In this document: positions 1-60,919 of the stretch, piece after piece
How positions within the stretch are numbered: the first letter of the stretch is position 1
Layout of the letters: each line of letters opens with the position of its first letter
Assembly: GCA_023954855.1 (NCBI GenBank)
Contig: JAGSGY010000027.1
Location: 1-60,919, forward strand
Length of the DNA: 60,919 nucleotides
Direction of reading: 5' to 3'
From: Pseudomonadota bacterium
GTDB taxonomy: Bacteria > Myxococcota_A > UBA796 > GCA-2862545
Translations under genes and position numbers: made by a program
The notes under the pieces: generated by a model
Told to the model about the DNA's origin: nothing
Database searches by the model: none
Seen by the model: the letters and a program-made list of their open reading frames with translations, nothing else

Positions 1-92
1 CAGAGGGTGCTTGGGTCGCACGCAGCTCGGTGTGGATGGGCTGGCGCGCCTACGACGACAAGGGCGTCTACGCGACCTCAGACGAGGGCTGA
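1..92 (+). CDS. 3' end of an unidentified gene (partial)
   Basis: A frame open from base 3 to a TGA at 90-92 encodes a 29-residue C-terminus containing WMGWRAYDDKGVYATSDEG. Nearly every codon ends in G or C, as in the real genes around it, and the composition (W, Y, D, G) looks like folded protein rather than a shadow frame. The gene starts outside the window. It converges with the next gene and overlaps its stop region by 15 nt. The family cannot be recognised from so short a piece. Confidence 0.5.
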   Translation, partial: EGAWVARSSVWMGWRAYDDKGVYATSDEG

Positions 93-1238
93 CCGCACGG
101 CGTCCACCAGCGCATCCAGCCGTCCGCCACTCGCGAAGTGTCGGGGCGAGGCCAAGGCCAGCTCGAGCTGCGACCGGGTGCCCGCGAGGGTCACGAACAA
201 GGGCGTGACCTCGGTCCCCGGGGGGATGAAGAACACCGCCGACGTTGCGAAGCCAGGTGCCTCGAACGCGGCGAGGTCGATGCGTCCCACATTCGAGACG
301 ATGGCCGTGGTCTTGAAGTGCGTGCGGCCCGCATGCGTCGCGGCCATGCGTCGAGCTCCGGCGTTGATCAGCCATTGGGGCACATGACGCAGCGAACCCG
401 CACCGCGAATGCGTTCTGCAGGCCGACCGGCTTGCACGGCCTCCCGAATCCGCCGCGAGACCTCGTCGGGCGACGCGTCCTCGGCGATTTCGACTGCCAG
501 CAGTCCGGTGAGGTTCGCCGTGCTCCGCACATGCGGGTGCGCGCGCCTCAAGTCCACGGGCACCTCGAGGCGTACGGTGCCCTGCCCTGCCCTTCGGGCC
601 TGCGCCGCAATCGCACAGGCGACACGGCCAAGAATCGGGCGCTGCGGCCCCTTCACCCGAAGGCGGCGCCACTCGACGCCGTGCGCACCGCCATCGGCTG
701 TTCCCATCGGTGGAAGCGCATCGGACTCGAGCTCTGCGGACGCCTCGCCCGGCCCCGCCAGGTCACGGTCCACCACTGAGTCGGGGTGCCCGACAAGCTC
801 CTCGCCACGCAAGGCCCGGAACAGATCGTTCGCGAAGGCGATCACACCGCCGCCGTCCATGGTCGCGTGTGGGGTCCGAAGCACCACCCGAAGCGGGTCA
901 CCCTGGACGAGGAGCAACTCGGTCGTCGGCCCGTGCACCAACGAAAGCGCCTGGTCGAGAAAGGGCGCCCCATCACCGCTCTGGCCATCCCACGACCGAC
1001 CGTCGACCACGCGCACGCTGCAGCCAGGGCCCTGTTCCCACCGCATTTGGCAGCCCACGCCGCGGAGTACCGCACAGGCCCCAGGATTGGCCCGGCTCGC
1101 CGCCTCGGCCGCCCGCCTCCACTGCTCGACCTCAAAGTGGCCCACGCCCTCGAAGACCATCTGGTTCACGAAGGGTGGATGCACCGCATCGGCGGCAATC
1201 CAGGCACGTTCGATGCCCGAGACGGGACGAAGGGGCAT
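78..1238 (-). CDS. Condensation-domain-like acyltransferase
   Basis: A 386-residue protein that resembles a stand-alone condensation domain / CoA-dependent acyltransferase. The key sign is PHATMDGGG at residues 123-131, which places H124 and D128-G129 in the HxxxDG arrangement of that superfamily's active site. The N-terminal part (residues 8-60) has the usual helix-strand pattern before it. There is no signal peptide, carrier domain or adenylation domain nearby, so it probably acts on CoA- or alcohol-type substrates rather than in an NRPS line; the substrate is unknown. It starts 3 nt after the stop of the upstream lipoprotein gene (1242-1691), so the two are probably co-transcribed. No clear ribosome binding site precedes the ATG, which fits coupled translation. 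Confidence 0.7.
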   Translation of the reverse strand: MPLRPVSGIERAWIAADAVHPPFVNQMVFEGVGHFEVEQWRRAAEAASRANPGACAVLRGVGCQMRWEQGPGCSVRVVDGRSWDGQSGDGAPFLDQALSLVHGPTTELLLVQGDPLRVVLRTPHATMDGGGVIAFANDLFRALRGEELVGHPDSVVDRDLAGPGEASAELESDALPPMGTADGGAHGVEWRRLRVKGPQRPILGRVACAIAAQARRAGQGTVRLEVPVDLRRAHPHVRSTANLTGLLAVEIAEDASPDEVSRRIREAVQAGRPAERIRGAGSLRHVPQWLINAGARRMAATHAGRTHFKTTAIVSNVGRIDLAAFEAPGFATSAVFFIPPGTEVTPLFVTLAGTRSQLELALASPRHFASGGRLDALVDAVRSALV

Positions 1239-1241
1239 GGA

Positions 1242-1691
1242 CTAGGGCGCGCTTGTGACCATCTCGACGGACGAGGAGGTCAGCTCACCGGCAGCATCGG
1301 TAAAGCTCGCCGTCATCACGGCCTCGGAGCCGTCGAGAGCCGCTACCGCACTCGCATCCTCTTGGGAGAGCCAGTGCATCACGTGAAGACGCCACCAGCC
1401 GGTCTCGGTGTCAAACGAGGGCACTTCGGCCCGCGACTCCTGGTGCGAGACGACCCCGTCGAACTCTAGGCTCCACGCTCCGGCCACCGCACCCGCGCCC
1501 TCGATCCCCCGGAACTGAACGTTCACGTCGACCAGAAAAGAGGTCTCATCGAAGGCCCGAATCTCGAGCGCGTCACCGTCGCAGTACGGCGTGAAGGTGT
1601 CCACGCTGAACAGGCCCCACTGGACATCGCCGGTGCAGGAATCACTCTCGCTGCATCCGACGAGAAGGAACAAAGGAACGAGGTAGCGCAC
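1242..1691 (-). CDS. Small lipoprotein of unknown function
   Basis: 149 residues beginning VRYLVPLFLLVGC, a short type II signal peptide with lipobox Cys at residue 13, so it should be lipid-anchored in the envelope. The GTG start at 1691 is chosen because CGGAG lies 5 nt upstream and because it puts the signal peptide at the very N-terminus; the longer ORF upstream is Arg/Trp-rich and looks non-coding. The mature part is acidic with alternating hydrophobic residues (probable beta structure) and has no recognisable domain. It is the first gene of a two-gene unit with the acyltransferase downstream and is divergent from the lipoprotein gene at 1875. Confidence 0.75.
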   Translation of the reverse strand: MRYLVPLFLLVGCSESDSCTGDVQWGLFSVDTFTPYCDGDALEIRAFDETSFLVDVNVQFRGIEGAGAVAGAWSLEFDGVVSHQESRAEVPSFDTETGWWRLHVMHWLSQEDASAVAALDGSEAVMTASFTDAAGELTSSSVEMVTSAP

Positions 1692-1830
1692 GCAGTCTCC
1701 GAGGTTCGGACGCCTAGATAGCCCGGTCCGGCCGGTCCACGCCGTCACCGATCGACGACACCGGTCCATCTCGTTGACGCCTCGCCGGCGGCAACCCCAG
1801 CTCAAGTCGCTAAACATAAGGATCCGCCCC

Positions 1831-1847
1831 TGGCACGCCAGCTGCAT
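1831..1847 (+). promoter_or_regulatory. Sigma-54 type (-24/-12) promoter
   Basis: TGGCACGCCAGCTGCAT matches the sigma-54 consensus TGGCACG-N4-TTGCW at all but one position. GG (1832-1833) and GC (1844-1845) are separated by exactly 10 nt. The GC lies 29 nt before the ATG of the lipoprotein gene at 1875, with an AAAGGAG ribosome binding site in between. The same arrangement and distance recur upstream of the related lipoprotein at 12732. Confidence 0.6.
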
Positions 1848-1874
1848 CGTCGATGGCAACAAAGGAGTGCCGCC

Positions 1875-2522
1875 ATGACCCGCGCCAGAGTCCACACCCG
1901 ACCGATCCTCGCCAGCCTACTCGCCCTCACCCTGTTCGGATGCGGCGCGCCCCGAGAGAACTGGGCCGAGGGCAACTGCGACGACGGCCTCGACAACGAC
2001 CTCGATGGCCTGCTCGACTGTGAGGAGGCCGAGTGTGGCTTCGCCGAGGTGTGCGGCGGTGAATCGTCTCTCGACACCGGCTTCTCGAGCGCTACCGCCA
2101 GTGGAGCAACCACGCAGTGGGTCTTGGACGGCTTCACCTTCAACGACGGCGGCACGGGCAAGGGCTTCTTTGTGTACGACGCCAGCATGGACCAGATCAC
2201 CACTTGGTCTCTCTGCGTGACCGCGGGCCCGCAGTTCCCAGCGATGGTGTACGACTCCACCACCTCACACGCAGCCTGGAACGACTACCATGATGCCTAC
2301 AGCTTCTCCGGAACCGCGATCGTGGGCCCGTACAGCAATTCCTACCGAATCCTCCGGATCCGCACCAGCGCGGTGGAACCCGCCGCCGCACAGCCGGACG
2401 ACTCGCGGCTCGTCAGCGGGGTAGAGTGCGTGAACTGCGCTCCACTACGCACCATCACGAGTGGCGAGATGGTGGCCGTCTCCGAGGGGCAACTGCCGTC
2501 CTCGTGCGAGGACATGCCCTAG
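1875..2522 (+). CDS. MopE-type repeat lipoprotein
   Basis: 215 residues. Residues 1-23 form a signal peptide ending LTLFGC, a lipobox with Cys23. It is followed by CDDGLDNDLDGLLDCEEAEC (residues 35-54), one copy of the Cys/Asp/Gly-rich putative metal-binding repeat seen in MopE-like and other myxobacterial surface proteins. The rest (residues 75-215) is rich in S, T, Y and aromatic residues, probably a beta domain, with Cys pairs such as VECVNC. The start is supported by AAAGGAG 8 nt upstream of the ATG and by a sigma-54-like promoter. It has the same architecture as the protein at 12732 (lipobox, MopE repeat, beta domain), so the two look like paralogs. The function is unknown; a surface calcium-binding role is only an inference. 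Confidence 0.85.
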   Translation: MTRARVHTRPILASLLALTLFGCGAPRENWAEGNCDDGLDNDLDGLLDCEEAECGFAEVCGGESSLDTGFSSATASGATTQWVLDGFTFNDGGTGKGFFVYDASMDQITTWSLCVTAGPQFPAMVYDSTTSHAAWNDYHDAYSFSGTAIVGPYSNSYRILRIRTSAVEPAAAQPDDSRLVSGVECVNCAPLRTITSGEMVAVSEGQLPSSCEDMP

Positions 2523-2540
2523 CGCCCCTCGAAGCTGAGC

Positions 2541-2843
2541 CTACAGGCTCGAGCAGGGCTTCATGCCCTCGAAGTCGGGAATCTCGCCGTTGCACTTCGC
2601 ACCGTCGATCATGCACTGGTACATCTCGGACATGTCGTTCGGATTCATGTTCAACGCCTCGGGACACATGTCCGACGACTCGTACTGAATCGAGCTCGTG
2701 CACTCGAGCGCGTTGTGGTGGGCCACGTAGGCCTCACACGCACCGACGTTGTCGAAGCCGCCTCCGAGTCCACCACCACCGCCGCAGGCAAGGCCAAAGG
2801 TCAGAGTCGCTGCAGCCGTCGCGAGGAGAGTCCACTTCTTCAT
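2541..2843 (-). CDS. Small Cys-rich lipoprotein
   Basis: 100 residues: a signal peptide with two N-terminal lysines, lipobox LTFGLAC with Cys20, then a glycine-rich linker (residues 21-29) and a small acidic domain with six cysteines (residues 36, 48, 60, 77, 84, 97) that could form three disulfides. The start is fixed by GGAG 7 nt before the ATG; a longer frame upstream is the antisense shadow of the next gene. It is convergent with the MopE-type lipoprotein and lies downstream of, and in line with, nothing obviously related. Function unknown. Confidence 0.8.
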   Translation of the reverse strand: MKKWTLLATAAATLTFGLACGGGGGLGGGFDNVGACEAYVAHHNALECTSSIQYESSDMCPEALNMNPNDMSEMYQCMIDGAKCNGEIPDFEGMKPCSSL

Positions 2844-2914
2844 GTCGTTGCTCCGAATGCGCGTGAAGCGCGCGGGTTCGTCGCACCCTACACCGCCGCG
2901 CGTGCCCGCGTCCG

Positions 2915-5458
2915 TCACTTCGTCAGGGACAAGACCTTGAGCTCGGCGATGTTCACGAAGTTGCGGGTCTGGTCCCCACCGCCTTCGGAGCGGTACAGCG
3001 TGTGGCGGTCGAGGTAGGACATGTTGGGCGCCTCGGAAACGCGCACGGTGTAGGTCTGACCGACGACCAGGTCTGCACGAACAAAGCTGCTGTCCTGCCA
3101 GGCATCCCAAGTGCCGAGATGGGGCATGACGACCGGCCCCTCGGACACAAGCCGGCTGGAGGCGTCGCGGACCTGCAGCCACTTGTGGGCGGTGGTGATG
3201 CCCGTGCTCACCGCGCCAGCGCCGTTGCCATACGTCAGCTGCAGCAGGTGCGGTCCCGTGGTCCCCGCAGTGATGCTCATGTCGAGGGTGTCGCTCGGCG
3301 CGCCCCATCCCTCGTAGTGCTCGCGTCCCCAGTTGTTGACGAGGGTGCCGCCCTGAGCCGAGAAGGAGGACGCCTCCACCCCCTGCACGCGCTCATCGGA
3401 GCTGCCCCACCAGCATCGCGGTGGCGAGTGGTGCGAGACGTTGCCCGAGCCGAATTCGGACTCGAGCGCGTAACAGTGGCTAATGCCGGGATCGGAGCCG
3501 ATGTCGGTCCACGTCGTTCCCGTCAGCTGGCTCGCAACCCGCCGGCCATCGCGAAACACGCTGAAGGTCACGCCAGACTCACCGGACGCGTCCAGGCCGA
3601 GGATGAGGTGGGTGCCGTCGCTGGTCAGGGCGGTGATCTGCGGTTCCTTTGGCGCCCAGAGTTGGGTAAAGTCGCCATCGACGACCTCGCGCAAGCCGCC
3701 GGCGCTCGGCTGCATCGCCCCGAGGGTCACGCGTACTTCATGGTCACCCGCCGAAGGCGCGAAAGAAGAGCCCAATACACCGCCTCCGTCGAAGTCGACC
3801 GAGCTTACGGCGTAGGCCCCCTCTTCGTCGGAGGCCGCGGGCAAGTCGATGGTGACGTCGATCAGAGCGCCACGGTACGGAACGTCGTGAAGCACGAGCG
3901 AATCGCTCTCGGCGAGCCAACCATTGCGAAGTCCGCTGGTCACGAAGGGCTCGATGGACAGGCCGGTCTGTGTCGCCTCGATGCCCACAATGCCTCGGGT
4001 CACCATCGCCACGAAGCCGGCGACCGACCACAGCTGGCGACGTGAGTTGACGACGGGCCCCGAGTAGTCGCCGTCCAGGTACCAGTTGGCGCCGGTGAGG
4101 AACTCGAAGTTCTCCATGTTCGACAGGTTGAGGGCGGCGCCCCTGACGAGCGAGTGCACGTCGTGATCGAAGACCTCGCTATTGCCCGCCCGACGCGATG
4201 CGCGAAGGTCATAGGCCGTGACGAACGGCCACACCGCGCGGTTGTGGTACACGGGCACGAAGGGCTGCTGCGGCCAGAGAACCGGGGGACCAGCGGGTGC
4301 ATGCGGGTAGGCCTCGACCATGTCGACCACGCGGCGGTCGTCGGCGAGCCAAAGCCCGGCGAGGGACTCGCCCAGCAAGTCGAACTTGCGGACCGGCGCA
4401 TCGTCGAGGTGCGTGGTCTTCATGGCGCTGTAGAGCGAGTCTTCGAGAAGCCAGAACTCGCGATCGATGGCGAGACCGAGCTCGTCGCGCCAGCCTGCAT
4501 ACTTGAGCGAAGCGGTGCCTTTGCCCTTCTCAGCGGCCAGCTCAGACGCCACGTGGAGCATGCGCCAGTGGGCGATGTTGGTCGAGAGCGTCTTGGACAT
4601 GCCGATATGCACGGTGTCGTCGGCGGTCCAGCTCGGGTAGCTCTGCTCCCTCCAGTCGAGAAAGGACTGTTCGCCGCGGTAGAGACCGTCTGTCGCGTCG
4701 TAGATGTAGACCCGGTCCTCGTCAATGGTGTTGACGATGGCCTCGTAGGCGGTGTCGCGGAAGGCCGTGCGCTCGGCACCATCCAGGAATTTGAGCAACT
4801 CCCACGCGCCGAGGGCCCACACCGCACGGTCGGTGCTCACCGGCCAAGAGCCCCCACTTCCCGTGTCCTGAACCAGCGTGGGGTGTCCTCCGCCCGCACT
4901 GTCCTTCCGGTTCGAGATCTTGAACAGAAGTGAGTTCTTGGAGCGGGTCGGGTCGACCATGGCCAGGGAGTGTTCGACCGCGTAGCCAATGTCGCGCGTC
5001 CACACCCAGCTCCACTTCTCGCCGGTCTCGAAGCACGAGCAGTCCACGGCACCCTCGAAGGCCCCGTCCTCGATCTGCTCCACGCTGTTCTCGCGGACCT
5101 CCTGCATGGCCATCGCAAACAGGCCGTCGAGCAAGAGCCTGCCAGACCGAAGACGCATCGCGCCAGGCTGCTCGACCACGGTGACGACCGCGCCAACAGG
5201 CAGGTCATCGCGCAAGGGATGCCCGGACGAGATGACGTAGGTTCGCAGCTCCGCGTCGGGGTCCTCGCAGGTCACAGTCGCCGTCGAGCCTCCATCCGAG
5301 AAGCTGTCGAGGGCGTAGTCCGGTGTCGAGTCGGTGCTGTCACCCGAGTCGTTCACGGCCGAGTCGCCCACCGAATCCACGGGCGAGTCCCCAGGGTCAT
5401 CCGATGGCGGACAGCCCAGGAGCAAGGCGGTGAACAAGATGGGAGGCAAGCTGCGCAT
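2915..5458 (-). CDS. Lipoprotein with (alpha/alpha)6-barrel glycosidase-like domain
   Basis: 847 residues. Signal peptide with lipobox LLLGC (Cys16), then an Asp/Ser/Thr-rich tether (about residues 20-60). Residues 80-590 look like a six-hairpin (alpha/alpha)6 glycosidase: EKWSWVWTRDIGYAVEHSL, DWREQSYPSWT, the tryptophan-rich segment HNRAVWPFVTAYDLRA and GANWYLDGDYSG are typical of that clan (GH15/GH63-like catalytic domains). The C-terminal 250 residues are beta-rich and may bind carbohydrate or the cell surface. It would act outside the cell on an unknown oligosaccharide. The ATG at 5458 is preferred because it starts the signal peptide directly. A weak sigma-54-like site lies 27 nt upstream. 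Confidence 0.75.
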   Translation of the reverse strand: MRSLPPILFTALLLGCPPSDDPGDSPVDSVGDSAVNDSGDSTDSTPDYALDSFSDGGSTATVTCEDPDAELRTYVISSGHPLRDDLPVGAVVTVVEQPGAMRLRSGRLLLDGLFAMAMQEVRENSVEQIEDGAFEGAVDCSCFETGEKWSWVWTRDIGYAVEHSLAMVDPTRSKNSLLFKISNRKDSAGGGHPTLVQDTGSGGSWPVSTDRAVWALGAWELLKFLDGAERTAFRDTAYEAIVNTIDEDRVYIYDATDGLYRGEQSFLDWREQSYPSWTADDTVHIGMSKTLSTNIAHWRMLHVASELAAEKGKGTASLKYAGWRDELGLAIDREFWLLEDSLYSAMKTTHLDDAPVRKFDLLGESLAGLWLADDRRVVDMVEAYPHAPAGPPVLWPQQPFVPVYHNRAVWPFVTAYDLRASRRAGNSEVFDHDVHSLVRGAALNLSNMENFEFLTGANWYLDGDYSGPVVNSRRQLWSVAGFVAMVTRGIVGIEATQTGLSIEPFVTSGLRNGWLAESDSLVLHDVPYRGALIDVTIDLPAASDEEGAYAVSSVDFDGGGVLGSSFAPSAGDHEVRVTLGAMQPSAGGLREVVDGDFTQLWAPKEPQITALTSDGTHLILGLDASGESGVTFSVFRDGRRVASQLTGTTWTDIGSDPGISHCYALESEFGSGNVSHHSPPRCWWGSSDERVQGVEASSFSAQGGTLVNNWGREHYEGWGAPSDTLDMSITAGTTGPHLLQLTYGNGAGAVSTGITTAHKWLQVRDASSRLVSEGPVVMPHLGTWDAWQDSSFVRADLVVGQTYTVRVSEAPNMSYLDRHTLYRSEGGGDQTRNFVNIAELKVLSLTK

Positions 5459-5484
5459 GAGCGGCCAGAGTATCACTGTAAGCG

Positions 5485-5500
5485 GGCTTTGGCCTTGCCA
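5485..5500 (-). promoter_or_regulatory. Weak sigma-54-like promoter
   Basis: On the minus strand TGGCAAGGCCAAAGCC has GG and GC separated by 10 nt and a good -24 half (TGGCA), but the -12 half is AAGC rather than TTGC. It is 27 nt from the start codon of the glycosidase-like lipoprotein. This is weaker than the two sites at 1831 and 12688. Confidence 0.25.
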
Positions 5501-5538
5501 AGAAAGAACCATGCGAGGCCCGGTTCACCGCGGCGGGC

Positions 5539-6837
5539 TCACTCCCCGCGACGTCGCGAAGCGAGAAGGCCCACGAGCAGCGCCCAGCCCATGCCTCGCG
5601 CCGGCGACGACTGGCATCCGCAGCCCGATTCTTCGACTTCAGGCTCGGGTTCGACCGGAATGCCATCAATTCGCGCCACGGGAATCTCGCCGAGGTCGGG
5701 GCAGGCAGTGTCCTCGGCGTTGTCGCAGGCCACCTGGAAGCCCAGCTCGTAGATCTCGGTGGTCTCCTCGCCCCCCACGAGCTCAGCACCCGCCCGCATG
5801 CGCGCCGTGTACCAGCCGCCCGGGACCAGGTTCTGCTCGGGTTGCACACGGATCAGCCGCGTGTGGCCAGCACCCCACCGTGTGTTCGCCTGACGAAACG
5901 GCACGGAAGTGCCGTCGGAATCCACGAGCTCGACCAAGTCACCCTCGTAGCGAACCCCCTCTCCAAAGATCAGCGTCACCCAGCTGTCTGTGGTCGAAGC
6001 ATCACCAGAGCGCAGCCTGCGCGGGGTCTCGGGAAAGGCAAACACGGCCACGTCATCGGCCGAGAACTCGCCGTGAAGGCGTGACCAGAGCGCCTGCTGG
6101 TAGCGCATCGTCGGGTAGATCTCGGCGCGGAGGCTCCCGGGGACCGCGGGATCCATGTAGTGTTCGCGTCCCCACGGCATCTCAGTGGCGTAGCGCTCGC
6201 CGTAGTTCGCCGCGATGCCGAGACCGATCTCGTCATTGACGTAGGCCGCCACCGTCAGCCCAACCGAAGCGTCGATGACCTCTTCGGTCACGTCCTCGGA
6301 GAGGCCTTCGTAGAGTTCCAGCACCGTGGACATCGGGATGTCGCGCTCGGGGATGAAGCGAATGTGCTCGTCCAGCACCAGAAAACCGTCGGTCCCGGGG
6401 TCGGTCTCGCTCTGGCCAGCGCCATCGCGCTCTTCGACTTGGTGTAGGAATAGCGAGTCGAAGATCGAGTCCTGAAGTCCGTGCGAGGCACAGCCAAGCA
6501 GGAAGGCCACCCGCTTCTTCGACTCAATGGAGGTCCACGGAGGCGGGTCGTTCACGCGAATCCACTCGACGTAGTCCTCGATGAAGGGCTCCCAGTGGGT
6601 GTGCTCGGAGTAGGCCCTCGATGCCGGCTCGTCCCGGGCGTAGCCAGTGTCGGTAAACACCGCGCCGAAGAGCAGGGCGTTGAACACTTCGGGCTCGAGC
6701 AAGAACTGGCGAAGCTCGTCATCGGGCATGTTCTCGACGGCCCACCCCGTCACGTGCACATGACCCCAGATGCCGTGCGCATCCGCAGAGGTGGACCAAA
6801 GTGACGTGGCGAGGGCCACAGCAAAGGCGAAGCGCAT
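5539..6837 (-). CDS. Secreted zinc-dependent phospholipase C-like protein with MYXO-CTERM-like tail
   Basis: 432 residues. A Sec signal peptide ends near SADAHG, leaving HGIWGHVHVTGWAVE, the N-terminal zinc-binding Trp/His pattern of the zinc-dependent phospholipase C / S1-P1 nuclease fold. Further His ligands appear in EHTHWEPF and in GCASHGLQDSIFDSLFLHQVE (positions of the usual HxxxD and HxxxxD zinc motifs). It probably hydrolyses phospholipids outside the cell. The C-terminus has a Gly-Cys motif (SGCGCQ), a hydrophobic helix (WALLVGLLA) and SRRRGE, the tripartite MYXO-CTERM sorting signal. The start at 6837 has GGGAG 6 nt upstream. It is divergent from the ceramidase gene at 7003. Confidence 0.85.
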   Translation of the reverse strand: MRFAFAVALATSLWSTSADAHGIWGHVHVTGWAVENMPDDELRQFLLEPEVFNALLFGAVFTDTGYARDEPASRAYSEHTHWEPFIEDYVEWIRVNDPPPWTSIESKKRVAFLLGCASHGLQDSIFDSLFLHQVEERDGAGQSETDPGTDGFLVLDEHIRFIPERDIPMSTVLELYEGLSEDVTEEVIDASVGLTVAAYVNDEIGLGIAANYGERYATEMPWGREHYMDPAVPGSLRAEIYPTMRYQQALWSRLHGEFSADDVAVFAFPETPRRLRSGDASTTDSWVTLIFGEGVRYEGDLVELVDSDGTSVPFRQANTRWGAGHTRLIRVQPEQNLVPGGWYTARMRAGAELVGGEETTEIYELGFQVACDNAEDTACPDLGEIPVARIDGIPVEPEPEVEESGCGCQSSPARGMGWALLVGLLASRRRGE

Positions 6838-7002
6838 TCGTTCTCCCGAGCGCATCGTACCCAAGGATTGGCGGGTTGGTTGGGAGCGCTTGGAACGACG
6901 TCCACGGCAACAATTCGCCGAACTCAAGGTGGATTTGCCCAGAAGCGATGGCCATCGCCCCCGCGCGGCGGATAGGCACAAGGCCAGATCACGGGTGGAC
7001 AC

Positions 7003-8718
7003 ATGTGGCAGGTCGGAGCGGCGCGGCGCGAGCTCGAAATGGACTTCACCGGAATCGAATTGCTCGGCTGGGGTCAGCCCGAGGGGCGAATCGAGCGGGT
7101 GGAGTCCGCGCTCCAGGTACGCGCCGTCGCCCTCGAAGCCGATGGACAGCGGCTCGTCTATCTCTGCGCCGAGCTGTGCTTCATCACCCAGTCCTTGCGC
7201 GATGGGCTGTTCACCGTGCTGGCATCCCGTGGCATCGAGCTGGCCGAGCCCGAGCTCGTGGTGGCCGCCACCCACACCCACAGCGGCCCGGCAGGCTTCG
7301 CGCACGCCCTGTTCTACAACCTCTCGAACCCAGGCCACCATCCCGAGGTGTACGCGTGCATCGTGTCGACTTTCGCAGACGCCGTAGAGGCCGCCCTCAG
7401 CAGCATGGAGCCCGGCCAGGTCTGGCTCAATCGCGGTGAAATTCCGCTCGACGAGCCCGTCGCATTCAACCGGGCCATTCCCTCGTTCCTGCGAAACCCC
7501 GACGCCCCCACCATCGATGTGACGCGCCCCGAGACCGCCACCAACCGAGACCTCACCGTGCTCAGGGTGGATGGCGAGAGCGGTCCTCGGGCGGCCATCT
7601 GCTGGTTCGCCTGCCACAACACGAACGTGCACTTCGACAACCGCGCGCTGCACGGGGACAACAAGGGCGTGGCCGCTTCGCTGTTCGAAGACCACGCCGC
7701 GAGCCGCGGACACAGCGAGTTCGTCGGCATCTTCGCCCAGGGCGCCTCTGGGGATGTGACCCCAAACTACCGTCCGTCCAAGCGGGGCCTTGCGGTGGGC
7801 CATCACGACGACGACTTCGACAGCGCACGCTTTCACGGCGGCGTCCAGATGCGCCACGCCCTCGAGCTGTACGAGGCCCGCGGCGAAGCCCAGGACGGAC
7901 TCGACACGCACGCGACCTACCTCGACTTCGATGGCGCCACCGTCGACCCGCGCTTCGCGAACGGCCTCGAGAACCGCACCACCGGCCCCGCCCGCTACGG
8001 TCTCGGCCTCATCGAGGGCACCAGCGAGGGTCCTGGACCGCTGTTCAAAGCCCAGTTCGTGCGCCGCTCCCTCGTGGCCGCAGTGGGCTTTGCAAAGCGC
8101 ACCCGCAGCCGTCTTCCCGGCCTGCGCGACCGCTACCCCGATGGCGTCGACGACATCTATGGCCCGATGTTCCCGTTCATCGAAGCCGGCCTCGGTGTGA
8201 AGGGACGCGCCTTTGGCCTCGTGTCCATGCGGGCAAAGTACGTACCTGCGGCCATCGACCCCGTCGTCCACGAGATTCAGCGCCTGGCTGACACCGGTGC
8301 CGATCTCGACAGCCCCTGGACGCCGAGTGTCAAGCCGGTCCACGTGGCCCAGATTGGCAACTTTGCCCTGGTGTCCCTGCCCTGTGAGCCAACGACCACC
8401 GCCGGCCGTCGCATCGCGGCCACTGTTGCAGAGACCCTAGGTGTGCAGACCGTGCAGGTCGCCGGCTACTCGAACGCCTACCACGGCTACGTCACCACTC
8501 GAGAGGAGTACCAGGTCCAAGCGTACGAGGGGGCGCACACGATCTTCGGTCAGTTCACGCTCGCCGCCTACCTGACCAGCCTCGCGGAGCTGTGCGCGGA
8601 CATGGCGAAACACCACCACCATCGTGGCAGTTCGGCGGTCTCACCGACCCGGTTTACGGAGCAAGAGCTCGAGCGGCGCCGCTACCTGGGTCCACCGCCG
8701 AAGCGCAGCTGGGGCTAG
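7003..8718 (+). CDS. Neutral/alkaline (non-lysosomal) ceramidase family protein
   Basis: 571 residues covering the N-terminal catalytic domain of neutral ceramidases: AELCFI, the zinc-site segment ATHTHSGPAGF (about residues 88-98), CHNTNVHF, and QGASGDVTPN (about residues 247-256), which contains the conserved Ser-Gly-Asp stretch carrying the nucleophile in this family. It would cleave the N-acyl bond of ceramide to fatty acid and sphingosine. It is shorter than the roughly 650-700 residues of secreted ceramidases because the C-terminal immunoglobulin-like domain seems absent, and no signal peptide is visible, so it may act inside the cell or leave by another route. Divergent from the phospholipase C gene. 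Confidence 0.88.
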   Translation: MWQVGAARRELEMDFTGIELLGWGQPEGRIERVESALQVRAVALEADGQRLVYLCAELCFITQSLRDGLFTVLASRGIELAEPELVVAATHTHSGPAGFAHALFYNLSNPGHHPEVYACIVSTFADAVEAALSSMEPGQVWLNRGEIPLDEPVAFNRAIPSFLRNPDAPTIDVTRPETATNRDLTVLRVDGESGPRAAICWFACHNTNVHFDNRALHGDNKGVAASLFEDHAASRGHSEFVGIFAQGASGDVTPNYRPSKRGLAVGHHDDDFDSARFHGGVQMRHALELYEARGEAQDGLDTHATYLDFDGATVDPRFANGLENRTTGPARYGLGLIEGTSEGPGPLFKAQFVRRSLVAAVGFAKRTRSRLPGLRDRYPDGVDDIYGPMFPFIEAGLGVKGRAFGLVSMRAKYVPAAIDPVVHEIQRLADTGADLDSPWTPSVKPVHVAQIGNFALVSLPCEPTTTAGRRIAATVAETLGVQTVQVAGYSNAYHGYVTTREEYQVQAYEGAHTIFGQFTLAAYLTSLAELCADMAKHHHHRGSSAVSPTRFTEQELERRRYLGPPPKRSWG

Positions 8719-8757
8719 GCGCTAGGGCGTGTCTGCTCCGCGACCCATGCCTCCAGA

Positions 8758-9135
8758 TCATCGTGCATCGGTGAGCCCGTCCAGCACGCAGCGCTTCGAG
8801 AAGCTGCGAGTCGAGACCCCGAACAGCGGTTCCTCGGCGTTGGTGGAGAACTTCCACAGCGCGCCATCGACGACAGAGAACGCCCACGACATGAGGTCAC
8901 CGTCGTAGGACAAGCTGGCCTCTTCGTAGGACCGCACGACCTTGCCAGCCGCATCGACCGCGTAGTACCGAGCGAAGTCGGCTCCTCGAAGCAGCGGTAC
9001 CGCGTACCTCACGAGCTCGGCGTGCTCGGAGGAGAGCAGTGCGTCTCGCCCCGTCATCCTCGGGATGTCTGACCGGCAAACAAGGGTCAGCCCGCCGGGC
9101 ATCGTCCAGGTGCGCGGGACGTCACCCGTGGACAT
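8758..9135 (-). CDS. Hypothetical protein
   Basis: 125 residues from the ATG at 9135 (a TTG at 9159 would add 8 residues). It contains FARYYAVDAAGKVVRSYEEA and DLMSWAFSVVDGALWKFST, alternating strands with conserved-looking aromatics, and no signal peptide. Codon use fits the neighbours. It lies convergent to the ceramidase and is alone on its strand. No family is recognised and no good ribosome binding site decides the start. Confidence 0.55.
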   Translation of the reverse strand: MSTGDVPRTWTMPGGLTLVCRSDIPRMTGRDALLSSEHAELVRYAVPLLRGADFARYYAVDAAGKVVRSYEEASLSYDGDLMSWAFSVVDGALWKFSTNAEEPLFGVSTRSFSKRCVLDGLTDAR

Positions 9136-9267
9136 GGTCGGGCTCGGGCTGGGGTTCAAGAACGACGGCAGGCAAGGCGCGCAAGACAGACTCCAACCTC
9201 AGTCTAAGCCAGTGGCCCGCGAAACGGTCGGCGGCCAAAGCGCCTTGGGCGCCCTAGGGTCCTCGGT

Positions 9268-9285
9268 GTATGGTCCCACCCATAC
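9268..9285 (+). promoter_or_regulatory. Inverted repeat upstream of lipoprotein gene
   Basis: GTATGG-N6-CCATAC is a perfect 6-bp inverted repeat just upstream of the CGGAG ribosome binding site and ATG of the gene at 9298. It could be an operator or a short 5' UTR hairpin. Confidence 0.3.
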
Positions 9286-9297
9286 GGAGTCGTCCCC

Positions 9298-9693
9298 ATG
9301 AAGCGCTTGTTCTCTGTTGCCGCTGCAACGTCTGTTCTTGCCGTCTCACTCGCCTGCGGAGGAGCCAGTGGGCCCGCCGAGCCCGCCTTCGGAACGGTGG
9401 CCTTCCAGACCTACAACGGCGGCCGAACCCGCATCAAGTTCCAGAACGACACCAATGTGAAGATCACCTGGCGGAACATGTCCGGGAGCGCGGTCGAAGG
9501 CACGTGGACGCAGGACGGCGACGAGGTGGTCCTCGACTGGGGCGAGCCCACGAACACCGCGACGCGAATCTCGAAGATGCGCCAGCTCGATGACTGCCAG
9601 CTCGTCCAGTACTACCGCCTCGACGACGAGGGCGTAGAGCACGCGGACGACTCGAAGATGTTCATCAAGGACGATGACCGCTGCCGTCGCTAG
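9298..9693 (+). CDS. Small lipoprotein of unknown function
   Basis: 131 residues: MKRLFSVAAATSVLAVSLAC is a clear lipoprotein signal peptide with Cys20. The mature part (residues 28-110) has a repeated beta pattern with ITWRNMSGSAVEGTWTQDGD, similar in feel to small lipocalin-like or META-type beta barrels, but no family is certain. CGGAG lies 9 nt upstream of the ATG. It is convergent with the cyclase gene, with a small hairpin between them. Confidence 0.8.
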   Translation: MKRLFSVAAATSVLAVSLACGGASGPAEPAFGTVAFQTYNGGRTRIKFQNDTNVKITWRNMSGSAVEGTWTQDGDEVVLDWGEPTNTATRISKMRQLDDCQLVQYYRLDDEGVEHADDSKMFIKDDDRCRR

Positions 9694-9712
9694 CCGGCGC
9701 TTTCAAGCCGGC
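9693..9712. terminator. Hairpin between convergent genes
   Basis: GCCGGC-GCTTTCAA-GCCGGC forms a 6-bp GC stem between the ends of the convergent genes at 9693 and 9727. There is no T tract, so intrinsic termination is doubtful. Confidence 0.3.
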
Positions 9713-9726
9713 GGACCCCGTTCGAC

Positions 9727-11775
9727 CTACTTGGTGAGCAGCTGGAAGGTGCCGTCCCAGTCCTGGCCGGGAGACTGCTCTTCGTAGGCCGCACAGCGCT
9801 TCGCGAGCACCGAGCTGGCCGCGTCGGGAAGCGCCTCGAACCGAGCCCGGGCCGCACCAAACTCCCTGGCCTGGTAGGCATCGAAGGCCGCCTCGTAGGC
9901 GGCAATCCACTCGCGCTTCGCCGCGTCGACCGGCCCCTCGGCAAGTAGCTCGTAGACACGGACCGGCTTGGCCTTGCCCTTCATGCGCACGCGGTCGACC
10001 ACCCGAACGGTGAACTGGTCCCCGATGAGCTCGCGGGTGGCCTGGCCGATGAGCACCTCGGTGCCGTAGACCTTCGACAGGCCTTCGATGCGCGACGCGG
10101 TGTTCACGGCATCGCCGATGGCCGCGTAGTTGAAGCGCTCGGGCGCACCGATGTTGCCGACCACCGTCTCACCGGAGTTCACGCCAATGCGCGTGGGAAG
10201 GGCCGGCCGTCCAAGGCTGGAGGCCATCCGCTCGAGTGCCCGAGACCGCTCCGCCATTTCCAGCGCGCCTCGGCACGCGCGCACCGCGTGGTCCTGCTGG
10301 TCGACAGGAGCTCCCCAGAGCGCCAGGATGCCGTCCCCCAGGTACTGACAGACGGTGCCGTCGTTGCTCGCCACCGCTCCATTCATCTGCTCGAGGTACG
10401 CGCCAAGCGTCTCGACAACGACTTCGGGCGGCGTGGATTCCACCATTGGCGTGAACCCGGCGATGTCGCTGAACAGCACCGTCAGCTCCTTGGGCTCAGC
10501 CCCGAGCACCGCCTCGGTCCGCTGCTCCAGCAGCTGGCGGACCAACTCCACCGGCACGTAGCGCTGGAAGGAGCGAAGCCCGCCCTTCATACGAGACAGG
10601 GCGTCGTGCATGACCCCGACCTCGTGAAGCGCACTCGGCGAGAGTGAGCGCTGGCGAATGTCGAACTGGCCCACCGCTCCCATCTCGTCACTGACCTCGG
10701 CAAGCGCTGCGGTGAGGCGCCGCGTGGCGAGAAGTCCGACCAGCATCGCGAGAAGCATCGCCACTAGACAGATGACCAGCGTGTTGCGCAGGTTGGCGTC
10801 GATGTGTGCGGTGAAGTCGCTACGCGGAATGGCGACGACCACCGACCAGTCGAGTCCCATCGGATCGACGTACGGGGCGACCTGAAGGATGGTCGCCTGC
10901 CCTGCGATGGTCGCCTGAAGCGTCCCTGACGTGCGCTCGCCAAGCGCAGCGGCCGCACCCGAAATCACCGGATGGCTGCTCTCGCTCGCGCGCACGCGGT
11001 CATGCTCGCCCTTGGGCCCGACGAAGAGCGGAGCGTCCGTCGAGGTGCTGACGAGGCGGCCCTGATCGTCGACGATGTAGACGAGACCGGTGCGTCCGAC
11101 CTCGAGGCTGCGCAAGAACGCGTCGAGGTCCGAGAGAAGCAGGTCGGTCGCGAGCACGCCTTGCACCTCGCGGTCTGGCCCGCGGACGGCGCGCGCTGCA
11201 GTGATGCCGAGTGCGCCGCTCGTGTAGTCCATGTACACGTCGGTCCAAGCCGGAGTCTCTGCCGCAGCCGCTGGTGCGTACCAAGGTCGAAGGCGCGGGT
11301 CGTAGACGTCGTCCGAGCGGATCAAGCGCTCCACGCGGTGGCCGTCCATGTCGGTGGAGAAGCGCTCGTTCTTGAAGTCCGTGGACGCGTTGACGAGGCT
11401 AATCGTGTACTCGCCCTCCCCGACTCGCCGCGCGCCGATGTAGTCCCCGCGCTGGGTGCCGATGTAGGTCAGCGACACGTCGAAGCGGCGGACATGCCGA
11501 AAGAACACCGCTTCCAGAGGCTCGGTCGGCCCGAAGAGATCGAGCTCACCGGCGGCGATGGCATCATGGTTCAACTCGTTGAGTAGTGGCGGACCGTGAA
11601 GCTCAGCCGCGATCCGTCCGTCGACGCGGTGGCCGACCTCGGTGGCCAGCTCCGAGGCCAGCTCATCAACCGCAGCGTGCCCTTGGCGCAGCGACAGCGC
11701 CCCCACTGTGAATCCCACCACCAAGGTCTGCGCAACGAGCAGCAGGGTCAGGGCGGTGCGAACAGAGAGGTTCAA
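9727..11775 (-). CDS. Membrane-bound class III nucleotide cyclase with dCache sensor
   Basis: 682 residues. Transmembrane helix 1 spans residues 7-28, a periplasmic dCache-type sensor about 40-325 (RPWYAPA and YTSGALGITAARAV are typical), transmembrane helix 2 spans 332-350, then a linker and a class III cyclase domain (about 428-610). Metal-binding D437 (FSDIAGFT) and D481 (YLGDG) are present, as is the Asn/Arg segment IGDAVNTASR. The usual purine-selecting Lys in the segment before LGD is Gln477, so specificity for ATP is not certain. The C-terminal 60 residues are a helical extension ending WDGTFQLLTK. A TTG start at 11775 is chosen because GAGGA lies 5-6 nt upstream and the first helix follows at once. 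It should turn an extracellular ligand into cAMP or a related signal. Confidence 0.88.
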   Translation of the reverse strand: MNLSVRTALTLLLVAQTLVVGFTVGALSLRQGHAAVDELASELATEVGHRVDGRIAAELHGPPLLNELNHDAIAAGELDLFGPTEPLEAVFFRHVRRFDVSLTYIGTQRGDYIGARRVGEGEYTISLVNASTDFKNERFSTDMDGHRVERLIRSDDVYDPRLRPWYAPAAAAETPAWTDVYMDYTSGALGITAARAVRGPDREVQGVLATDLLLSDLDAFLRSLEVGRTGLVYIVDDQGRLVSTSTDAPLFVGPKGEHDRVRASESSHPVISGAAAALGERTSGTLQATIAGQATILQVAPYVDPMGLDWSVVVAIPRSDFTAHIDANLRNTLVICLVAMLLAMLVGLLATRRLTAALAEVSDEMGAVGQFDIRQRSLSPSALHEVGVMHDALSRMKGGLRSFQRYVPVELVRQLLEQRTEAVLGAEPKELTVLFSDIAGFTPMVESTPPEVVVETLGAYLEQMNGAVASNDGTVCQYLGDGILALWGAPVDQQDHAVRACRGALEMAERSRALERMASSLGRPALPTRIGVNSGETVVGNIGAPERFNYAAIGDAVNTASRIEGLSKVYGTEVLIGQATRELIGDQFTVRVVDRVRMKGKAKPVRVYELLAEGPVDAAKREWIAAYEAAFDAYQAREFGAARARFEALPDAASSVLAKRCAAYEEQSPGQDWDGTFQLLTK

Positions 11776-11901
11776 GGGCGTCCTCGTGGAGTGAATTGGC
11801 AGCGTACCGCAAAGTTCAGCTCGGGCTGTGTCGCGTGTCCGACACGGAGCCGACCGCAGCCGCCACAACCGCTAGACTTCGCGCCACAGGAAACCTCCGG
11901 A

Positions 11902-12534
11902 GTGCCCACCGCGGAATTGAGTGTGATGGCCGCCCATGCGGCTCTCGAGATGCACCGCTGGGACGATGCGGTGAGTCTGGTCGCTCAGGTGGACCACGCA
12001 GAGTTGGCGGAAGCGGTGGCTAGGATTCGCGCCGCGGCCAGCCAAGGAAGGGCTGCCCCGGCCACGACCGGGCTCGATGCGCTGAGAGAGCGCATTGTCT
12101 CGGCATCCGACGAGGAACGCGGCCCACTCGAAGCCCTGCTCGGCCTACGCCTGGCCGTCGACGGCGACGACAACGCCTACGCGCACCTCGAGCAGGCGGT
12201 GATGTACCTGTCTTACGATCACGCCGTGTACGACTTGGTCATGGAGGTTGCGGAAGCCCTCGAGGATGGAGGGGCGTTGAGTGAGTCCCTCTCAAACCGC
12301 GTGCGTGATGCGGTGACGCCCAAGCCCCAGCGTCTCGATCGAGCCGAGTGGACGCGAATGGTGTCTCGCTTGATGGGTCACATCTTCGCTCCCCGCGAGC
12401 GCGAGCGGGCTTGGCGGCGTGCAGGACGCGGGTCCTCCGGCCCGTGGCGAACGCTCGAGGAGATTGTCGACCCTCGACCCGACGAGTTCGCCGCACTCGA
12501 CGTGTTGCTCAAGCGGCTCTCCAGCGGCCGATGA
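11902..12534 (+). CDS. Hypothetical helical protein
   Basis: 210 residues from a GTG at 11902, with an ATG at 11926 as an alternative; AGGAAA lies about 10 nt upstream of the GTG. The sequence is Ala/Glu/Leu-rich and helical (EMHRWDDAVSLVAQVDHAEL, QAVMYLSYDHAVYDLVMEV), and the C-terminal part (residues 130-205) is basic with RAEWTRMVSRLMGHIF. The helices may be TPR-like, but no repeat is clear. It is divergent from the cyclase. Function unknown. Confidence 0.65.
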   Translation: MPTAELSVMAAHAALEMHRWDDAVSLVAQVDHAELAEAVARIRAAASQGRAAPATTGLDALRERIVSASDEERGPLEALLGLRLAVDGDDNAYAHLEQAVMYLSYDHAVYDLVMEVAEALEDGGALSESLSNRVRDAVTPKPQRLDRAEWTRMVSRLMGHIFAPRERERAWRRAGRGSSGPWRTLEEIVDPRPDEFAALDVLLKRLSSGR

Positions 12535-12687
12535 AGCCAGCGGAAAGGAGGGCGCAGGCCGAATAGGAAACGAGAACGAGGTCCTAGCTCGGCAGGCGGT
12601 CGACTCCCCCAGCCGGTCAGGGCACCGCCGCCTTTCCCCTCCCCCTTGTGCCAAGGAGACTTCCAACGAACCGCTACAGTCTTGCCG

Positions 12688-12703
12688 TGGTACTGTCGTT
12701 GCT
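12688..12703 (+). promoter_or_regulatory. Sigma-54 type (-24/-12) promoter
   Basis: TGGTACTGTCGTTGCT fits TGGCACG-N4-TTGCW with a perfect -12 element and 10 nt between GG (12689-12690) and GC (12701-12702). The GC is 29 nt upstream of the ATG at 12732, the same distance as at the gene starting at 1875. Confidence 0.6.
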
Positions 12704-12731
12704 CTTGAGTCTGAAAACCAGGATGTACCCC

Positions 12732-13673
<942 letters not shown>

Positions 13674-13702
13674 ACGCATCTGCTGACGGCAACGACACGC
13701 AG

Positions 13703-13718
13703 TGTGACCTAGGTCACA
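13703..13718. promoter_or_regulatory. CRP-like palindrome
   Basis: TGTGACCTAGGTCACA is a perfect 16-bp palindrome that fits TGTGA-N6-TCACA, the binding site of CRP-family regulators. It lies 30 nt after the stop of the lipoprotein at 12732 and 145 nt before the next gene, so its target is unclear. Confidence 0.45.
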
Positions 13719-13863
13719 AGACCGACCGAACGAGAGCCATCACTCCGTCAACGGGTCTGTGGTCTCGCGTACCGTAGAGGGCTGATGGTTCTGGCGCATA
13801 CAAGACCAAGGCTCGAGATACGGGCCAGCGGGAGGGGCACAGAATGCGACTCACGAGGCGCCC

Positions 13864-14325
13864 GTGGAGCCAATGAACGTGAGTACACCCCATCCAGAGA
13901 TCGTGGGCCGATGGCTCAGACTGAACGAAGACCTCGGCGACTTTTCCGTCATCTACGAGTTCCATCCCGACGGTGGATTCGTCGAACGAGGAGAGCGTCC
14001 CAGCCCCGCGGCGCTGTGGTCGATTGAGAGCGAGACGCTCCGCGTGGTGGATCCGCAGGGAGGGACTCTTGCATACCAGTTTGCCCTGAAAGGCGACTTG
14101 TTGACCCTGGATTCGGAGGATTGGGACGAGCCCCGGAGGGCACGCCGACTCCCACCGGAGGACTCCCCCCCCCTCTCGGACTGGGACATCAGCCTCCTCC
14201 GCCATGCGCTTCCCTCGATCTACAGGCCCTTCGGGCACACATCGAGGAGTTCAGCCTCGATCTACGCACGCAGCTGCTCGAAGACGATGCCTGGAGCCAG
14301 AAGGACCTCGCGACGTTCTCCGTGA
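13864..14325 (+). CDS. Lipocalin-like small protein, probably frameshifted at its C-terminus
   Basis: 153 residues from a GTG with GAGG 6 nt upstream. Residues 10-95 (EIVGRWLRLNEDLGDFSVIY, YEFHPDGGFVERGE, LWSIESETLRV, FALKGDLLTLDSED) have the pattern of small lipocalin-like beta barrels that start with a G-x-W strand. After residue 100 the frame crosses nine C residues (14165-14173); the last 30-40 residues turn Ser/Arg-rich and look out of frame, while frame +3 becomes strongly coding. The real protein may continue into the ORF ending at 14708. Confidence 0.6.
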   Translation: MEPMNVSTPHPEIVGRWLRLNEDLGDFSVIYEFHPDGGFVERGERPSPAALWSIESETLRVVDPQGGTLAYQFALKGDLLTLDSEDWDEPRRARRLPPEDSPPLSDWDISLLRHALPSIYRPFGHTSRSSASIYARSCSKTMPGARRTSRRSP

Positions 14326-14708
14326 GCCGGTACGAAGCCTCGACCGGCTTGCGCGCCAACGTCCTCTGGCGTGCCGGAGACGAGTTCAAGCGTGTGGCAC
14401 GCGAGGGCAACCCCACCAAGAGCCGAGACGCCGCTCACATCGTCCTGAGCGCCATCGCCAACGCACCACATCGCGAGCGCCTCGAGCTGCCGGGTGTGGG
14501 CTACTTCGAAGTCGTCGACAAGGCGGCACGGTTCGACTTCGACGAGAATGGCGTCCCCATCGACAAAAGCGCAGTAGGCGGCGTCAGGGTGTTCTTCTTC
14601 GTGTGTGACCCAGCGTTGAAGGCGAAGCTCGCCGCGAGCCCAGAGTATGAACGGCCCGCAGTCCGGCCCAGCTGGGAACGGGCAGCCTGCCCCTGGCGTC
14701 TCCCATGA
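14121..14708 (+). CDS. Downstream half of a split gene, or an overlapping gene, unknown function
   Basis: The ORF opens at ATG 14121, but coding character begins only near 14208 (LDLQALRAHIEEFSLDLRTQ). The following 150 residues look like a real domain: SVSRYEASTGLRANVLWRAG, ELPGVGYFEVVDKAARFDFD, GVRVFFFVCDPALKAKL. No start codon with a ribosome binding site exists near 14208, and the ORF overlaps the previous one by about 200 nt in another frame. One added base in the C9 tract would join the two into a protein of about 281 residues. No family is recognised. Confidence 0.55.
   Translation: MGRAPEGTPTPTGGLPPPLGLGHQPPPPCASLDLQALRAHIEEFSLDLRTQLLEDDAWSQKDLATFSVSRYEASTGLRANVLWRAGDEFKRVAREGNPTKSRDAAHIVLSAIANAPHRERLELPGVGYFEVVDKAARFDFDENGVPIDKSAVGGVRVFFFVCDPALKAKLAASPEYERPAVRPSWERAACPWRLP
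14165..14173 (+). repeat. C9 homopolymer
   Basis: Nine consecutive C residues inside the region where two ORFs in different frames overlap. Such tracts slip during replication and are also a common source of sequencing error. Confidence 0.85.
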
Positions 14709-14788
14709 CAAGAGCAGGCGCACGTTTTTGGACGCCACTTTCGACTCGCCAGTCAGAATGAACTATCCTCGGTGTTCGGGGGATATTC

Positions 14789-15676
14789 ATGGGTCGCATC
14801 CTGTACGCGGCAATCGCGACGCTCACCTTTCCGGGCCTACTCGTCGCGGCGATTGGATCCGCGATGTGGGGTCTATCGACGGGTGTGTCGGAGGCATGGC
14901 TGGCTGCGGGGACCGTGGGTACGAGCCTGCTGGTTCTGCTGGTTCTGCAGCGGGTGCAGCCAGCGGTGACAGAGTGGCGATGGTGGTCCCGAGACGCCGC
15001 CGTGGATCTGCTGCACATGGTGTTCTCCACTGCAGGGACGTCGGCGCTGGTCAAGGCGTTGACTTTGGGCCTGGTTCTCGAACTCGCCACATTCGCGGCC
15101 CAGTACGGTCTCGCTGTGTGGCCGAGCGGGTGGCCATTGTGGGTACAGCTCTTCGCCGGGTTGCTCGTCGCCGACTTTGGGGTGTACTGGCTGCACCGGT
15201 TCTCCCACACCTATGAGCCGCTGTGGCGGCTTCATGCGCTCCACCACAGCTCCGAGCGGCTGTACATCTTCTCGAGTGGACGGAACCACCCACTCCACAC
15301 GGCAATGACCCACTTGCTGCAGTCCGCGCCGCTCGTCATTCTTGGCGCCCCCGGAGAGGTCATCGCGCTTCATGCGGTGTTCACGGGCGTCCACGGCATG
15401 CTGCAACACGCCAACATCGACCTATGGCATGGGCCGTTGAACCTCGTGTTCGCCACCGCTGATTTGCACCGATGGCACCACGGCACGGCGATGGCGGACT
15501 CCCAGTCCAACTACGGCAACAACGTCATCGTCTGGGATCTGCTGTTCGGCACATACAACCTGCCCAACGGGCGCCCCCACGCCGTGGGAATCGAGGGGGT
15601 GAGCTACCCGCAGAACTACTGGCTTCAGCTGGCCTCCCCCTGGCTGCTCCCGCGATGGGAGGCCGAGAAGCGCTGA
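14789..15676 (+). CDS. Fatty acid hydroxylase / sterol desaturase superfamily membrane protein
   Basis: 295 residues with N-terminal hydrophobic helices (residues 5-55) and further helices around 95-135. It carries the His clusters of the di-iron membrane hydroxylase superfamily: HRFSH (about residue 137), HALHH (about 149) and HRWHH (about 227), plus single His residues in RNHPLHTAM and LQHAN. It would insert oxygen or a double bond into a lipid chain or sterol in the inner membrane. GGGGGATATTC before the ATG gives a good ribosome binding site. It converges with a small membrane protein gene, overlapping by 52 nt. Confidence 0.88.
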   Translation: MGRILYAAIATLTFPGLLVAAIGSAMWGLSTGVSEAWLAAGTVGTSLLVLLVLQRVQPAVTEWRWWSRDAAVDLLHMVFSTAGTSALVKALTLGLVLELATFAAQYGLAVWPSGWPLWVQLFAGLLVADFGVYWLHRFSHTYEPLWRLHALHHSSERLYIFSSGRNHPLHTAMTHLLQSAPLVILGAPGEVIALHAVFTGVHGMLQHANIDLWHGPLNLVFATADLHRWHHGTAMADSQSNYGNNVIVWDLLFGTYNLPNGRPHAVGIEGVSYPQNYWLQLASPWLLPRWEAEKR

Positions 15677-16047
15677 GCGACGGCGAGTCCAGCCGCCGCG
15701 AGCTGGAGTAGGAACACGCCGATCATCCCGACGTCGACCAGCTGATCGCGGACCTCTTCTCCGAGCAGCCCAAGGAAGACGGCGGTCGGAATCAACGGCA
15801 TGGCGGCGATCAGGGGCCATACGCGCCGTTCTCCGCGGGCGAGCATCAGGGCGCTGACCCCGTAGATGGCGGCCCCTCCGATGGCGCCGAGTCCCTTGCC
15901 TAGCAGCGGGACCTGAGCGAGGTCAATGAGTGCGATGAGCGCACAGACCCCGATGAGTGCGCGAGTCACGGGGCCCGGCGAGGAACGGTGGCCCGGGCGA
16001 AGTTGGCGGACCAGTGTGGACGGGGAGGCGTAGACATGACGCAACAT
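15625..16047 (-). CDS. Small four-helix membrane protein
   Basis: 140 residues from ATG 16047; a GTG at 15969 would remove a basic, poorly structured N-terminus and start directly at RALIGVCALIALIDLAQV. Four hydrophobic segments are visible (about residues 28-43, 53-70, 80-96, 106-124), so it is an inner-membrane protein. Its 3' end overlaps the end of the hydroxylase gene on the other strand. No family recognised. Confidence 0.55.
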   Translation of the reverse strand: MLRHVYASPSTLVRQLRPGHRSSPGPVTRALIGVCALIALIDLAQVPLLGKGLGAIGGAAIYGVSALMLARGERRVWPLIAAMPLIPTAVFLGLLGEEVRDQLVDVGMIGVFLLQLAAAGLAVAQRFSASHRGSSQGEAS

Positions 16048-16092
16048 ACCGGCGGAGGGGCACAGAGGTCACCGCCAAGCCGGCAAACGGCA

Positions 16093-17262
16093 CTACTCCA
16101 TGCCGAGCTGAGTCCACTTCCAAATGATTTCCTTCATCACTTCGCTCGTTCCGCCACCAATCGTGAGCAAGCGCACATCGCGGTAAGCGCGGGCGATGTC
16201 GTACTCCTCGATGAAGCCGGCACCGCCGTGAATCTGGAGGCAGTCGTAGATCACTTTCTGGGCCAAGTCGGTCGAGAACAGCTTGGCGGTGGAGACCAGC
16301 CGCGTGGGCTCCTTGCCGGCAATGATCTGTGAGCACGCACGTGCCGTGAGGGCACGGGAGGCCTCGAGCTGGGCAATGTGGTTCGCGAAGGTGTGACGCC
16401 AGACCTGAAACTTGTTCAGGGTGCGGCCAAACGCAGCCCGCTCGTCACCGAAGCGCATCGCGTCGGCGAGGGCGATTTCCATGGTCATGTTGGCGGTGAC
16501 GGCAGCCGTCAGTCGCTCACCCTGGAAGTTCTGCATGATGTAGATGAAGCCCGCGTTCTCGCTGCCGAGCAGGTAGCGCTGCGGAATGCGGCAGTTGTCG
16601 AAATGCAGCTCACAGCTGTCGACGGCGCGGGTTCCGAGCTTGTCGAGCTTGCGACCGACCGAGAATCCAGGCGTGTCGGTCGGGAAGAGAACGAGCGAGA
16701 TGCCGCCATGCCCCTGGTCTCCGGTGCGCACGGCCAGGGTGATGAAGTCGGCGAAGGCGCCGTTGGTGATGTAGGTCTTGGCGCCGTTGATGATGTAGTC
16801 GGTGCCGTCCTTCTTGGCGGTGGTCTGAATCGCCGCGACGTCGGAGCCGCAGTCGGGCTCGGACACGCCCAGTGCCGCGACCTTCTCGCCGCGAATCAAC
16901 GGAGCGAGGAACTCTTCCTTCTGCTCGTCGGTTCCGATCTCGGCGATGATCGGCGTGGCCATGTCGGTGTCGACGAGAATCGACATGACGAGGCCGGCAT
17001 TGCGGGACCAGGAGATGCCCTCTTGAAACGCGAGCGTGTACCACCAGTCGAGCCCAAGCCCGCCGTACTCCTCGGGAAAGCGAATGCCGAGTGCGCCGAG
17101 ATCCGCGAGCATCTTGAAGACCTCGCGCGGGAACTCTCCAGCCTTGTCCCAGGTGTGCCGATGTGGTGCGAGCTCTCGCTCGGCGAAGTCGCGGATGGTG
17201 TTGCGAAACGCGACGTGCTCATCGGTGAACTGCGTGTACTCGGAGAGACGGAGATTGGGCAT
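16093..17262 (-). CDS. Acyl-CoA dehydrogenase (LCAD/IVD-like)
   Basis: 389 residues, the normal length for an FAD acyl-CoA dehydrogenase of beta-oxidation or branched-chain catabolism. Visible are LGVSEPDCGSDVAAIQTTA (FAD/substrate motif), YIINGAKTYITNGAFADF, RAAFGRTLNKFQ and QIHGGAGFIEEYDIAR. The usual catalytic Glu near the C-terminus (YEGT) is IGGGTSE here; as in long-chain and isovaleryl-CoA dehydrogenases, the base is more likely E249 in FQGERL. AAGGAG lies 10 nt upstream of the ATG. A palindrome in the promoter region suggests repression by a fatty-acid-type regulator. Confidence 0.92.
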   Translation of the reverse strand: MPNLRLSEYTQFTDEHVAFRNTIRDFAERELAPHRHTWDKAGEFPREVFKMLADLGALGIRFPEEYGGLGLDWWYTLAFQEGISWSRNAGLVMSILVDTDMATPIIAEIGTDEQKEEFLAPLIRGEKVAALGVSEPDCGSDVAAIQTTAKKDGTDYIINGAKTYITNGAFADFITLAVRTGDQGHGGISLVLFPTDTPGFSVGRKLDKLGTRAVDSCELHFDNCRIPQRYLLGSENAGFIYIMQNFQGERLTAAVTANMTMEIALADAMRFGDERAAFGRTLNKFQVWRHTFANHIAQLEASRALTARACSQIIAGKEPTRLVSTAKLFSTDLAQKVIYDCLQIHGGAGFIEEYDIARAYRDVRLLTIGGGTSEVMKEIIWKWTQLGME

Positions 17263-17314
17263 GGCTGAACGCTCCTTCAGAGTCGGATCTGTAGCACAGG
17301 GCCCCGCATTGAGG

Positions 17315-17332
17315 CCATACGGATACGTATGG
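17315..17332. promoter_or_regulatory. Palindromic operator candidate upstream of acyl-CoA dehydrogenase
   Basis: CCATACG-GATA-CGTATGG is a perfect 7-bp inverted repeat 53 nt upstream of the acyl-CoA dehydrogenase start. On the minus strand it follows TTGCGA (a possible -35) and so would sit over the spacer and -10 of a promoter. This is the usual place for a TetR-type repressor site. Confidence 0.4.
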
Positions 17333-17490
17333 TTTTCGCAAGCACCCGATTCGGCCAGCCCAAAACCCCGTTCCCGTCGACGGACGGATGCGGCGATCGC
17401 CGGAGTGAAGTACGATCAACTCCTCTCCACCGATGGCCGAATGCCGAAGACATCCCTCTCTTCCACGCGGCCTGAGCCTCCCGGCCCCCC

Positions 17491-18189
17491 ATGCCCAGCC
17501 TGAACCTACTGAAGGCCATTGCCCGAGAGGGCGTTCTCACCGCCCGCGCCGGCATGTATCCCCTGGCCCGCCTGCGCCCGATGCCTACCGCTGGGCCACT
17601 CGGCTCCCACACCCCTGTGGTGCTCGTACACGGCTTTCTAGGCCACCGGGACATGCTTCGTCCCATCGCTCGTCGGCTCTACTCCGAGGGCTGGGACACG
17701 GTCGAACGCGTCGGCTACCGCAGCACCACAGCCCGGCTCGAAGACGTCGTGGATGCCATCCGCGAGGTCGCAGTCCCACTCGCCAAGAAGCACGGCGGAA
17801 AGGTCGACATCATCGGCCACTCACTCGGCGCGCTCGCATCCCGCGCATGGATCAAGGCGCTGGGGGGCGACGACTATGTGCGTCGCTTCATCTCGCTCGG
17901 CGGCCCGCACGCAGGCACCACCTGGTACTTCGTCTCGCCCCCATGGCTGCACGACGCCCTCCGCCCGGATGGCCCGTGGGCGAAGCTGCTCAACGAAGGC
18001 ACTGAGCCGGTCCCCACCACCGTCATTCGCGCCCGCTACGACCATCAGGTGTTTCCGCCCGCACGCGCCGCCATCGATGGGGTGCACGAAGTCGTCATTG
18101 GCGGATACGGTCACAATGGAATGCTCTGGGCCCCCGAGGCCCACGACGCGATTGTCCACGCACTCGACGCCCCCGGGAACACCCCATGA
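17491..18189 (+). CDS. Alpha/beta-hydrolase, triacylglycerol lipase-like
   Basis: 232 residues. VVLVHGFLGHRDML gives the oxyanion-hole strand and GHSLGA holds nucleophile S111; D184 (ARYDHQVF) and H208 (GGYGHNGML) fit the rest of the triad. RRFISLGGPHAGT is typical of lipase class 2 / PGAP1-like enzymes. No signal peptide is seen, so a cytoplasmic ester substrate or an unusual export route is likely. The last 4 nt (ATGA) overlap the next gene, implying coupled translation. No clear ribosome binding site is seen before the ATG, which follows a C-rich stretch. Confidence 0.85.
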   Translation: MPSLNLLKAIAREGVLTARAGMYPLARLRPMPTAGPLGSHTPVVLVHGFLGHRDMLRPIARRLYSEGWDTVERVGYRSTTARLEDVVDAIREVAVPLAKKHGGKVDIIGHSLGALASRAWIKALGGDDYVRRFISLGGPHAGTTWYFVSPPWLHDALRPDGPWAKLLNEGTEPVPTTVIRARYDHQVFPPARAAIDGVHEVVIGGYGHNGMLWAPEAHDAIVHALDAPGNTP

Positions 18190-18737
18190 GCACGCACCCC
18201 TTCGCTGGCATGACCTTCTCCACGCTGATCGCCCTTCCGCTCAGCGACCTGGACCAGGTGATGAGTCACGGCGCCACGCCCACGGCCGACCAGCTTGCCG
18301 GCTCGGAGTTCCGCGGCTTCAACCCACCGCTGTTCGCGAAGGTGCTCGGCTTTCAGAAGTTCATGAAGGGCTTCTGGGTCGACGAAGAGGGCAAGCTCGC
18401 CGGCTACAACCTGTTCGTGAAGAGCGCCCGTGGTGGCCCAGATGCGCCCTGGGAGCCCAAGAAGGCAGGAACCGCAGGCCGGCACGGCTTCTACGATGTC
18501 GAGCCCATCGCGAGCGAGGGCCGCTACACCGACTACCCGAACGCGGTGCTGCTCAACTACGGATCGGGCCGAAACTCGATGGCAAACCCCGAAGCCCGCA
18601 TTCGCGACTTCCTCGTGCAGGTCGACCCCGACAACCCAGACCTGTTCCTCGGAAAGGCCTACCTCGACCTCGCCCTGGCGCGGGCGTTCAGCAACTTCTT
18701 CATCCTTGAGCGTCTTCGCGACGCCCCGAAGGACTAG
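18186..18737 (+). CDS. Hypothetical protein coupled to lipase
   Basis: 183 residues, translationally coupled (ATGA) to the lipase. It has compact conserved-looking blocks: FRGFNPPLFAKVLGFQKFMK, GRYTDYPNAVLLNYGSGRN, FLVQVDPDNPDLFLGKAYLD, and a hydrophobic C-terminal helix LALARAFSNFFILERL. No signal peptide or transmembrane segment is seen. No family is recognised; the coupling suggests a role with the lipase, such as lipid binding or handling of its product. It converges with the prenyl-synthase-like gene with a 4-nt overlap of ends. Confidence 0.75.
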   Translation: MSTHPFAGMTFSTLIALPLSDLDQVMSHGATPTADQLAGSEFRGFNPPLFAKVLGFQKFMKGFWVDEEGKLAGYNLFVKSARGGPDAPWEPKKAGTAGRHGFYDVEPIASEGRYTDYPNAVLLNYGSGRNSMANPEARIRDFLVQVDPDNPDLFLGKAYLDLALARAFSNFFILERLRDAPKD

Positions 18738-19741
18738 CTCTCGGACCCACGTGCAGCCGGCTTGAGCAGAGTGACGGCAAGCTGCTCGAGGCGCTGCCGA
18801 TGCGGGGAATCGTCGAGGGTCCGAATCGCCCGTCGAGCGGCCCAGCTCTCTTGGGCCATGATCGCGTAGGCCTGCTGGTTTCCGCCGGCGGCAAGCACGT
18901 CTGCGGCGAGCTGCACGGCGTCCTCGAGAACGGGCTCGACCACCAGCTTGGTCCAGGCGCGTCCGATCTCGGGATATCGCTCTGCGGCGGCCACGACCGG
19001 GTACATCGGTCGCCCACCCAGCGCCCGCGCGACCAAGTAGGGACCAGGGTCGCCGTAGCGTAGGACCGCGACATCCTCGGCGATGTGCCAGAGCCGGCCC
19101 ATGTGGCGGCCATACCGGCCGAGCGCCGAGAGTTTGGTCCGATCGGCGCCCGCGACGTAGCCCCCGGCCCGACAGCAGAACGCGAACAGCGCGCCAGAGT
19201 GGGCATCGGCGTGCTCTTGCCAGTCCTCACGGGTGGGGATGTCCCCTTCTTGAAGTGCCTGAGCCAGTGTCTGGCCATCGGTGAACGCACGGAGGGTGTC
19301 GAGGATCTCGCCGAGTACGTCGGGATGCGGTGCATGCCGTGCGAGCTCAATGGCGCGCAGTGTCAGGTGGTTTCGGCCGAGCCAGCCCGCCGACCGCTGC
19401 AGGAGCTTGCGCGCAACCCGACGGCGGCGTCCCCCCTCTCGTCCAAGGGTGAGGTCATGGACGACAAGCACCGCATACAGCACCTCAGCCGCATGCTGCA
19501 CCTCGATATCCATGCGGCCTTCGGCACCCGTCGCGCGCGCTGCGAGGGCGACAAGAATCGGCCGAATGCGCGGGAAGTCGCCACGTCCGAGGATGTCCTC
19601 GTGCCGCACGTCGTCGGGAGTGCCCTGCCCCCCGAGCAGATCGTGCAGATCCTCGAAGTTGTGCAGATCATCCCCGAGTGCCTCGCCGAGGGCGCGAAGC
19701 TCATCACCCATGAAGGGTTCTGGACGGGGGTAATCGGGCAT
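18734..19741 (-). CDS. Polyprenyl-synthase-fold protein with degenerate Asp-rich motifs
   Basis: 335 residues with the helix pattern of trans-isoprenyl diphosphate synthases: QHAAEVLYAVLVVHDLT, the long helix around residues 143-165, EDWQEHADAHSGALFAFCCR and GRYGRHMGRLWHIAEDV. The first Asp-rich motif (normally DDxxD after LVH) reads VVHDLTLG (D96 only) and the second (normally DDxxD) reads IAEDVAVL (residues 220-227). Metal-dependent prenyl transfer is therefore doubtful; it may be a regulatory or scaffold subunit. The ATG at 19741 overlaps the thiolase stop as TAATG, so the two are translationally coupled. Confidence 0.65.
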   Translation of the reverse strand: MPDYPRPEPFMGDELRALGEALGDDLHNFEDLHDLLGGQGTPDDVRHEDILGRGDFPRIRPILVALAARATGAEGRMDIEVQHAAEVLYAVLVVHDLTLGREGGRRRRVARKLLQRSAGWLGRNHLTLRAIELARHAPHPDVLGEILDTLRAFTDGQTLAQALQEGDIPTREDWQEHADAHSGALFAFCCRAGGYVAGADRTKLSALGRYGRHMGRLWHIAEDVAVLRYGDPGPYLVARALGGRPMYPVVAAAERYPEIGRAWTKLVVEPVLEDAVQLAADVLAAGGNQQAYAIMAQESWAARRAIRTLDDSPHRQRLEQLAVTLLKPAARGSES

Positions 19742-20889
19742 TAGACCTCGGTATCGATGATCGTAGCGGTCGCCTGACCAAAGCCGATGCACATGGTGAG
19801 CAGACCGTAGCGCCCGCCCTCGGTCTCGAGGACGTTGAGCAGCGTCGTCATCAGCTTGGCGCCGGAGGCTCCGAGCGGGTGTCCGTTCGCGATGGCACCG
19901 CCGTAGGCGTTGGTCTTGTCGAAGTCGAAGCCAAGGTCACGTCCACAGCCCAGTGCGACGGACGCAAAGGCCTCGTTGATCTCGATGGCGTCGAGCTGAT
20001 CGACAGTCATTCCGGCCTTGGCCAGCGCGCGTCGTGTGGCGGGGACGGGCCCGGTCAGCATGATCGTGGGGTCGACACCTGCCGTGACCGCCGAGACGAT
20101 ACGAGCGCGAGGCGTCAGATTGTAGCGCTTGAGCGCCGCTTCGGAGACGACAAGCACGGCCGCAGCACCGTCCGAGATCTGCGAGGACGAGCCCGCTGTG
20201 ATGACGCCGTCGTCTTTGAACGCAGGCTTGAGCGAGGCCAGCTTCTCAATCGACGTTCCGCGACGAATGCCTTCGTCCACCTCGAGTTCGCCGTCGGGAT
20301 GCAGCACGGGAACCAGCTCTCGCTCGACCTTGCCGGCGTCAATCGCGGCAGCTGCACGCTCGTGCGAACGGAGTGAGAACGCATCGAGCTCGGCGCGGCT
20401 GAGGCCGTACTTCTGCGCGACCAGCTCGGCAGAGATGCCCTGGTTGACGATGGTGTACCGCCACGAGAGCTCGCGGGAGGGAGCCGGCATCTCGCCGTTG
20501 AGGAACATGTCCGAGCCCATCGGGACCCGACTCATGCACTCCACGCCACCGGCGATCACCACATCCTGAAAGCCCGAGGCCACGCCCATCGCCGCGAAGT
20601 GCACGGCCTGCTGGCCCGAGCCGCACATCCGGTTGATCTGGACGCCAGTCACATCGACGGGAAAGCCGGCCTCGAGGGCGCTGAGACGGCCCACGTTCAT
20701 GCCCTGCTCGCCGACCGGAGTCACACAGCCGTAGATGACGTCTTCGACCGCTTCGGCCGGAAGTCGATTGCGCTCGACCAATGCTGCGAGCGGCATGGCA
20801 CCGAGCTCGACGGGATGCACGCCTGCGAGGGAACCTTTGCGGCGTCCGACGGGCGTTCGAATGGCATCGACGATGTACGCGTTCGGCAT
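19741..20889 (-). CDS. Acetyl-CoA acetyltransferase (thiolase)
   Basis: 382 residues, the full length of a type II/degradative thiolase. Nucleophile C89 lies in INRMCGSGQQAVHF; GGVECMSRVP, INEAFASVALG, NGHPLGASGAKL and the second catalytic Cys in LLTMCIGFGQA are all intact. It either condenses two acetyl-CoA or cleaves 3-ketoacyl-CoA, fitting the acyl-CoA dehydrogenase nearby. GGAG lies 7 nt before the ATG. It lies 49 nt after the previous gene on the strand and is coupled to the prenyl-synthase-like gene downstream, so acetoacetyl-CoA entry into isoprenoid metabolism is also conceivable. Confidence 0.93.
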   Translation of the reverse strand: MPNAYIVDAIRTPVGRRKGSLAGVHPVELGAMPLAALVERNRLPAEAVEDVIYGCVTPVGEQGMNVGRLSALEAGFPVDVTGVQINRMCGSGQQAVHFAAMGVASGFQDVVIAGGVECMSRVPMGSDMFLNGEMPAPSRELSWRYTIVNQGISAELVAQKYGLSRAELDAFSLRSHERAAAAIDAGKVERELVPVLHPDGELEVDEGIRRGTSIEKLASLKPAFKDDGVITAGSSSQISDGAAAVLVVSEAALKRYNLTPRARIVSAVTAGVDPTIMLTGPVPATRRALAKAGMTVDQLDAIEINEAFASVALGCGRDLGFDFDKTNAYGGAIANGHPLGASGAKLMTTLLNVLETEGGRYGLLTMCIGFGQATATIIDTEV

Positions 20890-20938
20890 CAGCACTCCAG
20901 CTAGTCCTCTTAATGCGACGGGCCAGTACTCGCCGTGA

Positions 20939-21637
20939 TCACGCCCGCCAAGCTGCGAAGCCGGACCGCCCTTCTTCTGTGGTGAGCCGGGCGGCGATAT
21001 CGTCGGCCAGATCCTGCACATCGGGCCCCCGCACCGCGGAGAGCCAGGCCAGCACCGGTGACTTGGGGTCCGCATCGACCGCGATGGCGGCGTACTCGGC
21101 AGCCCGGGACGCATCGTCGCGTCGAAGCCAGGTGACGGCGGCGAGCGGGTTGGCGGTGCGCTGGGTCCATTCTTTCAGGGCTTGCTCGAGCCCGTTCGCG
21201 ACGATCAGCTCCACCGCATCCTCGAGCCCCGCCGAGCTAGCGGCGGCAAGGATCGAGGCGCCGGGGATCTCTTCGAAACGCCGAGAGATTCGAATGAGCC
21301 AGCCCGCCTGAGGATGCCGTTCGATGGCTGCGGCGAGTAGCTCAGGACCGACTTCGGGCGCGAGATCAGCGAGCCGTGTGTACAGGCCTGAAGGCGCGAG
21401 CACCGTCTCGAGGGCATCGAGCGCGGCGATACATCCACGCACACTCTGGGCATGTGGCACGGCTTTCGGTCCGGCCGCAAGCTCCGCGCAGGCCACCGCA
21501 TCAAGCTCACCCAGTGCAGACCACAGGAGCGAAAGGTCTTCGCCGCGATGCGCCGCAGCGAGAACCACGTCGCGCAAGCGGTCGAGCCCTCCCCGCGGGT
21601 CCACGCCGGTCAGGTCGCCTCGGAGCCATGGCTTCAT
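20939..21637 (-). CDS. Hypothetical helical protein, third in an ATGA-linked set
   Basis: 232 residues, with its ATG at 21637 overlapping the previous stop as ATGA. Ala/Leu/Asp-rich and helical throughout (LRDVVLAAAHRGEDLSLLWS, GPELLAAAIERHPQAGWLIR, ILAAASSAGLEDAVELIVAN), with units of about 40 residues that might be degenerate ankyrin- or HEAT-like repeats. No signal peptide. No family recognised. Confidence 0.7.
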   Translation of the reverse strand: MKPWLRGDLTGVDPRGGLDRLRDVVLAAAHRGEDLSLLWSALGELDAVACAELAAGPKAVPHAQSVRGCIAALDALETVLAPSGLYTRLADLAPEVGPELLAAAIERHPQAGWLIRISRRFEEIPGASILAAASSAGLEDAVELIVANGLEQALKEWTQRTANPLAAVTWLRRDDASRAAEYAAIAVDADPKSPVLAWLSAVRGPDVQDLADDIAARLTTEEGRSGFAAWRA

Positions 21638-22296
21638 GAGGTCACCCCGCACAGTGGCAAGAGGTCGACGGGACGATGGCCGCGAGGATCGACGACGGTG
21701 GACCCATCGGAGCCGACCGCCACCAAGTAGGGGGGCGCGGCCTCGACCGTGAGGGCACCTGGCCGGGCTTCCGGCAGCCCAGGCGCGCCGAGCAACGGAT
21801 GCGGCGGCTTCACCCAGGACTCGGCAAGGCAGCCGTGGTGAATGGCAAACAGTTGGTCGAGCCCCACCCCCGAGATTGCCGCGCCCTCTGAGTCCTCCGA
21901 GACGATCAGCAGCACCAATCGGCCCGTATCGCCGAGCTGACCTCGAGCCTCCGAGATGCGCTCCCACAGCGCCGCAATCGCACGCCGTCGGTCGAGTCCG
22001 GGTGAGCCGGTCGCCTGAAGAACTCGGTTGGCAGTACGGGCGGCCATGAAGTCCGTGCCCAGGGCTCCGGTGGTGACCCGCCCAGCCCAGGACAGACGCA
22101 CACCGCCGCCTTCGACACCTCCATGGAAGTGTCCGGCGAACGGCCAGCGTCCCCCGCGTCCCAACAGTAGTGCTCGAGTGGACAGCCCTGCCTCCGTCGC
22201 TGGCAGCCTACGCCTGCGCGTCTTCCCAAACAACGCACTCGGCGAGTGGCGCCCCTGTAGCCGACGACAGGCGACATCGCCGCGATCCAGCTTCAT
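21634..22296 (-). CDS. Hypothetical protein, second in an ATGA-linked set
   Basis: 220 residues starting MKLDRGDVACRR; both its start (with 22293-24491) and its stop (with 20939-21637) are 4-nt ATGA overlaps. The segment around residues 42-75 (GLSTRALLLGRGGRWPF and GHFHGGVEGGGVRL) and RLVLLIVSEDSEGAAISGVG look like a beta-sandwich with conserved Gly, loosely reminiscent of a PP2C-type or proteasome-like fold, but this is not secure. A middle segment (FMAARTANRVLQATGSPG) is helical. No family assigned. Confidence 0.65.
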   Translation of the reverse strand: MKLDRGDVACRRLQGRHSPSALFGKTRRRRLPATEAGLSTRALLLGRGGRWPFAGHFHGGVEGGGVRLSWAGRVTTGALGTDFMAARTANRVLQATGSPGLDRRRAIAALWERISEARGQLGDTGRLVLLIVSEDSEGAAISGVGLDQLFAIHHGCLAESWVKPPHPLLGAPGLPEARPGALTVEAAPPYLVAVGSDGSTVVDPRGHRPVDLLPLCGVTS

Positions 22297-24491
22297 CTGT
22301 CGGCGCGCGCAGCATCCTCGATCAACGCGCGGTTCAGCCCCGCCGTCTCGTAGTGCAGATACCGGGGTGCCCGAAACTCGACGCGAGGACGATCGTCGGT
22401 GTTGAGCCACCCCGCGCCCCCCAAAGCTTGAAGCTGGGCGGGATGCAGCACCGGCTGCAGCGGAAGCGCGTCCGAGAGCCTCGGTGAGCCACCGATCAAC
22501 AGCAGGTCCGAGCCCTCGATCGGCTCGAACACGTACGCATCGGGAAACACGGTCGTGAAGGTGCGCACTAGACCGCGGAGCTCGTCGGGCCCCATGCCGT
22601 ACAGCTGAACCCATTGGCAGAAGACGCCGTCGTCGGCGAGACGGGCCCGCGCCAGCGTCCAGTACTCCTGAGTGAACAGGTTGGAGACACCGGTGATCCA
22701 CGGGTTGGAGGGCTCGCTCACGATGACGTCGAACAGAGGCCCCGGCCGCTGAAGCACCGCCCGGGCATCGTCAATCAGCAAGGTCGTGCGCGGATCGTTG
22801 AGAGGTTCGCCGTTCACGTGGTCGAAGAAGTGCGAGGCCTCGACAATCGACGGCTCGATCTCCACCACCGTCAGCTCACGAACGCCAGGTTCGTCGAGCA
22901 CCCGGCCTGCGGTGACCCCACTGGCGAGCCCCACGACCAGCACCCGCTCACTCCGCTCAGCCATGCGCACCGGCAGGATGCCCGAAAGTTCCTGGGTCGG
23001 CATGTCGTCGCCTGTCGAGGCATCCACCTTGCCATTCACCGACAACCAGACGTTGCCCGTTCGCGTCGACCTTCCGACCGCCACCGCCGCGGTGAGGCCT
23101 TGGTCGTAGTAGACGAGCTCCCACCCCTCCCGGGCGAAGCTATCCACCGCCTCGCGCGAGGGATCTTCAAAGTCCGACACCCGCAGGTGCACGCCCACCG
23201 CGAACAACTTGGCGTCCCAGGACGGCACCGCGGCAAACAGAGCGACCGCCGGCAGAACCACCCAGGGACGACGCAGTACGATGGCCCCCGCGACAGTGGG
23301 AAGCGCCGCAAAGAAGGCCACCGCACCGGTCATCTCGAGCAGCGGCACCACGAGGAGTCCCCCGGCGAGCGAGCCAACGATGCTACCGAGCGTGTTCGCG
23401 CTGTACAGCCGACCGGCCTGCTCGGGGAGTCGCTCTCCGAGACAGCGGACCGACAGCGACCACGCCATTCCGCTCGCGACCGGCGCCCCAAACATCGCGA
23501 GAGCCGCGAGCAGCGCGGATGCGGGAAGCATGCCCTCCGGTCCGACCACGGAGTAGGTCCACGCAACCGCGAATGGGAGCTGGCCCCAGAGCAGCGCCCC
23601 GCCGAGCGCGAGAAGGCCCATCGCCACCAGGGTGACCCCAAGCCCCTGCACAGGATTCGCCGGATAGCGCCGGCCAAGCCAGGCCCCTGAGGCCACCGAA
23701 GCCAAGAAGGTGGAGAGCACGATGCCCACCATCTGCACCGAGCTGCCGAGCGCGACTCCCGACAGGCGCATCCACACGAGCTCGAGGCCCATGGCGCCGC
23801 ATCCCGCCGCAGCCGCCGCCCCCGTCAGCATCCACACCGGCGGCAGCACATCCACAGGTTCGACTTCGGGCTCGAGGGCTTCGACCACCCACTCGCGCGT
23901 GCCTTCCCGAGCCATGCTCCAGGCAGCCGCGGCGGCGAGCCCCCCGAGAAGGGCTGCCGCGAGCTCGGTGCCGCGAACGCCGAGCGCCGGCAAGAGCACG
24001 AAGGTGGCCAGTGCGACGCCGAGCAAGGCGCCAGTGGTGTTCGCCGCGTAGAGCCCCGCTGCACCCCGGTTAGGCAGCGTCCGAGCGAGGATCGGCCAAG
24101 TGGCTCCGAGCGCGGTTGCAGGGGGCAGTAGCAAGACCCATGCGCCTACAAATCCGACCCCCGCGTACTGGGGCGCCAAGTTGGCGACCACGCCGAAGCC
24201 AATCGGAAAGCACACCGCCCACAGCGCCGCGAAAGCCTCGAGCGCCACATAGGTCTTCAGAGCCTGAGTCGGTCCTCCGCGGCCGATGCGCTCCGAGAGC
24301 AGGCCACCGAGAGCCAGCCCTCCCATGAAGGCGGCCAAGGTCACAGAAGCGGCGATCTGCGTTCCGCCGAGAAGCAGCCCAAGACGCCGAAGCCAGACCA
24401 CCTCATACGACAGCGACGCCGCTCCAGAGAGCAGCAACAGCAGCATGCGACGGCGGAGATCGCGCGCGTCGAGGGAGTTCTGCGTCGGCAT
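22293..24491 (-). CDS. Fused membrane protein / spermidine-synthase-like methyltransferase-fold protein
   Basis: 732 residues. The N-terminal 450 residues contain about 12 hydrophobic helices (LLLLLLSGAASLSYEVVWLRR opens helix 1) as in the MFS-like half of fused spermidine synthase proteins. The C-terminal 280 residues are the spermidine-synthase domain: YYDQGLTAAVAVGRS, SERVLVVGLASGVTAGRVL (nucleotide-binding loop), LTVVEIEPSIVEA (acidic residue), DDARAVL and IVSEPSNPW in place of the catalytic DSSDP. The missing Asp-rich catalytic loop suggests it is not a true polyamine synthase. First gene of an ATGA-linked set of three, possibly extending to the thiolase pair. Confidence 0.85.
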   Translation of the reverse strand: MPTQNSLDARDLRRRMLLLLLSGAASLSYEVVWLRRLGLLLGGTQIAASVTLAAFMGGLALGGLLSERIGRGGPTQALKTYVALEAFAALWAVCFPIGFGVVANLAPQYAGVGFVGAWVLLLPPATALGATWPILARTLPNRGAAGLYAANTTGALLGVALATFVLLPALGVRGTELAAALLGGLAAAAAWSMAREGTREWVVEALEPEVEPVDVLPPVWMLTGAAAAAGCGAMGLELVWMRLSGVALGSSVQMVGIVLSTFLASVASGAWLGRRYPANPVQGLGVTLVAMGLLALGGALLWGQLPFAVAWTYSVVGPEGMLPASALLAALAMFGAPVASGMAWSLSVRCLGERLPEQAGRLYSANTLGSIVGSLAGGLLVVPLLEMTGAVAFFAALPTVAGAIVLRRPWVVLPAVALFAAVPSWDAKLFAVGVHLRVSDFEDPSREAVDSFAREGWELVYYDQGLTAAVAVGRSTRTGNVWLSVNGKVDASTGDDMPTQELSGILPVRMAERSERVLVVGLASGVTAGRVLDEPGVRELTVVEIEPSIVEASHFFDHVNGEPLNDPRTTLLIDDARAVLQRPGPLFDVIVSEPSNPWITGVSNLFTQEYWTLARARLADDGVFCQWVQLYGMGPDELRGLVRTFTTVFPDAYVFEPIEGSDLLLIGGSPRLSDALPLQPVLHPAQLQALGGAGWLNTDDRPRVEFRAPRYLHYETAGLNRALIEDAARADR

Positions 24492-24577
24492 CGGCGCACG
24501 ATAGCTCGCCGACCCAAACCCGACACGACCCTCCCCTCCGCGGTAGCCTGAGAACCGTTGCGCACGACAGGACACCC

Positions 24578-25153
24578 ATGCCCACTAAGCCCAAGCTGCC
24601 CGACCACGACCCGGTCGATCCGGACGCCTTCGATGAACTCGACGAAGACGCGCTGGACGATTCGCTCGACCTGCAAGACCTCGAGCCGGTGTTCACCGAA
24701 GAGGCGCCGATGGTGCAGCTCGACGACGAAGAAGAGGCCGAAGAAGAAGCCATCAGCGTGTTGCCCGAGGACGTCCACCTGGGCGAAGAAGCGCCGATCG
24801 ATTGGTCCGATGAGGGCGAGGACGAAGGCCCGGATCTCTCCGAAGCCATCGGCCTGGAAGACGCCGTCGATTGGTCTGACCTGGTCAACGAAGAACGCGA
24901 CGACCTGCCGGCCCTTGGCTGGTCACAAGAGGTCTTCGTCGATGAGCTCGGGCGCGTTCTGCCCGCAGAGCTCGACCCCACCGCCGAGTCGACCACGTGG
25001 TTCCGACCCGACGTATCTCGCGCTGCCCACCGCCTGAGCTTCACCCTCGGTGGCGAGGCCGTCTCCACTTTCCCCTCTGTCGTCCGCGGTAGCAGCGAGC
25101 GGCTTCGGATCGGCCGAGACGTGCTCGCCGGTCGCTTCCTGGTGAGATCCTGA
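24578..25153 (+). CDS. Acidic protein with degenerate retropepsin (RimB/PF05618)-like C-terminus, coupled to PEP carboxylase
   Basis: 191 residues. Residues 1-105 are extremely acidic and low in complexity. Residues 108-191 (LPALGWSQEVFVDELG, LDPTAESTTW, LSFTLGG, then RIGRDVLAGRFLVRS) follow the order of the small retropepsin-like family annotated as ATP-dependent zinc protease or RimB: IGW strand, DTGA loop, LGG strand, then a LLGRxxLxGRFLVDP-type ending. The catalytic DTGA appears to be DPTA, so protease activity is unlikely. AGGA precedes the ATG. Its stop overlaps the ppc start (TGATG), implying coupled translation and perhaps a regulator or assembly partner of PEP carboxylase. Confidence 0.6.
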   Translation: MPTKPKLPDHDPVDPDAFDELDEDALDDSLDLQDLEPVFTEEAPMVQLDDEEEAEEEAISVLPEDVHLGEEAPIDWSDEGEDEGPDLSEAIGLEDAVDWSDLVNEERDDLPALGWSQEVFVDELGRVLPAELDPTAESTTWFRPDVSRAAHRLSFTLGGEAVSTFPSVVRGSSERLRIGRDVLAGRFLVRS

Positions 25154-27909
25154 TGTCCCAACTTCCCGTCACCCGCGACGAAGACCGCCCCCTGCACGAC
25201 GATGTGCGCCTTCTCGCCTCGGCCCTCGGTCGCACCATCGGACGACTCGAAGGCCAAGAGACCTTCGAGGCCGTCGAAGAGCTCCGCGAGGCCTGTCGCG
25301 CCCGCCGTCACGGCGCCGACGGGGCCCGCAACTTGCCCCAGCTGCTCGAGCTCGTCGACAGCTGGCCTCTCGCCCTGGCCTCCCGAGTCGCGAGGGCCTA
25401 CGCGATCTTCTTCCTGCTGATCAACACCGCTGAGCAGGTGCACCGTGTGCGGAGGCGCCGAGCCTACGCACTGGACCCCGAGACACCCGACCAGCCGGGT
25501 TCGCCCGAGTGGACCATCGAGACCTTGCTCGCATCGGGGGTCTCCACCGAAGAGATCGCCGAGACCCTTCGCAAGATGGAGGTTCGCCCAGTTCTGACGG
25601 CCCACCCGACCGAGTCCACGCGCCGTACGGTGCTGTCGCTGCAGGCACGCGTCGCCGCCGATCTCCTCGCACGCGACTCCGCACCCGCAAGATCCAGAGA
25701 CGCCATTCAGCGCCAGCTCGAGGGCGAGGTCGAGCTTCTTTGGCTGACCTCAGAGGTTCGCCGCGACCGCCCGTCGGTCATGGACGAGGTCCAGACAGGC
25801 CTGTGGTACCTCGAAGACCGGCTGCTCGACGCCATGTCGGCCGTCACCACCGGCTTCGAGCGCGCCTGGAAGGAGCGCACCGGCGAGACCCTCGAGATCG
25901 CGCCGCTGCGGCCCGGAAGCTGGATTGCCGGAGACCGCGACGGCAACCCCTTCGTGACCCCAGCCGTCACTCTCGCCGCCACCCGGCGGGCCACGTGGAC
26001 CCTGCTCGGTCGCTACGCCGACGACGTCGACGCCCTGGTCGCGCGCCTGTCGCTCTCGGCCTCGGTTCGCGATGTACCCGTGGAGCTGCGCGCCTCGATG
26101 GAGGAGGACCGCAAGGCCCTTCCCGGCACCTACGAACGCGACGGACGCCGGGACTCCGACGAGCCCCTTCGCCTGAAGCTGTCCTTCGTGCGTGGTCGTC
26201 TTCTGGCCACCCGCGACCTGGTCGCCGCCCGAGACGGCGGACGTGCACAGGACCCAGGTCCCTCGTACTCTACAGCCTCCGCCTTTGTGGCCGATCTGAT
26301 GTTGGTGCGCCGCGCCCTCATCGACGCCGGCGCCACCCACGCCTGCGAGACCCTGCTCGACCCGCTGCTCACGCGCGTACGTCTGTGTGGCTTCTACGGC
26401 TTCCGCCTCGACGTTCGCGAGGACGCCGAGGAGCACACGCTGGCGCTGGACGAAGTGACCCAGACCGTCGGAGCGGGCGTGCTCGACATCGACGGCCTGA
26501 CAGAGGAGCTGCTCGGTCGCCGTCCCCTGCTGGCCCCACACCTGCCCCTCTCGGAGCGCGCCGAGCGCGTGCTGTCCGTGTTCCACACGGTCGCGACCGT
26601 GCAGGAAGAGTCCGGCGAGGCCGCCGCATCCACCTACGTGATCTCAATGGCCCAGTCCGCCGAGGACGTGCTGCGCGTACTCCTGCTGGGCCGTGAAGCT
26701 GGACTGGTCGACCTCGCCGAAGAGGTGCCAACCTCGCGGATTGACGTGGTTCCGCTCTTCGAGACCCGCCGGGACCTGGTCAACGCCCCCGACGTGCTCG
26801 AGGCGCTGTTCGCGAACCCCGCCTACAAGCTCCAGCTCGCCGCACGCGGACACAAGCAGGAGGTCATGCTCGGCTACTCGGACTCCGCGAAGGACGCCGG
26901 CCTGATTCCCGCGAGCTGGGCCCTCTACACCGCTCAAGAGGCCCTCGCCGAGGTCTGCCGCCGTCATGGTGTCGCCCTGACCATGTTCCACGGACGCGGC
27001 GGAACCGTCGGCCGAGGCGGCGGGTCCCCCGTGTTTCGCGGGCTCAAGTCCCTGCCGCCGCAGACCGTCGATGGCTGCATCAAGATCACCGAGCAGGGCG
27101 AGGTCATCAGCCTCAAGTTTGGCCTGCTTCCCGTCGCCGAGCGCTCCCTCGAAGTCACCGTGTCCGGCACCCTGGTCGCCAGCTTCCACGACTGGCGCAC
27201 GAGCGTGACCGCCGAGGATGTGACCCGCTTTCGCGACGTGATGCAGCAGCTCTCGGACCTCGCATTGCCGATCTTCCGCGGCCGTGTGCATGAGGATGAC
27301 GCGCTCTACAAGCTGTTCATCGGGGTGACGCCGGTTCGCGAGCTCGCCCATGTGCACTTCGGCTCCCGTCCGGCCTACCGCGAGCGCGGAGCGGGCACCA
27401 TGAGCGGTATCCGCGCGATTCCGTGGGTCTTCGGATGGACCCAGATCCGTCTGATGCTGCCCGCTTGGCTGGGCGTGGGCACGGCGCTCGAGACCGTGAT
27501 GCGCGAGCCTGGAGGTACCGAGACCCTGCAGCGGATGGCCGAGACCTGGCCCTTCTTCGATGACCTGCTCGGCAAGATCGAGATGGTGCTCGCGAAGGCC
27601 GATCTCGACATCGCACGGCTGTATGTCTCGGAGCTCGGCGGCGATGCCGAGCTGATGCGCGAGCTCGAGGCCGAGTTCCAGCGCACCGTCGAGGCCGTTC
27701 GGACGCTGCGCCAGGGCAAGGCCATGCTCGCGACGAATCCCGTGCTTCAAGCCTCGATCGGCCTGCGCAATCCCTACGTCGATCCCCTCTCGCTGCTGCA
27801 GGTCAGCCTGCTCAAGCGCAAGCGCGCTGGGGATCCAGATCCCGGCCTGGACCGCGCTCTCGGCACGACGCTCAATGGTGTGGCCCAGGGTCTGAGAAAC
27901 ACCGGATAG
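25153..27909 (+). CDS. ppc: Phosphoenolpyruvate carboxylase
   Basis: 918 residues, a standard length. It carboxylates PEP to oxaloacetate to refill the TCA cycle. Catalytic H151 lies in VLTAHPTEST; the PEP/bicarbonate loop GSWIAGDRDGNPF, the MLGYSDSAKDAG motif and the glycine-rich mobile loop FHGRGGTVGRGGG are all intact. The C-terminal RNTG matches the QNTG end that lies at the active site of this enzyme. Its start overlaps the stop of the acidic protein gene (TGATG). Nothing suggests damage. Confidence 0.97.
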   Translation: MSQLPVTRDEDRPLHDDVRLLASALGRTIGRLEGQETFEAVEELREACRARRHGADGARNLPQLLELVDSWPLALASRVARAYAIFFLLINTAEQVHRVRRRRAYALDPETPDQPGSPEWTIETLLASGVSTEEIAETLRKMEVRPVLTAHPTESTRRTVLSLQARVAADLLARDSAPARSRDAIQRQLEGEVELLWLTSEVRRDRPSVMDEVQTGLWYLEDRLLDAMSAVTTGFERAWKERTGETLEIAPLRPGSWIAGDRDGNPFVTPAVTLAATRRATWTLLGRYADDVDALVARLSLSASVRDVPVELRASMEEDRKALPGTYERDGRRDSDEPLRLKLSFVRGRLLATRDLVAARDGGRAQDPGPSYSTASAFVADLMLVRRALIDAGATHACETLLDPLLTRVRLCGFYGFRLDVREDAEEHTLALDEVTQTVGAGVLDIDGLTEELLGRRPLLAPHLPLSERAERVLSVFHTVATVQEESGEAAASTYVISMAQSAEDVLRVLLLGREAGLVDLAEEVPTSRIDVVPLFETRRDLVNAPDVLEALFANPAYKLQLAARGHKQEVMLGYSDSAKDAGLIPASWALYTAQEALAEVCRRHGVALTMFHGRGGTVGRGGGSPVFRGLKSLPPQTVDGCIKITEQGEVISLKFGLLPVAERSLEVTVSGTLVASFHDWRTSVTAEDVTRFRDVMQQLSDLALPIFRGRVHEDDALYKLFIGVTPVRELAHVHFGSRPAYRERGAGTMSGIRAIPWVFGWTQIRLMLPAWLGVGTALETVMREPGGTETLQRMAETWPFFDDLLGKIEMVLAKADLDIARLYVSELGGDAELMRELEAEFQRTVEAVRTLRQGKAMLATNPVLQASIGLRNPYVDPLSLLQVSLLKRKRAGDPDPGLDRALGTTLNGVAQGLRNTG

Positions 27910-27981
27910 TCACCTGACTCGCAGCCATCGGGTTGCCGGATCGCCACGAAGCCATACCTGGGGCCCCCGTCTGGAGGTCCC

Positions 27982-29655
27982 GTGCAACGCCGTCTTCGCT
28001 GGCTACTCGTCCTGTGCACCCTCGTGCTCGCCGTCCATGTGGCGCGCGGCCAAGAGGTCCCGTCCGAGTGCGCCAACCCGCGCAGTGCTGCGGACTCAAT
28101 CTTCGTGCACCAGCGTGCCAATAACTACGACCTCGACGCCGCTTCGCAGTGCATGGAGCTTCCCGAGGGCGCCTCGGGTGGCCACGCGGCGGTCCAGCTC
28201 AAGCAGCTGCTCGATGCCCGTGGGCTGCTGATGCCGGTCCCGGACCTGTCCATCGACCCGAACTACGTCGATGAGAACGGCCGCTCCCAGGTCATCCCGC
28301 TGCCCGCTGCCCTTCCCGCCGTGGTCTTGCAGCGCGGCGCCGACGGCGAGTGGCGCTACGCCCGCTCCACGGTCGAGCAGATCCCCGATCTGTACGCGGC
28401 GACCTTCTCGCCGCTCTCCCAGTGGTTCCAGCAGCGCCTACCCGCGACCTTCTACACACGAATCCTCGGCCTGCACCTGTGGCAGTACACCTACGCGCTG
28501 CTGCTTCTGCTCGCAGCCTGGGGCATTGGCCGCGCCGCCAACATCATCCTGCGGGGCCAGATCACCCGCGCCGTCGAGCGACTCGGCATCAAGCTCGACG
28601 CTGCCACGGCCCTGTCGATTCAGCCTCCGCTGTCGGTGGCCATCGCATCCGCCGCGCTGCTCTGGGGCATCAGCGACCTTCAGCTCGGCGTGCAGCTCTC
28701 GGCCGCCCTGTTCACGTTGGTCACCTTCGTGCTCTCGTTTGCTGTCGTGATCTTCGCCTCGCGCCTGGTCAACCTCGGCTCGCAGGTCGCCTCCGACTAC
28801 GCCGCCAAGACGGACTCGCGACTCGACGACCAGGCCATTCCCCTGCTTCGCCAAGCCAGCCAGCTCGTGGTGTGGACGCTCGGCCTGCTCTTCGTGCTGC
28901 AGAACAACGGGGTGGATGTCTTCAGCCTGGTCGCCGGCCTCGGCATCGGCGGTCTGGCCGTTGCTCTTGCCGCCCAGGACACCCTCGCAAACGTCTTCGG
29001 TTCGGTGACCATCTTCGCCGACAAGCCCTTCCAGGTCGGCGACTGGGTCAAGGTCGGCTCGGTCGAGGGCACCGTCGAAGAGGTCGGCTTCCGGTCTACG
29101 CGCATCCGCACCTTCTACAACTCCCTCGTGACCATCCCGAATAGTGCCTTCAACAGCTCGAATGTCGACAACATGGGCCTTCGCCACCGTCGCCGCGTGA
29201 AGATGGTCCTCGGCCTCACCTATGACACCCCGGCAGACAAGGTCTCGGCCTACGTCGAGGGCGTTCGCGCCATCCTCGCGACGCATCCCTATGTCGAGCG
29301 CACCTACGAGGTCCACTTCTACAACCTGGGCGGATCCGCGCTCGAGATCTTGGTCTACTACCACCTCGTGGTGCCCGGCTGGACCGAGGAGCTCGAGAGC
29401 CGCTCGCAGAACCTGATGGAGTTCATGCGTCTCGCCGACGAGCTCGGTGTCTCCTTCGCCTTCCCGTCGACCAGCGTGTACGTCGAGTCCACCCCGGACC
29501 GCCCCATGCCGGCTCACGAGGTGGGCGAGCTCGAAGCCCTCGAGAACACCGCTGCAGCATTCGCTCCCGGCGGTGCCCTGGCCCGTCCAGGTGGCACGCC
29601 GTTCAGCAAGAGCTGGAGCGTTCAAGGACGCACCGCCCGAGGCAGCGCCGAATAG
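27982..29655 (+). CDS. Mechanosensitive ion channel, MscS family
   Basis: 557 residues from a GTG with GGAGG 5 nt upstream. A signal peptide (residues 1-24) leads a periplasmic domain (25-160), then four or five transmembrane helices (about 172-340). The pore helix GLGIGGLAVALAAQDTLANV (about residues 315-335) and the beta domain FQVGDWVKVGSVEGTVEEVG are diagnostic of MscS; VTIPNSAFNSSNVDN follows. It releases solutes upon hypo-osmotic shock. The C-terminal 60 residues are Pro/Gly-rich and probably disordered. It lies 72 nt after ppc and 21 nt before the exporter genes. Confidence 0.94.
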   Translation: MQRRLRWLLVLCTLVLAVHVARGQEVPSECANPRSAADSIFVHQRANNYDLDAASQCMELPEGASGGHAAVQLKQLLDARGLLMPVPDLSIDPNYVDENGRSQVIPLPAALPAVVLQRGADGEWRYARSTVEQIPDLYAATFSPLSQWFQQRLPATFYTRILGLHLWQYTYALLLLLAAWGIGRAANIILRGQITRAVERLGIKLDAATALSIQPPLSVAIASAALLWGISDLQLGVQLSAALFTLVTFVLSFAVVIFASRLVNLGSQVASDYAAKTDSRLDDQAIPLLRQASQLVVWTLGLLFVLQNNGVDVFSLVAGLGIGGLAVALAAQDTLANVFGSVTIFADKPFQVGDWVKVGSVEGTVEEVGFRSTRIRTFYNSLVTIPNSAFNSSNVDNMGLRHRRRVKMVLGLTYDTPADKVSAYVEGVRAILATHPYVERTYEVHFYNLGGSALEILVYYHLVVPGWTEELESRSQNLMEFMRLADELGVSFAFPSTSVYVESTPDRPMPAHEVGELEALENTAAAFAPGGALARPGGTPFSKSWSVQGRTARGSAE

Positions 29656-29676
29656 TCCACGCGACAGTGCGCGGCT

Positions 29677-31425
29677 GTGTTAGCCGCAACCGTGCACGTC
29701 GTCCTCCGCTTTGCTCGAGCCTACCTCACCCCCTACCTGCCCTGGTACGTCGGCGGTGTGCTTGCTTTGGCCGCCACAAACTGGATTGCGGTGACGATTC
29801 CACGGGTGCTGGCCGAGGCCATCGACACGCTGATGCTCGGCGACCCCAACGGCATCGTGTACGGGCTCGCCGGTCACATTGCCCTTCTCGGACTCGCGGT
29901 GATGGTGACGCGAAGTGTGTCGCGCATCGCCTTCTTCACGCCGGGACGCCTGGTTGAAGCCCAGGTCAAGACCGACCTCTTCAACCGCTTGCTTCGCCAC
30001 CAGCCGACCTTCTACGCCGACTGGCCCACCGGCGATCTGGTGAGCCGCACCTCTTCGGACGTGAACTTCGTGCGCCTGCTCGCGGGCTTCGGCGCGCTTC
30101 AGGTCTGCAACGCCACGCTGGCCATCGCATTGGTCGCCACGCAGATGGTGAACATCGCGCCTGGCCTAGCGATCTGGGTCGTGCTGCCGGTGGCCCTCGG
30201 CCTCGCCTTCGCGCTGCTGTTCATCCGTCGCATGTTCCAGCTGGTGCACGAGATGCAGGCCGCGCTCGCCGCCCTCTCGGACCTCATTCTGTCCAGCTAC
30301 CAGGGTGTCGCGACCATTCAAGCGTTCAACGCCGGCGACGCCTTCTACGACCGCTTCGAGAAGCACAATCAGCAGCACCTTCGCGCCAGCCTGCTCCGCG
30401 CCCAGATGCGCGCCGCCATTGGCCCGGTGCTCGCCCTCACCGGCAGCCTCAACGTGTTCCTGTTGCTGTACCTGGGTGGCCCGATGGCCATTCGCGGGGA
30501 GATTAGCGCGGGCGAGCTGATCGCATTCACGATGCTCATCGCCTACGTGTCGGGCCCGCTGCGGTCGATCAGCTTCTTGCTCGCAATCTTCAAGCAGTCC
30601 CAGGCCGCCATCGAGCGAGTCAACGAGATCATGGACCCGGAGATCGAGCGTCCCGATCTTCCGAATCCCATCGCAGCCTCCGCCGAGGCTCCCCACATCA
30701 CCGTGGACGGGTTGAGCTTCAGCTACCCAGAAGCTCCCGAAGACCAGGTGCTCTCTGATGTGACGGTGGACATTCCCGCCCACAGCACGCTGGGCATCTT
30801 CGGACCGACGGGCTCGGGCAAGACCACACTGCTCCGCTGTATCGCGCGACTGTACAACCCCGACTCCCCGTCGGTCCGCTTCGATGGCACCGACGTGCGC
30901 GAGATCGACCTCGACGGCCTGCGTGAGCAAATCGCCTACGTGCCGCAGCGGGCCTTCCTGTTCTCTGAGTCGGTGCGGCACAACATCCTGCTCGGAACCG
31001 AAGACAACGGCCGCCTCGACAAGGTCATCGAGCTCGCGGCACTCGGCCCAGACATCGCCGCCCTCCCGAACGGTCTCGACACCGAGGTCGGCGAGACAGG
31101 GGTCATGCTCTCCGGCGGACAACGGCAGCGAACCGCCCTCGCAAGAGGCCTCGTGCGCCCGCACGGCCTGCTGATCCTCGATGACGTGCTCTCCGCCGTC
31201 GATCACAAGACCGAGGCCCAGCTTCTCGCCTCGATGCGCAGCAGCGCCAAGCGCCCGACGACCATCATCGTCGCGAACCGCATCAGCGCCCTCGCACACG
31301 CCGATCAGATCGTCGTCCTCGAGGAGGGGCGCGTGACCGCCATCGGTCCGCACGACCAGCTGATTCACACCCCCGGCATCTACCGAGACACGTGGGACCG
31401 CCAGCGCGAGGGGGAGCAGCCATGA
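29677..31425 (+). CDS. ABC exporter half-transporter with non-catalytic ATPase site (subunit A)
   Basis: 582 residues from a GTG at 29677 (GTG 29692 is an alternative; neither has a strong ribosome binding site). Six transmembrane helices (about 15-310) precede an ATPase domain: Walker A GPTGSGKTTLL, canonical signature LSGGQRQR, but Walker B reads LLILDDVLSAVD with Asp in place of the catalytic Glu, and the switch reads IVANRIS with Asn in place of His. These changes mark the degenerate-site subunit of heterodimeric exporters (TM287/288, LmrCD type). Its stop overlaps the start of the partner gene (ATGA). Confidence 0.93.
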   Translation: MLAATVHVVLRFARAYLTPYLPWYVGGVLALAATNWIAVTIPRVLAEAIDTLMLGDPNGIVYGLAGHIALLGLAVMVTRSVSRIAFFTPGRLVEAQVKTDLFNRLLRHQPTFYADWPTGDLVSRTSSDVNFVRLLAGFGALQVCNATLAIALVATQMVNIAPGLAIWVVLPVALGLAFALLFIRRMFQLVHEMQAALAALSDLILSSYQGVATIQAFNAGDAFYDRFEKHNQQHLRASLLRAQMRAAIGPVLALTGSLNVFLLLYLGGPMAIRGEISAGELIAFTMLIAYVSGPLRSISFLLAIFKQSQAAIERVNEIMDPEIERPDLPNPIAASAEAPHITVDGLSFSYPEAPEDQVLSDVTVDIPAHSTLGIFGPTGSGKTTLLRCIARLYNPDSPSVRFDGTDVREIDLDGLREQIAYVPQRAFLFSESVRHNILLGTEDNGRLDKVIELAALGPDIAALPNGLDTEVGETGVMLSGGQRQRTALARGLVRPHGLLILDDVLSAVDHKTEAQLLASMRSSAKRPTTIIVANRISALAHADQIVVLEEGRVTAIGPHDQLIHTPGIYRDTWDRQREGEQP

Positions 31426-33200
31426 GCGACCCGATGCTGCATCCCACCGACACCGCGCTGTTCAAGAAGGCGTGGAAGTACCTGCGGCCTGAGCTCCCTC
31501 TCTACGTCCTGGCGATGCTCGCCGCCCCGGCATCGGCACTACTCGTCGTGCTTCAGCCGTACCTGCTGCGCATCGCCATCGACGACTACATCCAGGTCGG
31601 CGACGTCGCGGGCGTACAGGGAATCGCACTCGGCTACCTCGGGGCCGTGCTCGTCGCCTTTGTGATGGAGGCCACCTACACGCTGGCGATGTCCTACGGC
31701 GCACTTCGCTCCATCGCCCGCCTTCGCGGAGCCGTGTACACCCACACCCTGTCGCTCTCGCGCAGCTTCTTCGACAAGCGTCGTACCGGCCAGCTGCTCA
31801 CCCGGGCCACGTCGGATGTCGACGCCCTCGGAGAGACGCTGACCGCCGGTGCGGTGACCATCGTGCTCGACGTCTTGCTCGTGGTCGGCATTCTCGCGGC
31901 CATGCTCTGGCAGAACGCGGCACTGACCTTCGTGATCTTGCTGATGGCTCCGGTCATCGCTGTCGTGCTCGAGACCATCCGCCGCATCCTTCGGCGCCTC
32001 TACCTCGAGGTGCGCGAGAGCCTGTCGGCCCTCAATGCCTACATCGCCGAGCGCCTCAGCGGCGTGCAGGTCGTGCAGCTCTACTCGGACGAAGAGCGCT
32101 CGATGACCCAGTTCGGCGAGCGCGTGACGCGGTACCGCAACGCGACCATCGCCACGAACGTGTGGGATGCGACCCTGTACGCCATCGTCGACGGCCTGAC
32201 CTCGGTCAGTGTCGCCCTCATGCTCTGGTACGGCACCGGCTCGCTCCTCGAGGGGGCGCTCTCGGCAGGACTGCTCGCAGCCTTCGTGGACTACGTCGAC
32301 AAGCTGTTCCGGCCCATTCGCGAGTTCTCAGCGAAGATTGCCATTCTGCAGCGGGCGAGTGCAGCTCTCGAGAAGATCTTCGGCCTACTCGACAACGACG
32401 ACCGCATCACCGCGGGTAGCCGAAGCCTTCCAGAGAACGCCGACGGGTTCTCGCTCGAGGACGTCACCTTCGCGTATGGAGAGGAGGGCCCCACCGTGCT
32501 CTCGCACGTGGACATCGAGGTCGGGGCCGGCCAGGTCGTCGCTTTGGTGGGGCGTACGGGCTCTGGCAAGAGCACCCTCGCCAAGCTGCTGACCCGTGCC
32601 TACGACGGCTATGAGGGCTCCCTGAAGCTCGGCGGCATCGAGCTCTCCGAGCTGCACCCCGCCCAGGTTCGCTCCGCCGTGAGCACCGTCGAGCAGGACG
32701 TGCGCCTGTTCCCTGGAGACGTTCGGTTCAACCTCTCCCTCGGTGCGGACCGTACCGATGCCGAGCTGCTCGAGGCGGTCCGCCTGGTGCATGCAGAAGG
32801 CGTGGTAGAGCGACTTGGTGGCTTGGACGGCCTGATCACCCATGACGGCGCCAACATCAGCGTCGGCGAGGCCCAGCTGCTGAGCTTCGCCCGCACAATG
32901 GCCGCGAAGACGCCCATCGTCTTGCTCGACGAGGCCACGGCGAGTGTCGATACGCTCACCGAAGCGCTCATTCAAGAAGCCACGAATGCGGTGTTCGCGC
33001 ACCGCACGGTCTTGGTCATCGCGCACAGACTCTCCACCATCGTCAACGCCGACCAGATCATCGTGCTCGACGCCGGACAGGTGATCGAGCGCGGCACGCA
33101 TCGCGAACTTCTCGCAGCGGACGGGGCCTACGCCGACCTCTTCCACAGCCAGTTCGGCGAGGACGGCAACCACAACTCGCCCAGCACCGATCCGGCGTGA
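31422..33200 (+). CDS. ABC exporter half-transporter with catalytic ATPase site (subunit B)
   Basis: 593 residues; ATG at 31422 with GGGGAG upstream, ATGA overlap with subunit A. Six transmembrane helices (about 20-315) then an ATPase domain with Walker A GRTGSGKSTLAK, Walker B VLLDEATASVD carrying the catalytic Glu, and the His switch VIAHRLSTI. Its signature, ISVGEAQL, is degenerate. Together the two subunits therefore have one canonical site (this Walker A/B with the LSGGQ of subunit A) and one degenerate site. It exports an unknown lipid, drug or peptide from the inner membrane. Confidence 0.94.
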   Translation: MSDPMLHPTDTALFKKAWKYLRPELPLYVLAMLAAPASALLVVLQPYLLRIAIDDYIQVGDVAGVQGIALGYLGAVLVAFVMEATYTLAMSYGALRSIARLRGAVYTHTLSLSRSFFDKRRTGQLLTRATSDVDALGETLTAGAVTIVLDVLLVVGILAAMLWQNAALTFVILLMAPVIAVVLETIRRILRRLYLEVRESLSALNAYIAERLSGVQVVQLYSDEERSMTQFGERVTRYRNATIATNVWDATLYAIVDGLTSVSVALMLWYGTGSLLEGALSAGLLAAFVDYVDKLFRPIREFSAKIAILQRASAALEKIFGLLDNDDRITAGSRSLPENADGFSLEDVTFAYGEEGPTVLSHVDIEVGAGQVVALVGRTGSGKSTLAKLLTRAYDGYEGSLKLGGIELSELHPAQVRSAVSTVEQDVRLFPGDVRFNLSLGADRTDAELLEAVRLVHAEGVVERLGGLDGLITHDGANISVGEAQLLSFARTMAAKTPIVLLDEATASVDTLTEALIQEATNAVFAHRTVLVIAHRLSTIVNADQIIVLDAGQVIERGTHRELLAADGAYADLFHSQFGEDGNHNSPSTDPA

Positions 33201-33240
33201 TCTCCGTGGTAACGTTCCGACGCTAGCTGGAGACCGCCAC

Positions 33241-33960
33241 TTGATCGAACTGCGCCCCGAAGAGAGCACCCGCATTGTGGTCCTCTCAGGAGCCGGCCTG
33301 AGCGCCGCTTCTGGTGTGCCGACCTTTCGCGACAAAGGCGGACTATGGGAGGGACACCGCGTTGAAGAGGTGGCGACTCCCGGCGCATGGCTCAAGGACC
33401 GCTCCCTCGTGCGACGCTTCTACGATGAGCGCCGCGAACGGATTGCGACAGTGCTTCCGAACCCCGGTCACGACGCGCTCGCGCGACTGCAGACGCGCTG
33501 GGGCCCCGAGCGGGTCACCTTGGTGACGCAGAATGTCGACGGCCTGCTCACCAAGGCCGGCGCCCCCGAAGTCATCGAGATGCACGGCAGCATCATGCAT
33601 CTTCGGTGCGAGGGTAGCGAAGAGCACCCGCACATCCAGGTGGCCGGCGCTCAGCCCAAGAACAAGCGCTGCTCGGTCTGCAAGAGCCTGATGCGCCCCG
33701 ACGTCGTCTGGTTTGGCGAAGTCCCTCGCGAGGCCGACCGCGTTCACGACGCCCTCGCCAACTGCACCCTCTTCCTCGCCGTTGGCACCTCGGGTCGCGT
33801 GTACCCCGCAGCCGGCTTTGTTCAGCTCGCCCGCTCGGCCGGTGCCTTGTGCATCGAAGTGAATCCAAAGCCGTCGCGCGGTCCCTTCGACCACGCTCTG
33901 TCCGAGCCCGCCGAGAACATGCTCCCCGAGCTCGTCGGCGCCTGGCTCAACGAAGACTGA
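33241..33960 (+). CDS. NAD-dependent protein deacylase, sirtuin family
   Basis: 239 residues from a TTG with CTGGAG 9 nt upstream. GAGLSAASGVPTFRD (NAD binding, residues 17-31), TQNVDGL (97-102) and catalytic H115 in IEMHGS are intact. The zinc site appears as H120-LR-C123 and C144-SV-C147, with His in place of the usual first Cys. MRPDVVWFGE follows as in class III (CobB/SIRT5-like) enzymes, which remove succinyl or acetyl groups from lysine. The protein is compact. It stands alone after the exporter operon. Confidence 0.93.
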   Translation: MIELRPEESTRIVVLSGAGLSAASGVPTFRDKGGLWEGHRVEEVATPGAWLKDRSLVRRFYDERRERIATVLPNPGHDALARLQTRWGPERVTLVTQNVDGLLTKAGAPEVIEMHGSIMHLRCEGSEEHPHIQVAGAQPKNKRCSVCKSLMRPDVVWFGEVPREADRVHDALANCTLFLAVGTSGRVYPAAGFVQLARSAGALCIEVNPKPSRGPFDHALSEPAENMLPELVGAWLNED

Positions 33961-34105
33961 GCCGAAACGACACAGTGTGACTGAGGCTAGGGTGCGCTGC
34001 ACGACCGGTCCTTCGCCTGTCTTGAGCCTCTCGACAAGGCCGTGACCCCTCCCCCTGCGCGCAGCCGACCTCCCTTGGGTTACCGTGCCCGCGCCCGGAG
34101 GAACT

Positions 34106-36955
34106 GTGTCCCGATACTCACTTCTGCTCGCCCTCGCCCTGGTGGGCTGTCCCGAGAAGACCACCGTCGAAGCTGCCCCCGAGGCGGATGCGCTGAGCGC
34201 GCAGATGCCGCTCGATCCGGGCGTTCGCAGCGGCACCCTCGACAACGGCATGCGCTACTTCATCGAGACCAACAACCAGCCCGAGAGCCGGGCGGTGTTT
34301 CGCCTGGTCGTGGACGCCGGCAGCGTGCTCGAGGACGAAGACCAGCTCGGTCTCGCCCACTTCGTGGAGCACATGGCCTTCAACGGCACGACGCACTTCG
34401 AGGGCAACGAGCTGATCGGCTACCTCGAGTCGGTCGGCACGCGGTTCGGTGCGCATCTCAACGCCCACACCTCGTTCGACGAGACCGTCTACAAGCTGGT
34501 GGTCCCGACCGACGATACCGAAGTCTTCGACAAGGCCTTCATCATCATGGAGGACTGGGCCCACGGCATTCAGTTCAACGTGGACGAGGTCGAAAAAGAG
34601 CGCGGCGTCGTGCTCGAGGAGTGGCGTCGTGGCCTCGGTGCCGGTCGTCGCAGCTGGGAAGTCACCATGCCGGCGGCCTACCCCGGCTCACCCTATCCGG
34701 ACCGCCTGCCGATCGGAACCGAGGACTCCCTGAAGACCTTCGAGCCCGAGGCGCTCACCCGCTTCTACAACGACTGGTACCGTCCCGACCTGATGGCCCT
34801 CATCGTCGTCGGCGACATTGACCCCGACGCGGTCGAGCAGACCATCAAAGAGCGCTTCGGAGCCATCGAGGGACCCGCAGAGCCTCGTGAGCGCGTGCGT
34901 CCTGAGATTGCCGACGACGCCGCCGCGACCACGGTGATCTTCACCGACCCCGAGCAGACACGCACCAGCCTGTCGATTCAGACGGCACACGACTGGGTGC
35001 TCGGCAACACCTATGGCGACTACCGCCAAGGCTTCGTCGAGAGCCTCGCAACCGCTGCGCTCAACGAGCGCCTCGGCGACCTCGCGCAGGACCCGGCAGC
35101 GCCGTTCCAGGGTGCCGGCATCGGCCGCTCCCGCCTCTCCCCCACCGAGGGCGCGTGGGTCTTCAGCGCCTCTCCGTTCGAGGGCAAGCTCGTCGACACC
35201 TATGCGGTGATGCTCACCGAGCTCGAGCGCCTCAAGCAGCACGGAATCACCGACGGAGAGCTCGAGCGTGGCCGGGCCCGCAGCCTTCGCAGTATGCAGA
35301 CCTACTTCGAGGAGCGTGAGACCACTGCCTCGCGTACGCACGCTGAAGAGATCATTCGCCACTACACCACGGGCGAGTCGATGCCCGGCATCGAGGCCGA
35401 GTGGGAGATGGCACAGCGCTTCTTGCCGACCATCACCAAAGAAGAGGTCAACGCGTTCGCCAAGACCCTCCTTCCCGAAGCGAACCGCGCTCTGACCGTG
35501 CGCATGCCCGAGAAAGAGGGCCTCGCGGTACCCACAGAGCAGGACTTCGCCGGTGTCGTCGCCACAGTCGCGGCGTCGGAGATCACCGCCCCCACCGACG
35601 CCAGCAACGACGCCCCACTGGTCGCCGAGGCTCCGGAGCCCGGAACCATCACCGACGAGCGCGTCGAAGAAGAGCTCGGCTTCACCGTCTGGACCTTGTC
35701 CAACGGCGCCGAGGTCTGGTTCAAGCCGACCGACTTCGAGGCCGAAGAAGTCCTGTTCGCAGGCCGCTCTGTCGGCGGAAACAACCATCTCGACTCCGAG
35801 GCGTACAAGGCTGCCGCAGCCGCCTCGTCACTGCGCGCGGGCTCCGGACTTGGCGACCTCGATGCTCGCGAGCTTGGAAAGCGTCTCGCAGGACACCAGG
35901 CTTCCGCGTCGACGTGGATTAGCGGTACCGAGGAAGGCGTGCGTGGCTCGGCCCACCCCGATGACCTTGAGCTCATGTTCCAGCAGACATGGCTGGCCTT
36001 CACTGCCCCCCGCTTCGCGGCCGATGTGCTCGAGCGCGACCAGAAGCGGCGCATCGATCAGGTGCGCAACCGCGACATGAACCCGAGCACGGCATTCTGG
36101 GACGCGTGGACCAAGCTCGAGTGGCAGGACTTCGACCGCTTCCGTCCATGGACCGAAGAGACCGTCGGCAAGATGAGCTTGGAGGCCTCCCAGTCGCTGT
36201 ACGAAGACCGCTTCGCCGATGCCTCGGACTTCCGGTTCACGCTGGTCGGCAGCACCGACGCCGAGACGCTGAAGCCGCTGGTCGAGCGCTGGCTTGCCAC
36301 ACTGCCCGTGGTCGACCGCGAGACCCCAGACGCGCGCACCGATCTCGGCAACCGGCGTCCGAGCGGCGTCCACGACGAGACCGTTCGCTCGGGCACCGAC
36401 CCGAAGGCACGCGTGCGCATGCTCTTCCACGGTCCCTTCGAGTCGAGCTTCCTCACCCGCAACCGCCTGCAAGCCTTCAACGCCGTGCTCTCGGTGCGCC
36501 TGCGCGAGGTGCTTCGCGAGGACAAGGGCGGCGTGTACGGCGTAAACGCGAGCGCAAGCTCCAGCCCCTGGCCCGAGGGCGAGTACACCGTCACCATCGA
36601 CTTCGTCTGCGACCCGGAGCGCGTGCCCGAGCTCGAAGAGGCCACCACCACCGTGCTCAAGGCCCTCGCCGAGGAGACTGTGGAAGCACACTACGTCGAA
36701 GACCACGTCGCAAAGTCACGACGAAGCCGCGAGGAAGCCGAGAAGACCAACGGTTTCTGGCTCGGCATCGCCGACGGGACCGCCGCAACCACGGCGCTCA
36801 CCGGCGAAGAGCTGGTCGTCGTGCTCGACTATGATGACCGTCTGTCGCAGCTCACTCCAGAGATCGTGCAGCAGACAGCCGCTGAGGTCCTGAACTTCGA
36901 GCAGCGAATCATCATGCGTCACCTTCCTGTCGAGGAGGCTCCGGAGACCCCATGA
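34106..36955 (+). CDS. M16-family zinc metallopeptidase lipoprotein (two-domain)
   Basis: 949 residues. The GTG at 34106 is chosen because GGAGG lies 5 nt upstream and a lipobox LALVGC (Cys15) follows. Residues 34-490 form the active half: inverted zinc motif HFVEH (H85, E88, H89) and the distal Glu in VEKERGVVLEEW. The second half (about 520-940) is the inactive M16 partner domain with the R/Y region (DKGGVYGVNASAS). This is the pitrilysin/insulysin-like architecture, here anchored in the periplasm or outer membrane, degrading peptides. Overlaps the M19 dipeptidase gene by ATGA. Confidence 0.93.
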   Translation: MSRYSLLLALALVGCPEKTTVEAAPEADALSAQMPLDPGVRSGTLDNGMRYFIETNNQPESRAVFRLVVDAGSVLEDEDQLGLAHFVEHMAFNGTTHFEGNELIGYLESVGTRFGAHLNAHTSFDETVYKLVVPTDDTEVFDKAFIIMEDWAHGIQFNVDEVEKERGVVLEEWRRGLGAGRRSWEVTMPAAYPGSPYPDRLPIGTEDSLKTFEPEALTRFYNDWYRPDLMALIVVGDIDPDAVEQTIKERFGAIEGPAEPRERVRPEIADDAAATTVIFTDPEQTRTSLSIQTAHDWVLGNTYGDYRQGFVESLATAALNERLGDLAQDPAAPFQGAGIGRSRLSPTEGAWVFSASPFEGKLVDTYAVMLTELERLKQHGITDGELERGRARSLRSMQTYFEERETTASRTHAEEIIRHYTTGESMPGIEAEWEMAQRFLPTITKEEVNAFAKTLLPEANRALTVRMPEKEGLAVPTEQDFAGVVATVAASEITAPTDASNDAPLVAEAPEPGTITDERVEEELGFTVWTLSNGAEVWFKPTDFEAEEVLFAGRSVGGNNHLDSEAYKAAAAASSLRAGSGLGDLDARELGKRLAGHQASASTWISGTEEGVRGSAHPDDLELMFQQTWLAFTAPRFAADVLERDQKRRIDQVRNRDMNPSTAFWDAWTKLEWQDFDRFRPWTEETVGKMSLEASQSLYEDRFADASDFRFTLVGSTDAETLKPLVERWLATLPVVDRETPDARTDLGNRRPSGVHDETVRSGTDPKARVRMLFHGPFESSFLTRNRLQAFNAVLSVRLREVLREDKGGVYGVNASASSSPWPEGEYTVTIDFVCDPERVPELEEATTTVLKALAEETVEAHYVEDHVAKSRRSREEAEKTNGFWLGIADGTAATTALTGEELVVVLDYDDRLSQLTPEIVQQTAAEVLNFEQRIIMRHLPVEEAPETP

Positions 36956-38130
36956 AGCGAAAGCTCGCACTCGCCGCCGCCGTAACGACCCTCGGCATCG
37001 CGACTGTCGCCGTGGCGGTGCCCCGCGTGGCTCCCGCCAAGGTCGAGGCGGGTCTGAATCGCGTGCTCACCCCCGGCCCGTGGAAGGCCTCGGACGCGGC
37101 TCAGCAGCTTCATGACGAGGCACTTGTGGTCGACCTCCATGCGGATTCGCTGTTGTGGGGGCGCGATCTTGGGGTCCGCGCCGAGCAGGGTCAGGTGGAC
37201 TTCCCGCGCCTGCGCGAGGGCGGGGTCGCGCTTCAGGCGCTGACGCTCGTCACCCGCGCTCCGAAGGGCCAGAACATCCATGCGACGGACCCCGGCGGGG
37301 TCGACAATGCCCAGCTGCTCATGGTGGCGACGGGCCGAGCCCCCGCAACCTGGACCTCGCCAAAGGCTCGGGCCCTGGCCCAAGCCGCGGAAGCGCACGC
37401 CTACGCCGAGAGCGATGGCAAGGTCCGCATCATCCGCACCAAGCGCGACCTCAAGGGCATGGTCATCGCACACCAGCGCGACAAGGACGTGCTCGGCGTG
37501 TGGATCGGTATCGAGGGCGCCCATGCCCTCGACGGTGAGCTCGCGGCGGTCGACGAGCTCTTCGAGGCGGGCATTCGCATGATGGCGCCCACCCACTTCT
37601 TCGACAACGCCGTAGGCGGCTCGGCCCACGGGCTCGAGAAGGGCGGACTGACCGAGCTCGGCCGCAGCGTGATCGCTCGCCAAGAAGAGCTGGGCATCGC
37701 CGTCGATCTTGCGCACGCCAGCGCACAGACCCAGAAGGACATCCTCGCGATGGCGACCAAGCCGGTGGTCGTGAGCCACACCGGCGTTCGCGGAACCTGC
37801 GACACCGACCGGAACCTGAGCGACGCACAGGTGCGCGCCATCGCCGCATCTGGCGGGGTGATCGGCATTGGCTTCTGGGAGACCGCGACCTGCGGCACAG
37901 ACGCGGCCGCCATCGCGCGGGCCATGCGCTACGTGCGCGACCTCGTCGGCATCGAGCACGTCGCCCTCGGGAGTGACTTCGACGGCGCTGTGGCTACCCC
38001 CTTCGACGCGAGCGGCATGCCGCTGGTCACCGAGGCGCTGATCGCCCAGGGATTCACCCCCGACCAGCTCACCCTCGCCCTTGGTGGAAACACCTTGCGA
38101 GTCCTCGACCAGACCCTTCCCGAGCACTAG
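36952..38130 (+). CDS. Membrane dipeptidase (peptidase M19, renal dipeptidase family)
   Basis: 392 residues with an N-terminal export signal (MKRKLALAAAVTTLGIATVA). Zinc-site and active-site segments of M19 are present: VVDLHADSL (first His/Asp), GIEGAHAL (bridging Glu), APTHFFDNAVGGSAHG, VVVSHTGVRG, and LGSDFDGAV. It hydrolyses dipeptides, including D-containing ones. Coupled by ATGA to the M16 peptidase, so the pair probably breaks down peptides in sequence in the periplasm. Confidence 0.93.
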   Translation: MKRKLALAAAVTTLGIATVAVAVPRVAPAKVEAGLNRVLTPGPWKASDAAQQLHDEALVVDLHADSLLWGRDLGVRAEQGQVDFPRLREGGVALQALTLVTRAPKGQNIHATDPGGVDNAQLLMVATGRAPATWTSPKARALAQAAEAHAYAESDGKVRIIRTKRDLKGMVIAHQRDKDVLGVWIGIEGAHALDGELAAVDELFEAGIRMMAPTHFFDNAVGGSAHGLEKGGLTELGRSVIARQEELGIAVDLAHASAQTQKDILAMATKPVVVSHTGVRGTCDTDRNLSDAQVRAIAASGGVIGIGFWETATCGTDAAAIARAMRYVRDLVGIEHVALGSDFDGAVATPFDASGMPLVTEALIAQGFTPDQLTLALGGNTLRVLDQTLPEH

Positions 38131-38175
38131 CTCCGCCGGTTGCTTGTGGTGTTACAGGCGCCGTTCGGAGGACAG

Positions 38176-38994
38176 ATGAAGCTCGACCACGCGATTGGCC
38201 TCGGTGTCGCAGGCAACATGACCGGCCACCTCGAACAGGCTGGCGAGGCCTCGGACTTCGTCGCGGTCGAGACCAAGGAAGCGAAGGCGCCCAAGGGCAT
38301 GTTCCCCTTCTACGTGCCCGGGCACACCGGTCAGCTCGGGGCATTTCCGCTCTCGTCCGATGCACTACGGCTGCCCGACTTCGAGGCGAATGTGCAGATC
38401 GAGCCCGAGGTGGCGCTACTCCTCGACCTCGAGTGGAAGGACGGACAAGTGGCCGGCGTGCATCCACGCGCGTTTGCCGCCTACAACGACGCCTCGATTC
38501 GCCGTCCGGCTGCGAAGATCAGCGAAAAGAAGAACTGGGGCTCCGCCACCAAGGGCGTCTCCGCAGCCTGGATTCCCGTCGATGGGCTGCAGCCCGGCGG
38601 CGTCATGGACAGCTACCGGCTCAGCTGCTTCCTGCTCCGCGACGGCACGCTCCACGCCTATGGCGAAGACAGCGCAGTTGCAGGCTATTCCTACTTCCAC
38701 GGCACCCTGCTCGACTGGATTGCCGACCGGCTCAACCACCAACAAGACCACGGACCCCTCGAGCACCTGGCGGCGCATCTCGCGACGGCCGGAAGCCCAG
38801 CACAGGCGGTGATCTCGATTGGCGCTACGCGGTACACCACCGTGGGCGAGAGCACCTTTCTGAAGGCTGGCGACGTGTCGATCGTCGTGGTCTACGACGG
38901 AAACCGCTTCGACGACACGGCGATTCAAGCCCGACTCCTCGCCGGCGACGACCAGGCCGCGGGCCTGTCGGTCCTGCGTCAGAGGGTGCAGTGA
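38176..38994 (+). CDS. DUF5718-like protein
   Basis: 272 residues; GGAGG 5 nt before the ATG. The sequence GLGVAGNMTGHLEQAGEASD, GMFPFYVPGHTGQLGAFPLS, IEPEVALLLDLEW, AAYNDASIRRPAAKISEKK and NHQQDHGPLEHL match what I recall of the DUF5718 family, a bacterial family of unknown biochemistry. IEPEVAL and the overall plan are also reminiscent of fumarylacetoacetate-hydrolase-fold enzymes, which bind a metal through Glu/Asp, but this link is only inference. The stop overlaps the next start (GTGA). Confidence 0.75.
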   Translation: MKLDHAIGLGVAGNMTGHLEQAGEASDFVAVETKEAKAPKGMFPFYVPGHTGQLGAFPLSSDALRLPDFEANVQIEPEVALLLDLEWKDGQVAGVHPRAFAAYNDASIRRPAAKISEKKNWGSATKGVSAAWIPVDGLQPGGVMDSYRLSCFLLRDGTLHAYGEDSAVAGYSYFHGTLLDWIADRLNHQQDHGPLEHLAAHLATAGSPAQAVISIGATRYTTVGESTFLKAGDVSIVVVYDGNRFDDTAIQARLLAGDDQAAGLSVLRQRVQ

Positions 38995-39461
38995 GTCTCG
39001 GCCCCGAGTCTCTCCAGATTCACGAGAACTCGGGCCATCTCCGCGGCGTGCTGCAGTTCGAGCGCAACGAGCGGAAGATGCAGGCCTTCTTTGGTCTGGT
39101 CATCGCCTTTGGGGTCGCCTCAGTGGTGGCGATGAGGGCGTCGAGCGACGTCGCGCCCTACGCGTTCGGCCTCGCCTTTCTGCTTCTCTGCGCCTCGCTA
39201 CCCCTCGCCTTCAACGTCATGAATCTGCCGCGGGCGTTCGACCTCGACGCGAGTCTCGTCGTGCTGGGAAACGACGAGATCTTGCTGTCGCGCATCACCA
39301 GCATCGAGGTGCACGAGCAGCCGCGCCGCTGGATGCTCACCATTCGAGAGCGCAGCGGAGACGAGACCTCGTGGCCACTGGCCGCGCTCTACCACAGCCG
39401 CGAAGACGTCGAGTGGCTCGCGAACGCGATTCGAGAACGACGGCCCGCGCAGCTCGACTAG
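38991..39461 (+). CDS. Small membrane protein coupled to the DUF5718-like gene
   Basis: 156 residues from a GTG that overlaps the previous stop as GTGA. Two hydrophobic helices (about residues 31-50 and 56-75) are followed by a cytoplasmic-looking domain: AFDLDASLVVLGNDEILLSR, ITSIEVHEQPRRWMLTIRER and SREDVEWLANAIRER, the pattern of small bacterial PH-like domains (strand repeats then a C-terminal helix). Function unknown; co-translation points to a joint role with the DUF5718-like protein. Confidence 0.75.
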   Translation: MSLGPESLQIHENSGHLRGVLQFERNERKMQAFFGLVIAFGVASVVAMRASSDVAPYAFGLAFLLLCASLPLAFNVMNLPRAFDLDASLVVLGNDEILLSRITSIEVHEQPRRWMLTIRERSGDETSWPLAALYHSREDVEWLANAIRERRPAQLD

Positions 39462-39520
39462 AGCGCAGAGTTTTCCTGACGCGACCGCCCGCGCGTTAGA
39501 GGGCCGGCTTCGGAGTCACG

Positions 39521-39913
39521 ATGCGCCATCTCATGCTCGCCCTGTTCCTGACCACCGCCCCCGTAGTCATGCTCTCGGCCTGTGGTGAGCCCGCCGAGCA
39601 GATCCGCAGCCGCCAGGTGACGGTCGCCTGTGGCACCTGCATCTTCAAGCTTCCGAACGGCCGAGGTTGTTACTGGGCCGCCGAGATCGACGGCGAGTAC
39701 TACCCCGTCACCGGCGCGGTTCCGAAGGACCACGAGAACCACTCCCCGACGGGCATGTGCAACATGAAGCGCACCGCCATCATCGACGGAACGCTGGCCG
39801 GCAATACCTTCATCGCCACGCGCTTTGACCTCAAGGAAGCCGACGCCCCGTCCGACGCGCCGAAGTACACCGAAGAGGACCTCCACGACGGCAGCTGGAA
39901 GACCGGCAAATGA
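39521..39913 (+). CDS. DUF6370-like Cys-rich lipoprotein
   Basis: 130 residues. Signal peptide with lipobox VVMLSAC (Cys21). The mature domain has VACGTCIFKLPNGRGCYWA, YPVTGAVPKDHENH, GMCNMKRTAIIDG and FIATRFDL, which fits the DUF6370 family as I recall it: a small domain with four conserved Cys and a His that may bind metal or form disulfides. CGGAG lies 6 nt before the ATG. Coupled by ATGA to the small membrane protein that follows. Confidence 0.75.
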   Translation: MRHLMLALFLTTAPVVMLSACGEPAEQIRSRQVTVACGTCIFKLPNGRGCYWAAEIDGEYYPVTGAVPKDHENHSPTGMCNMKRTAIIDGTLAGNTFIATRFDLKEADAPSDAPKYTEEDLHDGSWKTGK

Positions 39914-40266
39914 GCGCCATGAACCCAGACACCGATAGCGAAGCCTCCGAGCACGACGCGCGCTGGCCACAGTGGATGCGCGACTGGGTGCTTCCATACA
40001 TGCGCGAGAGTGCGCTCTGGCCCGTCCTGTTCGCGATCGCCGGTCACTTCGTCATCGTCTACGCGTTGATGCTGGTGAGTGTGTGGCGCGATGGCTGGGA
40101 TGGAACCTGGGGCTGGGTGGCCTTCTCAGTTGCCAGCTCGTCAGCGCCGGCGATCTGGGAACTCAGCCTGTTCAAGCGCCCGGGCGCCATCAACTTGGTG
40201 GTCGCGCTCACCTGGATCTCGGCCCTGATCATCGCCTGGATTGGCATCGAGACCGGCTTTATCTAG
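39910..40266 (+). CDS. Small three-helix membrane protein
   Basis: 118 residues, ATGA-coupled to the DUF6370-like lipoprotein. The hydrophilic N-terminus (residues 1-38) precedes three hydrophobic segments: WPVLFAIAGHFVIVYALMLV, GWVAFSVASSSAPAIWEL and NLVVALTWISALIIAWIGI. It ends convergent with the kinase gene with an 8-nt overlap. No family recognised. Confidence 0.7.
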   Translation: MSAMNPDTDSEASEHDARWPQWMRDWVLPYMRESALWPVLFAIAGHFVIVYALMLVSVWRDGWDGTWGWVAFSVASSSAPAIWELSLFKRPGAINLVVALTWISALIIAWIGIETGFI

Positions 40267-42106
40267 AGCGGTGCCGTAGCCACGGGGCGAAGACCGCCAT
40301 CAGCACCAGGCCGACAGCGCCGAGCGAGAAGGTCGCAATCTCGAGCGACAACGCCGGGACGAGGACCGACCCAAGCACCAGGGCAAGCAAGAGCACGGTG
40401 ACGGCGAACAGGCGCAGGTTGAGCATCAGCGCAGCAAGCGCCGAGGCCAAGGCGAGCAGCAGGATGTCGAAGGTCATCGTGACCTCGAGCGGCACATCCA
40501 GGTAGTAGGCCATGGCCCGATGGATGAACACCATCCAACCCGTGAGGATGAGCGTCCAGACCAACCTCTTGTTCGCGATGGTCTTAAGCTTTCCGCGGCC
40601 AATCACCGCGAGGGACGACAGCATCAGCGCAGCCGCTGCAGAGGCGGCAAAGCCAATGCGGTGGTCCAGCGGCACCCAGCCCATCCGAATCGACACCACG
40701 GCGAGCCCGCCCGCCCCGAGTGCGGACCCCGTGTAGAAGCCAAGGTAGGCCATGCGCCAGCCCGCCGAGACCGACAGGTCCATTTGCTTGCCGAGCCGAG
40801 CCAGGGCTTCTTCCCGTCGAACGGCGGCGGCTACGCGGTCGACGAGGGCGCGGTCGGTCCCTCCCCACCGCACATAGAGATCGACGAGCACTGCGGCATC
40901 GTGAGCATGACCGGCAGCCAGGGTGACCGGAATGTGGCGAGCCAGGTGCGCCACCAGTCCCTGTCGCGCTGCCGTGTTCTCAGGCCATGCCTCGAGCGCC
41001 TGCACGAATGCGAACCGCGCCTGCTGGCCGAGTTCGCCGAGGGCGGGGTCCTCGTGCCGATCGCAGCGCGCGGCAAAGTCTGCAGCTTGAGTCTCGGCGG
41101 TGGCGGCGAGCTGACGCGACGACTGATGCGCCTCGTACTGGTCAAGCGCCTGCACGAACTCGGCGACGGAGGCGTAGCGTTCGCTGGGGTTGCGGGCGGT
41201 TGCGCGGTTGGCGATACGTCCCAGATCAGCTGGGATGGAGGCGTCGTACGCCGCCGGCTCCGAGGCGTGGGCCGCGGCCAAGAGCTCCTCGACATTGCCT
41301 CCGGCGTGACGCGGGCGCCCGGTCAGCACACGATGCAGCGTGGACCCGAGCAGGTACACGTCATTGAGGGGGGAGACCCCCTCACCGCGGACCATCTCGG
41401 GCGCCATGTACGCGGGCGTGCCCAGCGCCATGCCCTTCGACGCTTCGTCGATACGCGCCGCGATGCCCCAGTCGACGAGAACGACCTCGCCGAACTCGCC
41501 CACAAGTACATTCCCGGGCTTGATGTCCCGATGAACGACTCCCTGAGCGTGAGCGAACTGGACAGCCTTGCACACGTCACGAAGGATGGTGAGGTGGCGC
41601 TCGAGCGGGGTGGTCTCGGCTTCGCCCCGCGATCGCATCAACTCGTCCCAGCGGCGGCCCTCGACGCGCTTCATGACAAGCATCGGTGCGCCCTCTTCGT
41701 CGCAAGCCAGAGCGTGTACCGACACGATGTTCGGATGGCCCAGACGACCGAGCAAACGCGCTTCGCGGAGCAGGGCCTTGATGGTCATCGGCCGCACGTC
41801 GTGGAGACGCTTCACGGCCACATCGCGGTTGAGCGACGGCTGGTGTGCGCCGCGAACCTCACCCATGCCACCCCGTCCAAGGGTCTCGCGCAGAAGCAGA
41901 TCAGCCTGGGGACCCAGCGTCTTCAGCTCGGGAAGCCGGTCGAGCAGCGTCATGTCGAAGGCGCTCGGTTCGGGCAACGCCACATCATCGCCGCCCGGCA
42001 CGTAGTTGCTCGGCGTCAGGGTCGCATTGCCGCTGCACGTGGGATCGAGGCCGGTACGCACCAGCGTCTGCCACGCACCCGCGAATCCAGGCTCTTGCTT
42101 CTTCAC
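40259..42106 (-). CDS. Membrane-anchored serine/threonine protein kinase
   Basis: 615 residues from a GTG with GGAG 9 nt upstream. The kinase domain spans about residues 72-345: GRGGMGEV loop, K99 (VAVKRL), E115, HRDIKPGNVL (D194), and VDWGIAA, where DWG replaces DFG as in many planctomycete and myxobacterial kinases; GTPAYMAPE follows. A helical linker (350-460) leads to about six transmembrane helices at the C-terminus (470-610), unlike the single helix of PknB-type kinases. There is no extracellular sensor domain, so the membrane part may itself be the sensor. The ribosome binding site lies in a predicted hairpin. Confidence 0.93.
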   Translation of the reverse strand: MKKQEPGFAGAWQTLVRTGLDPTCSGNATLTPSNYVPGGDDVALPEPSAFDMTLLDRLPELKTLGPQADLLLRETLGRGGMGEVRGAHQPSLNRDVAVKRLHDVRPMTIKALLREARLLGRLGHPNIVSVHALACDEEGAPMLVMKRVEGRRWDELMRSRGEAETTPLERHLTILRDVCKAVQFAHAQGVVHRDIKPGNVLVGEFGEVVLVDWGIAARIDEASKGMALGTPAYMAPEMVRGEGVSPLNDVYLLGSTLHRVLTGRPRHAGGNVEELLAAAHASEPAAYDASIPADLGRIANRATARNPSERYASVAEFVQALDQYEAHQSSRQLAATAETQAADFAARCDRHEDPALGELGQQARFAFVQALEAWPENTAARQGLVAHLARHIPVTLAAGHAHDAAVLVDLYVRWGGTDRALVDRVAAAVRREEALARLGKQMDLSVSAGWRMAYLGFYTGSALGAGGLAVVSIRMGWVPLDHRIGFAASAAAALMLSSLAVIGRGKLKTIANKRLVWTLILTGWMVFIHRAMAYYLDVPLEVTMTFDILLLALASALAALMLNLRLFAVTVLLLALVLGSVLVPALSLEIATFSLGAVGLVLMAVFAPWLRHRSR

Positions 42107-42111
42107 GCGAG

Positions 42112-42129
42112 ATGCTCCGGCCAGAGCAT
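42112..42129 (-). promoter_or_regulatory. Hairpin covering the kinase ribosome binding site
   Basis: On the minus strand ATGCTC-TGGCCG-GAGCAT forms a perfect 6-bp stem whose right arm contains the GGAG that serves the kinase GTG start 5 nt further on. Folding would hide the ribosome binding site, which suggests translational control. Confidence 0.35.
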
Positions 42130-42186
42130 AGCCGACGCGCCGCAGATGACAGTGCGGCAAGCCGTGGGGACCCCGATTCTGACCGC

Positions 42187-42202
42187 CTCAGCGACCGCTG
42201 AG
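42187..42202. promoter_or_regulatory. Inverted repeat between divergent genes
   Basis: CTCAGCG-AC-CGCTGAG is a perfect 7-bp inverted repeat with a 2-nt centre, in the 141-nt region between the kinase and the gene at 42248. It could be an operator for either gene. Confidence 0.35.
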
Positions 42203-42247
42203 TTGCGGTGTGGCGACCCCCCGAGGCATCCCATCCGTGGAGGTTCT

Positions 42248-43180
42248 ATGGCCAGCATCATTCAACGCGTCGAAGCCCTGCCCACCAGTGGGCTGACGAT
42301 CACCGCACTCGAGACTCTCGACTCGGTCATTCCCGGCGAATGGAGCAACGTCACAAGCTTCACGGCCCTCGTCGAAGAGGTCAGTGGAACCACCAAGCCC
42401 GCGGTGGTCAATGCCATGCGCGCACGTGCCATGAAGATCGAAGCTGAGCGAGGTGACCGCTATCGCCAGGCCGCCCAGATCTACGCCATGGTCGACCGTG
42501 TGGATCAGGCCGCAGCCGGAGTCGCTGTTGCCGGAAAGGTCGGCGAGCTGTTTGGCTCCTTGGGCTTTCTGAAGAAGTTCACGCCGAAGCCCGACACCAC
42601 CCAAGGCGTGGATGCCGGCTTGAAGCTCGTGGCCGAACTGCTCGCCTTCGGAGCCATGAACGGCATGCCGAACACCAGCCAAGACGGCCTGCTTCGCTTC
42701 GCCGGAGCCCTGTCGGACTACGCGAAGTACGACCTGATGCGCATCTCGGCCTGGGTTGTGTTCGATGGCCTCGTTCCGCTCGGTCCCGACTTCCTCTCGA
42801 AGATTATCGGCACGATGCAAGGCGCGGCCAGCGACAACCTGATGGGCAACCAGGTGTTCAAGCAGATGGCGGACCGCCTGCCCGGCGGCTCGGTCGAAGA
42901 GAAACGCAACTTCATGGTGAAGGCCGTCGACACGACGGGCGACTGGATGGGTCGCTTCGTCAGCGAGAAGAACCTGACCCAAGAGGGTGCCCTCAAGCAG
43001 CTACAGGGTGTGCTCAACGTCGCGGGCGGCGGCATGGACTACGTCGCTGCTGCGCTGGATGCCTCGACCAACTACTACGCGCACACCGGCCTTCAGACCG
43101 TGGGCCGCACACTCGCAAGGCACGCCTTCGAAGAGCACCGCGCCCACGTCTGGCAGCAGTGGCTCGACAAACACCCGTAG
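42248..43180 (+). CDS. Hypothetical protein, helical
   Basis: 310 residues; GGAGG 5 nt before the ATG fixes the start. The long open frame upstream is the antisense of the kinase and is not coding. Helical, Ala/Gly/Met-rich sequence with VGELFGSLGFLKKFTPKP, GLKLVAELLAFGAMNGMP and FDGLVPLGPDFLSKIIGTMQ. Mildly amphipathic helices might associate with membranes, but no full transmembrane segment or signal peptide is seen. It is divergent from the kinase and could be a substrate or partner. No family recognised. Confidence 0.8.
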   Translation: MASIIQRVEALPTSGLTITALETLDSVIPGEWSNVTSFTALVEEVSGTTKPAVVNAMRARAMKIEAERGDRYRQAAQIYAMVDRVDQAAAGVAVAGKVGELFGSLGFLKKFTPKPDTTQGVDAGLKLVAELLAFGAMNGMPNTSQDGLLRFAGALSDYAKYDLMRISAWVVFDGLVPLGPDFLSKIIGTMQGAASDNLMGNQVFKQMADRLPGGSVEEKRNFMVKAVDTTGDWMGRFVSEKNLTQEGALKQLQGVLNVAGGGMDYVAAALDASTNYYAHTGLQTVGRTLARHAFEEHRAHVWQQWLDKHP

Positions 43181-43189
43181 GATGCGCGC

Positions 43190-43930
43190 TCAGTAGATGA
43201 ACGCGTCGGCGCCATGGGTCTCGGTGACGATGACGATGGTCGCATCCGTCACGCTCGCATCGAGGCTGCCCCAGGCGCTGACGATCTGGTCGGCGTGCTG
43301 GCTGTCGAAGGCGAGGATCGAGAGCACTGACCGCGACCAGGCACTCTGAGGCGCGGCATTTGCCGAAGAGAGCAGCACATCGCCGAGCTTGTTCTGAAGC
43401 AGATCAGCGGCTTCGGTCAGTGTGTACGGCTCGCCTTCCGGGAAGTGGTAGGCCCGTGTGACGCTCACACCCACCCCGCGTGAGTAGGCATCGACGAGGA
43501 GATCGGTCTTCTTGCCGCCCTGGTCGATGTAGGCAATCTCGGTCTCGGTGGCGATGAGGGTCGCGAGCTCGCATCGAGCCAAGACCTCCATCGCAATCGC
43601 CTCGCTCTCGGCAGACGAGCCACCGAGGTTGCCGTCGGCGATGACCTCTTGGCCGTCGGCCGTCAGCGAGGAGACGGTGTAGGTCTTGGACGCAAAGTCG
43701 ATCGCGCCACGCAACAACGCCGGGGCGCTGCTGTCGAGCGCGTCATCGAGCTCACCGCAAGACCCCGTGATCGTTCCAAACCCGGCGAGAGGCACCACTG
43801 GACCTGGCGGACCGGTGTCACCCGTCTCGGTGTTCCCACCGGTGTCGGCGGTGTCTTCGCTGTCGACGGACGAGTCCTCAGGCACAACGGGGTTGCAGCC
43901 CAGAAGGACCAGCAACAACGCGGAGCGCAC
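43190..43930 (-). CDS. Lipoprotein with Thr/Asp/Gly-rich tether, unknown function
   Basis: 246 residues from a GTG at 43930, which gives MRSALLLVLLGC, an ideal lipoprotein signal peptide (Cys12). A low-complexity tether rich in D, T, G and S (about residues 18-45) follows. The mature domain has GSCGELDDALDS, AMEVLARCELATLI (a likely Cys pair) and RAYHFPEGEPYTLTEAADLL. The start lies 2 nt after the stop of the upstream lipoprotein gene, so the two form one operon. An upstream start at 43969 would overlap that gene and spoil the signal peptide. Confidence 0.75.
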   Translation of the reverse strand: MRSALLLVLLGCNPVVPEDSSVDSEDTADTGGNTETGDTGPPGPVVPLAGFGTITGSCGELDDALDSSAPALLRGAIDFASKTYTVSSLTADGQEVIADGNLGGSSAESEAIAMEVLARCELATLIATETEIAYIDQGGKKTDLLVDAYSRGVGVSVTRAYHFPEGEPYTLTEAADLLQNKLGDVLLSSANAAPQSAWSRSVLSILAFDSQHADQIVSAWGSLDASVTDATIVIVTETHGADAFIY

Positions 43931-43932
43931 GG

Positions 43933-44715
43933 CTACCAGCGAACGGGGTTGGTCGTCGCGCCCCACCACGAGATGCTGTCGCTCGTCTGCAACAGCTCGG
44001 TCTGGGCGTTGGCCGGATTGATCGCGACGATCTTTCCGTCCGACGAGAAGCCATAGAGGCGCTCGTCTGCGTAGCCGACTCCGTACAGGCCGTCAGCGTC
44101 GATGATGCCCATCCAGCGGGTGTCGCCGTTGTCAGGGTCGACCTGCACCAGCTCATCCTTCTCGCTGTTGCCAGAGGCACCACTCGAGCGGACCGTCCAG
44201 TACAGGAAACCATCGGGCAGGCCGACCAGATCGCCCGACGTGGTGTAGCTGCTGTCGACGAGCAGACTCGTGGAGCAGTTGCTGGTGTTGACCTCAACAA
44301 TGCGCGAGTCGTTGCCGCCGGCGTAGAGCACGCCGTTCGGACCGAAGGTCATCGCATAGGGCTGAATGTCGAGGCTACAGACGCGGGTGACCAAGCCGGA
44401 GCGAGGCTCGATCTTGTAGAGGTCATCAAACGTGCCGCCCCACAAGTAGCCATCGAGGTCGATCGCGATGTCGACGAAACCCTCGACGGTTCCAGACGCG
44501 TCGTGGAAGTTCGCCAAGAATGCGGTCACACCGGTCTCGGGATCGACGTCGTAGAGACTGGTCGAGGTGTGCGCGTAGACCTTGCTCAGCGCGACATCTT
44601 CGTCGACGTTGATGTTCGGTCCGTCCTCGAGCGGAAACGCGTTCTGCCCGTCAGGGCCGACGATCTCGTACTCAGAGCATGCAGAGAGAAGAAGAGCGAA
44701 AAAGAGAAAACGCAC
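43933..44715 (-). CDS. Beta-propeller lipoprotein
   Basis: 260 residues from a GTG with GGAG 6 nt upstream. Signal peptide MRFLFFALLLSAC with Cys13. The mature part has repeated blades: SLYDVDPETGVTAFLANF, DIAIDLDGYLWGGTFDDLYK, PYAMTFGPNGVLYAGGND, DELVQVDPDNGDTRWMGI and YGVGYADERLYGFSSDGK. This is a six- or seven-bladed propeller of the NHL/SMP-30-like sort, anchored at the cell surface and probably binding a partner or ligand. First gene of a two-lipoprotein operon. Confidence 0.85.
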   Translation of the reverse strand: MRFLFFALLLSACSEYEIVGPDGQNAFPLEDGPNINVDEDVALSKVYAHTSTSLYDVDPETGVTAFLANFHDASGTVEGFVDIAIDLDGYLWGGTFDDLYKIEPRSGLVTRVCSLDIQPYAMTFGPNGVLYAGGNDSRIVEVNTSNCSTSLLVDSSYTTSGDLVGLPDGFLYWTVRSSGASGNSEKDELVQVDPDNGDTRWMGIIDADGLYGVGYADERLYGFSSDGKIVAINPANAQTELLQTSDSISWWGATTNPVRW

Positions 44716-44770
44716 CAGAACTCCAGAACGAGGCGCCGCATACCCGTGCCGCAGCAGCGCCCGCGGGCAT

Positions 44771-44799
44771 TTTCTAGCTTAGAGCCCCGCCCTTCGCAA
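44771..44799 (-). promoter_or_regulatory. Sigma-70-like promoter for the propeller lipoprotein operon
   Basis: On the minus strand TTGCGA and TAGAAA are separated by 17 nt, each matching 4 of 6 consensus bases, inside the only AT-richer stretch of this region. It reads toward the gene starting at 44715. Confidence 0.4.
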
Positions 44800-44815
44800 C
44801 GCGTTGACAATCGCC

Positions 44816-44840
44816 GCTGCTGACCCCAGCCGTCAGCAGC
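44816..44840. promoter_or_regulatory. 9-bp inverted repeat between lipoprotein operon and WYL regulator
   Basis: GCTGCTGAC-N7-GTCAGCAGC is a perfect 9-bp inverted repeat in the divergent region. It is close to the promoter of the lipoprotein operon and upstream of the WYL regulator, so it may be that regulator's operator. Confidence 0.4.
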
Positions 44841-44983
44841 AGGGCCAATGGGCCAGGCCAATCGGGCACGGCACGCCTATGAGTCACCTGTGCAGCGCAG
44901 ATGCGCGCCCCCCACGCCAACCGGGAGGTACGATACCGTCCACAACCTGCTCGAGACCTGCGGGCAGATGGGGGCGAGATTCC

Positions 44984-45664
44984 ATGCGAAGAACCGATCG
45001 TCTATTCGCACTCGCGCAGCTGCTGGCGAGTCGACGGTCGGCCACTGGCCGCGAGCTCGCCGATGAGCTCGGCGTGTCCTTGCGCACGCTCTACCGCGAC
45101 ATCGCGGCCCTCCAAGATGCTGGCGTTCCACTGCGCGGGGAGGCCGGCGTCGGCTACCTGCTGGACCGGAAGCACGCCTTGCCCCCCATCACCTTTACGA
45201 CCGCCGAGGTCGAAGCGCTGGTTGTCGGCGTACGCATCGTCGAGGCCTTCGCCGACCCCGAGCTCGGCGCCGCCGCACGCACCGCCCTGGCCAAAGTCGA
45301 GGCCGCGCTTCCCCCTCCACTGGCGGGCGCGCTCGGCAGCACCCCCATGTACGCCCTGAACTTCGGCCCTGGACCCGGTCCCCTCGGCGAGATTCGCAAG
45401 GCCATTGCCGATCGGCAGCGCATCCACTTTTCGTACCGCCGAGCCGACGGAGAGCCCTCGGAGCGCGCCGTCATGCCGCTCGGCCTCTACTTCTGGGGCC
45501 GCACATGGAGTCTCGCTGCGTGGTGTGAACTGCGCGAGGCCTATCGCAGCTTCCGACCCGACCGCATGGCAGGCCTCTCGGTGCTGCCGGGGTCCTTTCC
45601 CGAGCACATCACCCTCGAGAACTGCATCGCGGCCATGCGCGCCCGTGACGAAGAAGGAGCCTAG
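44984..45664 (+). CDS. WYL-domain transcriptional regulator (HTH_11/YafY type)
   Basis: 226 residues. The N-terminal winged helix-turn-helix (residues 1-60) reads RLFALAQLLASRRSATGREL and LGVSLRTLYRDIAALQDAG, typical of HTH_11. The WYL part (about 135-215) has RIHFSYRRADGEPSER and the ending YRSFRPDRMAGLSVL; the eponymous WYL tripeptide appears as WSL in WGRTWSLAAWC. Such proteins sense nucleic acids or other ligands and often control DNA-damage or defence genes. It is 2 nt upstream of the SRAP gene, so the two are one transcription unit. Confidence 0.9.
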   Translation: MRRTDRLFALAQLLASRRSATGRELADELGVSLRTLYRDIAALQDAGVPLRGEAGVGYLLDRKHALPPITFTTAEVEALVVGVRIVEAFADPELGAAARTALAKVEAALPPPLAGALGSTPMYALNFGPGPGPLGEIRKAIADRQRIHFSYRRADGEPSERAVMPLGLYFWGRTWSLAAWCELREAYRSFRPDRMAGLSVLPGSFPEHITLENCIAAMRARDEEGA

Positions 45665-45666
45665 CC

Positions 45667-46365
45667 ATGTGCGCTCGCTACACGATGCTCGCCACCGCGC
45701 AGGCGATTGCCGACGTGTTCGGAGTCACCACCCCAGGCGACCTGCACCCGCACTACAACCTCGCGCCGACCGACAGCGTGCCAGGCATCGTGCTCGACAA
45801 GGACGGTCAGCGCCTTCTCTGGACCTTTCGCTGGGGACTGATTCCGTTCTGGGCAAAGAACAAGCGGGCCGGCGTACGCATGATCAACGCCCGGTCCGAG
45901 ACCGTAGCGACGAAGTCGGCCTTTCGAGACCCGTTTCGCAACGCGCGCATGCTGGTGCTCGCCGATGGCTTCTATGAGTGGCGGGTCGAGGACGGTGTGA
46001 AGCAGCCGTACCACATCCGCCGAATCGACCGGCAGCCGTTCGCCATGGCCGGCCTCTACGCAAAGTGGCGCTCGAAAGAAGACGACACCACGACGGTCAG
46101 CAACACCATCCTCACGACGCGTCCGAATGCCCTAGCCGGCCAGATTCACGACCGTATGCCGGTGATCTTGCCCGCAGAACACCACGAACTCTGGCTCAGC
46201 CGAGACGTCACCGACCCCGAGGTTCTCAAGCCCCTACTCGAGCCCATTGCCCCGACGGGATGGGAGGCGATGCCCGTTCACCGCCGGGTCGGCAATGTGC
46301 GCCACGAGGAGCCCGACTGCCTCGAGGAGGTCGGTGAGCCCCTTCGCGTCGACGAATCCTCCTAG
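45667..46365 (+). CDS. SOS response-associated peptidase (SRAP/HMCES family, YedK-like)
   Basis: 232 residues. Cys2, exposed once Met is removed, is the residue that links covalently to abasic sites in single-stranded DNA. NLAPT (about residue 31), INARSET (about 74), ADGFYEW (about 99-105, catalytic Glu) and GQIHDRMPVIL (catalytic His) are all present. It shields abasic sites in single-stranded DNA. The usual length is 210-240. It lies 2 nt after the WYL regulator, which suggests damage-linked control, and its end overlaps the E1 gene on the other strand by 4 nt. Confidence 0.94.
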   Translation: MCARYTMLATAQAIADVFGVTTPGDLHPHYNLAPTDSVPGIVLDKDGQRLLWTFRWGLIPFWAKNKRAGVRMINARSETVATKSAFRDPFRNARMLVLADGFYEWRVEDGVKQPYHIRRIDRQPFAMAGLYAKWRSKEDDTTTVSNTILTTRPNALAGQIHDRMPVILPAEHHELWLSRDVTDPEVLKPLLEPIAPTGWEAMPVHRRVGNVRHEEPDCLEEVGEPLRVDESS

Positions 46366-48818
46366 AGCCGCTTGCGCCAGTCGACCTCGTCACGAGCCGC
46401 CTGAACCAGGTCGACAACGGCCATGCCATGCAGACGGTCCACCGACTCGAGGTCGCCGACTTCGCCATTGGTCCGCGGCCCCATGAACCGATGGCCCCGC
46501 ACCCGCTGCAGCGCACCCGGCAGCCAGTCCGACACACTCGGCAGGTGGTCCCCGGTCACGATGAGGGGGGCATTCACGAGCGCATCCGAGAACAGCTCAT
46601 GGAGCCAGTACGTTCGGCTCGGGTCCGACCAGCTGTTCGGGTCGCTCGCGAACGCGTCCCAGTCCCGCCACAGCGCTTCGTAGCTCGTCACGTTGAGGAT
46701 GCGACTGCCGATGCCGTGCTCCTCGAGCAGAATCGCGGCTGCCCGCCGTGCGTCCGCCACCTTTCGGCCCGAGGCGATGAACACCACCGGGCCGTCGGCA
46801 CCGTCTCGCTCGTCCTCGCCGATCAACCAGTACGCGCCCCGAATGGCCTGGGTGGCGTGGTCGCTTGGCAATGCGACGGGTTGGTTCACCGGCTGCGTGG
46901 AGAGGCGTAGGTAGACGGCTTCCCCCTCGTCGTCCCAGAGCTGCCCGAGTGCGTGGCGATAGACGGCCACAAGGTCCGCACTGAAGGCGGGCTCGTAGGC
47001 GGTAATACCCGGCAGGTCCATCATCATCCGCAAGGTCTGCAGGCTCTGATGAGTCGCCGTCTCGCGGCTTAGACCCGTACCGCTCGGCACGCCCACCGCG
47101 ATGAACCTCGCACCGCTGTAGACGGCGTAATCGAGCTGATTGAAGCCTCGCTCGAAGAACTTGTCGTACACCGTAATCACAGGCAGAAGCGGAACCCGAT
47201 GCTCGACAGACTTACACCGTCTACCGAACGCATAGGCCCACAGAAACGCGTTGCCTTCCGCGATGCCGAGGCTGTGAAACTGGCCGAGCTCGCTCGGGCG
47301 CCAGTGAAAGGCGAGCTTGCGCTCTTCGCGTAGCCAGTCCCAGCTGTCCGGAAGCTCACGGGGAGCGAACACGCCGGTCTGACGGATCACGGGCCCCAAG
47401 TGCGTGGTCTGACCCACGTCCGGCGCTCCAAACTGCAGCCATGGGGCGAGTTCTCCGCGCATCATCGCCAAGTTGAAGCTCTGGAAAGCCTCTCCGCTCG
47501 AACCCTTCTCACGATGCGAGACCCTGAGTGCGTCGAGACCGGCGCGTACGTCCACGGGCCCGGGTACCCATGCATGCGAAGTCGAATCGAACAGAGCATC
47601 GCCGCGGGCCTCGAGCCAGTCACTCGCGGCAGACGCGAGGGGAAACGGGCCCGCCGGCAGGCCTCGGTCGAGTCCCCACTGTTCAACTTCTTCGGTCGGA
47701 AGAAGCGCCCCGTGGTTCTCGGGATGCGCCGCAGCAGAGGTCTCGTAGCCCTTGACGGTGTGCGCCAGAATGACGAGGGGTGCGCCGCGGTGCTCTCGGG
47801 CAGCCTCAAGCGTGGCAATCAGTGCTTGCAGGTCGTGCCCCCCGAGATGGTGAAGGGCGCCGAGTAGGGTCGCGTCATCCACCGCATCCAGCACCTGAGC
47901 GATACCCGCCCGCTCTCCTGTCGTCACCGCAAACGTCGCGAAGCGGCCGAGTAGCTTGGCCCGAGTGCCCTCCCCTTCTTGCCCAAGCAGCGCCTGGCGA
48001 ACCGTCGCTGCGTCGAGCATCTGCAGCGGGTGAAACAGACGGTCGGGCATGCGATCGAGAACGGCCTGGAGCTCAGCCCCACCGGGAAGCGCGAACAGGT
48101 CGAGCGCGCGCTGCCCCCAACGAAGCCGCACCACATCCCAGCCATGGCTGCGGAACTTCGCCTCGGCCCACGCCTCGAGACGCCCTGAGTCGTCCATCAC
48201 GCGATCGAGGCTCTGGCGGTTCAGGTCGACAACCCACACCAGGTTGTCGAGCTCCCACCTTCCGGCGTCGTAGAGGCTCTCATCGATCTGGCCTTCGGTG
48301 AGTTCTCCGTCTCCGCAGAGCGCCCAGTAGTGGTGCGGGACCGGTGCCGCGTCGACGGTCTTCGCGAGCTGGCGGTTCTGGAGTACGGCAGCGTAGGCAT
48401 CATAGATGGCCGCGCAGACGCCCAGGGCCTCACTCGAGGTCGTGTAGTCGACAAAGACAGGGTCCTTGAGAAGCGTCGGATACGGCTGCAGACCGCCAAA
48501 CTCGCGCAGCTGCCCCATCTTCTCGGTCGTCAGCTGCCCAAACTGGTGCATCAGCGAGTAGAGCACTGGTGCCGCGTGCGGCTTCACGGCGATGCGGTCG
48601 CCTGGCGCCTTCACCGCGAGGTACAGCGCGCAGAGGATGTCGAGTGAAGACATCGAGCTGGCTTGATGACCGCCCACCTTCGGCTTCTTGCCCCGGTTCT
48701 CGGGCTTGTTGTTGGCGATGTCGATCATCGACAACGCGCCCTTCGCCACATGGTCGCGAATGTGCTGAAGAACGGCGAGCTCGGGATGCGCAGATGCAGG
48801 TGACGTGGTGGCCTCCAA
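46362..48818 (-). CDS. Homodimeric 2-oxoacid (pyruvate) dehydrogenase E1-like protein
   Basis: 818 residues with the thiamine-diphosphate transketolase-like plan of homodimeric E1 (AceE type). The cofactor motif spans GDGE (residues 169-172) to N200 in VDLNRQSL; GGHQASSMSSLDIL and TVKGYETSAAAHPENHG match the AceE family, and the transketolase C-terminal domain starts near residue 660. It is slightly shorter than AceE (about 885). It would decarboxylate a 2-oxoacid and pass the acyl group to a lipoylated E2. No lipoylated E2 gene is nearby; the only E2-type gene (49615) lacks lipoyl domains. Confidence 0.88.
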   Translation of the reverse strand: MEATTSPASAHPELAVLQHIRDHVAKGALSMIDIANNKPENRGKKPKVGGHQASSMSSLDILCALYLAVKAPGDRIAVKPHAAPVLYSLMHQFGQLTTEKMGQLREFGGLQPYPTLLKDPVFVDYTTSSEALGVCAAIYDAYAAVLQNRQLAKTVDAAPVPHHYWALCGDGELTEGQIDESLYDAGRWELDNLVWVVDLNRQSLDRVMDDSGRLEAWAEAKFRSHGWDVVRLRWGQRALDLFALPGGAELQAVLDRMPDRLFHPLQMLDAATVRQALLGQEGEGTRAKLLGRFATFAVTTGERAGIAQVLDAVDDATLLGALHHLGGHDLQALIATLEAAREHRGAPLVILAHTVKGYETSAAAHPENHGALLPTEEVEQWGLDRGLPAGPFPLASAASDWLEARGDALFDSTSHAWVPGPVDVRAGLDALRVSHREKGSSGEAFQSFNLAMMRGELAPWLQFGAPDVGQTTHLGPVIRQTGVFAPRELPDSWDWLREERKLAFHWRPSELGQFHSLGIAEGNAFLWAYAFGRRCKSVEHRVPLLPVITVYDKFFERGFNQLDYAVYSGARFIAVGVPSGTGLSRETATHQSLQTLRMMMDLPGITAYEPAFSADLVAVYRHALGQLWDDEGEAVYLRLSTQPVNQPVALPSDHATQAIRGAYWLIGEDERDGADGPVVFIASGRKVADARRAAAILLEEHGIGSRILNVTSYEALWRDWDAFASDPNSWSDPSRTYWLHELFSDALVNAPLIVTGDHLPSVSDWLPGALQRVRGHRFMGPRTNGEVGDLESVDRLHGMAVVDLVQAARDEVDWRKRL

Positions 48819-48905
48819 GACGGCAGTCCTCTAGCCCTACCGGGCTGAGCGCGCAGGCGTCGGCGTGGCTAGTTTGCGGAGATGCAACCTGACTGGTTAG
48901 GCCAT

Positions 48906-48927
48906 GTGTGGTGGCAGGTCACCACAC
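48906..48927. promoter_or_regulatory. 8-bp inverted repeat between divergent genes
   Basis: GTGTGGTG-N6-CACCACAC, a perfect 8-bp inverted repeat between the E1-like gene and the gene at 49020. It may be a shared operator. Confidence 0.35.
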
Positions 48928-49019
48928 TCGCCGAAACACCTGCAACTTCGCTCGATGAGCTCACTACATCGCCACTCGGCCCCGCTACGGAGCGGGATGG
49001 GGCCAGAACGGAGTCGGCC

Positions 49020-49544
49020 ATGTCTGAAGTCATCGATCCCCTGAAGTCCCACGCGAGAAACCTCCACGAAGCCCTGCGCGCAGGCGACGTCGAGCTCCTC
49101 GACTACGTCAACAAGGGCCTTCGCAGCCCTATCGACTTGGCCGATGTGCAGCGACGCCACGTGCTCGCGGCCATCGCCCGTCAGCTCGGCTTTCGCGGAT
49201 GGTCGCATCTGACGGCCGTGCTGTCGGGCGCCGAGAGCGACGTGGGCACCCTGCTCTGCCCGTCGCATAGCTTTGGGCACACGAACATCTGGTCTGCCAA
49301 CCGCGAAGAGGCCCGCGCCATCCGGCGTCAGACCGGTGGGTACCTGCTCGGCTGGAAGCACCAGTTCCTCGTCGTGCAAGCCCCCTTCCTCACCACGCTC
49401 GGTCTCGGTGCCGCGGACCCGGACTGGGACGTCATCGACCGCGACTGGACGAGTGAAGAGGGCCTAACCGCGCGGAACCGCCTGTACGCGAAGGCGTTCA
49501 GGCACGCGCTCGGGGCACGGTCCACAGAGAGACTTACAGCATAA
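49020..49544 (+). CDS. Hypothetical protein with a GFxxW-type N-terminal motif
   Basis: 174 residues from ATG 49020, with GGAG 7 nt upstream. The N-terminal helix-turn (RNLHEALRAGDVELLDYVNK, then RHVLAAIARQLGFRGWSHLT) resembles the segment AxxxAxxxGFxxWxxL that often precedes ankyrin repeats or glyoxalase-like domains. The C-terminal half (QTGGYLLGWKHQFLVVQAPF, GLGAADPDWDVIDRDW) is small and unrecognised. A GC-rich hairpin lies just upstream of the ribosome binding site (48978-49004). Alternative upstream starts would include that hairpin and look non-coding. Confidence 0.75.
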   Translation: MSEVIDPLKSHARNLHEALRAGDVELLDYVNKGLRSPIDLADVQRRHVLAAIARQLGFRGWSHLTAVLSGAESDVGTLLCPSHSFGHTNIWSANREEARAIRRQTGGYLLGWKHQFLVVQAPFLTTLGLGAADPDWDVIDRDWTSEEGLTARNRLYAKAFRHALGARSTERLTA

Positions 49545-49560
49545 GCCTGATGGTTTTTCT

Positions 49561-49596
49561 GGGCGTCTCCCCTCGTCAAGCCCGGGGGAGGCGCCC
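49561..49596 (+). terminator. GC-rich hairpin between two co-directional genes
   Basis: GGGCGTCTCCCC and GGGGAGGCGCCC pair as a 12-bp stem with one mismatch or wobble, loop of 12 nt. No T tract follows, so it may be a weak terminator or a processing site before the gene at 49615. Confidence 0.4.
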
Positions 49597-49614
49597 TCGC
49601 CGTATACTCGCCTC

Positions 49615-50481
49615 ATGCCGAACACAGAGCTGACTCTCAAGCGCGATTTGTCCTCTTTCCGACAGATCGCCCTAGGTACCTGGAAGACCACCAAGGACCC
49701 CAGCGTCTACGGGTCGCTCTCCCTCGAGGTGGACGACGCACTGGCCTACATTCAGGCGTTCCGGGACAAGACTGGCGTACCGCTCACGCTCACCCATCTC
49801 ATGGCCAAGGCCGTGGGCGTAGTGCTTGCGGAGATGCCGGATGCAAACGCGATTCTACGCTTCCACCGTGTCTACCTGCGCAAGGACGTCGATGTCTTCT
49901 TTCAGGTGATGATGACGGACCCCGAGACCGGCCAAATCGACCTGTCTGGCCTGACCATCCGCAAGGCGGACACCAAGTCGCTGGTCGACATCGCCACCGA
50001 GTTTCGCCGGGTGGCCGAGAAGGTCAGGGCCGGAAAGGACGAAGAGAAGGAACAGACCCGCAAGACCTTCAAGCTGATGCCTGGATGGCTGGTGGGCTGG
50101 GTGCTCGACACCATCGGCTTGCTGCTGTACACCTTCAACCTGGACCTACGGAAGCTCGGTCTTCCTCGCGACCCATTCGGCTCGGTGATGGTGACGAACA
50201 TCGGGTCCTTGGGACTCGAGGAAGCCTACGTGCCGCTCGTTCCCTACAGCCGGGTGCCACTGCTCATCGCGATGGGGGCGGTGAAGAAGGTCCCTCTAGT
50301 CGACGAAGAGACCGATGCCATTCGCATCGGCAAGGTGATGCGCGTCTTCGCGACCTTCGACCACCGCCTGCTGGATGGAGCGCACGCCGCGAAGATGTCG
50401 AAGACACTCAAGCGCATGTTTGCGGACCCCGAGACCCACTTCGGCCCCATTCCCGACGCCGTCGAGACGAGCGAGGCGTAG
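49615..50481 (+). CDS. 2-oxoacid dehydrogenase E2-type acyltransferase, catalytic domain only
   Basis: 288 residues that match only the trimeric acyltransferase core of E2 proteins: PLTLTHLMAKAVGVVLAEMP near residue 62, GSVMVTNIGSLGLEEAYVPL, and the active site FDHRLLDG with H250 and D254. Lipoyl and subunit-binding domains are missing, and a hydrophobic insert (GWLVGWVLDTIGLLLYTFNL) sits in the middle. It is thus unlikely to be the normal partner of an E1 and may be an acyltransferase of separate function. A TATACT hexamer lies 8 nt before the start codon; no ribosome binding site is obvious. Confidence 0.85.
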   Translation: MPNTELTLKRDLSSFRQIALGTWKTTKDPSVYGSLSLEVDDALAYIQAFRDKTGVPLTLTHLMAKAVGVVLAEMPDANAILRFHRVYLRKDVDVFFQVMMTDPETGQIDLSGLTIRKADTKSLVDIATEFRRVAEKVRAGKDEEKEQTRKTFKLMPGWLVGWVLDTIGLLLYTFNLDLRKLGLPRDPFGSVMVTNIGSLGLEEAYVPLVPYSRVPLLIAMGAVKKVPLVDEETDAIRIGKVMRVFATFDHRLLDGAHAAKMSKTLKRMFADPETHFGPIPDAVETSEA

Positions 50482-50525
50482 CGCCGCCACGGCCGGGCTG
50501 GGTTAGCCTTGCCGACGAGGAACTC

Positions 50526-51380
50526 ATGGCCGCGCCCAATCCACGCTCACGTCCCAAAGGCCCCCCACCGTCATCTGATCCGGACCGCGGAGACGAGCAC
50601 ATCCGGGAGGCTGGCTACTCCTACCTGCCGAAGTTCATCACCGCCGCCGAGGGGGCCGCTCTTGTGAGCTACTTCGCGAGCCTGCATCCCATCTGGGAGA
50701 ACCGCTACGCGGACAAACGACGTCGCGGCGGCTCCGGCAGACTCACACGACCGGTGTACTGGCTCGGCGCCTGGCAGTTTGCCGCCCTGGGCTACTACGC
50801 TGAACCCAACCACCTTGAGAACCGCTGCGTGCGCGCAGAACCCCTGCCCACCGTCATGACGGACATTCTCGAGCGTCTGCGACCCGAGCTCGGCCTGCAC
50901 GGCGAGGACGCGCTCCCCAACACCTGCCTGATCAACTACTACGGCCGGGTCGGAAAGAGCGAGGGCAAGCCGCCGGTCGACTACGCCCGACTCCGAATGC
51001 ACCGCGACGCCGAGCCAGGGGCGGTCGTGATGTTCTCTGTGGGTCAGCCCGCGCAGTTCGAGTTCGTCCTGCCCGATGCCACCGAGCCGAAGCACTCCCA
51101 GTGGGTCCGCAACCGCTCCGTCGTCATCTTGAGTGGGCCCGAGTACAAAGACACGCTCTACCACCGGGTCACGCGCGTGCGATACGGCCAGGACCCCGTC
51201 CTTACCAGCAAGCTCGAGGCATTCGAAGTCAGGCGCATCAGCGTGTCCTTTCGACACGTGCCAGATGCCTACATCCACGACCTGGCCGACCTGAGCGAGG
51301 ATGCCCGCGCCATCGCCACCCCCTATGTCGAGCAGCTCGCCGCCCACTCGGCGCACTTTCAGCGTCAGCTCGAAGGCTGA
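50526..51380 (+). CDS. AlkB-like 2-oxoglutarate/Fe(II) dioxygenase
   Basis: 284 residues; GAGGA 5 nt before ATG 50526. The double-stranded beta-helix core shows MHRDAEPGAVVMFSVGQPAQ (iron ligands His and Asp), a distal His in KDTLYHRVTRV and the 2-oxoglutarate Arg in RRISVSFRHV. Upstream, INYYGRVGKSEG matches the NxYxxG loop that precedes the iron site in AlkB relatives. It likely oxidises alkylated nucleic acids or proteins. The C-terminal extension is helical. It ends convergent with the hydrolase gene, overlapping by 16 nt. Confidence 0.88.
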   Translation: MAAPNPRSRPKGPPPSSDPDRGDEHIREAGYSYLPKFITAAEGAALVSYFASLHPIWENRYADKRRRGGSGRLTRPVYWLGAWQFAALGYYAEPNHLENRCVRAEPLPTVMTDILERLRPELGLHGEDALPNTCLINYYGRVGKSEGKPPVDYARLRMHRDAEPGAVVMFSVGQPAQFEFVLPDATEPKHSQWVRNRSVVILSGPEYKDTLYHRVTRVRYGQDPVLTSKLEAFEVRRISVSFRHVPDAYIHDLADLSEDARAIATPYVEQLAAHSAHFQRQLEG

Positions 51381-51973
51381 GCGAGCCCCAAGATGAACTG
51401 CGAGGCGATGTCGGCAGCTGCCGTCAGCTGAGTGGGCTGTGTGTGCCCCGAACGGGCTCGTGGATGGAGCGCGTGGTTCGCATCCTCGAGCCAGTGCAGC
51501 TGAAGCGTGGGGGCGAGGTCGTACCCACGAACCTGCTGCAGGTTTCCATGCGAGTCACGGGTGCCCTGAACGATGAGTATCGGGCAGTCTAGGCTCCGCA
51601 AGAGCTTCAGACGGGGGCCTGCATCCGGGCTCTGACGAGGGTGAAAGGGAAAAGCGAACGCGACCACTCCGGCTGCTCCCAGCTCGCTCGCAAGCCCAGC
51701 ACTGACGCGCCCGCCCCGCGAGAAACCTCCGACTACCAGAACCGCCCCCGACACCTCTGCCGCAGCCGCGCGCACCTGCCTCGCAACGAGCTCGTCTCGA
51801 AGGTCACTGTCTGGGCTCTCGCATGGCGGAAACGCAAAGCGAGCCACGCGAATACCCGCGAGGGCAAGCCGATCCGCCACAAGGGTGGGCGCACCGTCGG
51901 AAAGACGGCCCTCGTCCCCTGGAGCCAGCAAGATCACATGGGCAGCTTCTTCGGGTCCGGACCAGACAATCAT
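51365..51973 (-). CDS. Alpha/beta-hydrolase of the TEX30/KANSL3-like family
   Basis: 202 residues. HVILLAPGDEG, FAFPP, VLVVGGFSRGGRVS (nucleophile Ser in GFSRG), VAFAFPFHP, LIVQGTRDSHG (Asp) and LEDANHALHPR (His) make a full triad of the small serine hydrolases related to TEX30/KANSL3. The substrate is unknown. Two palindromes (52025-52059) sit 50-85 nt upstream of its start and probably control it. Confidence 0.85.
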   Translation of the reverse strand: MIVWSGPEEAAHVILLAPGDEGRLSDGAPTLVADRLALAGIRVARFAFPPCESPDSDLRDELVARQVRAAAAEVSGAVLVVGGFSRGGRVSAGLASELGAAGVVAFAFPFHPRQSPDAGPRLKLLRSLDCPILIVQGTRDSHGNLQQVRGYDLAPTLQLHWLEDANHALHPRARSGHTQPTQLTAAADIASQFILGLAQPSS

Positions 51974-52024
51974 GAGTTCATCCCAGCGCGTTCTCGGCCA
52001 TTGATGGGCCCCACGGCCAACGAC

Positions 52025-52059
52025 TTACACCGTAATTCCCACAAAGACTTACAGCGTAA
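52025..52059. promoter_or_regulatory. Tandem TTAC-N3-GTAA palindromes (TetR-type operator pair)
   Basis: ACTTACACCGTAAT and ACTTACAGCGTAAT are near-identical palindromic units whose centres are 24 bp apart, just upstream of the TEX30-like hydrolase gene and directly after the GFA gene stop. The form resembles TTACAnTGTAA-like operators bound by TetR-family repressors as dimers. Confidence 0.45.
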
Positions 52060-52479
52060 TCAGCTTCGGGGCGGAAGGGTCGCGTGATGCGCGAGGCCGG
52101 TCTCCGAGACGTACCAATCGGCGCGAGAGTCCCAGTAGATGTTCCGGTCCGGCCGCCTTCCCGGGTCACCGTCGAGCGTTCCGGCCGGTACAAGCCAGCT
52201 CTTTCCAGAGCGAGAAAGCCAAGGAAGCTGCGAGCCGCACCGATCACACCAGCCATTCCCCCAGTACTTCGCCCCCTCGAGCTCGAGACGCCGCGCGTGC
52301 TCCTCGCCCGACGTCCACGAGAACTGCTCGGGTCGCACGAACAGGTTCGCCGCATGGGCCGAGCCCGTCGCCTTACGACAGCGGCTGCAGTGGCAGTACT
52401 GAAAAGCCAGGTAGGGCGGCGAGATCGCAAAGGACACCGCACCGCACACGCAGGACCCGGTGGTCGGGAGCTCAGACAT
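52060..52479 (-). CDS. GFA-family zinc protein (glutathione-dependent formaldehyde-activating-like)
   Basis: 139 residues with the Cys pattern of the GFA family (PF04828): GSCVCGAVSF near residue 8, YCHCSRCRKATG near 28 and WCDRCGSQLPW near 77. These Cys residues bind two zinc ions. FVRPEQFSWTSGEE matches the family's central strand. The family name comes from the S-hydroxymethylglutathione-forming enzyme, but most members are uncharacterised. No glutathione pathway gene is nearby. Confidence 0.9.
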   Translation of the reverse strand: MSELPTTGSCVCGAVSFAISPPYLAFQYCHCSRCRKATGSAHAANLFVRPEQFSWTSGEEHARRLELEGAKYWGNGWCDRCGSQLPWLSRSGKSWLVPAGTLDGDPGRRPDRNIYWDSRADWYVSETGLAHHATLPPRS

Positions 52480-52573
52480 CGACTCTCCTCGCGGCGTGCG
52501 TCGATGGCAGCCGCCGCCGCACCATAGCCGAGGCAGAGCCGCAGGATTCGCCGCACCACCGGCAAGTCTTGGC

Positions 52574-53929
52574 CTAGAGCAGGTATTTCACGTCATTGGT
52601 GAACGTCGGGTAGGCGAAGAGTCCGGTGGCGAGCTCGGAGGCGGGAATGCCATAGCGAATGGCCAAGGCAAAGACCTCGATTACCTCACCCGCGCCATGC
52701 CCGATGAGGTGTGCACCGACGATGCGGTCGGCCTTGCGGTCAAGCAACACCTTCGCCCAGGCCACCGGCTCGTCGTAGGTACGCGCAGAGAGCCAGCCCT
52801 TCATCTGGGTCACCTTTGTCTCGACCTCCAACCCCTGAGCCTCGGCCTGCGCTTCGGTCAACCCCACCTGCGCGAGCGCGGGGATGGTGAAGACGGCGCT
52901 CGGGAGCGTGCTGTAGTCGGGCGCCTGAAGGTCGTCGGGGTGGAGCAGGTTGTGCCCGACGATACGGCCCTCATAGGTGGCGACCGGCGACAGCTGAGGC
53001 GTCGCAGGAAGCGCGTCCCCGGCAAACCAAACGGCCTTGTTATCGATGGACTGAAGGTGGAGCGAGACCTGAGGTCTCCCGCGCTCGAGCGAAACCCCGG
53101 CCTTGTCGATGTCGATGTTGTCCACATTCGCCACCCGACCGGCGCCATTGAACGCGTATTCCGCAGTCCGCGTCTCGATCTCACCCTCATGAAGGAACTG
53201 CACGACCAACCCACTCGGCCCGCTGACCACCGCCTGAATCTGTACCCCGGTGAGCACCTCGATCCCCAATTTGCGGGTGTGAGCGACCTGCTCGGCGACG
53301 AGGTCCGCATCCATCTGGCCGAGAGGCTGCGGCATGACCTCGAGAATCGTGACGCGAGTGCCCACCCGAGCCAACACGTGGGCGAACTCGAACGCGACGA
53401 CCCCTCCGCCCACAAACACCGCCGACTCGGGTCGGGTCTCGAGGCTAAGGAACTGCTCGCTCGTCGATAGGAGGTCGGCTCCCGCGAAACTCAGCGGCCG
53501 TGGACGGGAGCCGGTCGCCACGACGATGTTGGGTGCCGTGAGCTCGAGCTCTCCGATGCGCACGCTGTTCGGGCCCGAGAACCGTGCCTCACCACGAAAC
53601 AGTTCGATGCCTCGAGCCTCGAGGCTGGCGGACATCGCACCGGCCAGTGGATCGACGAAGGCGTTCTTACGGGCAACGAGCGCCTGCCAGTCCAGCTTCG
53701 CCGGCCCTACGGAGATGGCGTGGGCTCCCGCACGCTCAACCGCATCCAGTGCCGTCGCCGCAGCCACGAATACCTTCTTGGGAACACAGCCCCGATTCGG
53801 GCACACACCGCCGACGTCCCGCGACTCGACAATGGCCACGCTCCATCCGGCCTTGCGCACAGCTCCAGCTACGGCCTGCCCGGCATTCCCAGCTCCCAAG
53901 ACGACGAGATCATGTGTGCCCACGCGCAC
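52574..53929 (-). CDS. NAD(P)/FAD-dependent oxidoreductase, glutathione reductase-like family
   Basis: 451 residues. FAD-binding VVLGAGNAGQAVAG, redox-active disulfide C43-PNRG-C48, NAD-binding VFVGGGVVAFEFAHV, and the second FAD motif WFAGDALPATP are intact, so it can pass electrons from NAD(P)H through FAD to the disulfide. The C-terminal HPTxxE motif, whose His activates the thiolate in glutathione reductase and lipoamide dehydrogenase, reads YPTFTND here. It is thus likely to reduce something other than glutathione or lipoamide. The GTG start at 53929 follows a G-rich stretch; GTG 53923 is an alternative. Confidence 0.9.
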   Translation of the reverse strand: MRVGTHDLVVLGAGNAGQAVAGAVRKAGWSVAIVESRDVGGVCPNRGCVPKKVFVAAATALDAVERAGAHAISVGPAKLDWQALVARKNAFVDPLAGAMSASLEARGIELFRGEARFSGPNSVRIGELELTAPNIVVATGSRPRPLSFAGADLLSTSEQFLSLETRPESAVFVGGGVVAFEFAHVLARVGTRVTILEVMPQPLGQMDADLVAEQVAHTRKLGIEVLTGVQIQAVVSGPSGLVVQFLHEGEIETRTAEYAFNGAGRVANVDNIDIDKAGVSLERGRPQVSLHLQSIDNKAVWFAGDALPATPQLSPVATYEGRIVGHNLLHPDDLQAPDYSTLPSAVFTIPALAQVGLTEAQAEAQGLEVETKVTQMKGWLSARTYDEPVAWAKVLLDRKADRIVGAHLIGHGAGEVIEVFALAIRYGIPASELATGLFAYPTFTNDVKYLL

Positions 53930-54014
53930 CCCCCTGCAGAGCGCCCGCAGTTCAGGTCACTCGCAGGGGGTAGAGCGGCGCGGTGCCGAGACGTTACGCG
54001 GGTCGCGCGACGGA

Positions 54015-54653
54015 CTACTCGAGCTCGATGCGGTGGGTGCGCACCTCGTCGCGCGTCATCCAGTGAATGTCGTCACTCGGCGCCGCCTGCAGCGTGAACC
54101 AATAGAAGGACGCATCGACACCGATCGCCTCGTAGTAGTCGAGAAACAGGTCATGGTCCGGGTGGTCCTTCGCAAGGTCGCCCCCTTCGACACCGCCCCC
54201 CGTCGCCCAGCTGTGAACGCCCACGCGGGCGCCCTCCGGTGCCGTTCTCTGGTTGCCCGCCAAGAACAAGTCTACGCCGCCAGAGGCGATCAGGCCGGTG
54301 CTGGGCACGCAGGTATCGAGTCCCAGGTTGTGGACGCTCAGCGCGAGCGGAATGTTCGCTTCGTCGTTCGCGGAGCCCGGCACGAAAGGCATCACGAGCG
54401 TTCGGAGCTGTGGGTTGTCGTCCACGAGTCGAGCAAAGCGACCCGGCGACTTCGCCGTGATGTAGCCAGACACAATGGCCCGACTTCGGTCGGCGGTGTC
54501 GATGGAGAACGTGGCCGGCTCGTCGGCGTAGTCAGCCTCGAAGAAGCCCTCACAGGACGGTGGGGGCCCCGCGGCCTCGGCGCTGTCCACAAGTGGGGTG
54601 GTGGGAAGGCTACGGGCGCAGCCGACCAAGACGGTCAGGACAATGAATCGCAT
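54015..54653 (-). CDS. ClpP-fold-like lipoprotein (COG3904-like)
   Basis: 212 residues from ATG 54653, giving MRFIVLTVLVGC, a lipobox with Cys12. The mature domain resembles the periplasmic ClpP/crotonase-fold proteins of COG3904: AIVSGYITAKSPGRFARLV, LDTCVPSTGLIASGGVDLF and a following loop with GNQRTAPEGARVGVHSW. In that group a CxSAC element precedes the nucleophile region; here ASGG offers a possible Ser. A serine protease or lipid-binding role is only inferred. It is followed after a short gap by the flavoprotein gene on the same strand. Confidence 0.65.
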   Translation of the reverse strand: MRFIVLTVLVGCARSLPTTPLVDSAEAAGPPPSCEGFFEADYADEPATFSIDTADRSRAIVSGYITAKSPGRFARLVDDNPQLRTLVMPFVPGSANDEANIPLALSVHNLGLDTCVPSTGLIASGGVDLFLAGNQRTAPEGARVGVHSWATGGGVEGGDLAKDHPDHDLFLDYYEAIGVDASFYWFTLQAAPSDDIHWMTRDEVRTHRIELE

Positions 54654-54796
54654 GGCACGCTCGGGCCCCTGACCGAAGCCACGGGGCGTTGTCGTGAAGC
54701 CGGCGCTTGTGCCGGCGGCGTCGGGCGGTGACATCGCGCGGTCCCGCGGCTCCGACCCAAGCCCCATAACGCGGTCCACCCGGGACATCCGACCGT

Positions 54797-55486
54797 TCAC
54801 TTCGCGGGCACGATCTCCGCGAGGACCGCCTGGTGATCGGACAAGTCCCCGGCCAAGGTCTCGTACAGCGCGAATCGAAGGTGTTCTGATGCCAACACCC
54901 AGTCGAGCCGCCTCGGTCCGAGCTTGCGGAAGGTCGGCGCAGCTTCGGCTTCAGTGTGAAAGCCGGTCCCCTCGAACCAGCGGGAGACGGCCGAGACTTG
55001 GTCATTGAGATCACCGGCCACGACCGTCGGCCCTTCGAGTTGTCGAACCAAAGCGCGCATCTGCCGCTCTCGGACCGAGCGGTTCGCGAAGTCAGTGTGG
55101 GCGCTCACCACCGTCACTCCGTGGGTCTTCGCGCTCACGTACCCCTTGTTGTCGCGCCAGCTCTCCGCGAAGCCCTTACAGCGTACGTCCAATAGTGGCG
55201 CGGTCGAGAGCAAGGCAGTACCCGCCTCCCCGAGCACCCAGCTTTGGTGCATGAAGGCCGAAGCGTGGGGCATCTCGAGGGCATCGCGAAGCACGTCGAG
55301 TTGGTTCACCCCGAAGGTCCAGCGTGAGCGGCGGTCGACCTCTTGAAGTGCGAGAACGTCGGGCTTCTGCTCACGAAGCACCTCGATGACGTGGTCGAGC
55401 TGCCGAGCCAGGGAGCGGCGAGAGCGAAAGGCCTGGTGGCGACCTCGTCCCCGGCCGTGAGCGAGGTTCAGGGTGATGATGCGCAT
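54797..55486 (-). CDS. Endonuclease/exonuclease/phosphatase (EEP) family hydrolase
   Basis: 229 residues from ATG 55486, which begins MRIITLNLAHG, the first strand of the EEP fold (a start at 55510 would add 8 residues). Catalytic segments are DVLALQEVDRRSR (metal Glu), VVSAHTDFANR, VVAGDLNDQVSA (Asp/Asn), RRLDWVLAS and GDLSDHQAVLAEI (catalytic His). It hydrolyses phosphodiester or phosphomonoester bonds, perhaps of nucleic acid or phospholipid, and has no signal peptide. Confidence 0.9.
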   Translation of the reverse strand: MRIITLNLAHGRGRGRHQAFRSRRSLARQLDHVIEVLREQKPDVLALQEVDRRSRWTFGVNQLDVLRDALEMPHASAFMHQSWVLGEAGTALLSTAPLLDVRCKGFAESWRDNKGYVSAKTHGVTVVSAHTDFANRSVRERQMRALVRQLEGPTVVAGDLNDQVSAVSRWFEGTGFHTEAEAAPTFRKLGPRRLDWVLASEHLRFALYETLAGDLSDHQAVLAEIVPAK

Positions 55487-55660
55487 GCCAACAGTATGAC
55501 CTCTCGACATGAACCCAGGGTGAACGGCAGGTGGTTCCGCGGATTCGAGCCCAACGCCAAAGAGACGCCGGCGATGGTTCGATCACAATTCGCTTGACCT
55601 CAATGGCCCGAATGTTATGCGCTTCGCACACAAGTCGCCCTTTGGGGTTGGGAGTTGAAT

Positions 55661-56257
55661 ATGAAGTTTTGGATCTTGATGACAGGCCTGGTTGCAGCGG
55701 GGAACGCCATGGCGGGGGAAGCGCCGTTCGACGATGCGCTTCTCTGCGAGACCCCCGTTGAGGATGGCTACAGCCGTGTACAGCTGGCCGTCGAGACCTC
55801 CAGAGCCCCCGCAGGCCCCATCGTCGTGCTCGGAGAGGCCCAGACCACCCTGCGTGACAACGGCCGCTTCGGAGATCTTCGCGCCAACGACGGCATCTAC
55901 TCAAGCTGGGCACACCTGGGCGATACCCTGGGCGGAGACGTGAGTTCTGAAGGCGACAGCTGCGCACGCGCAGGCGAAGGGTCACTGTTTCCAAAGGCCG
56001 AGTTCGGCTTTGAGCTCGAGTGTGAAATCGAGTTCGTCGAGCCTGGAGGCACCTGCTCCGGCACTGGCGAAACCTGCCCCACTCAGTCCGCTCTCGGCGG
56101 CGAAACGTGGTTCTGCGTGTGCGTGTTCGACTGCAAGGTCACGCTCGGCGGCTCGATCGGCAACAAGAACCTCGGAGCGCCCGAGCTCTCACTCACCGAG
56201 GACGTCTGGGTGACCTTCGAGAACTACATCGGTGAGACTGAGAAGAACTTGGATTAG
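55661..56257 (+). CDS. Secreted Cys-rich protein of unknown function
   Basis: 198 residues; GGAG 7 nt before the ATG. MKFWILMTGLVAAGNAMA is a Sec signal peptide with a likely cleavage after AMA. The mature part has many Cys (CSGTGETC, WFCVCVFDC and others, about nine), likely disulfide-bonded, and the segment TLRDNGRFGDLRANDGIYSS, which resembles the D-x-G-x-x-x-D-x-x-A-x-D-G-x-Y/F motif of small extracellular Ca-binding or BNR-like linkers. No family is recognised. Confidence 0.75.
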   Translation: MKFWILMTGLVAAGNAMAGEAPFDDALLCETPVEDGYSRVQLAVETSRAPAGPIVVLGEAQTTLRDNGRFGDLRANDGIYSSWAHLGDTLGGDVSSEGDSCARAGEGSLFPKAEFGFELECEIEFVEPGGTCSGTGETCPTQSALGGETWFCVCVFDCKVTLGGSIGNKNLGAPELSLTEDVWVTFENYIGETEKNLD

Positions 56258-56265
56258 GCCAGCCG

Positions 56266-56301
56266 ATGAATGGTCTTCATTCATTTGGGCGGATCTACAA
56301 T
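56266..56301 (+). promoter_or_regulatory. Promoter/operator candidate for the hydrolase-WGR gene
   Basis: ATGAATG-GTCTT-CATTCAT is a perfect 7-bp inverted repeat (56266-56284), followed by TACAAT (56296-56301), a 5/6 match to the -10 box, with no clear -35. It could instead be a terminator for the upstream gene. Confidence 0.3.
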
Positions 56302-56382
56302 CGAAGTACAGCGCCTGCTCGCCACGAGCCACCTGGAACTCGCCGGTTAGCGAAGCAGTATGCTTTGTTCGCTGGAGAGAAC

Positions 56383-57669
56383 ATGCGCATTGTCATCGTG
56401 CCGCGCTGGGGCGCCTCACCTTCCGACGACTGGTACCCGTGGCTTGCAGAGGCGCTGCCTGTACCGGTCGAGGTCGTGCCCCTGAAACCCGAAGCAGACG
56501 CCCCCACCATCGATGCCATGGTGACCGCGCTCACAGAGGCGGCGCCCGCAGAGACACTCTCCGAGACCGTTTTCGTGGGCCACTCCGTCGGCTGTCAGGC
56601 CATCATGAGCTTTCTCGCCACACAGCCCGCAACGACCCGAGTGCCCGCATTCGTCGCCGTTGCCGGCTGGTTTGAGCTCGACAGCAGCTGGCCCCCCATT
56701 CGACCGTGGCTCGAAGCGGAGCTGGACACCCACCGCGTGCGCGCGATGGTCCAACACATCCAGGTGGTGCTGTCCGACGACGACCCCTACACGAAGGACC
56801 ACGTCGCGAATCAAGCCGCATGGGAGGACCGTCTCGACGCGAAGAAGATGAGGGTGCCAGGGGCAGGTCACTTCAACCGCCACGAAGAGGTCTCGGTGCT
56901 CGCCGCCGTTCGCCAGGCCATCGACGCCTCCGTCACCGCCTACGCCCTGTTCGAGAAGCGCCAGAACGGCGTGCCTAAGGACTTCGTCGAGATCGAGCGA
57001 TGCGGAAACAACGTGGTGCGGCGATGGGGGCGAGCGCTCACCTGGGGCGAGGAACACGAGTCCTTCTACGAGGACACCGCCGAGGCGTTTCGCGGCTTTC
57101 GCCACGCCTGCGATTCGGCTCTCGACGATGGCTACGACGAACGGCTACGCCTGGACCACGCTCCGCACCGGATGGGCCCAGCAGCATTTCGAAGCCTCGT
57201 TCACAAGGCCGCGCGTCAGACTTTTGCCGCGACGCGCTCAGCCCGCCCGTCCCTTCACCTCAATCGGTACGCCCTGTTCTCGGACTCGTCCGCGATGACG
57301 ATCGTGCACTCTGTGGGTTCTGCCGAGGCCCTCGCCGCCTCGGAGTATCCGGACGACACGCGATGGCTCTGCGCGGAGTACGACCAAGACGACGGGGGCG
57401 AGTTTCTGCTCGCGCCGTATCGCGTGCTCTTGGCGCACTATCGCTATGCCAGTGCAGCGGACCATCCGGACGTGTTCGAGGCGCACGCGAGGTGGGTGGC
57501 CGACGCCTGCATTGGGGCCCTTGAGGACCTCCGCGGAGAGGGCTTCTTCGCTCCCGATGACTTCGTCAGCTTTCAAGTCTCGTCCGACGATGCCGGAGAC
57601 GACAGCATTGCTCGCCTCAATACCCCCTCAGTGGTCGCCGAGTGGAAAGCTTGGCGCGCGACCTGGTAG
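56383..57669 (+). CDS. Three-domain protein: RBBP9-type hydrolase, WGR domain, DUF4303-like domain
   Basis: 428 residues; GGAGAG 4 nt before ATG 56383. Residues 1-185 form a small alpha/beta hydrolase of the RBBP9/YdeN type: IVPRWGASPSDDWYPWL, nucleophile S68 in VGHSVGCQ, acidic residues in LSDDDPYTKD (132-134) and H163 in PGAGHFNRH. Residues 200-252 fit a WGR domain: FVEIERCGNNVVRRWGRALT, an aromatic strand, then the helix AFRGFRHACDSALDDGY. Residues 266-422 resemble DUF4303: RYALFSDSSAMTIVHSVGS, RWLCAEYD, FEAHARWVADACIGALEDLR and FQVSSDD. WGR domains bind nucleic-acid ends in PARPs and occur in bacterial regulators. The combination suggests a hydrolase steered to a target, or an immunity-type protein. 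Confidence 0.75.
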   Translation: MRIVIVPRWGASPSDDWYPWLAEALPVPVEVVPLKPEADAPTIDAMVTALTEAAPAETLSETVFVGHSVGCQAIMSFLATQPATTRVPAFVAVAGWFELDSSWPPIRPWLEAELDTHRVRAMVQHIQVVLSDDDPYTKDHVANQAAWEDRLDAKKMRVPGAGHFNRHEEVSVLAAVRQAIDASVTAYALFEKRQNGVPKDFVEIERCGNNVVRRWGRALTWGEEHESFYEDTAEAFRGFRHACDSALDDGYDERLRLDHAPHRMGPAAFRSLVHKAARQTFAATRSARPSLHLNRYALFSDSSAMTIVHSVGSAEALAASEYPDDTRWLCAEYDQDDGGEFLLAPYRVLLAHYRYASAADHPDVFEAHARWVADACIGALEDLRGEGFFAPDDFVSFQVSSDDAGDDSIARLNTPSVVAEWKAWRATW

Positions 57670-57674
57670 CCCTT

Positions 57675-57698
57675 GGGCCCTCCGGCCAAGGAGGGTCC
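57675..57698. terminator. Hairpin between convergent genes
   Basis: GGGCCCTCC-GGCCAA-GGAGGGTCC forms a 9-bp stem with one wobble, between the ends of two convergent genes. It could end transcription from both sides, although no T tract follows. Confidence 0.45.
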
Positions 57699-57703
57699 AG
57701 CTC

Positions 57704-58411
57704 CTAGCCAATCAGGCCATCAAAAGGTCCACACCCGGGGTCCCCGCCCCAATCCACCTCTCCCGTCTCGCGCCAGCGCTCGAGCGCCTCGGAGTGCTCA
57801 CGCTCGAGCAAGCCAAGAACCCGGTCGGCGCTGACCCGATCGATCGACTGGCCATCCACGCTGCTCCGCGTGACGACTCGGCGTTCCGCGAGTGCGTACA
57901 CCGACAACTCAACGGGAAACGGCCGCTCGAGCAGGTGGACGTGCTGGAAGGTGCGGAACTCGGTCCCGACGCGAATGCATACCTCCTGGGTCTCGAAGGC
58001 CCATCCTCGAGTCCAGAGATCCATCTCCAGCGACTCTCGAGACTCTGTGAAGACGTGGAGGTCGATGTCACTTCCGCGACGGACATGACCGGACCAAACG
58101 CTTCCGATGAGCCGTGGGTGGAAGGTGTCCAGCGCGCGCATGACGGCGAGTGCCTCGATGCGCATGGCGGCCAAGCGGCGGCTTCTATCCTCCCCTTCGG
58201 AGAGCTCGGCGAGCTCGAGCAGTGCAGCTCGGATCTCACCGTTGCTCGGCAAGCCTCCCGGTCGAAAGCGCACCGTCTTCCACTGCGCTCCGAGCACACG
58301 TCTCGACGCAATCCGCTTCGCATCGAAGTACTGACCGACCCCCTCGAAGTACATCAACCGGGCCGCCTCGACGGCAATCCGCGCCCGCAGCCGACTAGTG
58401 CGACGCTCCAT
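57704..58411 (-). CDS. Nucleotidyltransferase (pol-beta superfamily), coupled to an HD protein
   Basis: 235 residues from ATG 58411, which overlaps the HD gene end by 17 nt. The catalytic pattern is GSVWSGHVRRGSDIDLHVF (residues 103-121): GS, then D115 and D117. The N-terminus (RIAVEAARLMYFEGVGQYFDAKRIA) is helical and the C-terminus (HSEALERWRETGEVDW) too. Such stand-alone nucleotidyltransferases may add NMP to RNA, proteins or small molecules; MNT/HEPN-like toxin systems use a similar catalytic core. The substrate is not deducible. Confidence 0.85.
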   Translation of the reverse strand: MERRTSRLRARIAVEAARLMYFEGVGQYFDAKRIASRRVLGAQWKTVRFRPGGLPSNGEIRAALLELAELSEGEDRSRRLAAMRIEALAVMRALDTFHPRLIGSVWSGHVRRGSDIDLHVFTESRESLEMDLWTRGWAFETQEVCIRVGTEFRTFQHVHLLERPFPVELSVYALAERRVVTRSSVDGQSIDRVSADRVLGLLEREHSEALERWRETGEVDWGGDPGCGPFDGLIG

Positions 58412-58877
58412 GAGACACCGCGCCATCGAGGGCTTCGAGAACATGAGAGACGGCCTGCTCAGTCGAGCAAACCCGCGCGAGGGGGTCACGGCCGGCGAGG
58501 TCCCAGCGGCGGAGGTACTCGAGGTCTGAGAGCCGCTGGGTGCCATGAAGCAACGCGCGCGTGGGCCCGGGATGGCGGAGTAGGTCGAGATGATGCGCGA
58601 TACACCAGCGCGTTCGAGCCGAAAGACCCTCCGTCAGCTCCGCACCGACGATGTCGTGGCCTGGTCCCGCACTCGCTTTGCCGACGTCATGGAAGAGGGC
58701 TGCCGCGAGAAGCTCGGGTTCGGCGTCCTCGGCGGCCGCATGGGCGTACACCTGAAGTGAGTGAAAGAGGGCGTCGCCCTCGGGGTGATAGATCGCATTC
58801 TGCGGAACGCCGTTCAGCGCCTCGAGAAGCTCTACAAGTTGGTGGTACATGGTGACGAGGGCGTGGTCCGCATCCAT
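58395..58877 (-). CDS. HD-domain phosphohydrolase
   Basis: 160 residues. YHPEGDALFHSLQVYAHA (H31, H39) and AALFHDVGK (H63-D64) carry the metal-binding HD signature; a further His lies in AHHLDLLRH. The entry HPEGDxxxH is typical of the HD domains of tRNA nucleotidyltransferases and dNTPase-like proteins. It is co-transcribed with, and overlaps by 17 nt, the nucleotidyltransferase, so one may remove what the other adds. Confidence 0.88.
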   Translation of the reverse strand: MDADHALVTMYHQLVELLEALNGVPQNAIYHPEGDALFHSLQVYAHAAAEDAEPELLAAALFHDVGKASAGPGHDIVGAELTEGLSARTRWCIAHHLDLLRHPGPTRALLHGTQRLSDLEYLRRWDLAGRDPLARVCSTEQAVSHVLEALDGAVSHGASH

Positions 58878-58975
58878 CGTGGACGTCGGGGCGATGCCTG
58901 CCTCACCACCAGCTTATGGGGACGGCGGCGGCTCGTCGACTTCAGAACCCGCGCTACAACCTCCGAGGTCCCCCC

Positions 58976-59515
58976 ATGAGCCTTCCCACCCTTGAGGTCA
59001 CGTCACTCGACCAGCTCCGCACCTGGCTCGAGGCACACCACACCACTTCCGACGGAGTGTGGCTGGTGACCTGGAAGAAGCATGGTGGCGACAAGCACAT
59101 CCCCTGGGTGGCGTTCGTCCCTGAGCTGCTCTGCTTTGGATGGATCGACAGCCAAGCCCGAGGGGTCGACGCGGACCGCACGAGCCGGCGCATCACACCG
59201 CGACGCAAGGGCAGTCACTGGAGCGCCATCAACAAGAACCACGTGGCCCGGCTCGAGGCGGAGGGCAGCATGCGTCCCGCGGGGCTCGCAGCCATCGAGG
59301 TGGCCAAGGCCGACGGCAGCTGGAGCTTTCTCGACGACATCGAGGCGCTCATCGAACCCCCGGACCTGAAAGAAGCACTTAGGGGCAACCGAGGCCCTTG
59401 GGAGACGCGCCCGGCTTCGTTCAAGAAGCTCGCGCTCTTTCAGCTCAAGAGCGCCAAGCGTCCGGCAACCCGTGCCAAGCGCCTGACGAAGCTGCTCGCT
59501 GATTTGGCCGGCTGA
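58976..59515 (+). CDS. YdeI/OmpD-associated family protein
   Basis: 179 residues; GAGG 8 nt before ATG 58976. LDQLRTWLEAHHTTSDGVWL, the Lys-rich turn VTWKKHGGDK, FGWIDSQARGVDADRT, RRITPRRKGSHWSAINKNHV and the C-terminal YdeI-type helices (FKKLALFQLKSAKRPATRAK) are diagnostic of the YdeI/OmdA family (PF13376). In Bacillus and enterics YdeI-family proteins are linked to cationic antimicrobial peptide resistance. No other resistance gene is next to it. Confidence 0.9.
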   Translation: MSLPTLEVTSLDQLRTWLEAHHTTSDGVWLVTWKKHGGDKHIPWVAFVPELLCFGWIDSQARGVDADRTSRRITPRRKGSHWSAINKNHVARLEAEGSMRPAGLAAIEVAKADGSWSFLDDIEALIEPPDLKEALRGNRGPWETRPASFKKLALFQLKSAKRPATRAKRLTKLLADLAG

Positions 59516-59602
59516 CCACGCAGGGTCGACCACCTGGGCGTCGGGGTTAACGCAATTTGCTTGCCGTAGATCGAGCGTTTGGGCACGCCGAGAACGGCAC
59601 GC

Positions 59603-59630
59603 TTGCAGACGGAGTCGGGATTGTTGTATT
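59603..59630 (+). promoter_or_regulatory. Possible sigma-70 promoter for the cytochrome gene
   Basis: TTGCAG and TGTATT separated by 16 nt, in a stretch less GC-rich than its surroundings. The -10 would lie only 8 nt before the ATG at 59639, so a leaderless or very short transcript would result. Weak. Confidence 0.2.
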
Positions 59631-59638
59631 GGCAAGGG

Positions 59639-60640
59639 ATGTCTACACTCACAAAGATTGGAATCGGGCTTGGCGCAGTGGTCGCATTAGGGCTCATTGG
59701 ACTGGCCAGTTTGGTCGGGTACTCCGTCGCCACCTGGCCTGGGCAGTACCCGGACACGCCGCGACCACAGCTTGCATCGACCGACGACCCGGAGACCATC
59801 GCCAGGGGCGCCTACATCGTTGACGCCCTGGCACACTGCACGATCTGCCACACCCCCGAAGAGGAGTTCTTGTTCAAGGACGTGCGGGGCATGGTGCCAA
59901 AGGGCGGGCACGAGTGGCAGATGGGCCCCATGGGCACCGTCTACTCGGCCAACCTGACCCCCGCAGGCATCGGCGAGATGAGCGATGCAGACCTCGCGCG
60001 GGTCATCCGCACCGGCATCAACGCCGACCACCATCCCGCGCCGTTGATGGTCGCCGTGGGCCCGATGGCCGACGAGGACCTCATCGCGGTGATGTCCTAC
60101 CTACGCTCGCTCGAGCCGGTCGACAACGACGTGCCCGACAGCACGTTCACCGCCATGGGGAAGACCCTCATGCCCCTCGCGATGCCCGGATTCATCCAGC
60201 CGAGGGACATCGCGCCGCCTGCCTTCGTCAAGGAGGGTGGCATCTCGATCGAGCGGGGACGCTACATCGCCCACGGCCCCGCGTTCTGCTTCGCCTGCCA
60301 TAGCGAGATGCAGATTTCTCCGGAGCTTGCCGTCAAAGAGCCCTACTTCGCTGGGGCCGCCGCGCCCGATCCGGACCCCAAGGACTCGACGATGGAGCTA
60401 CGCGCTCCAAACCTCACCACCCACGAGACCGGCTGGCTTCACGGCGTCACCGAAGACGCCTTCGTGACCCGACTGAAGGCTGGACGCGCTGTCGAGCACT
60501 CGCCCATGCCGTGGGAGAACTACGCACTGATGACCGAGGACGACATGCGGTCTGTCTATCGCTACCTCGCCTCTGTCCCGCCCGTCGATCAGGTGACTGG
60601 GCCAGGCTACCGGAAGGCCGGCTGGACGCCGACGGACTGA
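59639..60640 (+). CDS. Membrane-anchored diheme cytochrome c
   Basis: 333 residues from ATG 59639 (AAGGG lies right next to it; TTG 59579 would add 20 residues). An N-terminal helix (residues 5-30) anchors or exports the protein. Heme sites are CTICH (C67, C70, H71) and CFACH (C217, C220, H221), each starting one of two cytochrome-c-like halves (about 50-160 and 200-330), with methionines suited as axial ligands (MGPMGTV, SPMPWENY). It resembles the cytochrome subunits of membrane dehydrogenases and would move electrons in the periplasm. No dehydrogenase gene is next to it. Confidence 0.88.
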   Translation: MSTLTKIGIGLGAVVALGLIGLASLVGYSVATWPGQYPDTPRPQLASTDDPETIARGAYIVDALAHCTICHTPEEEFLFKDVRGMVPKGGHEWQMGPMGTVYSANLTPAGIGEMSDADLARVIRTGINADHHPAPLMVAVGPMADEDLIAVMSYLRSLEPVDNDVPDSTFTAMGKTLMPLAMPGFIQPRDIAPPAFVKEGGISIERGRYIAHGPAFCFACHSEMQISPELAVKEPYFAGAAAPDPDPKDSTMELRAPNLTTHETGWLHGVTEDAFVTRLKAGRAVEHSPMPWENYALMTEDDMRSVYRYLASVPPVDQVTGPGYRKAGWTPTD

Positions 60641-60717
60641 CACGCCCTCACTCGCGACTGCGCCTCCATGGGACGACAGTATGCGAAACACCCGCTAGGC
60701 TGTCGCCGAGGAGACAG

Positions 60718-60780
60718 ATGCGCTGGTGCAGTCGAACATCCCTTCCGGGCGGCCGCACGCCGCGGGCCGCGGCATCGTGA
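60718..60780 (+). CDS. 20-codon leader ORF, GTGA-coupled to the helicase
   Basis: ATG at 60718 with a strong GAGGAG at the right distance opens MRWCSRTSLPGGRTPRAAAS and ends at TGA 60778-60780, which overlaps the helicase GTG at 60777 as GTGA. The peptide itself has no recognisable feature. It may be a leader ORF whose translation delivers ribosomes to the weak GTG. Confidence 0.35.
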   Translation: MRWCSRTSLPGGRTPRAAAS

Positions 60781-60919
60781 CCGGAGCCCCACTCCCGATC
60801 GACGCCCTAAAGCCGGACTTTGACGCCCTGACGGGTCCGGTCGTCATCACCGCGCCCACCGGCAGCGGCAAGTCCAGTCGAGTGCCGACCTGGTGTGAGG
60901 GCCCCGTGCTTGTCGTCGA
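60777..60919 (+). CDS. DEAH-box ATP-dependent helicase, HrpB-like (partial, 5' end)
   Basis: A GTG at 60777 opens a frame that runs to the window end (47 codons). It reads PLPIDALKPDFDALTGPVV followed by ITAPTGSGKSSRVPTWCEGP: the LPIDxLxxD opening and the Walker A motif followed by RVP are typical of HrpB-type DEAH helicases (PLPIDALLPDI, then APTGSGKSTQVP). No ribosome binding site precedes the GTG itself, and it overlaps the end of a short leader ORF. The rest of the gene is outside the window. Confidence 0.75.
   Translation, partial: MTGAPLPIDALKPDFDALTGPVVITAPTGSGKSSRVPTWCEGPVLVV

Follow-up and report, generated by a model that had tools for sequence, protein, structure and literature searches.

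The two overlapping open reading frames (ORFs) that lie in different frames around a run of nine C at 14165-14173 probably represent a single orphan gene of about 280 codons, which would have been broken by one small indel at 14205-14241 without any involvement of the run. The window, that is, the whole stretch of DNA analysed (60,919 bases), is one contig (C24) of a 6.1-Mb genome in 178 contigs (97.06% complete, 1.38% contaminated). A preliminary description had proposed that the length of the C run decides whether the two ORFs form one protein. Our analysis supported the view that the ORFs are pieces of one coding sequence, whereas it did not support the role assigned to the run. The features referred to below are as follows.

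13873 to 14223, plus strand: N-terminal part of the putative single gene, in the upstream frame through the nine C (117 codons), with a positive score to about 14223.
14165 to 14173, plus strand: run of nine C, in frame within TCC CCC CCC CTC and probably a bystander.
14205 to 14241, plus strand: putative frame break (one base lost or two gained), best placed at 14223/14224, from the posterior, the gene model and the calibration.
14224 to 14325, plus strand: out-of-frame tail of the upstream ORF to its TGA, with -14.6 nats in this frame and +10.6 nats in the other.
14226 to 14705, plus strand: C-terminal part of the putative gene, in the downstream frame (160 codons, stop at 14706-14708), from the coding score.
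14322 to 14325, plus strand: GTGA, an apparent 4-base start/stop overlap that was judged accidental.

Both ORFs are real and overlap as had been described. The upstream ORF extends from GTG at 13864 (or ATG at 13873) to TGA at 14323-14325, the GTG being the alternative start for the N-terminal part. Stops at 14025 and 14706 bound the downstream frame, which is open from 14028 on. The absence of a convincing start for the downstream ORF was borne out, as the only ATG, GTG or TTG codons in its frame before 14349 are TTG at 14121 and GTG at 14322, and none of the three was found at 14124-14321. The addition of one base at the run indeed fuses the two ORFs, giving 278 codons from ATG 13873 and 281 from GTG 13864. 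The GC contents of the three codon positions (0.70/0.45/0.71 and 0.71/0.49/0.76 for the upstream and downstream halves, respectively) correspond to the coding composition of the genome. The coding character of the upstream ORF fades about 100 bases before its stop, and that of the downstream piece starts at about 14223.

The position of the frame switch was established statistically, with a codon model trained on the large ORFs of the window, to which a single switch from the upstream to the downstream frame was fitted. The change-point likelihood was highest for a switch at 14223, and 99% of the posterior fell within about 14205-14241. With the first training set, a switch at the nine C was 13.8 nats worse than that at 14223, and with the second training set the switch at 14223 gave 51.2 nats and a switch within the run 38.7 nats, i.e., 12.5 lower. 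The 16 codons after the run (14176-14223) scored +5.8 nats in the upstream frame and -6.2 nats in the downstream frame, and the signs were reversed over 14224-14322, where the upstream frame scored -14.6 nats and the downstream frame +10.6 nats. Because the codons after the run score in favor of the upstream frame, this frame appears to read through the nine C, with the break lying beyond them. By these scores, the coding frame changes about 35-70 bases downstream of the run and not at the run itself, which does not support the proposed hinge.

The gene-segmentation model, in which 4-base overlaps were permitted, placed one frameshift here, at 14224. Seven shifts were placed in total, and the other six are no more than about 20 bases away from a gene end, a start or an overlap, according to the coordinates of the model's own path, with the sequence inspected around two of the six. 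No homopolymer longer than three bases was found at the inferred break (14205-14241). The codon model takes codons as independent, and linkers may have an odd composition; an atypical Pro-rich linker at 14174-14223 would leave a break at the C run possible.

For the calibration, one base was deleted in silico from fragments of 17 ORFs of the window, in 2217 trials. The true site was penalised by at least 13.79 nats, as the nine C are here, in 58 of the 2217 trials; an earlier random run of the same deletion trial had given 215 and 197 of 5000. The switch was set at least 35 bases too far downstream in 110 of the 2217 trials. The 17 ORFs used for training had been chosen for their size, and the gene model does not read all of them as coding throughout, the exceptions being 53334-54731, the far part of 5539-8343 and the first part of 50085-51380. 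The ranges of the failing sites lay within or beside ORF stretches to which the gene model assigns no coding in that frame, suggesting that errors are probably less frequent within real coding sequence. When 53334-54731 alone was left out, the penalty reached at least 13.79 nats in 14 of 2150 trials. Both 53334-54731 and 50085-51380 were dropped from training from the gene-segmentation model onward. On the plus strand, 53334-54731 is an open frame of 465 residues at a place where the gene model reads minus-strand genes (52574-53860 and 54015-54788), and it is probably a long spurious antisense ORF.

An unlikely alternative is that the nine C are the hinge after all, through phase variation by slipped-strand mispairing, through slippage of the polymerase or the ribosome, or through an assembly error hiding a tenth C, so that the C10 form would make the full protein. 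The run is present as described and is the sole homopolymer of at least seven bases in the window. It also holds the sole X_XXY_YYZ heptamer in the upstream frame over 14122-14325 (C CCC CCC at 14166, and not at the inferred break), and a tenth C leaves the frame open to 14706. However, the length of the run is within chance expectation, as dinucleotide-preserving shuffles of the window contained a mean of 0.99 such runs, with at least one run of nine in 53 of 100. The genome as a whole has seven runs of at least nine (nine places are listed, with two runs of ten entered twice) and 37 runs of exactly eight. The RNA after the run was not unusually stable either (z -0.09; 89 of 200 shuffles at least as stable). 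The hexamer GGAGGA occurs at 14115-14120, directly before TTG 14121, and at 14157-14162, two bases before the run. The second copy could serve as a Shine-Dalgarno-like stimulator of slippage at the run, but the two strands of the window together have 20 copies of GGAGGA, and the pair near the run is probably due to chance. Phase variation, -1 slippage and a missing tenth C would all predict coding in the downstream frame after the run, and the opposite was seen for the 16 codons there. Phase variation at the run is disfavoured.

The other long runs of the assembly bear on the same alternative. We examined 36 C/G runs of at least eight bases, comprising 30 of the 37 runs of eight and 6 of the 7 of nine or longer; the eight runs without a locus, seven of C8 and one of at least nine (C123), were left out. 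Clear coding on both sides was seen for 7 of the 36 runs, with the same frame on the two sides in six and opposite strands in one, and 28 of the remaining 29 lacked clear coding on both sides, one being unscorable. The run at 14165 is among these 28 and outside the seven, since its right side scored 0.10 with a cut-off of above 0.1. No frame switch on the same strand was found at any of the seven runs with clear coding on both sides, suggesting that genes in this assembly are not as a rule disrupted by long runs of C. At another locus (L008, 1501-1509, G000:C102), a run of nine G is accompanied by long open frames with coding-like scores on both strands, and the best frame changes strand at the run. 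Within the window, a tandem array of a 6-base unit, GACGCC, extends over 12921-13002 (13.7 copies); it is a repeat of whole codons and specifies an Asp-Ala repeat in the ORF 12648-13673, for which a Pfam search returned nothing better than E 2.9.

It is distinctly unlikely that the two ORFs are two translationally coupled genes, the first ending with TGA at 14325 and the second starting from GTG 14322 with a 4-base overlap and possibly encoding an HU-like domain. The GTGA overlap does exist, 4-base overlaps are common in the window, and the weak HU match (14436-14534) lies wholly after the overlap. However, with the second training set, two genes overlapping at 14322 gave 25.2 nats as compared to 51.2 nats for one gene. 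As a control, six 4-base overlaps that appear genuine and share this frame relation were examined; for these the switch was placed 3-24 bases upstream with penalties of 1.2-4.3, whereas for the candidate overlap at 14322 it was placed 99 bases upstream with a penalty of 25.6. In addition, no Shine-Dalgarno-like sequence was seen at the usual spacing before GTG 14322.

Slippage at the nine C might also act on top of the break, as a reversible second-site suppressor of the frame loss near 14223 that would create an accidental two-state switch, a reading that we consider highly improbable. Since the downstream frame is already open at the run (from 14028 on), such slippage could bring translation back into it. 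A dual-coded stretch or programmed -1 frameshifting at about 14205-14241 is barely credible: the net -1 direction would fit and coding character is retained in both parts, but this segment contains neither an X_XXY_YYZ heptamer in the upstream frame nor a run above three bases.

For the downstream part, no credible homologue was found in 58 relatives, 71 genomes of the class, 377 genomes of the phylum, phages, plasmids, viral contigs or the genome contig collection. Besides its own match, the 377 phylum genomes gave five weak ones. One of these (L018, E 0.009), whose alignment lies around an HU-like motif within a 98-residue open frame, is by our reading a likely HU gene, and the other four were read as chance. 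For the upstream part, no credible homologue was found in the 58 relatives, the 377 phylum genomes or the genome contig collection. Three candidate matches of this part were rejected on inspection, namely that of L011/L067, probably a WD40-like repeat protein, that of L012/L069, and that of L068, which is out of frame of another gene. The PDB matches of the upstream part, the best of which was to the PkwA kinase (E 3e-07 over 32 residues), were regarded as biased short matches; no stretch among them passed on its own, and the WD40 Pfam model reached only E 0.32-0.43.

The upstream ORF had been called lipocalin-like, a label that received no support from the profile searches, in which no lipocalin match was obtained in Pfam, NCBIfam or PHROGs. 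The structure models of the two parts have low pLDDT values (44 and 46). The low-confidence model of the upstream part (pLDDT 46) has eight strands and then, at residues 103-111, a helix, which is encoded after the C run. For the downstream half, sub-threshold matches to two HU-type Pfam models were obtained (E 0.035-0.068; 14.6 and 13.9 bits), of which PF00216, with 13.9 bits, is below its gathering score of 22.4. The scan of the genome itself with PF00216 gave 11.7 bits (E 1.44) at 14436-14534, and three HU chains were among the PDB matches of the downstream part (E 0.72-0.99). A stretch of the downstream half resembles the region around the 'GFGTF' motif of HU. Relative to the HU/IHF DNA-binding domain (PF00216), to which it is linked here by a sub-threshold match, the downstream half has a longer N-terminal extension. 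The putative gene may encode a small beta-rich N-terminal part and an HU-like C-terminal part. In the same genome, a 354-residue ORF on the minus strand (L062, 1177-2241, G000:C33) combines DUF4240 (E 4.7e-10) with an HU domain that is divergent but scores above the cut-off (E 4.1e-05; 24.2 bits, cut-off 22.4), indicating that HU-like modules in larger proteins exist in this genome.

These observations can be set beside known systems. For orphan singletons, the GeneTack survey (PMC3711429) expects 33% to be overlapping genes and 67% to result from sequencing errors or indel mutations. The present case is like the singleton or orphan 'fs-genes' described there, in that codon statistics reveal an abrupt frame transition in an orphan gene, and unlike them in that the overlap reading was tested here against genuine overlaps and disfavoured. 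In the phase-variable tracts of Bordetella (PMC1891110) and Neisseria (PMC5084427), a G/C run of similar length likewise lies in a coding region, and a difference of one base alters the frame. The Bordetella tracts were selected for exceeding the length expected by chance, and variation was demonstrated in several of them; the nine C here, in contrast, are of chance length, and the coding frame is not switched at the run.

If the two parts are one gene broken by a plain indel, as we favor, the gene would extend from ATG 13873 or GTG 13864 to the TGA ending at 14708 and would be found in this genome only, among those searched. The indel would, on balance, have removed one base or added two, and it would stem from a true mutation or from an error in the assembly. 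As the sequence is written, translation would cross the nine C in frame, leave the coding frame near 14223 and, some 33 meaningless codons later, stop at 14325; the C-terminal part would therefore not be made. A mutation, if this is the source, would be recent, as neither half has yet lost its normal coding composition.

Overall, the result is mainly corrective: a conspicuous homopolymer drew attention, and the coding statistics shift the break elsewhere. If the indel is an assembly error, the consequence would be a small annotation fix, and if it is a mutation, the locus would be one decaying orphan gene. Wider interest is confined to suppressor slippage at the run; if that reading were true, cells with ten C would make the full-length protein with a different Pro-rich linker, and cells with nine C would make the N-terminal part only.

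What the first reader, a model, noticed from the sequence alone, without database searches (positions are those of the whole stretch)
56383..57669. Fusion of an RBBP9/YdeN-type hydrolase, a WGR domain and a DUF4303-like domain
The sequence shows an intact S68/Asp/H163 hydrolase, a segment with VVRRWGRALT and the AFRGF-to-DDGY helix of WGR domains, and a C-terminal part resembling DUF4303. Known biology: WGR occurs in PARPs and bacterial regulators and can bind nucleic-acid ends; DUF4303 proteins occur with toxin-immunity-type genes. I know of no described system with all three in one chain. Inference: a damage- or conflict-related effector in which WGR targets the hydrolase.
Basis: partly seen in the sequence, partly recalled or inferred. 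Interest (0 to 1): 0.75.

Follow-up and report, generated by a model that had tools for sequence, protein, structure and literature searches.

The report
Hydrolase fused to WGR and DUF4303
One bacterial gene really does join an intact small serine hydrolase to a DNA-repair-type WGR fold and a domain of unknown function, a combination found nowhere else that I looked, but the WGR part has lost the positive charge it would need to grip DNA, so it more likely sets the enzyme's partner than sends it to damaged DNA.

Summary
Window 56383-57669 (+) is one intact 428-codon ORF with three separate domains: an RBBP9/YdeN-type serine hydrolase (residues 3-169, triad S68/D134/H163), a WGR domain (about 184-260) and DUF4303 (about 265-428). 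The WGR call, below Pfam's cut-off, is confirmed by a phylum-specific profile (20.3 bits; best of 20,000 shuffles 10.4), profile-profile comparison (86%) and AlphaFold2 (pLDDT 92.6; best PDB match 2ra8, Z 11.1). WGR and DUF4303 are two folds and form a recurring unit: one truncated Polyangia copy and one complete 259-residue copy in Pseudomonadota. The hydrolase addition was seen only here and is absent from the other 62 genomes of the order that are held.

This WGR is acidic (net -4; mean +3.8 for 30 WGRs of the phylum) and has lost the basic helix end. Neighbours are ordinary, there is no defence-library match, and DUF4303 genes show no regular toxin partner (one X-T4SS effector neighbour in about 20 loci). 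Best reading: a single-gene cytoplasmic hydrolase whose WGR-DUF4303 tail is a partner- or ligand-binding regulatory module. New domain combination, modest interest.

The parts
56383..57669 (+). whole three-domain gene, 428 aa plus stop
56383..56931 (+). RBBP9/YdeN-type serine hydrolase domain, residues 1-183, triad S68, D134, H163
   Evidence: Pfam PF06821 E 1.8e-15; YdeN 1uxo E 9e-9 and RBBP9 2qs9/9fcr; invariant triad columns
56932..57162 (+). WGR domain, residues 184-260, with W215-G216-R217; acidic
57175..57666 (+). DUF4303 domain, residues 265-428, with the invariant AL-SD--AMT motif (297-306)
   Evidence: Pfam PF14136 E 3e-12; alignment A6; AF2 model as a separate alpha/beta domain
56374..56378 (+). 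GGAGA ribosome-binding-site-like motif just before the ATG
   Evidence: read from the sequence

Best explanation
A soluble, single-gene serine hydrolase of the RBBP9/YdeN kind, by analogy with RBBP9 likely to cut amide or ester bonds of small substrates (for instance amino-terminal aromatic or hydrophobic residues), to which a pre-existing WGR-DUF4303 protein was joined. Shown: the three domains, the intact triad, the continuous frame, and WGR-DUF4303 as a recurring unit. Inferred: the hydrolase is active; the WGR-DUF4303 tail binds a protein or small ligand and so places or regulates the enzyme, rather than gripping nucleic-acid ends, because the basic surface of ordinary bacterial WGRs is lost. 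It probably reached this genome recently or is kept by few lineages, since close relatives lack it.
For: Domains and triad. WGR fold. Two separate C-terminal folds. WGR-DUF4303 elsewhere: L023/L087 of a Polyangia bacterium, cut at the contig end, and L176, 259 aa, complete, from the phylum of Verticiella, i.e. Pseudomonadota, with the same spacing and a like N-terminus (LFEKRQNGVPKDFVEIER / LFHRVEGGEPVEFFEVRL). Acidic WGR: net -4 against mean +3.8 in 30 WGRs, helix end SALDDGY instead of KTKKGY. RBBP9 is an aromatic aminopeptidase with cage residues Y99, L103, F140, L141 (PMC8866121); here W96 and Y136 stand at Y99 and F140 by alignment (partly re-read by eye), L141 becomes T137. No orthologue in the order.
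Against: No orthologue of the whole protein, so no proof by conservation that all three parts work together. RBBP9's amine anchor E108 has no clear counterpart, so aminopeptidase activity is a guess. W215 and R217 are kept, and a DNA contact by them is not excluded by charge alone. DUF4303 has no known function or solved relative found.
Confidence: 0.5

Rival explanations
1. One reading: a damage- or conflict-related effector in which WGR carries the hydrolase to nucleic-acid ends.
For: The WGR fold matches DNA-bound PARP2 and PARP1 WGRs and keeps W215-G216-R217; in PARP1 Trp589 of the WGR stacks on the 5' end ribose (PMC6135609). WGR is also joined to DNA-ligase-like and PARP-like parts in this phylum and in viral contigs, by eye.
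Against: Acidic WGR without the basic helix end; the related L176 has lost the WGR letters; neighbours are not clear repair or conflict genes; no PADLOC match; RBBP9 acts on small amide substrates, not nucleic acids.
Confidence: 0.12
2. Immunity-type protein: DUF4303 is an antitoxin or immunity domain and the whole protein protects against a competitor's toxin.
For: In Dyella sp. ASV24 (L112) a stand-alone DUF4303 gene starts 18 nt after an X-Tfes effector gene with XVIPCD and peptidoglycan-binding domains, the usual place of an X-Tfi immunity gene (PMC10933484, PMC6759196, listed); in L080 a DMP19-like gene follows.
Against: In about 20 loci looked at there is no recurring toxin partner: by eye, neighbours include PnuC-like, dioxygenase, MFS, TraB/GumN-like and lipoprotein-like genes. 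DUF4303 is also joined to WD40, HEAT and RNB-RNase parts. No toxin gene beside the window gene.
Confidence: 0.15
3. Passive read-through fusion: two adjacent genes joined by loss of a stop, with the hydrolase working alone and the WGR-DUF4303 part carried along, possibly decaying.
For: WGR-DUF4303 exists without the hydrolase elsewhere; the fusion is seen in one genome only.
Against: Codon-position GC is equally coding-like over all three parts; no stop or frameshift; all invariant DUF4303 columns are kept; both C-terminal folds are predicted with good confidence; no in-frame start at the junction.
Confidence: 0.15

Closest known systems
YdeN of Bacillus subtilis (PDB 1uxo) and human RBBP9 (2qs9, 7oex, 9fcr), Pfam PF06821 Ser_hydrolase
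   Same: Length, GHSxG nucleophile, D and H of the triad, E 9e-9 to 2e-4
   Different: Those chains are single-domain proteins; RBBP9's cage residue L141 and amine anchor E108 are not clearly kept
Q64V53_BACFR (PDB 2ra8), bacterial WGR protein, and WGR domains of PARP1-3
   Same: WGR fold over about 70 residues, Z 11.1 and 8-9.3; W-G-R letters kept
   Different: Acidic, no KTKKGY helix end, and joined to other partners than ADP-ribosyltransferase
DUF4303 (PF14136) stand-alone proteins of Chryseobacterium, Paenibacillus, Dyella, Verticiella
   Same: All invariant columns (AL-SD--AMT, L, L) kept; 23-33% identity
   Different: Those are about 180-aa single-domain proteins without WGR or hydrolase
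WGR-DUF4303 proteins found here: L176 (259 aa, Pseudomonadota) and L023/L087 (Polyangia, truncated by the contig end)
   Same: Same domain order, spacing and loss of the basic helix end
   Different: No hydrolase in L176; N-terminus of L023/L087 unknown, so a hydrolase there is not excluded

Membership tests
Ser_hydrolase PF06821 (RBBP9/YdeN) | profile match over most of the domain, above the curated cut-off | tested here: met
   57.7 bits against 22, positions 1-159 of 172
Ser_hydrolase PF06821 (RBBP9/YdeN) | Ser-Asp-His triad | tested here: met
   S68, D134, H163 in invariant columns
Ser_hydrolase PF06821 (RBBP9/YdeN) | hydrolase or aminopeptidase activity | not testable with these tools
   needs an assay; RBBP9 activity in PMC8866121
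WGR PF05406 | Pfam score over the cut-off of 22 bits | tested here: not met
   17.0-18.1 bits
WGR PF05406 | sequence profile similarity beyond chance | tested here: met
   20.3 bits, best of 20,000 shuffles 10.4; hhalign 86%
WGR PF05406 | WGR fold | tested here: met
   AF2 pLDDT 92.6; 2ra8 Z 11.1, 2.3 A over 70 residues; PARP2 WGR Z 9.3
nucleic-acid-end-binding WGR (PARP type) | basic charge and helix end as in other bacterial WGRs | tested here: not met
   net charge -4 against mean +3.8; SALDDGY for KTKKGY; surface mapping on a DNA complex not done
nucleic-acid-end-binding WGR (PARP type) | binds DNA ends | not testable with these tools
   needs a binding assay
DUF4303 PF14136 | profile match over the whole domain, above the cut-off | tested here: met
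   46.9-49.2 bits against 23, positions 2-155 of 155
toxin-immunity protein | regular adjacency to a cognate toxin gene | tested here: not met
   no toxin beside the window gene; one effector neighbour in about 20 DUF4303 loci, most judged by eye
known anti-phage defence protein | match to a PADLOC model | tested here: not met
   no family at E up to 1

The most novel reading that the evidence does not exclude
WGR-DUF4303 is an undescribed, cross-phylum module in which the WGR fold has been turned from nucleic-acid binding to protein or ligand sensing, and here it directly controls a fused serine hydrolase.
Probability: 0.3. Interest if true: 0.5.

Novelty: new variant of a known kind. Interest (0 to 1): 0.35.

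Why it matters
DUF4303 has no paper in the library searched and no solved relative found; a natural fusion to an enzyme with an assayable active site gives a handle on what DUF4303 and the non-basic WGRs bind. It also shows that WGR domains should not be read as DNA-end sensors by name alone.

Tried and rejected
Orthologues of the full protein: two genome-contig scans, three viral-contig scans (full protein, A1, A8), plasmids, phages, the order and up to 379 genomes of the phylum: none. Weak, partial hits of the C-terminal half in other genomes (L002, L026-L036) were taken as chance: not confirmed by the DUF4303 profile. Operon link between WGR and DUF4303 genes in 15 genomes with DUF4303: none seen. 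A mixed alignment of full protein, DUF4303s and WGR fragments put the WGR pieces on DUF4303 and was dropped. Foldseek and VIA-align 2 of the WGR-DUF4303 model listed nothing convincing for the DUF4303 part; it was not modelled alone, so this says nothing firm about its fold. An internal start at the hydrolase-WGR junction was looked for and not found. Hydrolases in viral contigs for a deeper hydrolase alignment: none. Assembly chimera considered: unlikely, since the ORF is continuous with uniform codon-position GC, but read coverage could not be tested.

Full report
Observation. The gene at 56383-57669 on the + strand is a single ORF of 428 codons. The start at 56383 has a GGAGA motif just upstream, and GC by codon position is coding-like and alike over the three domains but not over the possible upstream extension. 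The domain edges are thus joined in one real frame. The window is the whole of contig C24 of a 6.1-Mb, 178-contig genome of about 97% completeness.

Hydrolase. Residues 3-169 match Pfam Ser_hydrolase (E 1.8e-15) and the sequences of YdeN (1uxo, E 9e-9) and RBBP9 (2qs9, 9fcr). An alignment with plasmid-borne relatives keeps S68, D134 and H163 in invariant columns. Human RBBP9 is an aminopeptidase for aromatic residues, with a cage of Y99, L103, F140 and L141 and an amine anchor at E108 (PMC8866121). By alignment W96 and Y136 take the places of Y99 and F140; L141 becomes T137 and E108 has no clear counterpart. Small amide or ester substrates are therefore likely, the exact specificity unknown (inference).

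WGR. Pfam alone leaves the WGR match under its cut-off (17-18 bits). A profile made from 30 WGRs of the phylum scores the segment 20.3 bits, against a best of 10.4 in 20,000 shuffles; hhalign gives 86% with the Polyangia homologue and 62% without. AlphaFold2 of residues 184-260 with viral WGRs reaches pLDDT 92.6 and matches 2ra8 (Z 11.1) and the PARP2 WGR (Z 9.3). The longer model, made without any full WGR relative in its alignment, shows the same fold (Z 9.6 and 8.3).

DUF4303. Residues 274-414 match PF14136 end to end (E 3e-12). The AF2 model of 184-428 (pLDDT 85.5) shows a separate alpha/beta domain from about residue 265. No paper in the library names DUF4303 or PF14136 and no convincing solved relative was listed. 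Over 24 aligned sequences all invariant columns are kept.

Distribution. No other genome of the order (62 besides this one) holds the protein, nor does the other genome of the same genus. DUF4303 is sparse: 14 of 379 genomes in this phylum, 1 of 396 (the centre genome itself) in the phylum of Frondihabitans, 5 of 398 in that of Verticiella (Pseudomonadota). It is modular: joined to WD40 propellers, HEAT repeats and an RNB-type RNase in this phylum and to HEAT-like repeats in Pseudomonadota (by eye). A scan of 84,980 species genomes with a DUF4303 motif gave 51 loci; nearly all of the 25 translated are stand-alone proteins of about 180 aa.

WGR-DUF4303 as a unit. The nearest DUF4303 in the phylum search (35% identity, L023/L087, Polyangia) begins, at its contig end, with the second half of a WGR. 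L176, from the Pseudomonadota set, is a complete 259-aa WGR-DUF4303 protein (WGR profile 21.1 bits; DUF4303 E 1e-13) with the same spacing and a like N-terminus. So the pair is probably older than this fusion, and the hydrolase was added in front (inference). Only the window genome shows the hydrolase; the Polyangia copy is truncated and cannot exclude it.

What the WGR does. In PARP1 the WGR tryptophan stacks on the 5'-end ribose (PMC6135609). The 30 phylum WGRs are mostly basic (mean +3.8) and most end in a K-rich helix; this one is acidic (-4) and ends SALDDGYDE. L023 also lacks the basic end, and L176 has lost the W-G-R letters and most of the basic end. In this subgroup nucleic-acid binding is thus less likely, protein or ligand binding more likely (inference).

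Conflict or damage role. The neighbours are a GFA-type enzyme, a pyridine-nucleotide oxidoreductase-like protein, an endonuclease/phosphatase-like protein, hypothetical proteins, a nucleotidyltransferase-like and an HD protein, an OmdA-type protein and a cytochrome-like protein (unscanned ones by eye). PADLOC gives nothing. Of about 20 DUF4303 loci examined, one (Dyella, L112) lies 18 nt behind an X-T4SS effector gene, a possible immunity gene; the others show no toxin by eye.

Conclusion. A genuine new domain combination built from known families, most likely an ordinary cytoplasmic hydrolase with a binding tail. The architecture is near certain; the mechanism is inference at about even odds.

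Noticed in passing
L112:6657-8516: Dyella sp. ASV24: a stand-alone DUF4303 gene starts 18 nt behind a gene with XVIPCD (X-T4SS effector) and peptidoglycan-binding domains, so DUF4303 may be an unrecognised X-Tfi immunity family there.
   Followed up: partly
L016:1-1920 and L020 (reverse strand 1450-3276): DUF4303 at the C-terminus of RNB-type RNase (RNase II/R-like) proteins in two genomes of the phylum; RNB confirmed by Pfam for L016 only.
   Followed up: no
L008, L012, L015, L018, L019, L177, L179: DUF4303 at the N-terminus of WD40-propeller or HEAT-repeat proteins, a recurring multidomain pattern.
   Followed up: partly
L176:1459-2235 (-): Complete 259-aa WGR-DUF4303 protein in a Pseudomonadota genome whose WGR lacks the W-G-R letters and scores under the Pfam cut-off (14.4 bits).
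   Followed up: yes
L147:2-922; L150-L164: Viral contigs carry WGR joined to an ATP-dependent DNA-ligase-like domain (L147) and many PARP-like proteins with N-terminal WGR, by eye.
   Followed up: no
L153:1473-2555: Viral contig protein with a DnaJ-like N-terminus followed by a WGR domain, by eye.
   Followed up: no
window 57704-58877 (-): A nucleotidyltransferase-like gene (weak DUF4269) and an HD-domain gene, overlapping each other on the - strand just downstream of the fusion gene.
   Followed up: no
L082:7998-9029: Elizabethkingia DUF4303 protein with an extra C-terminal part of about 165 aa that matches no Pfam family.
   Followed up: no
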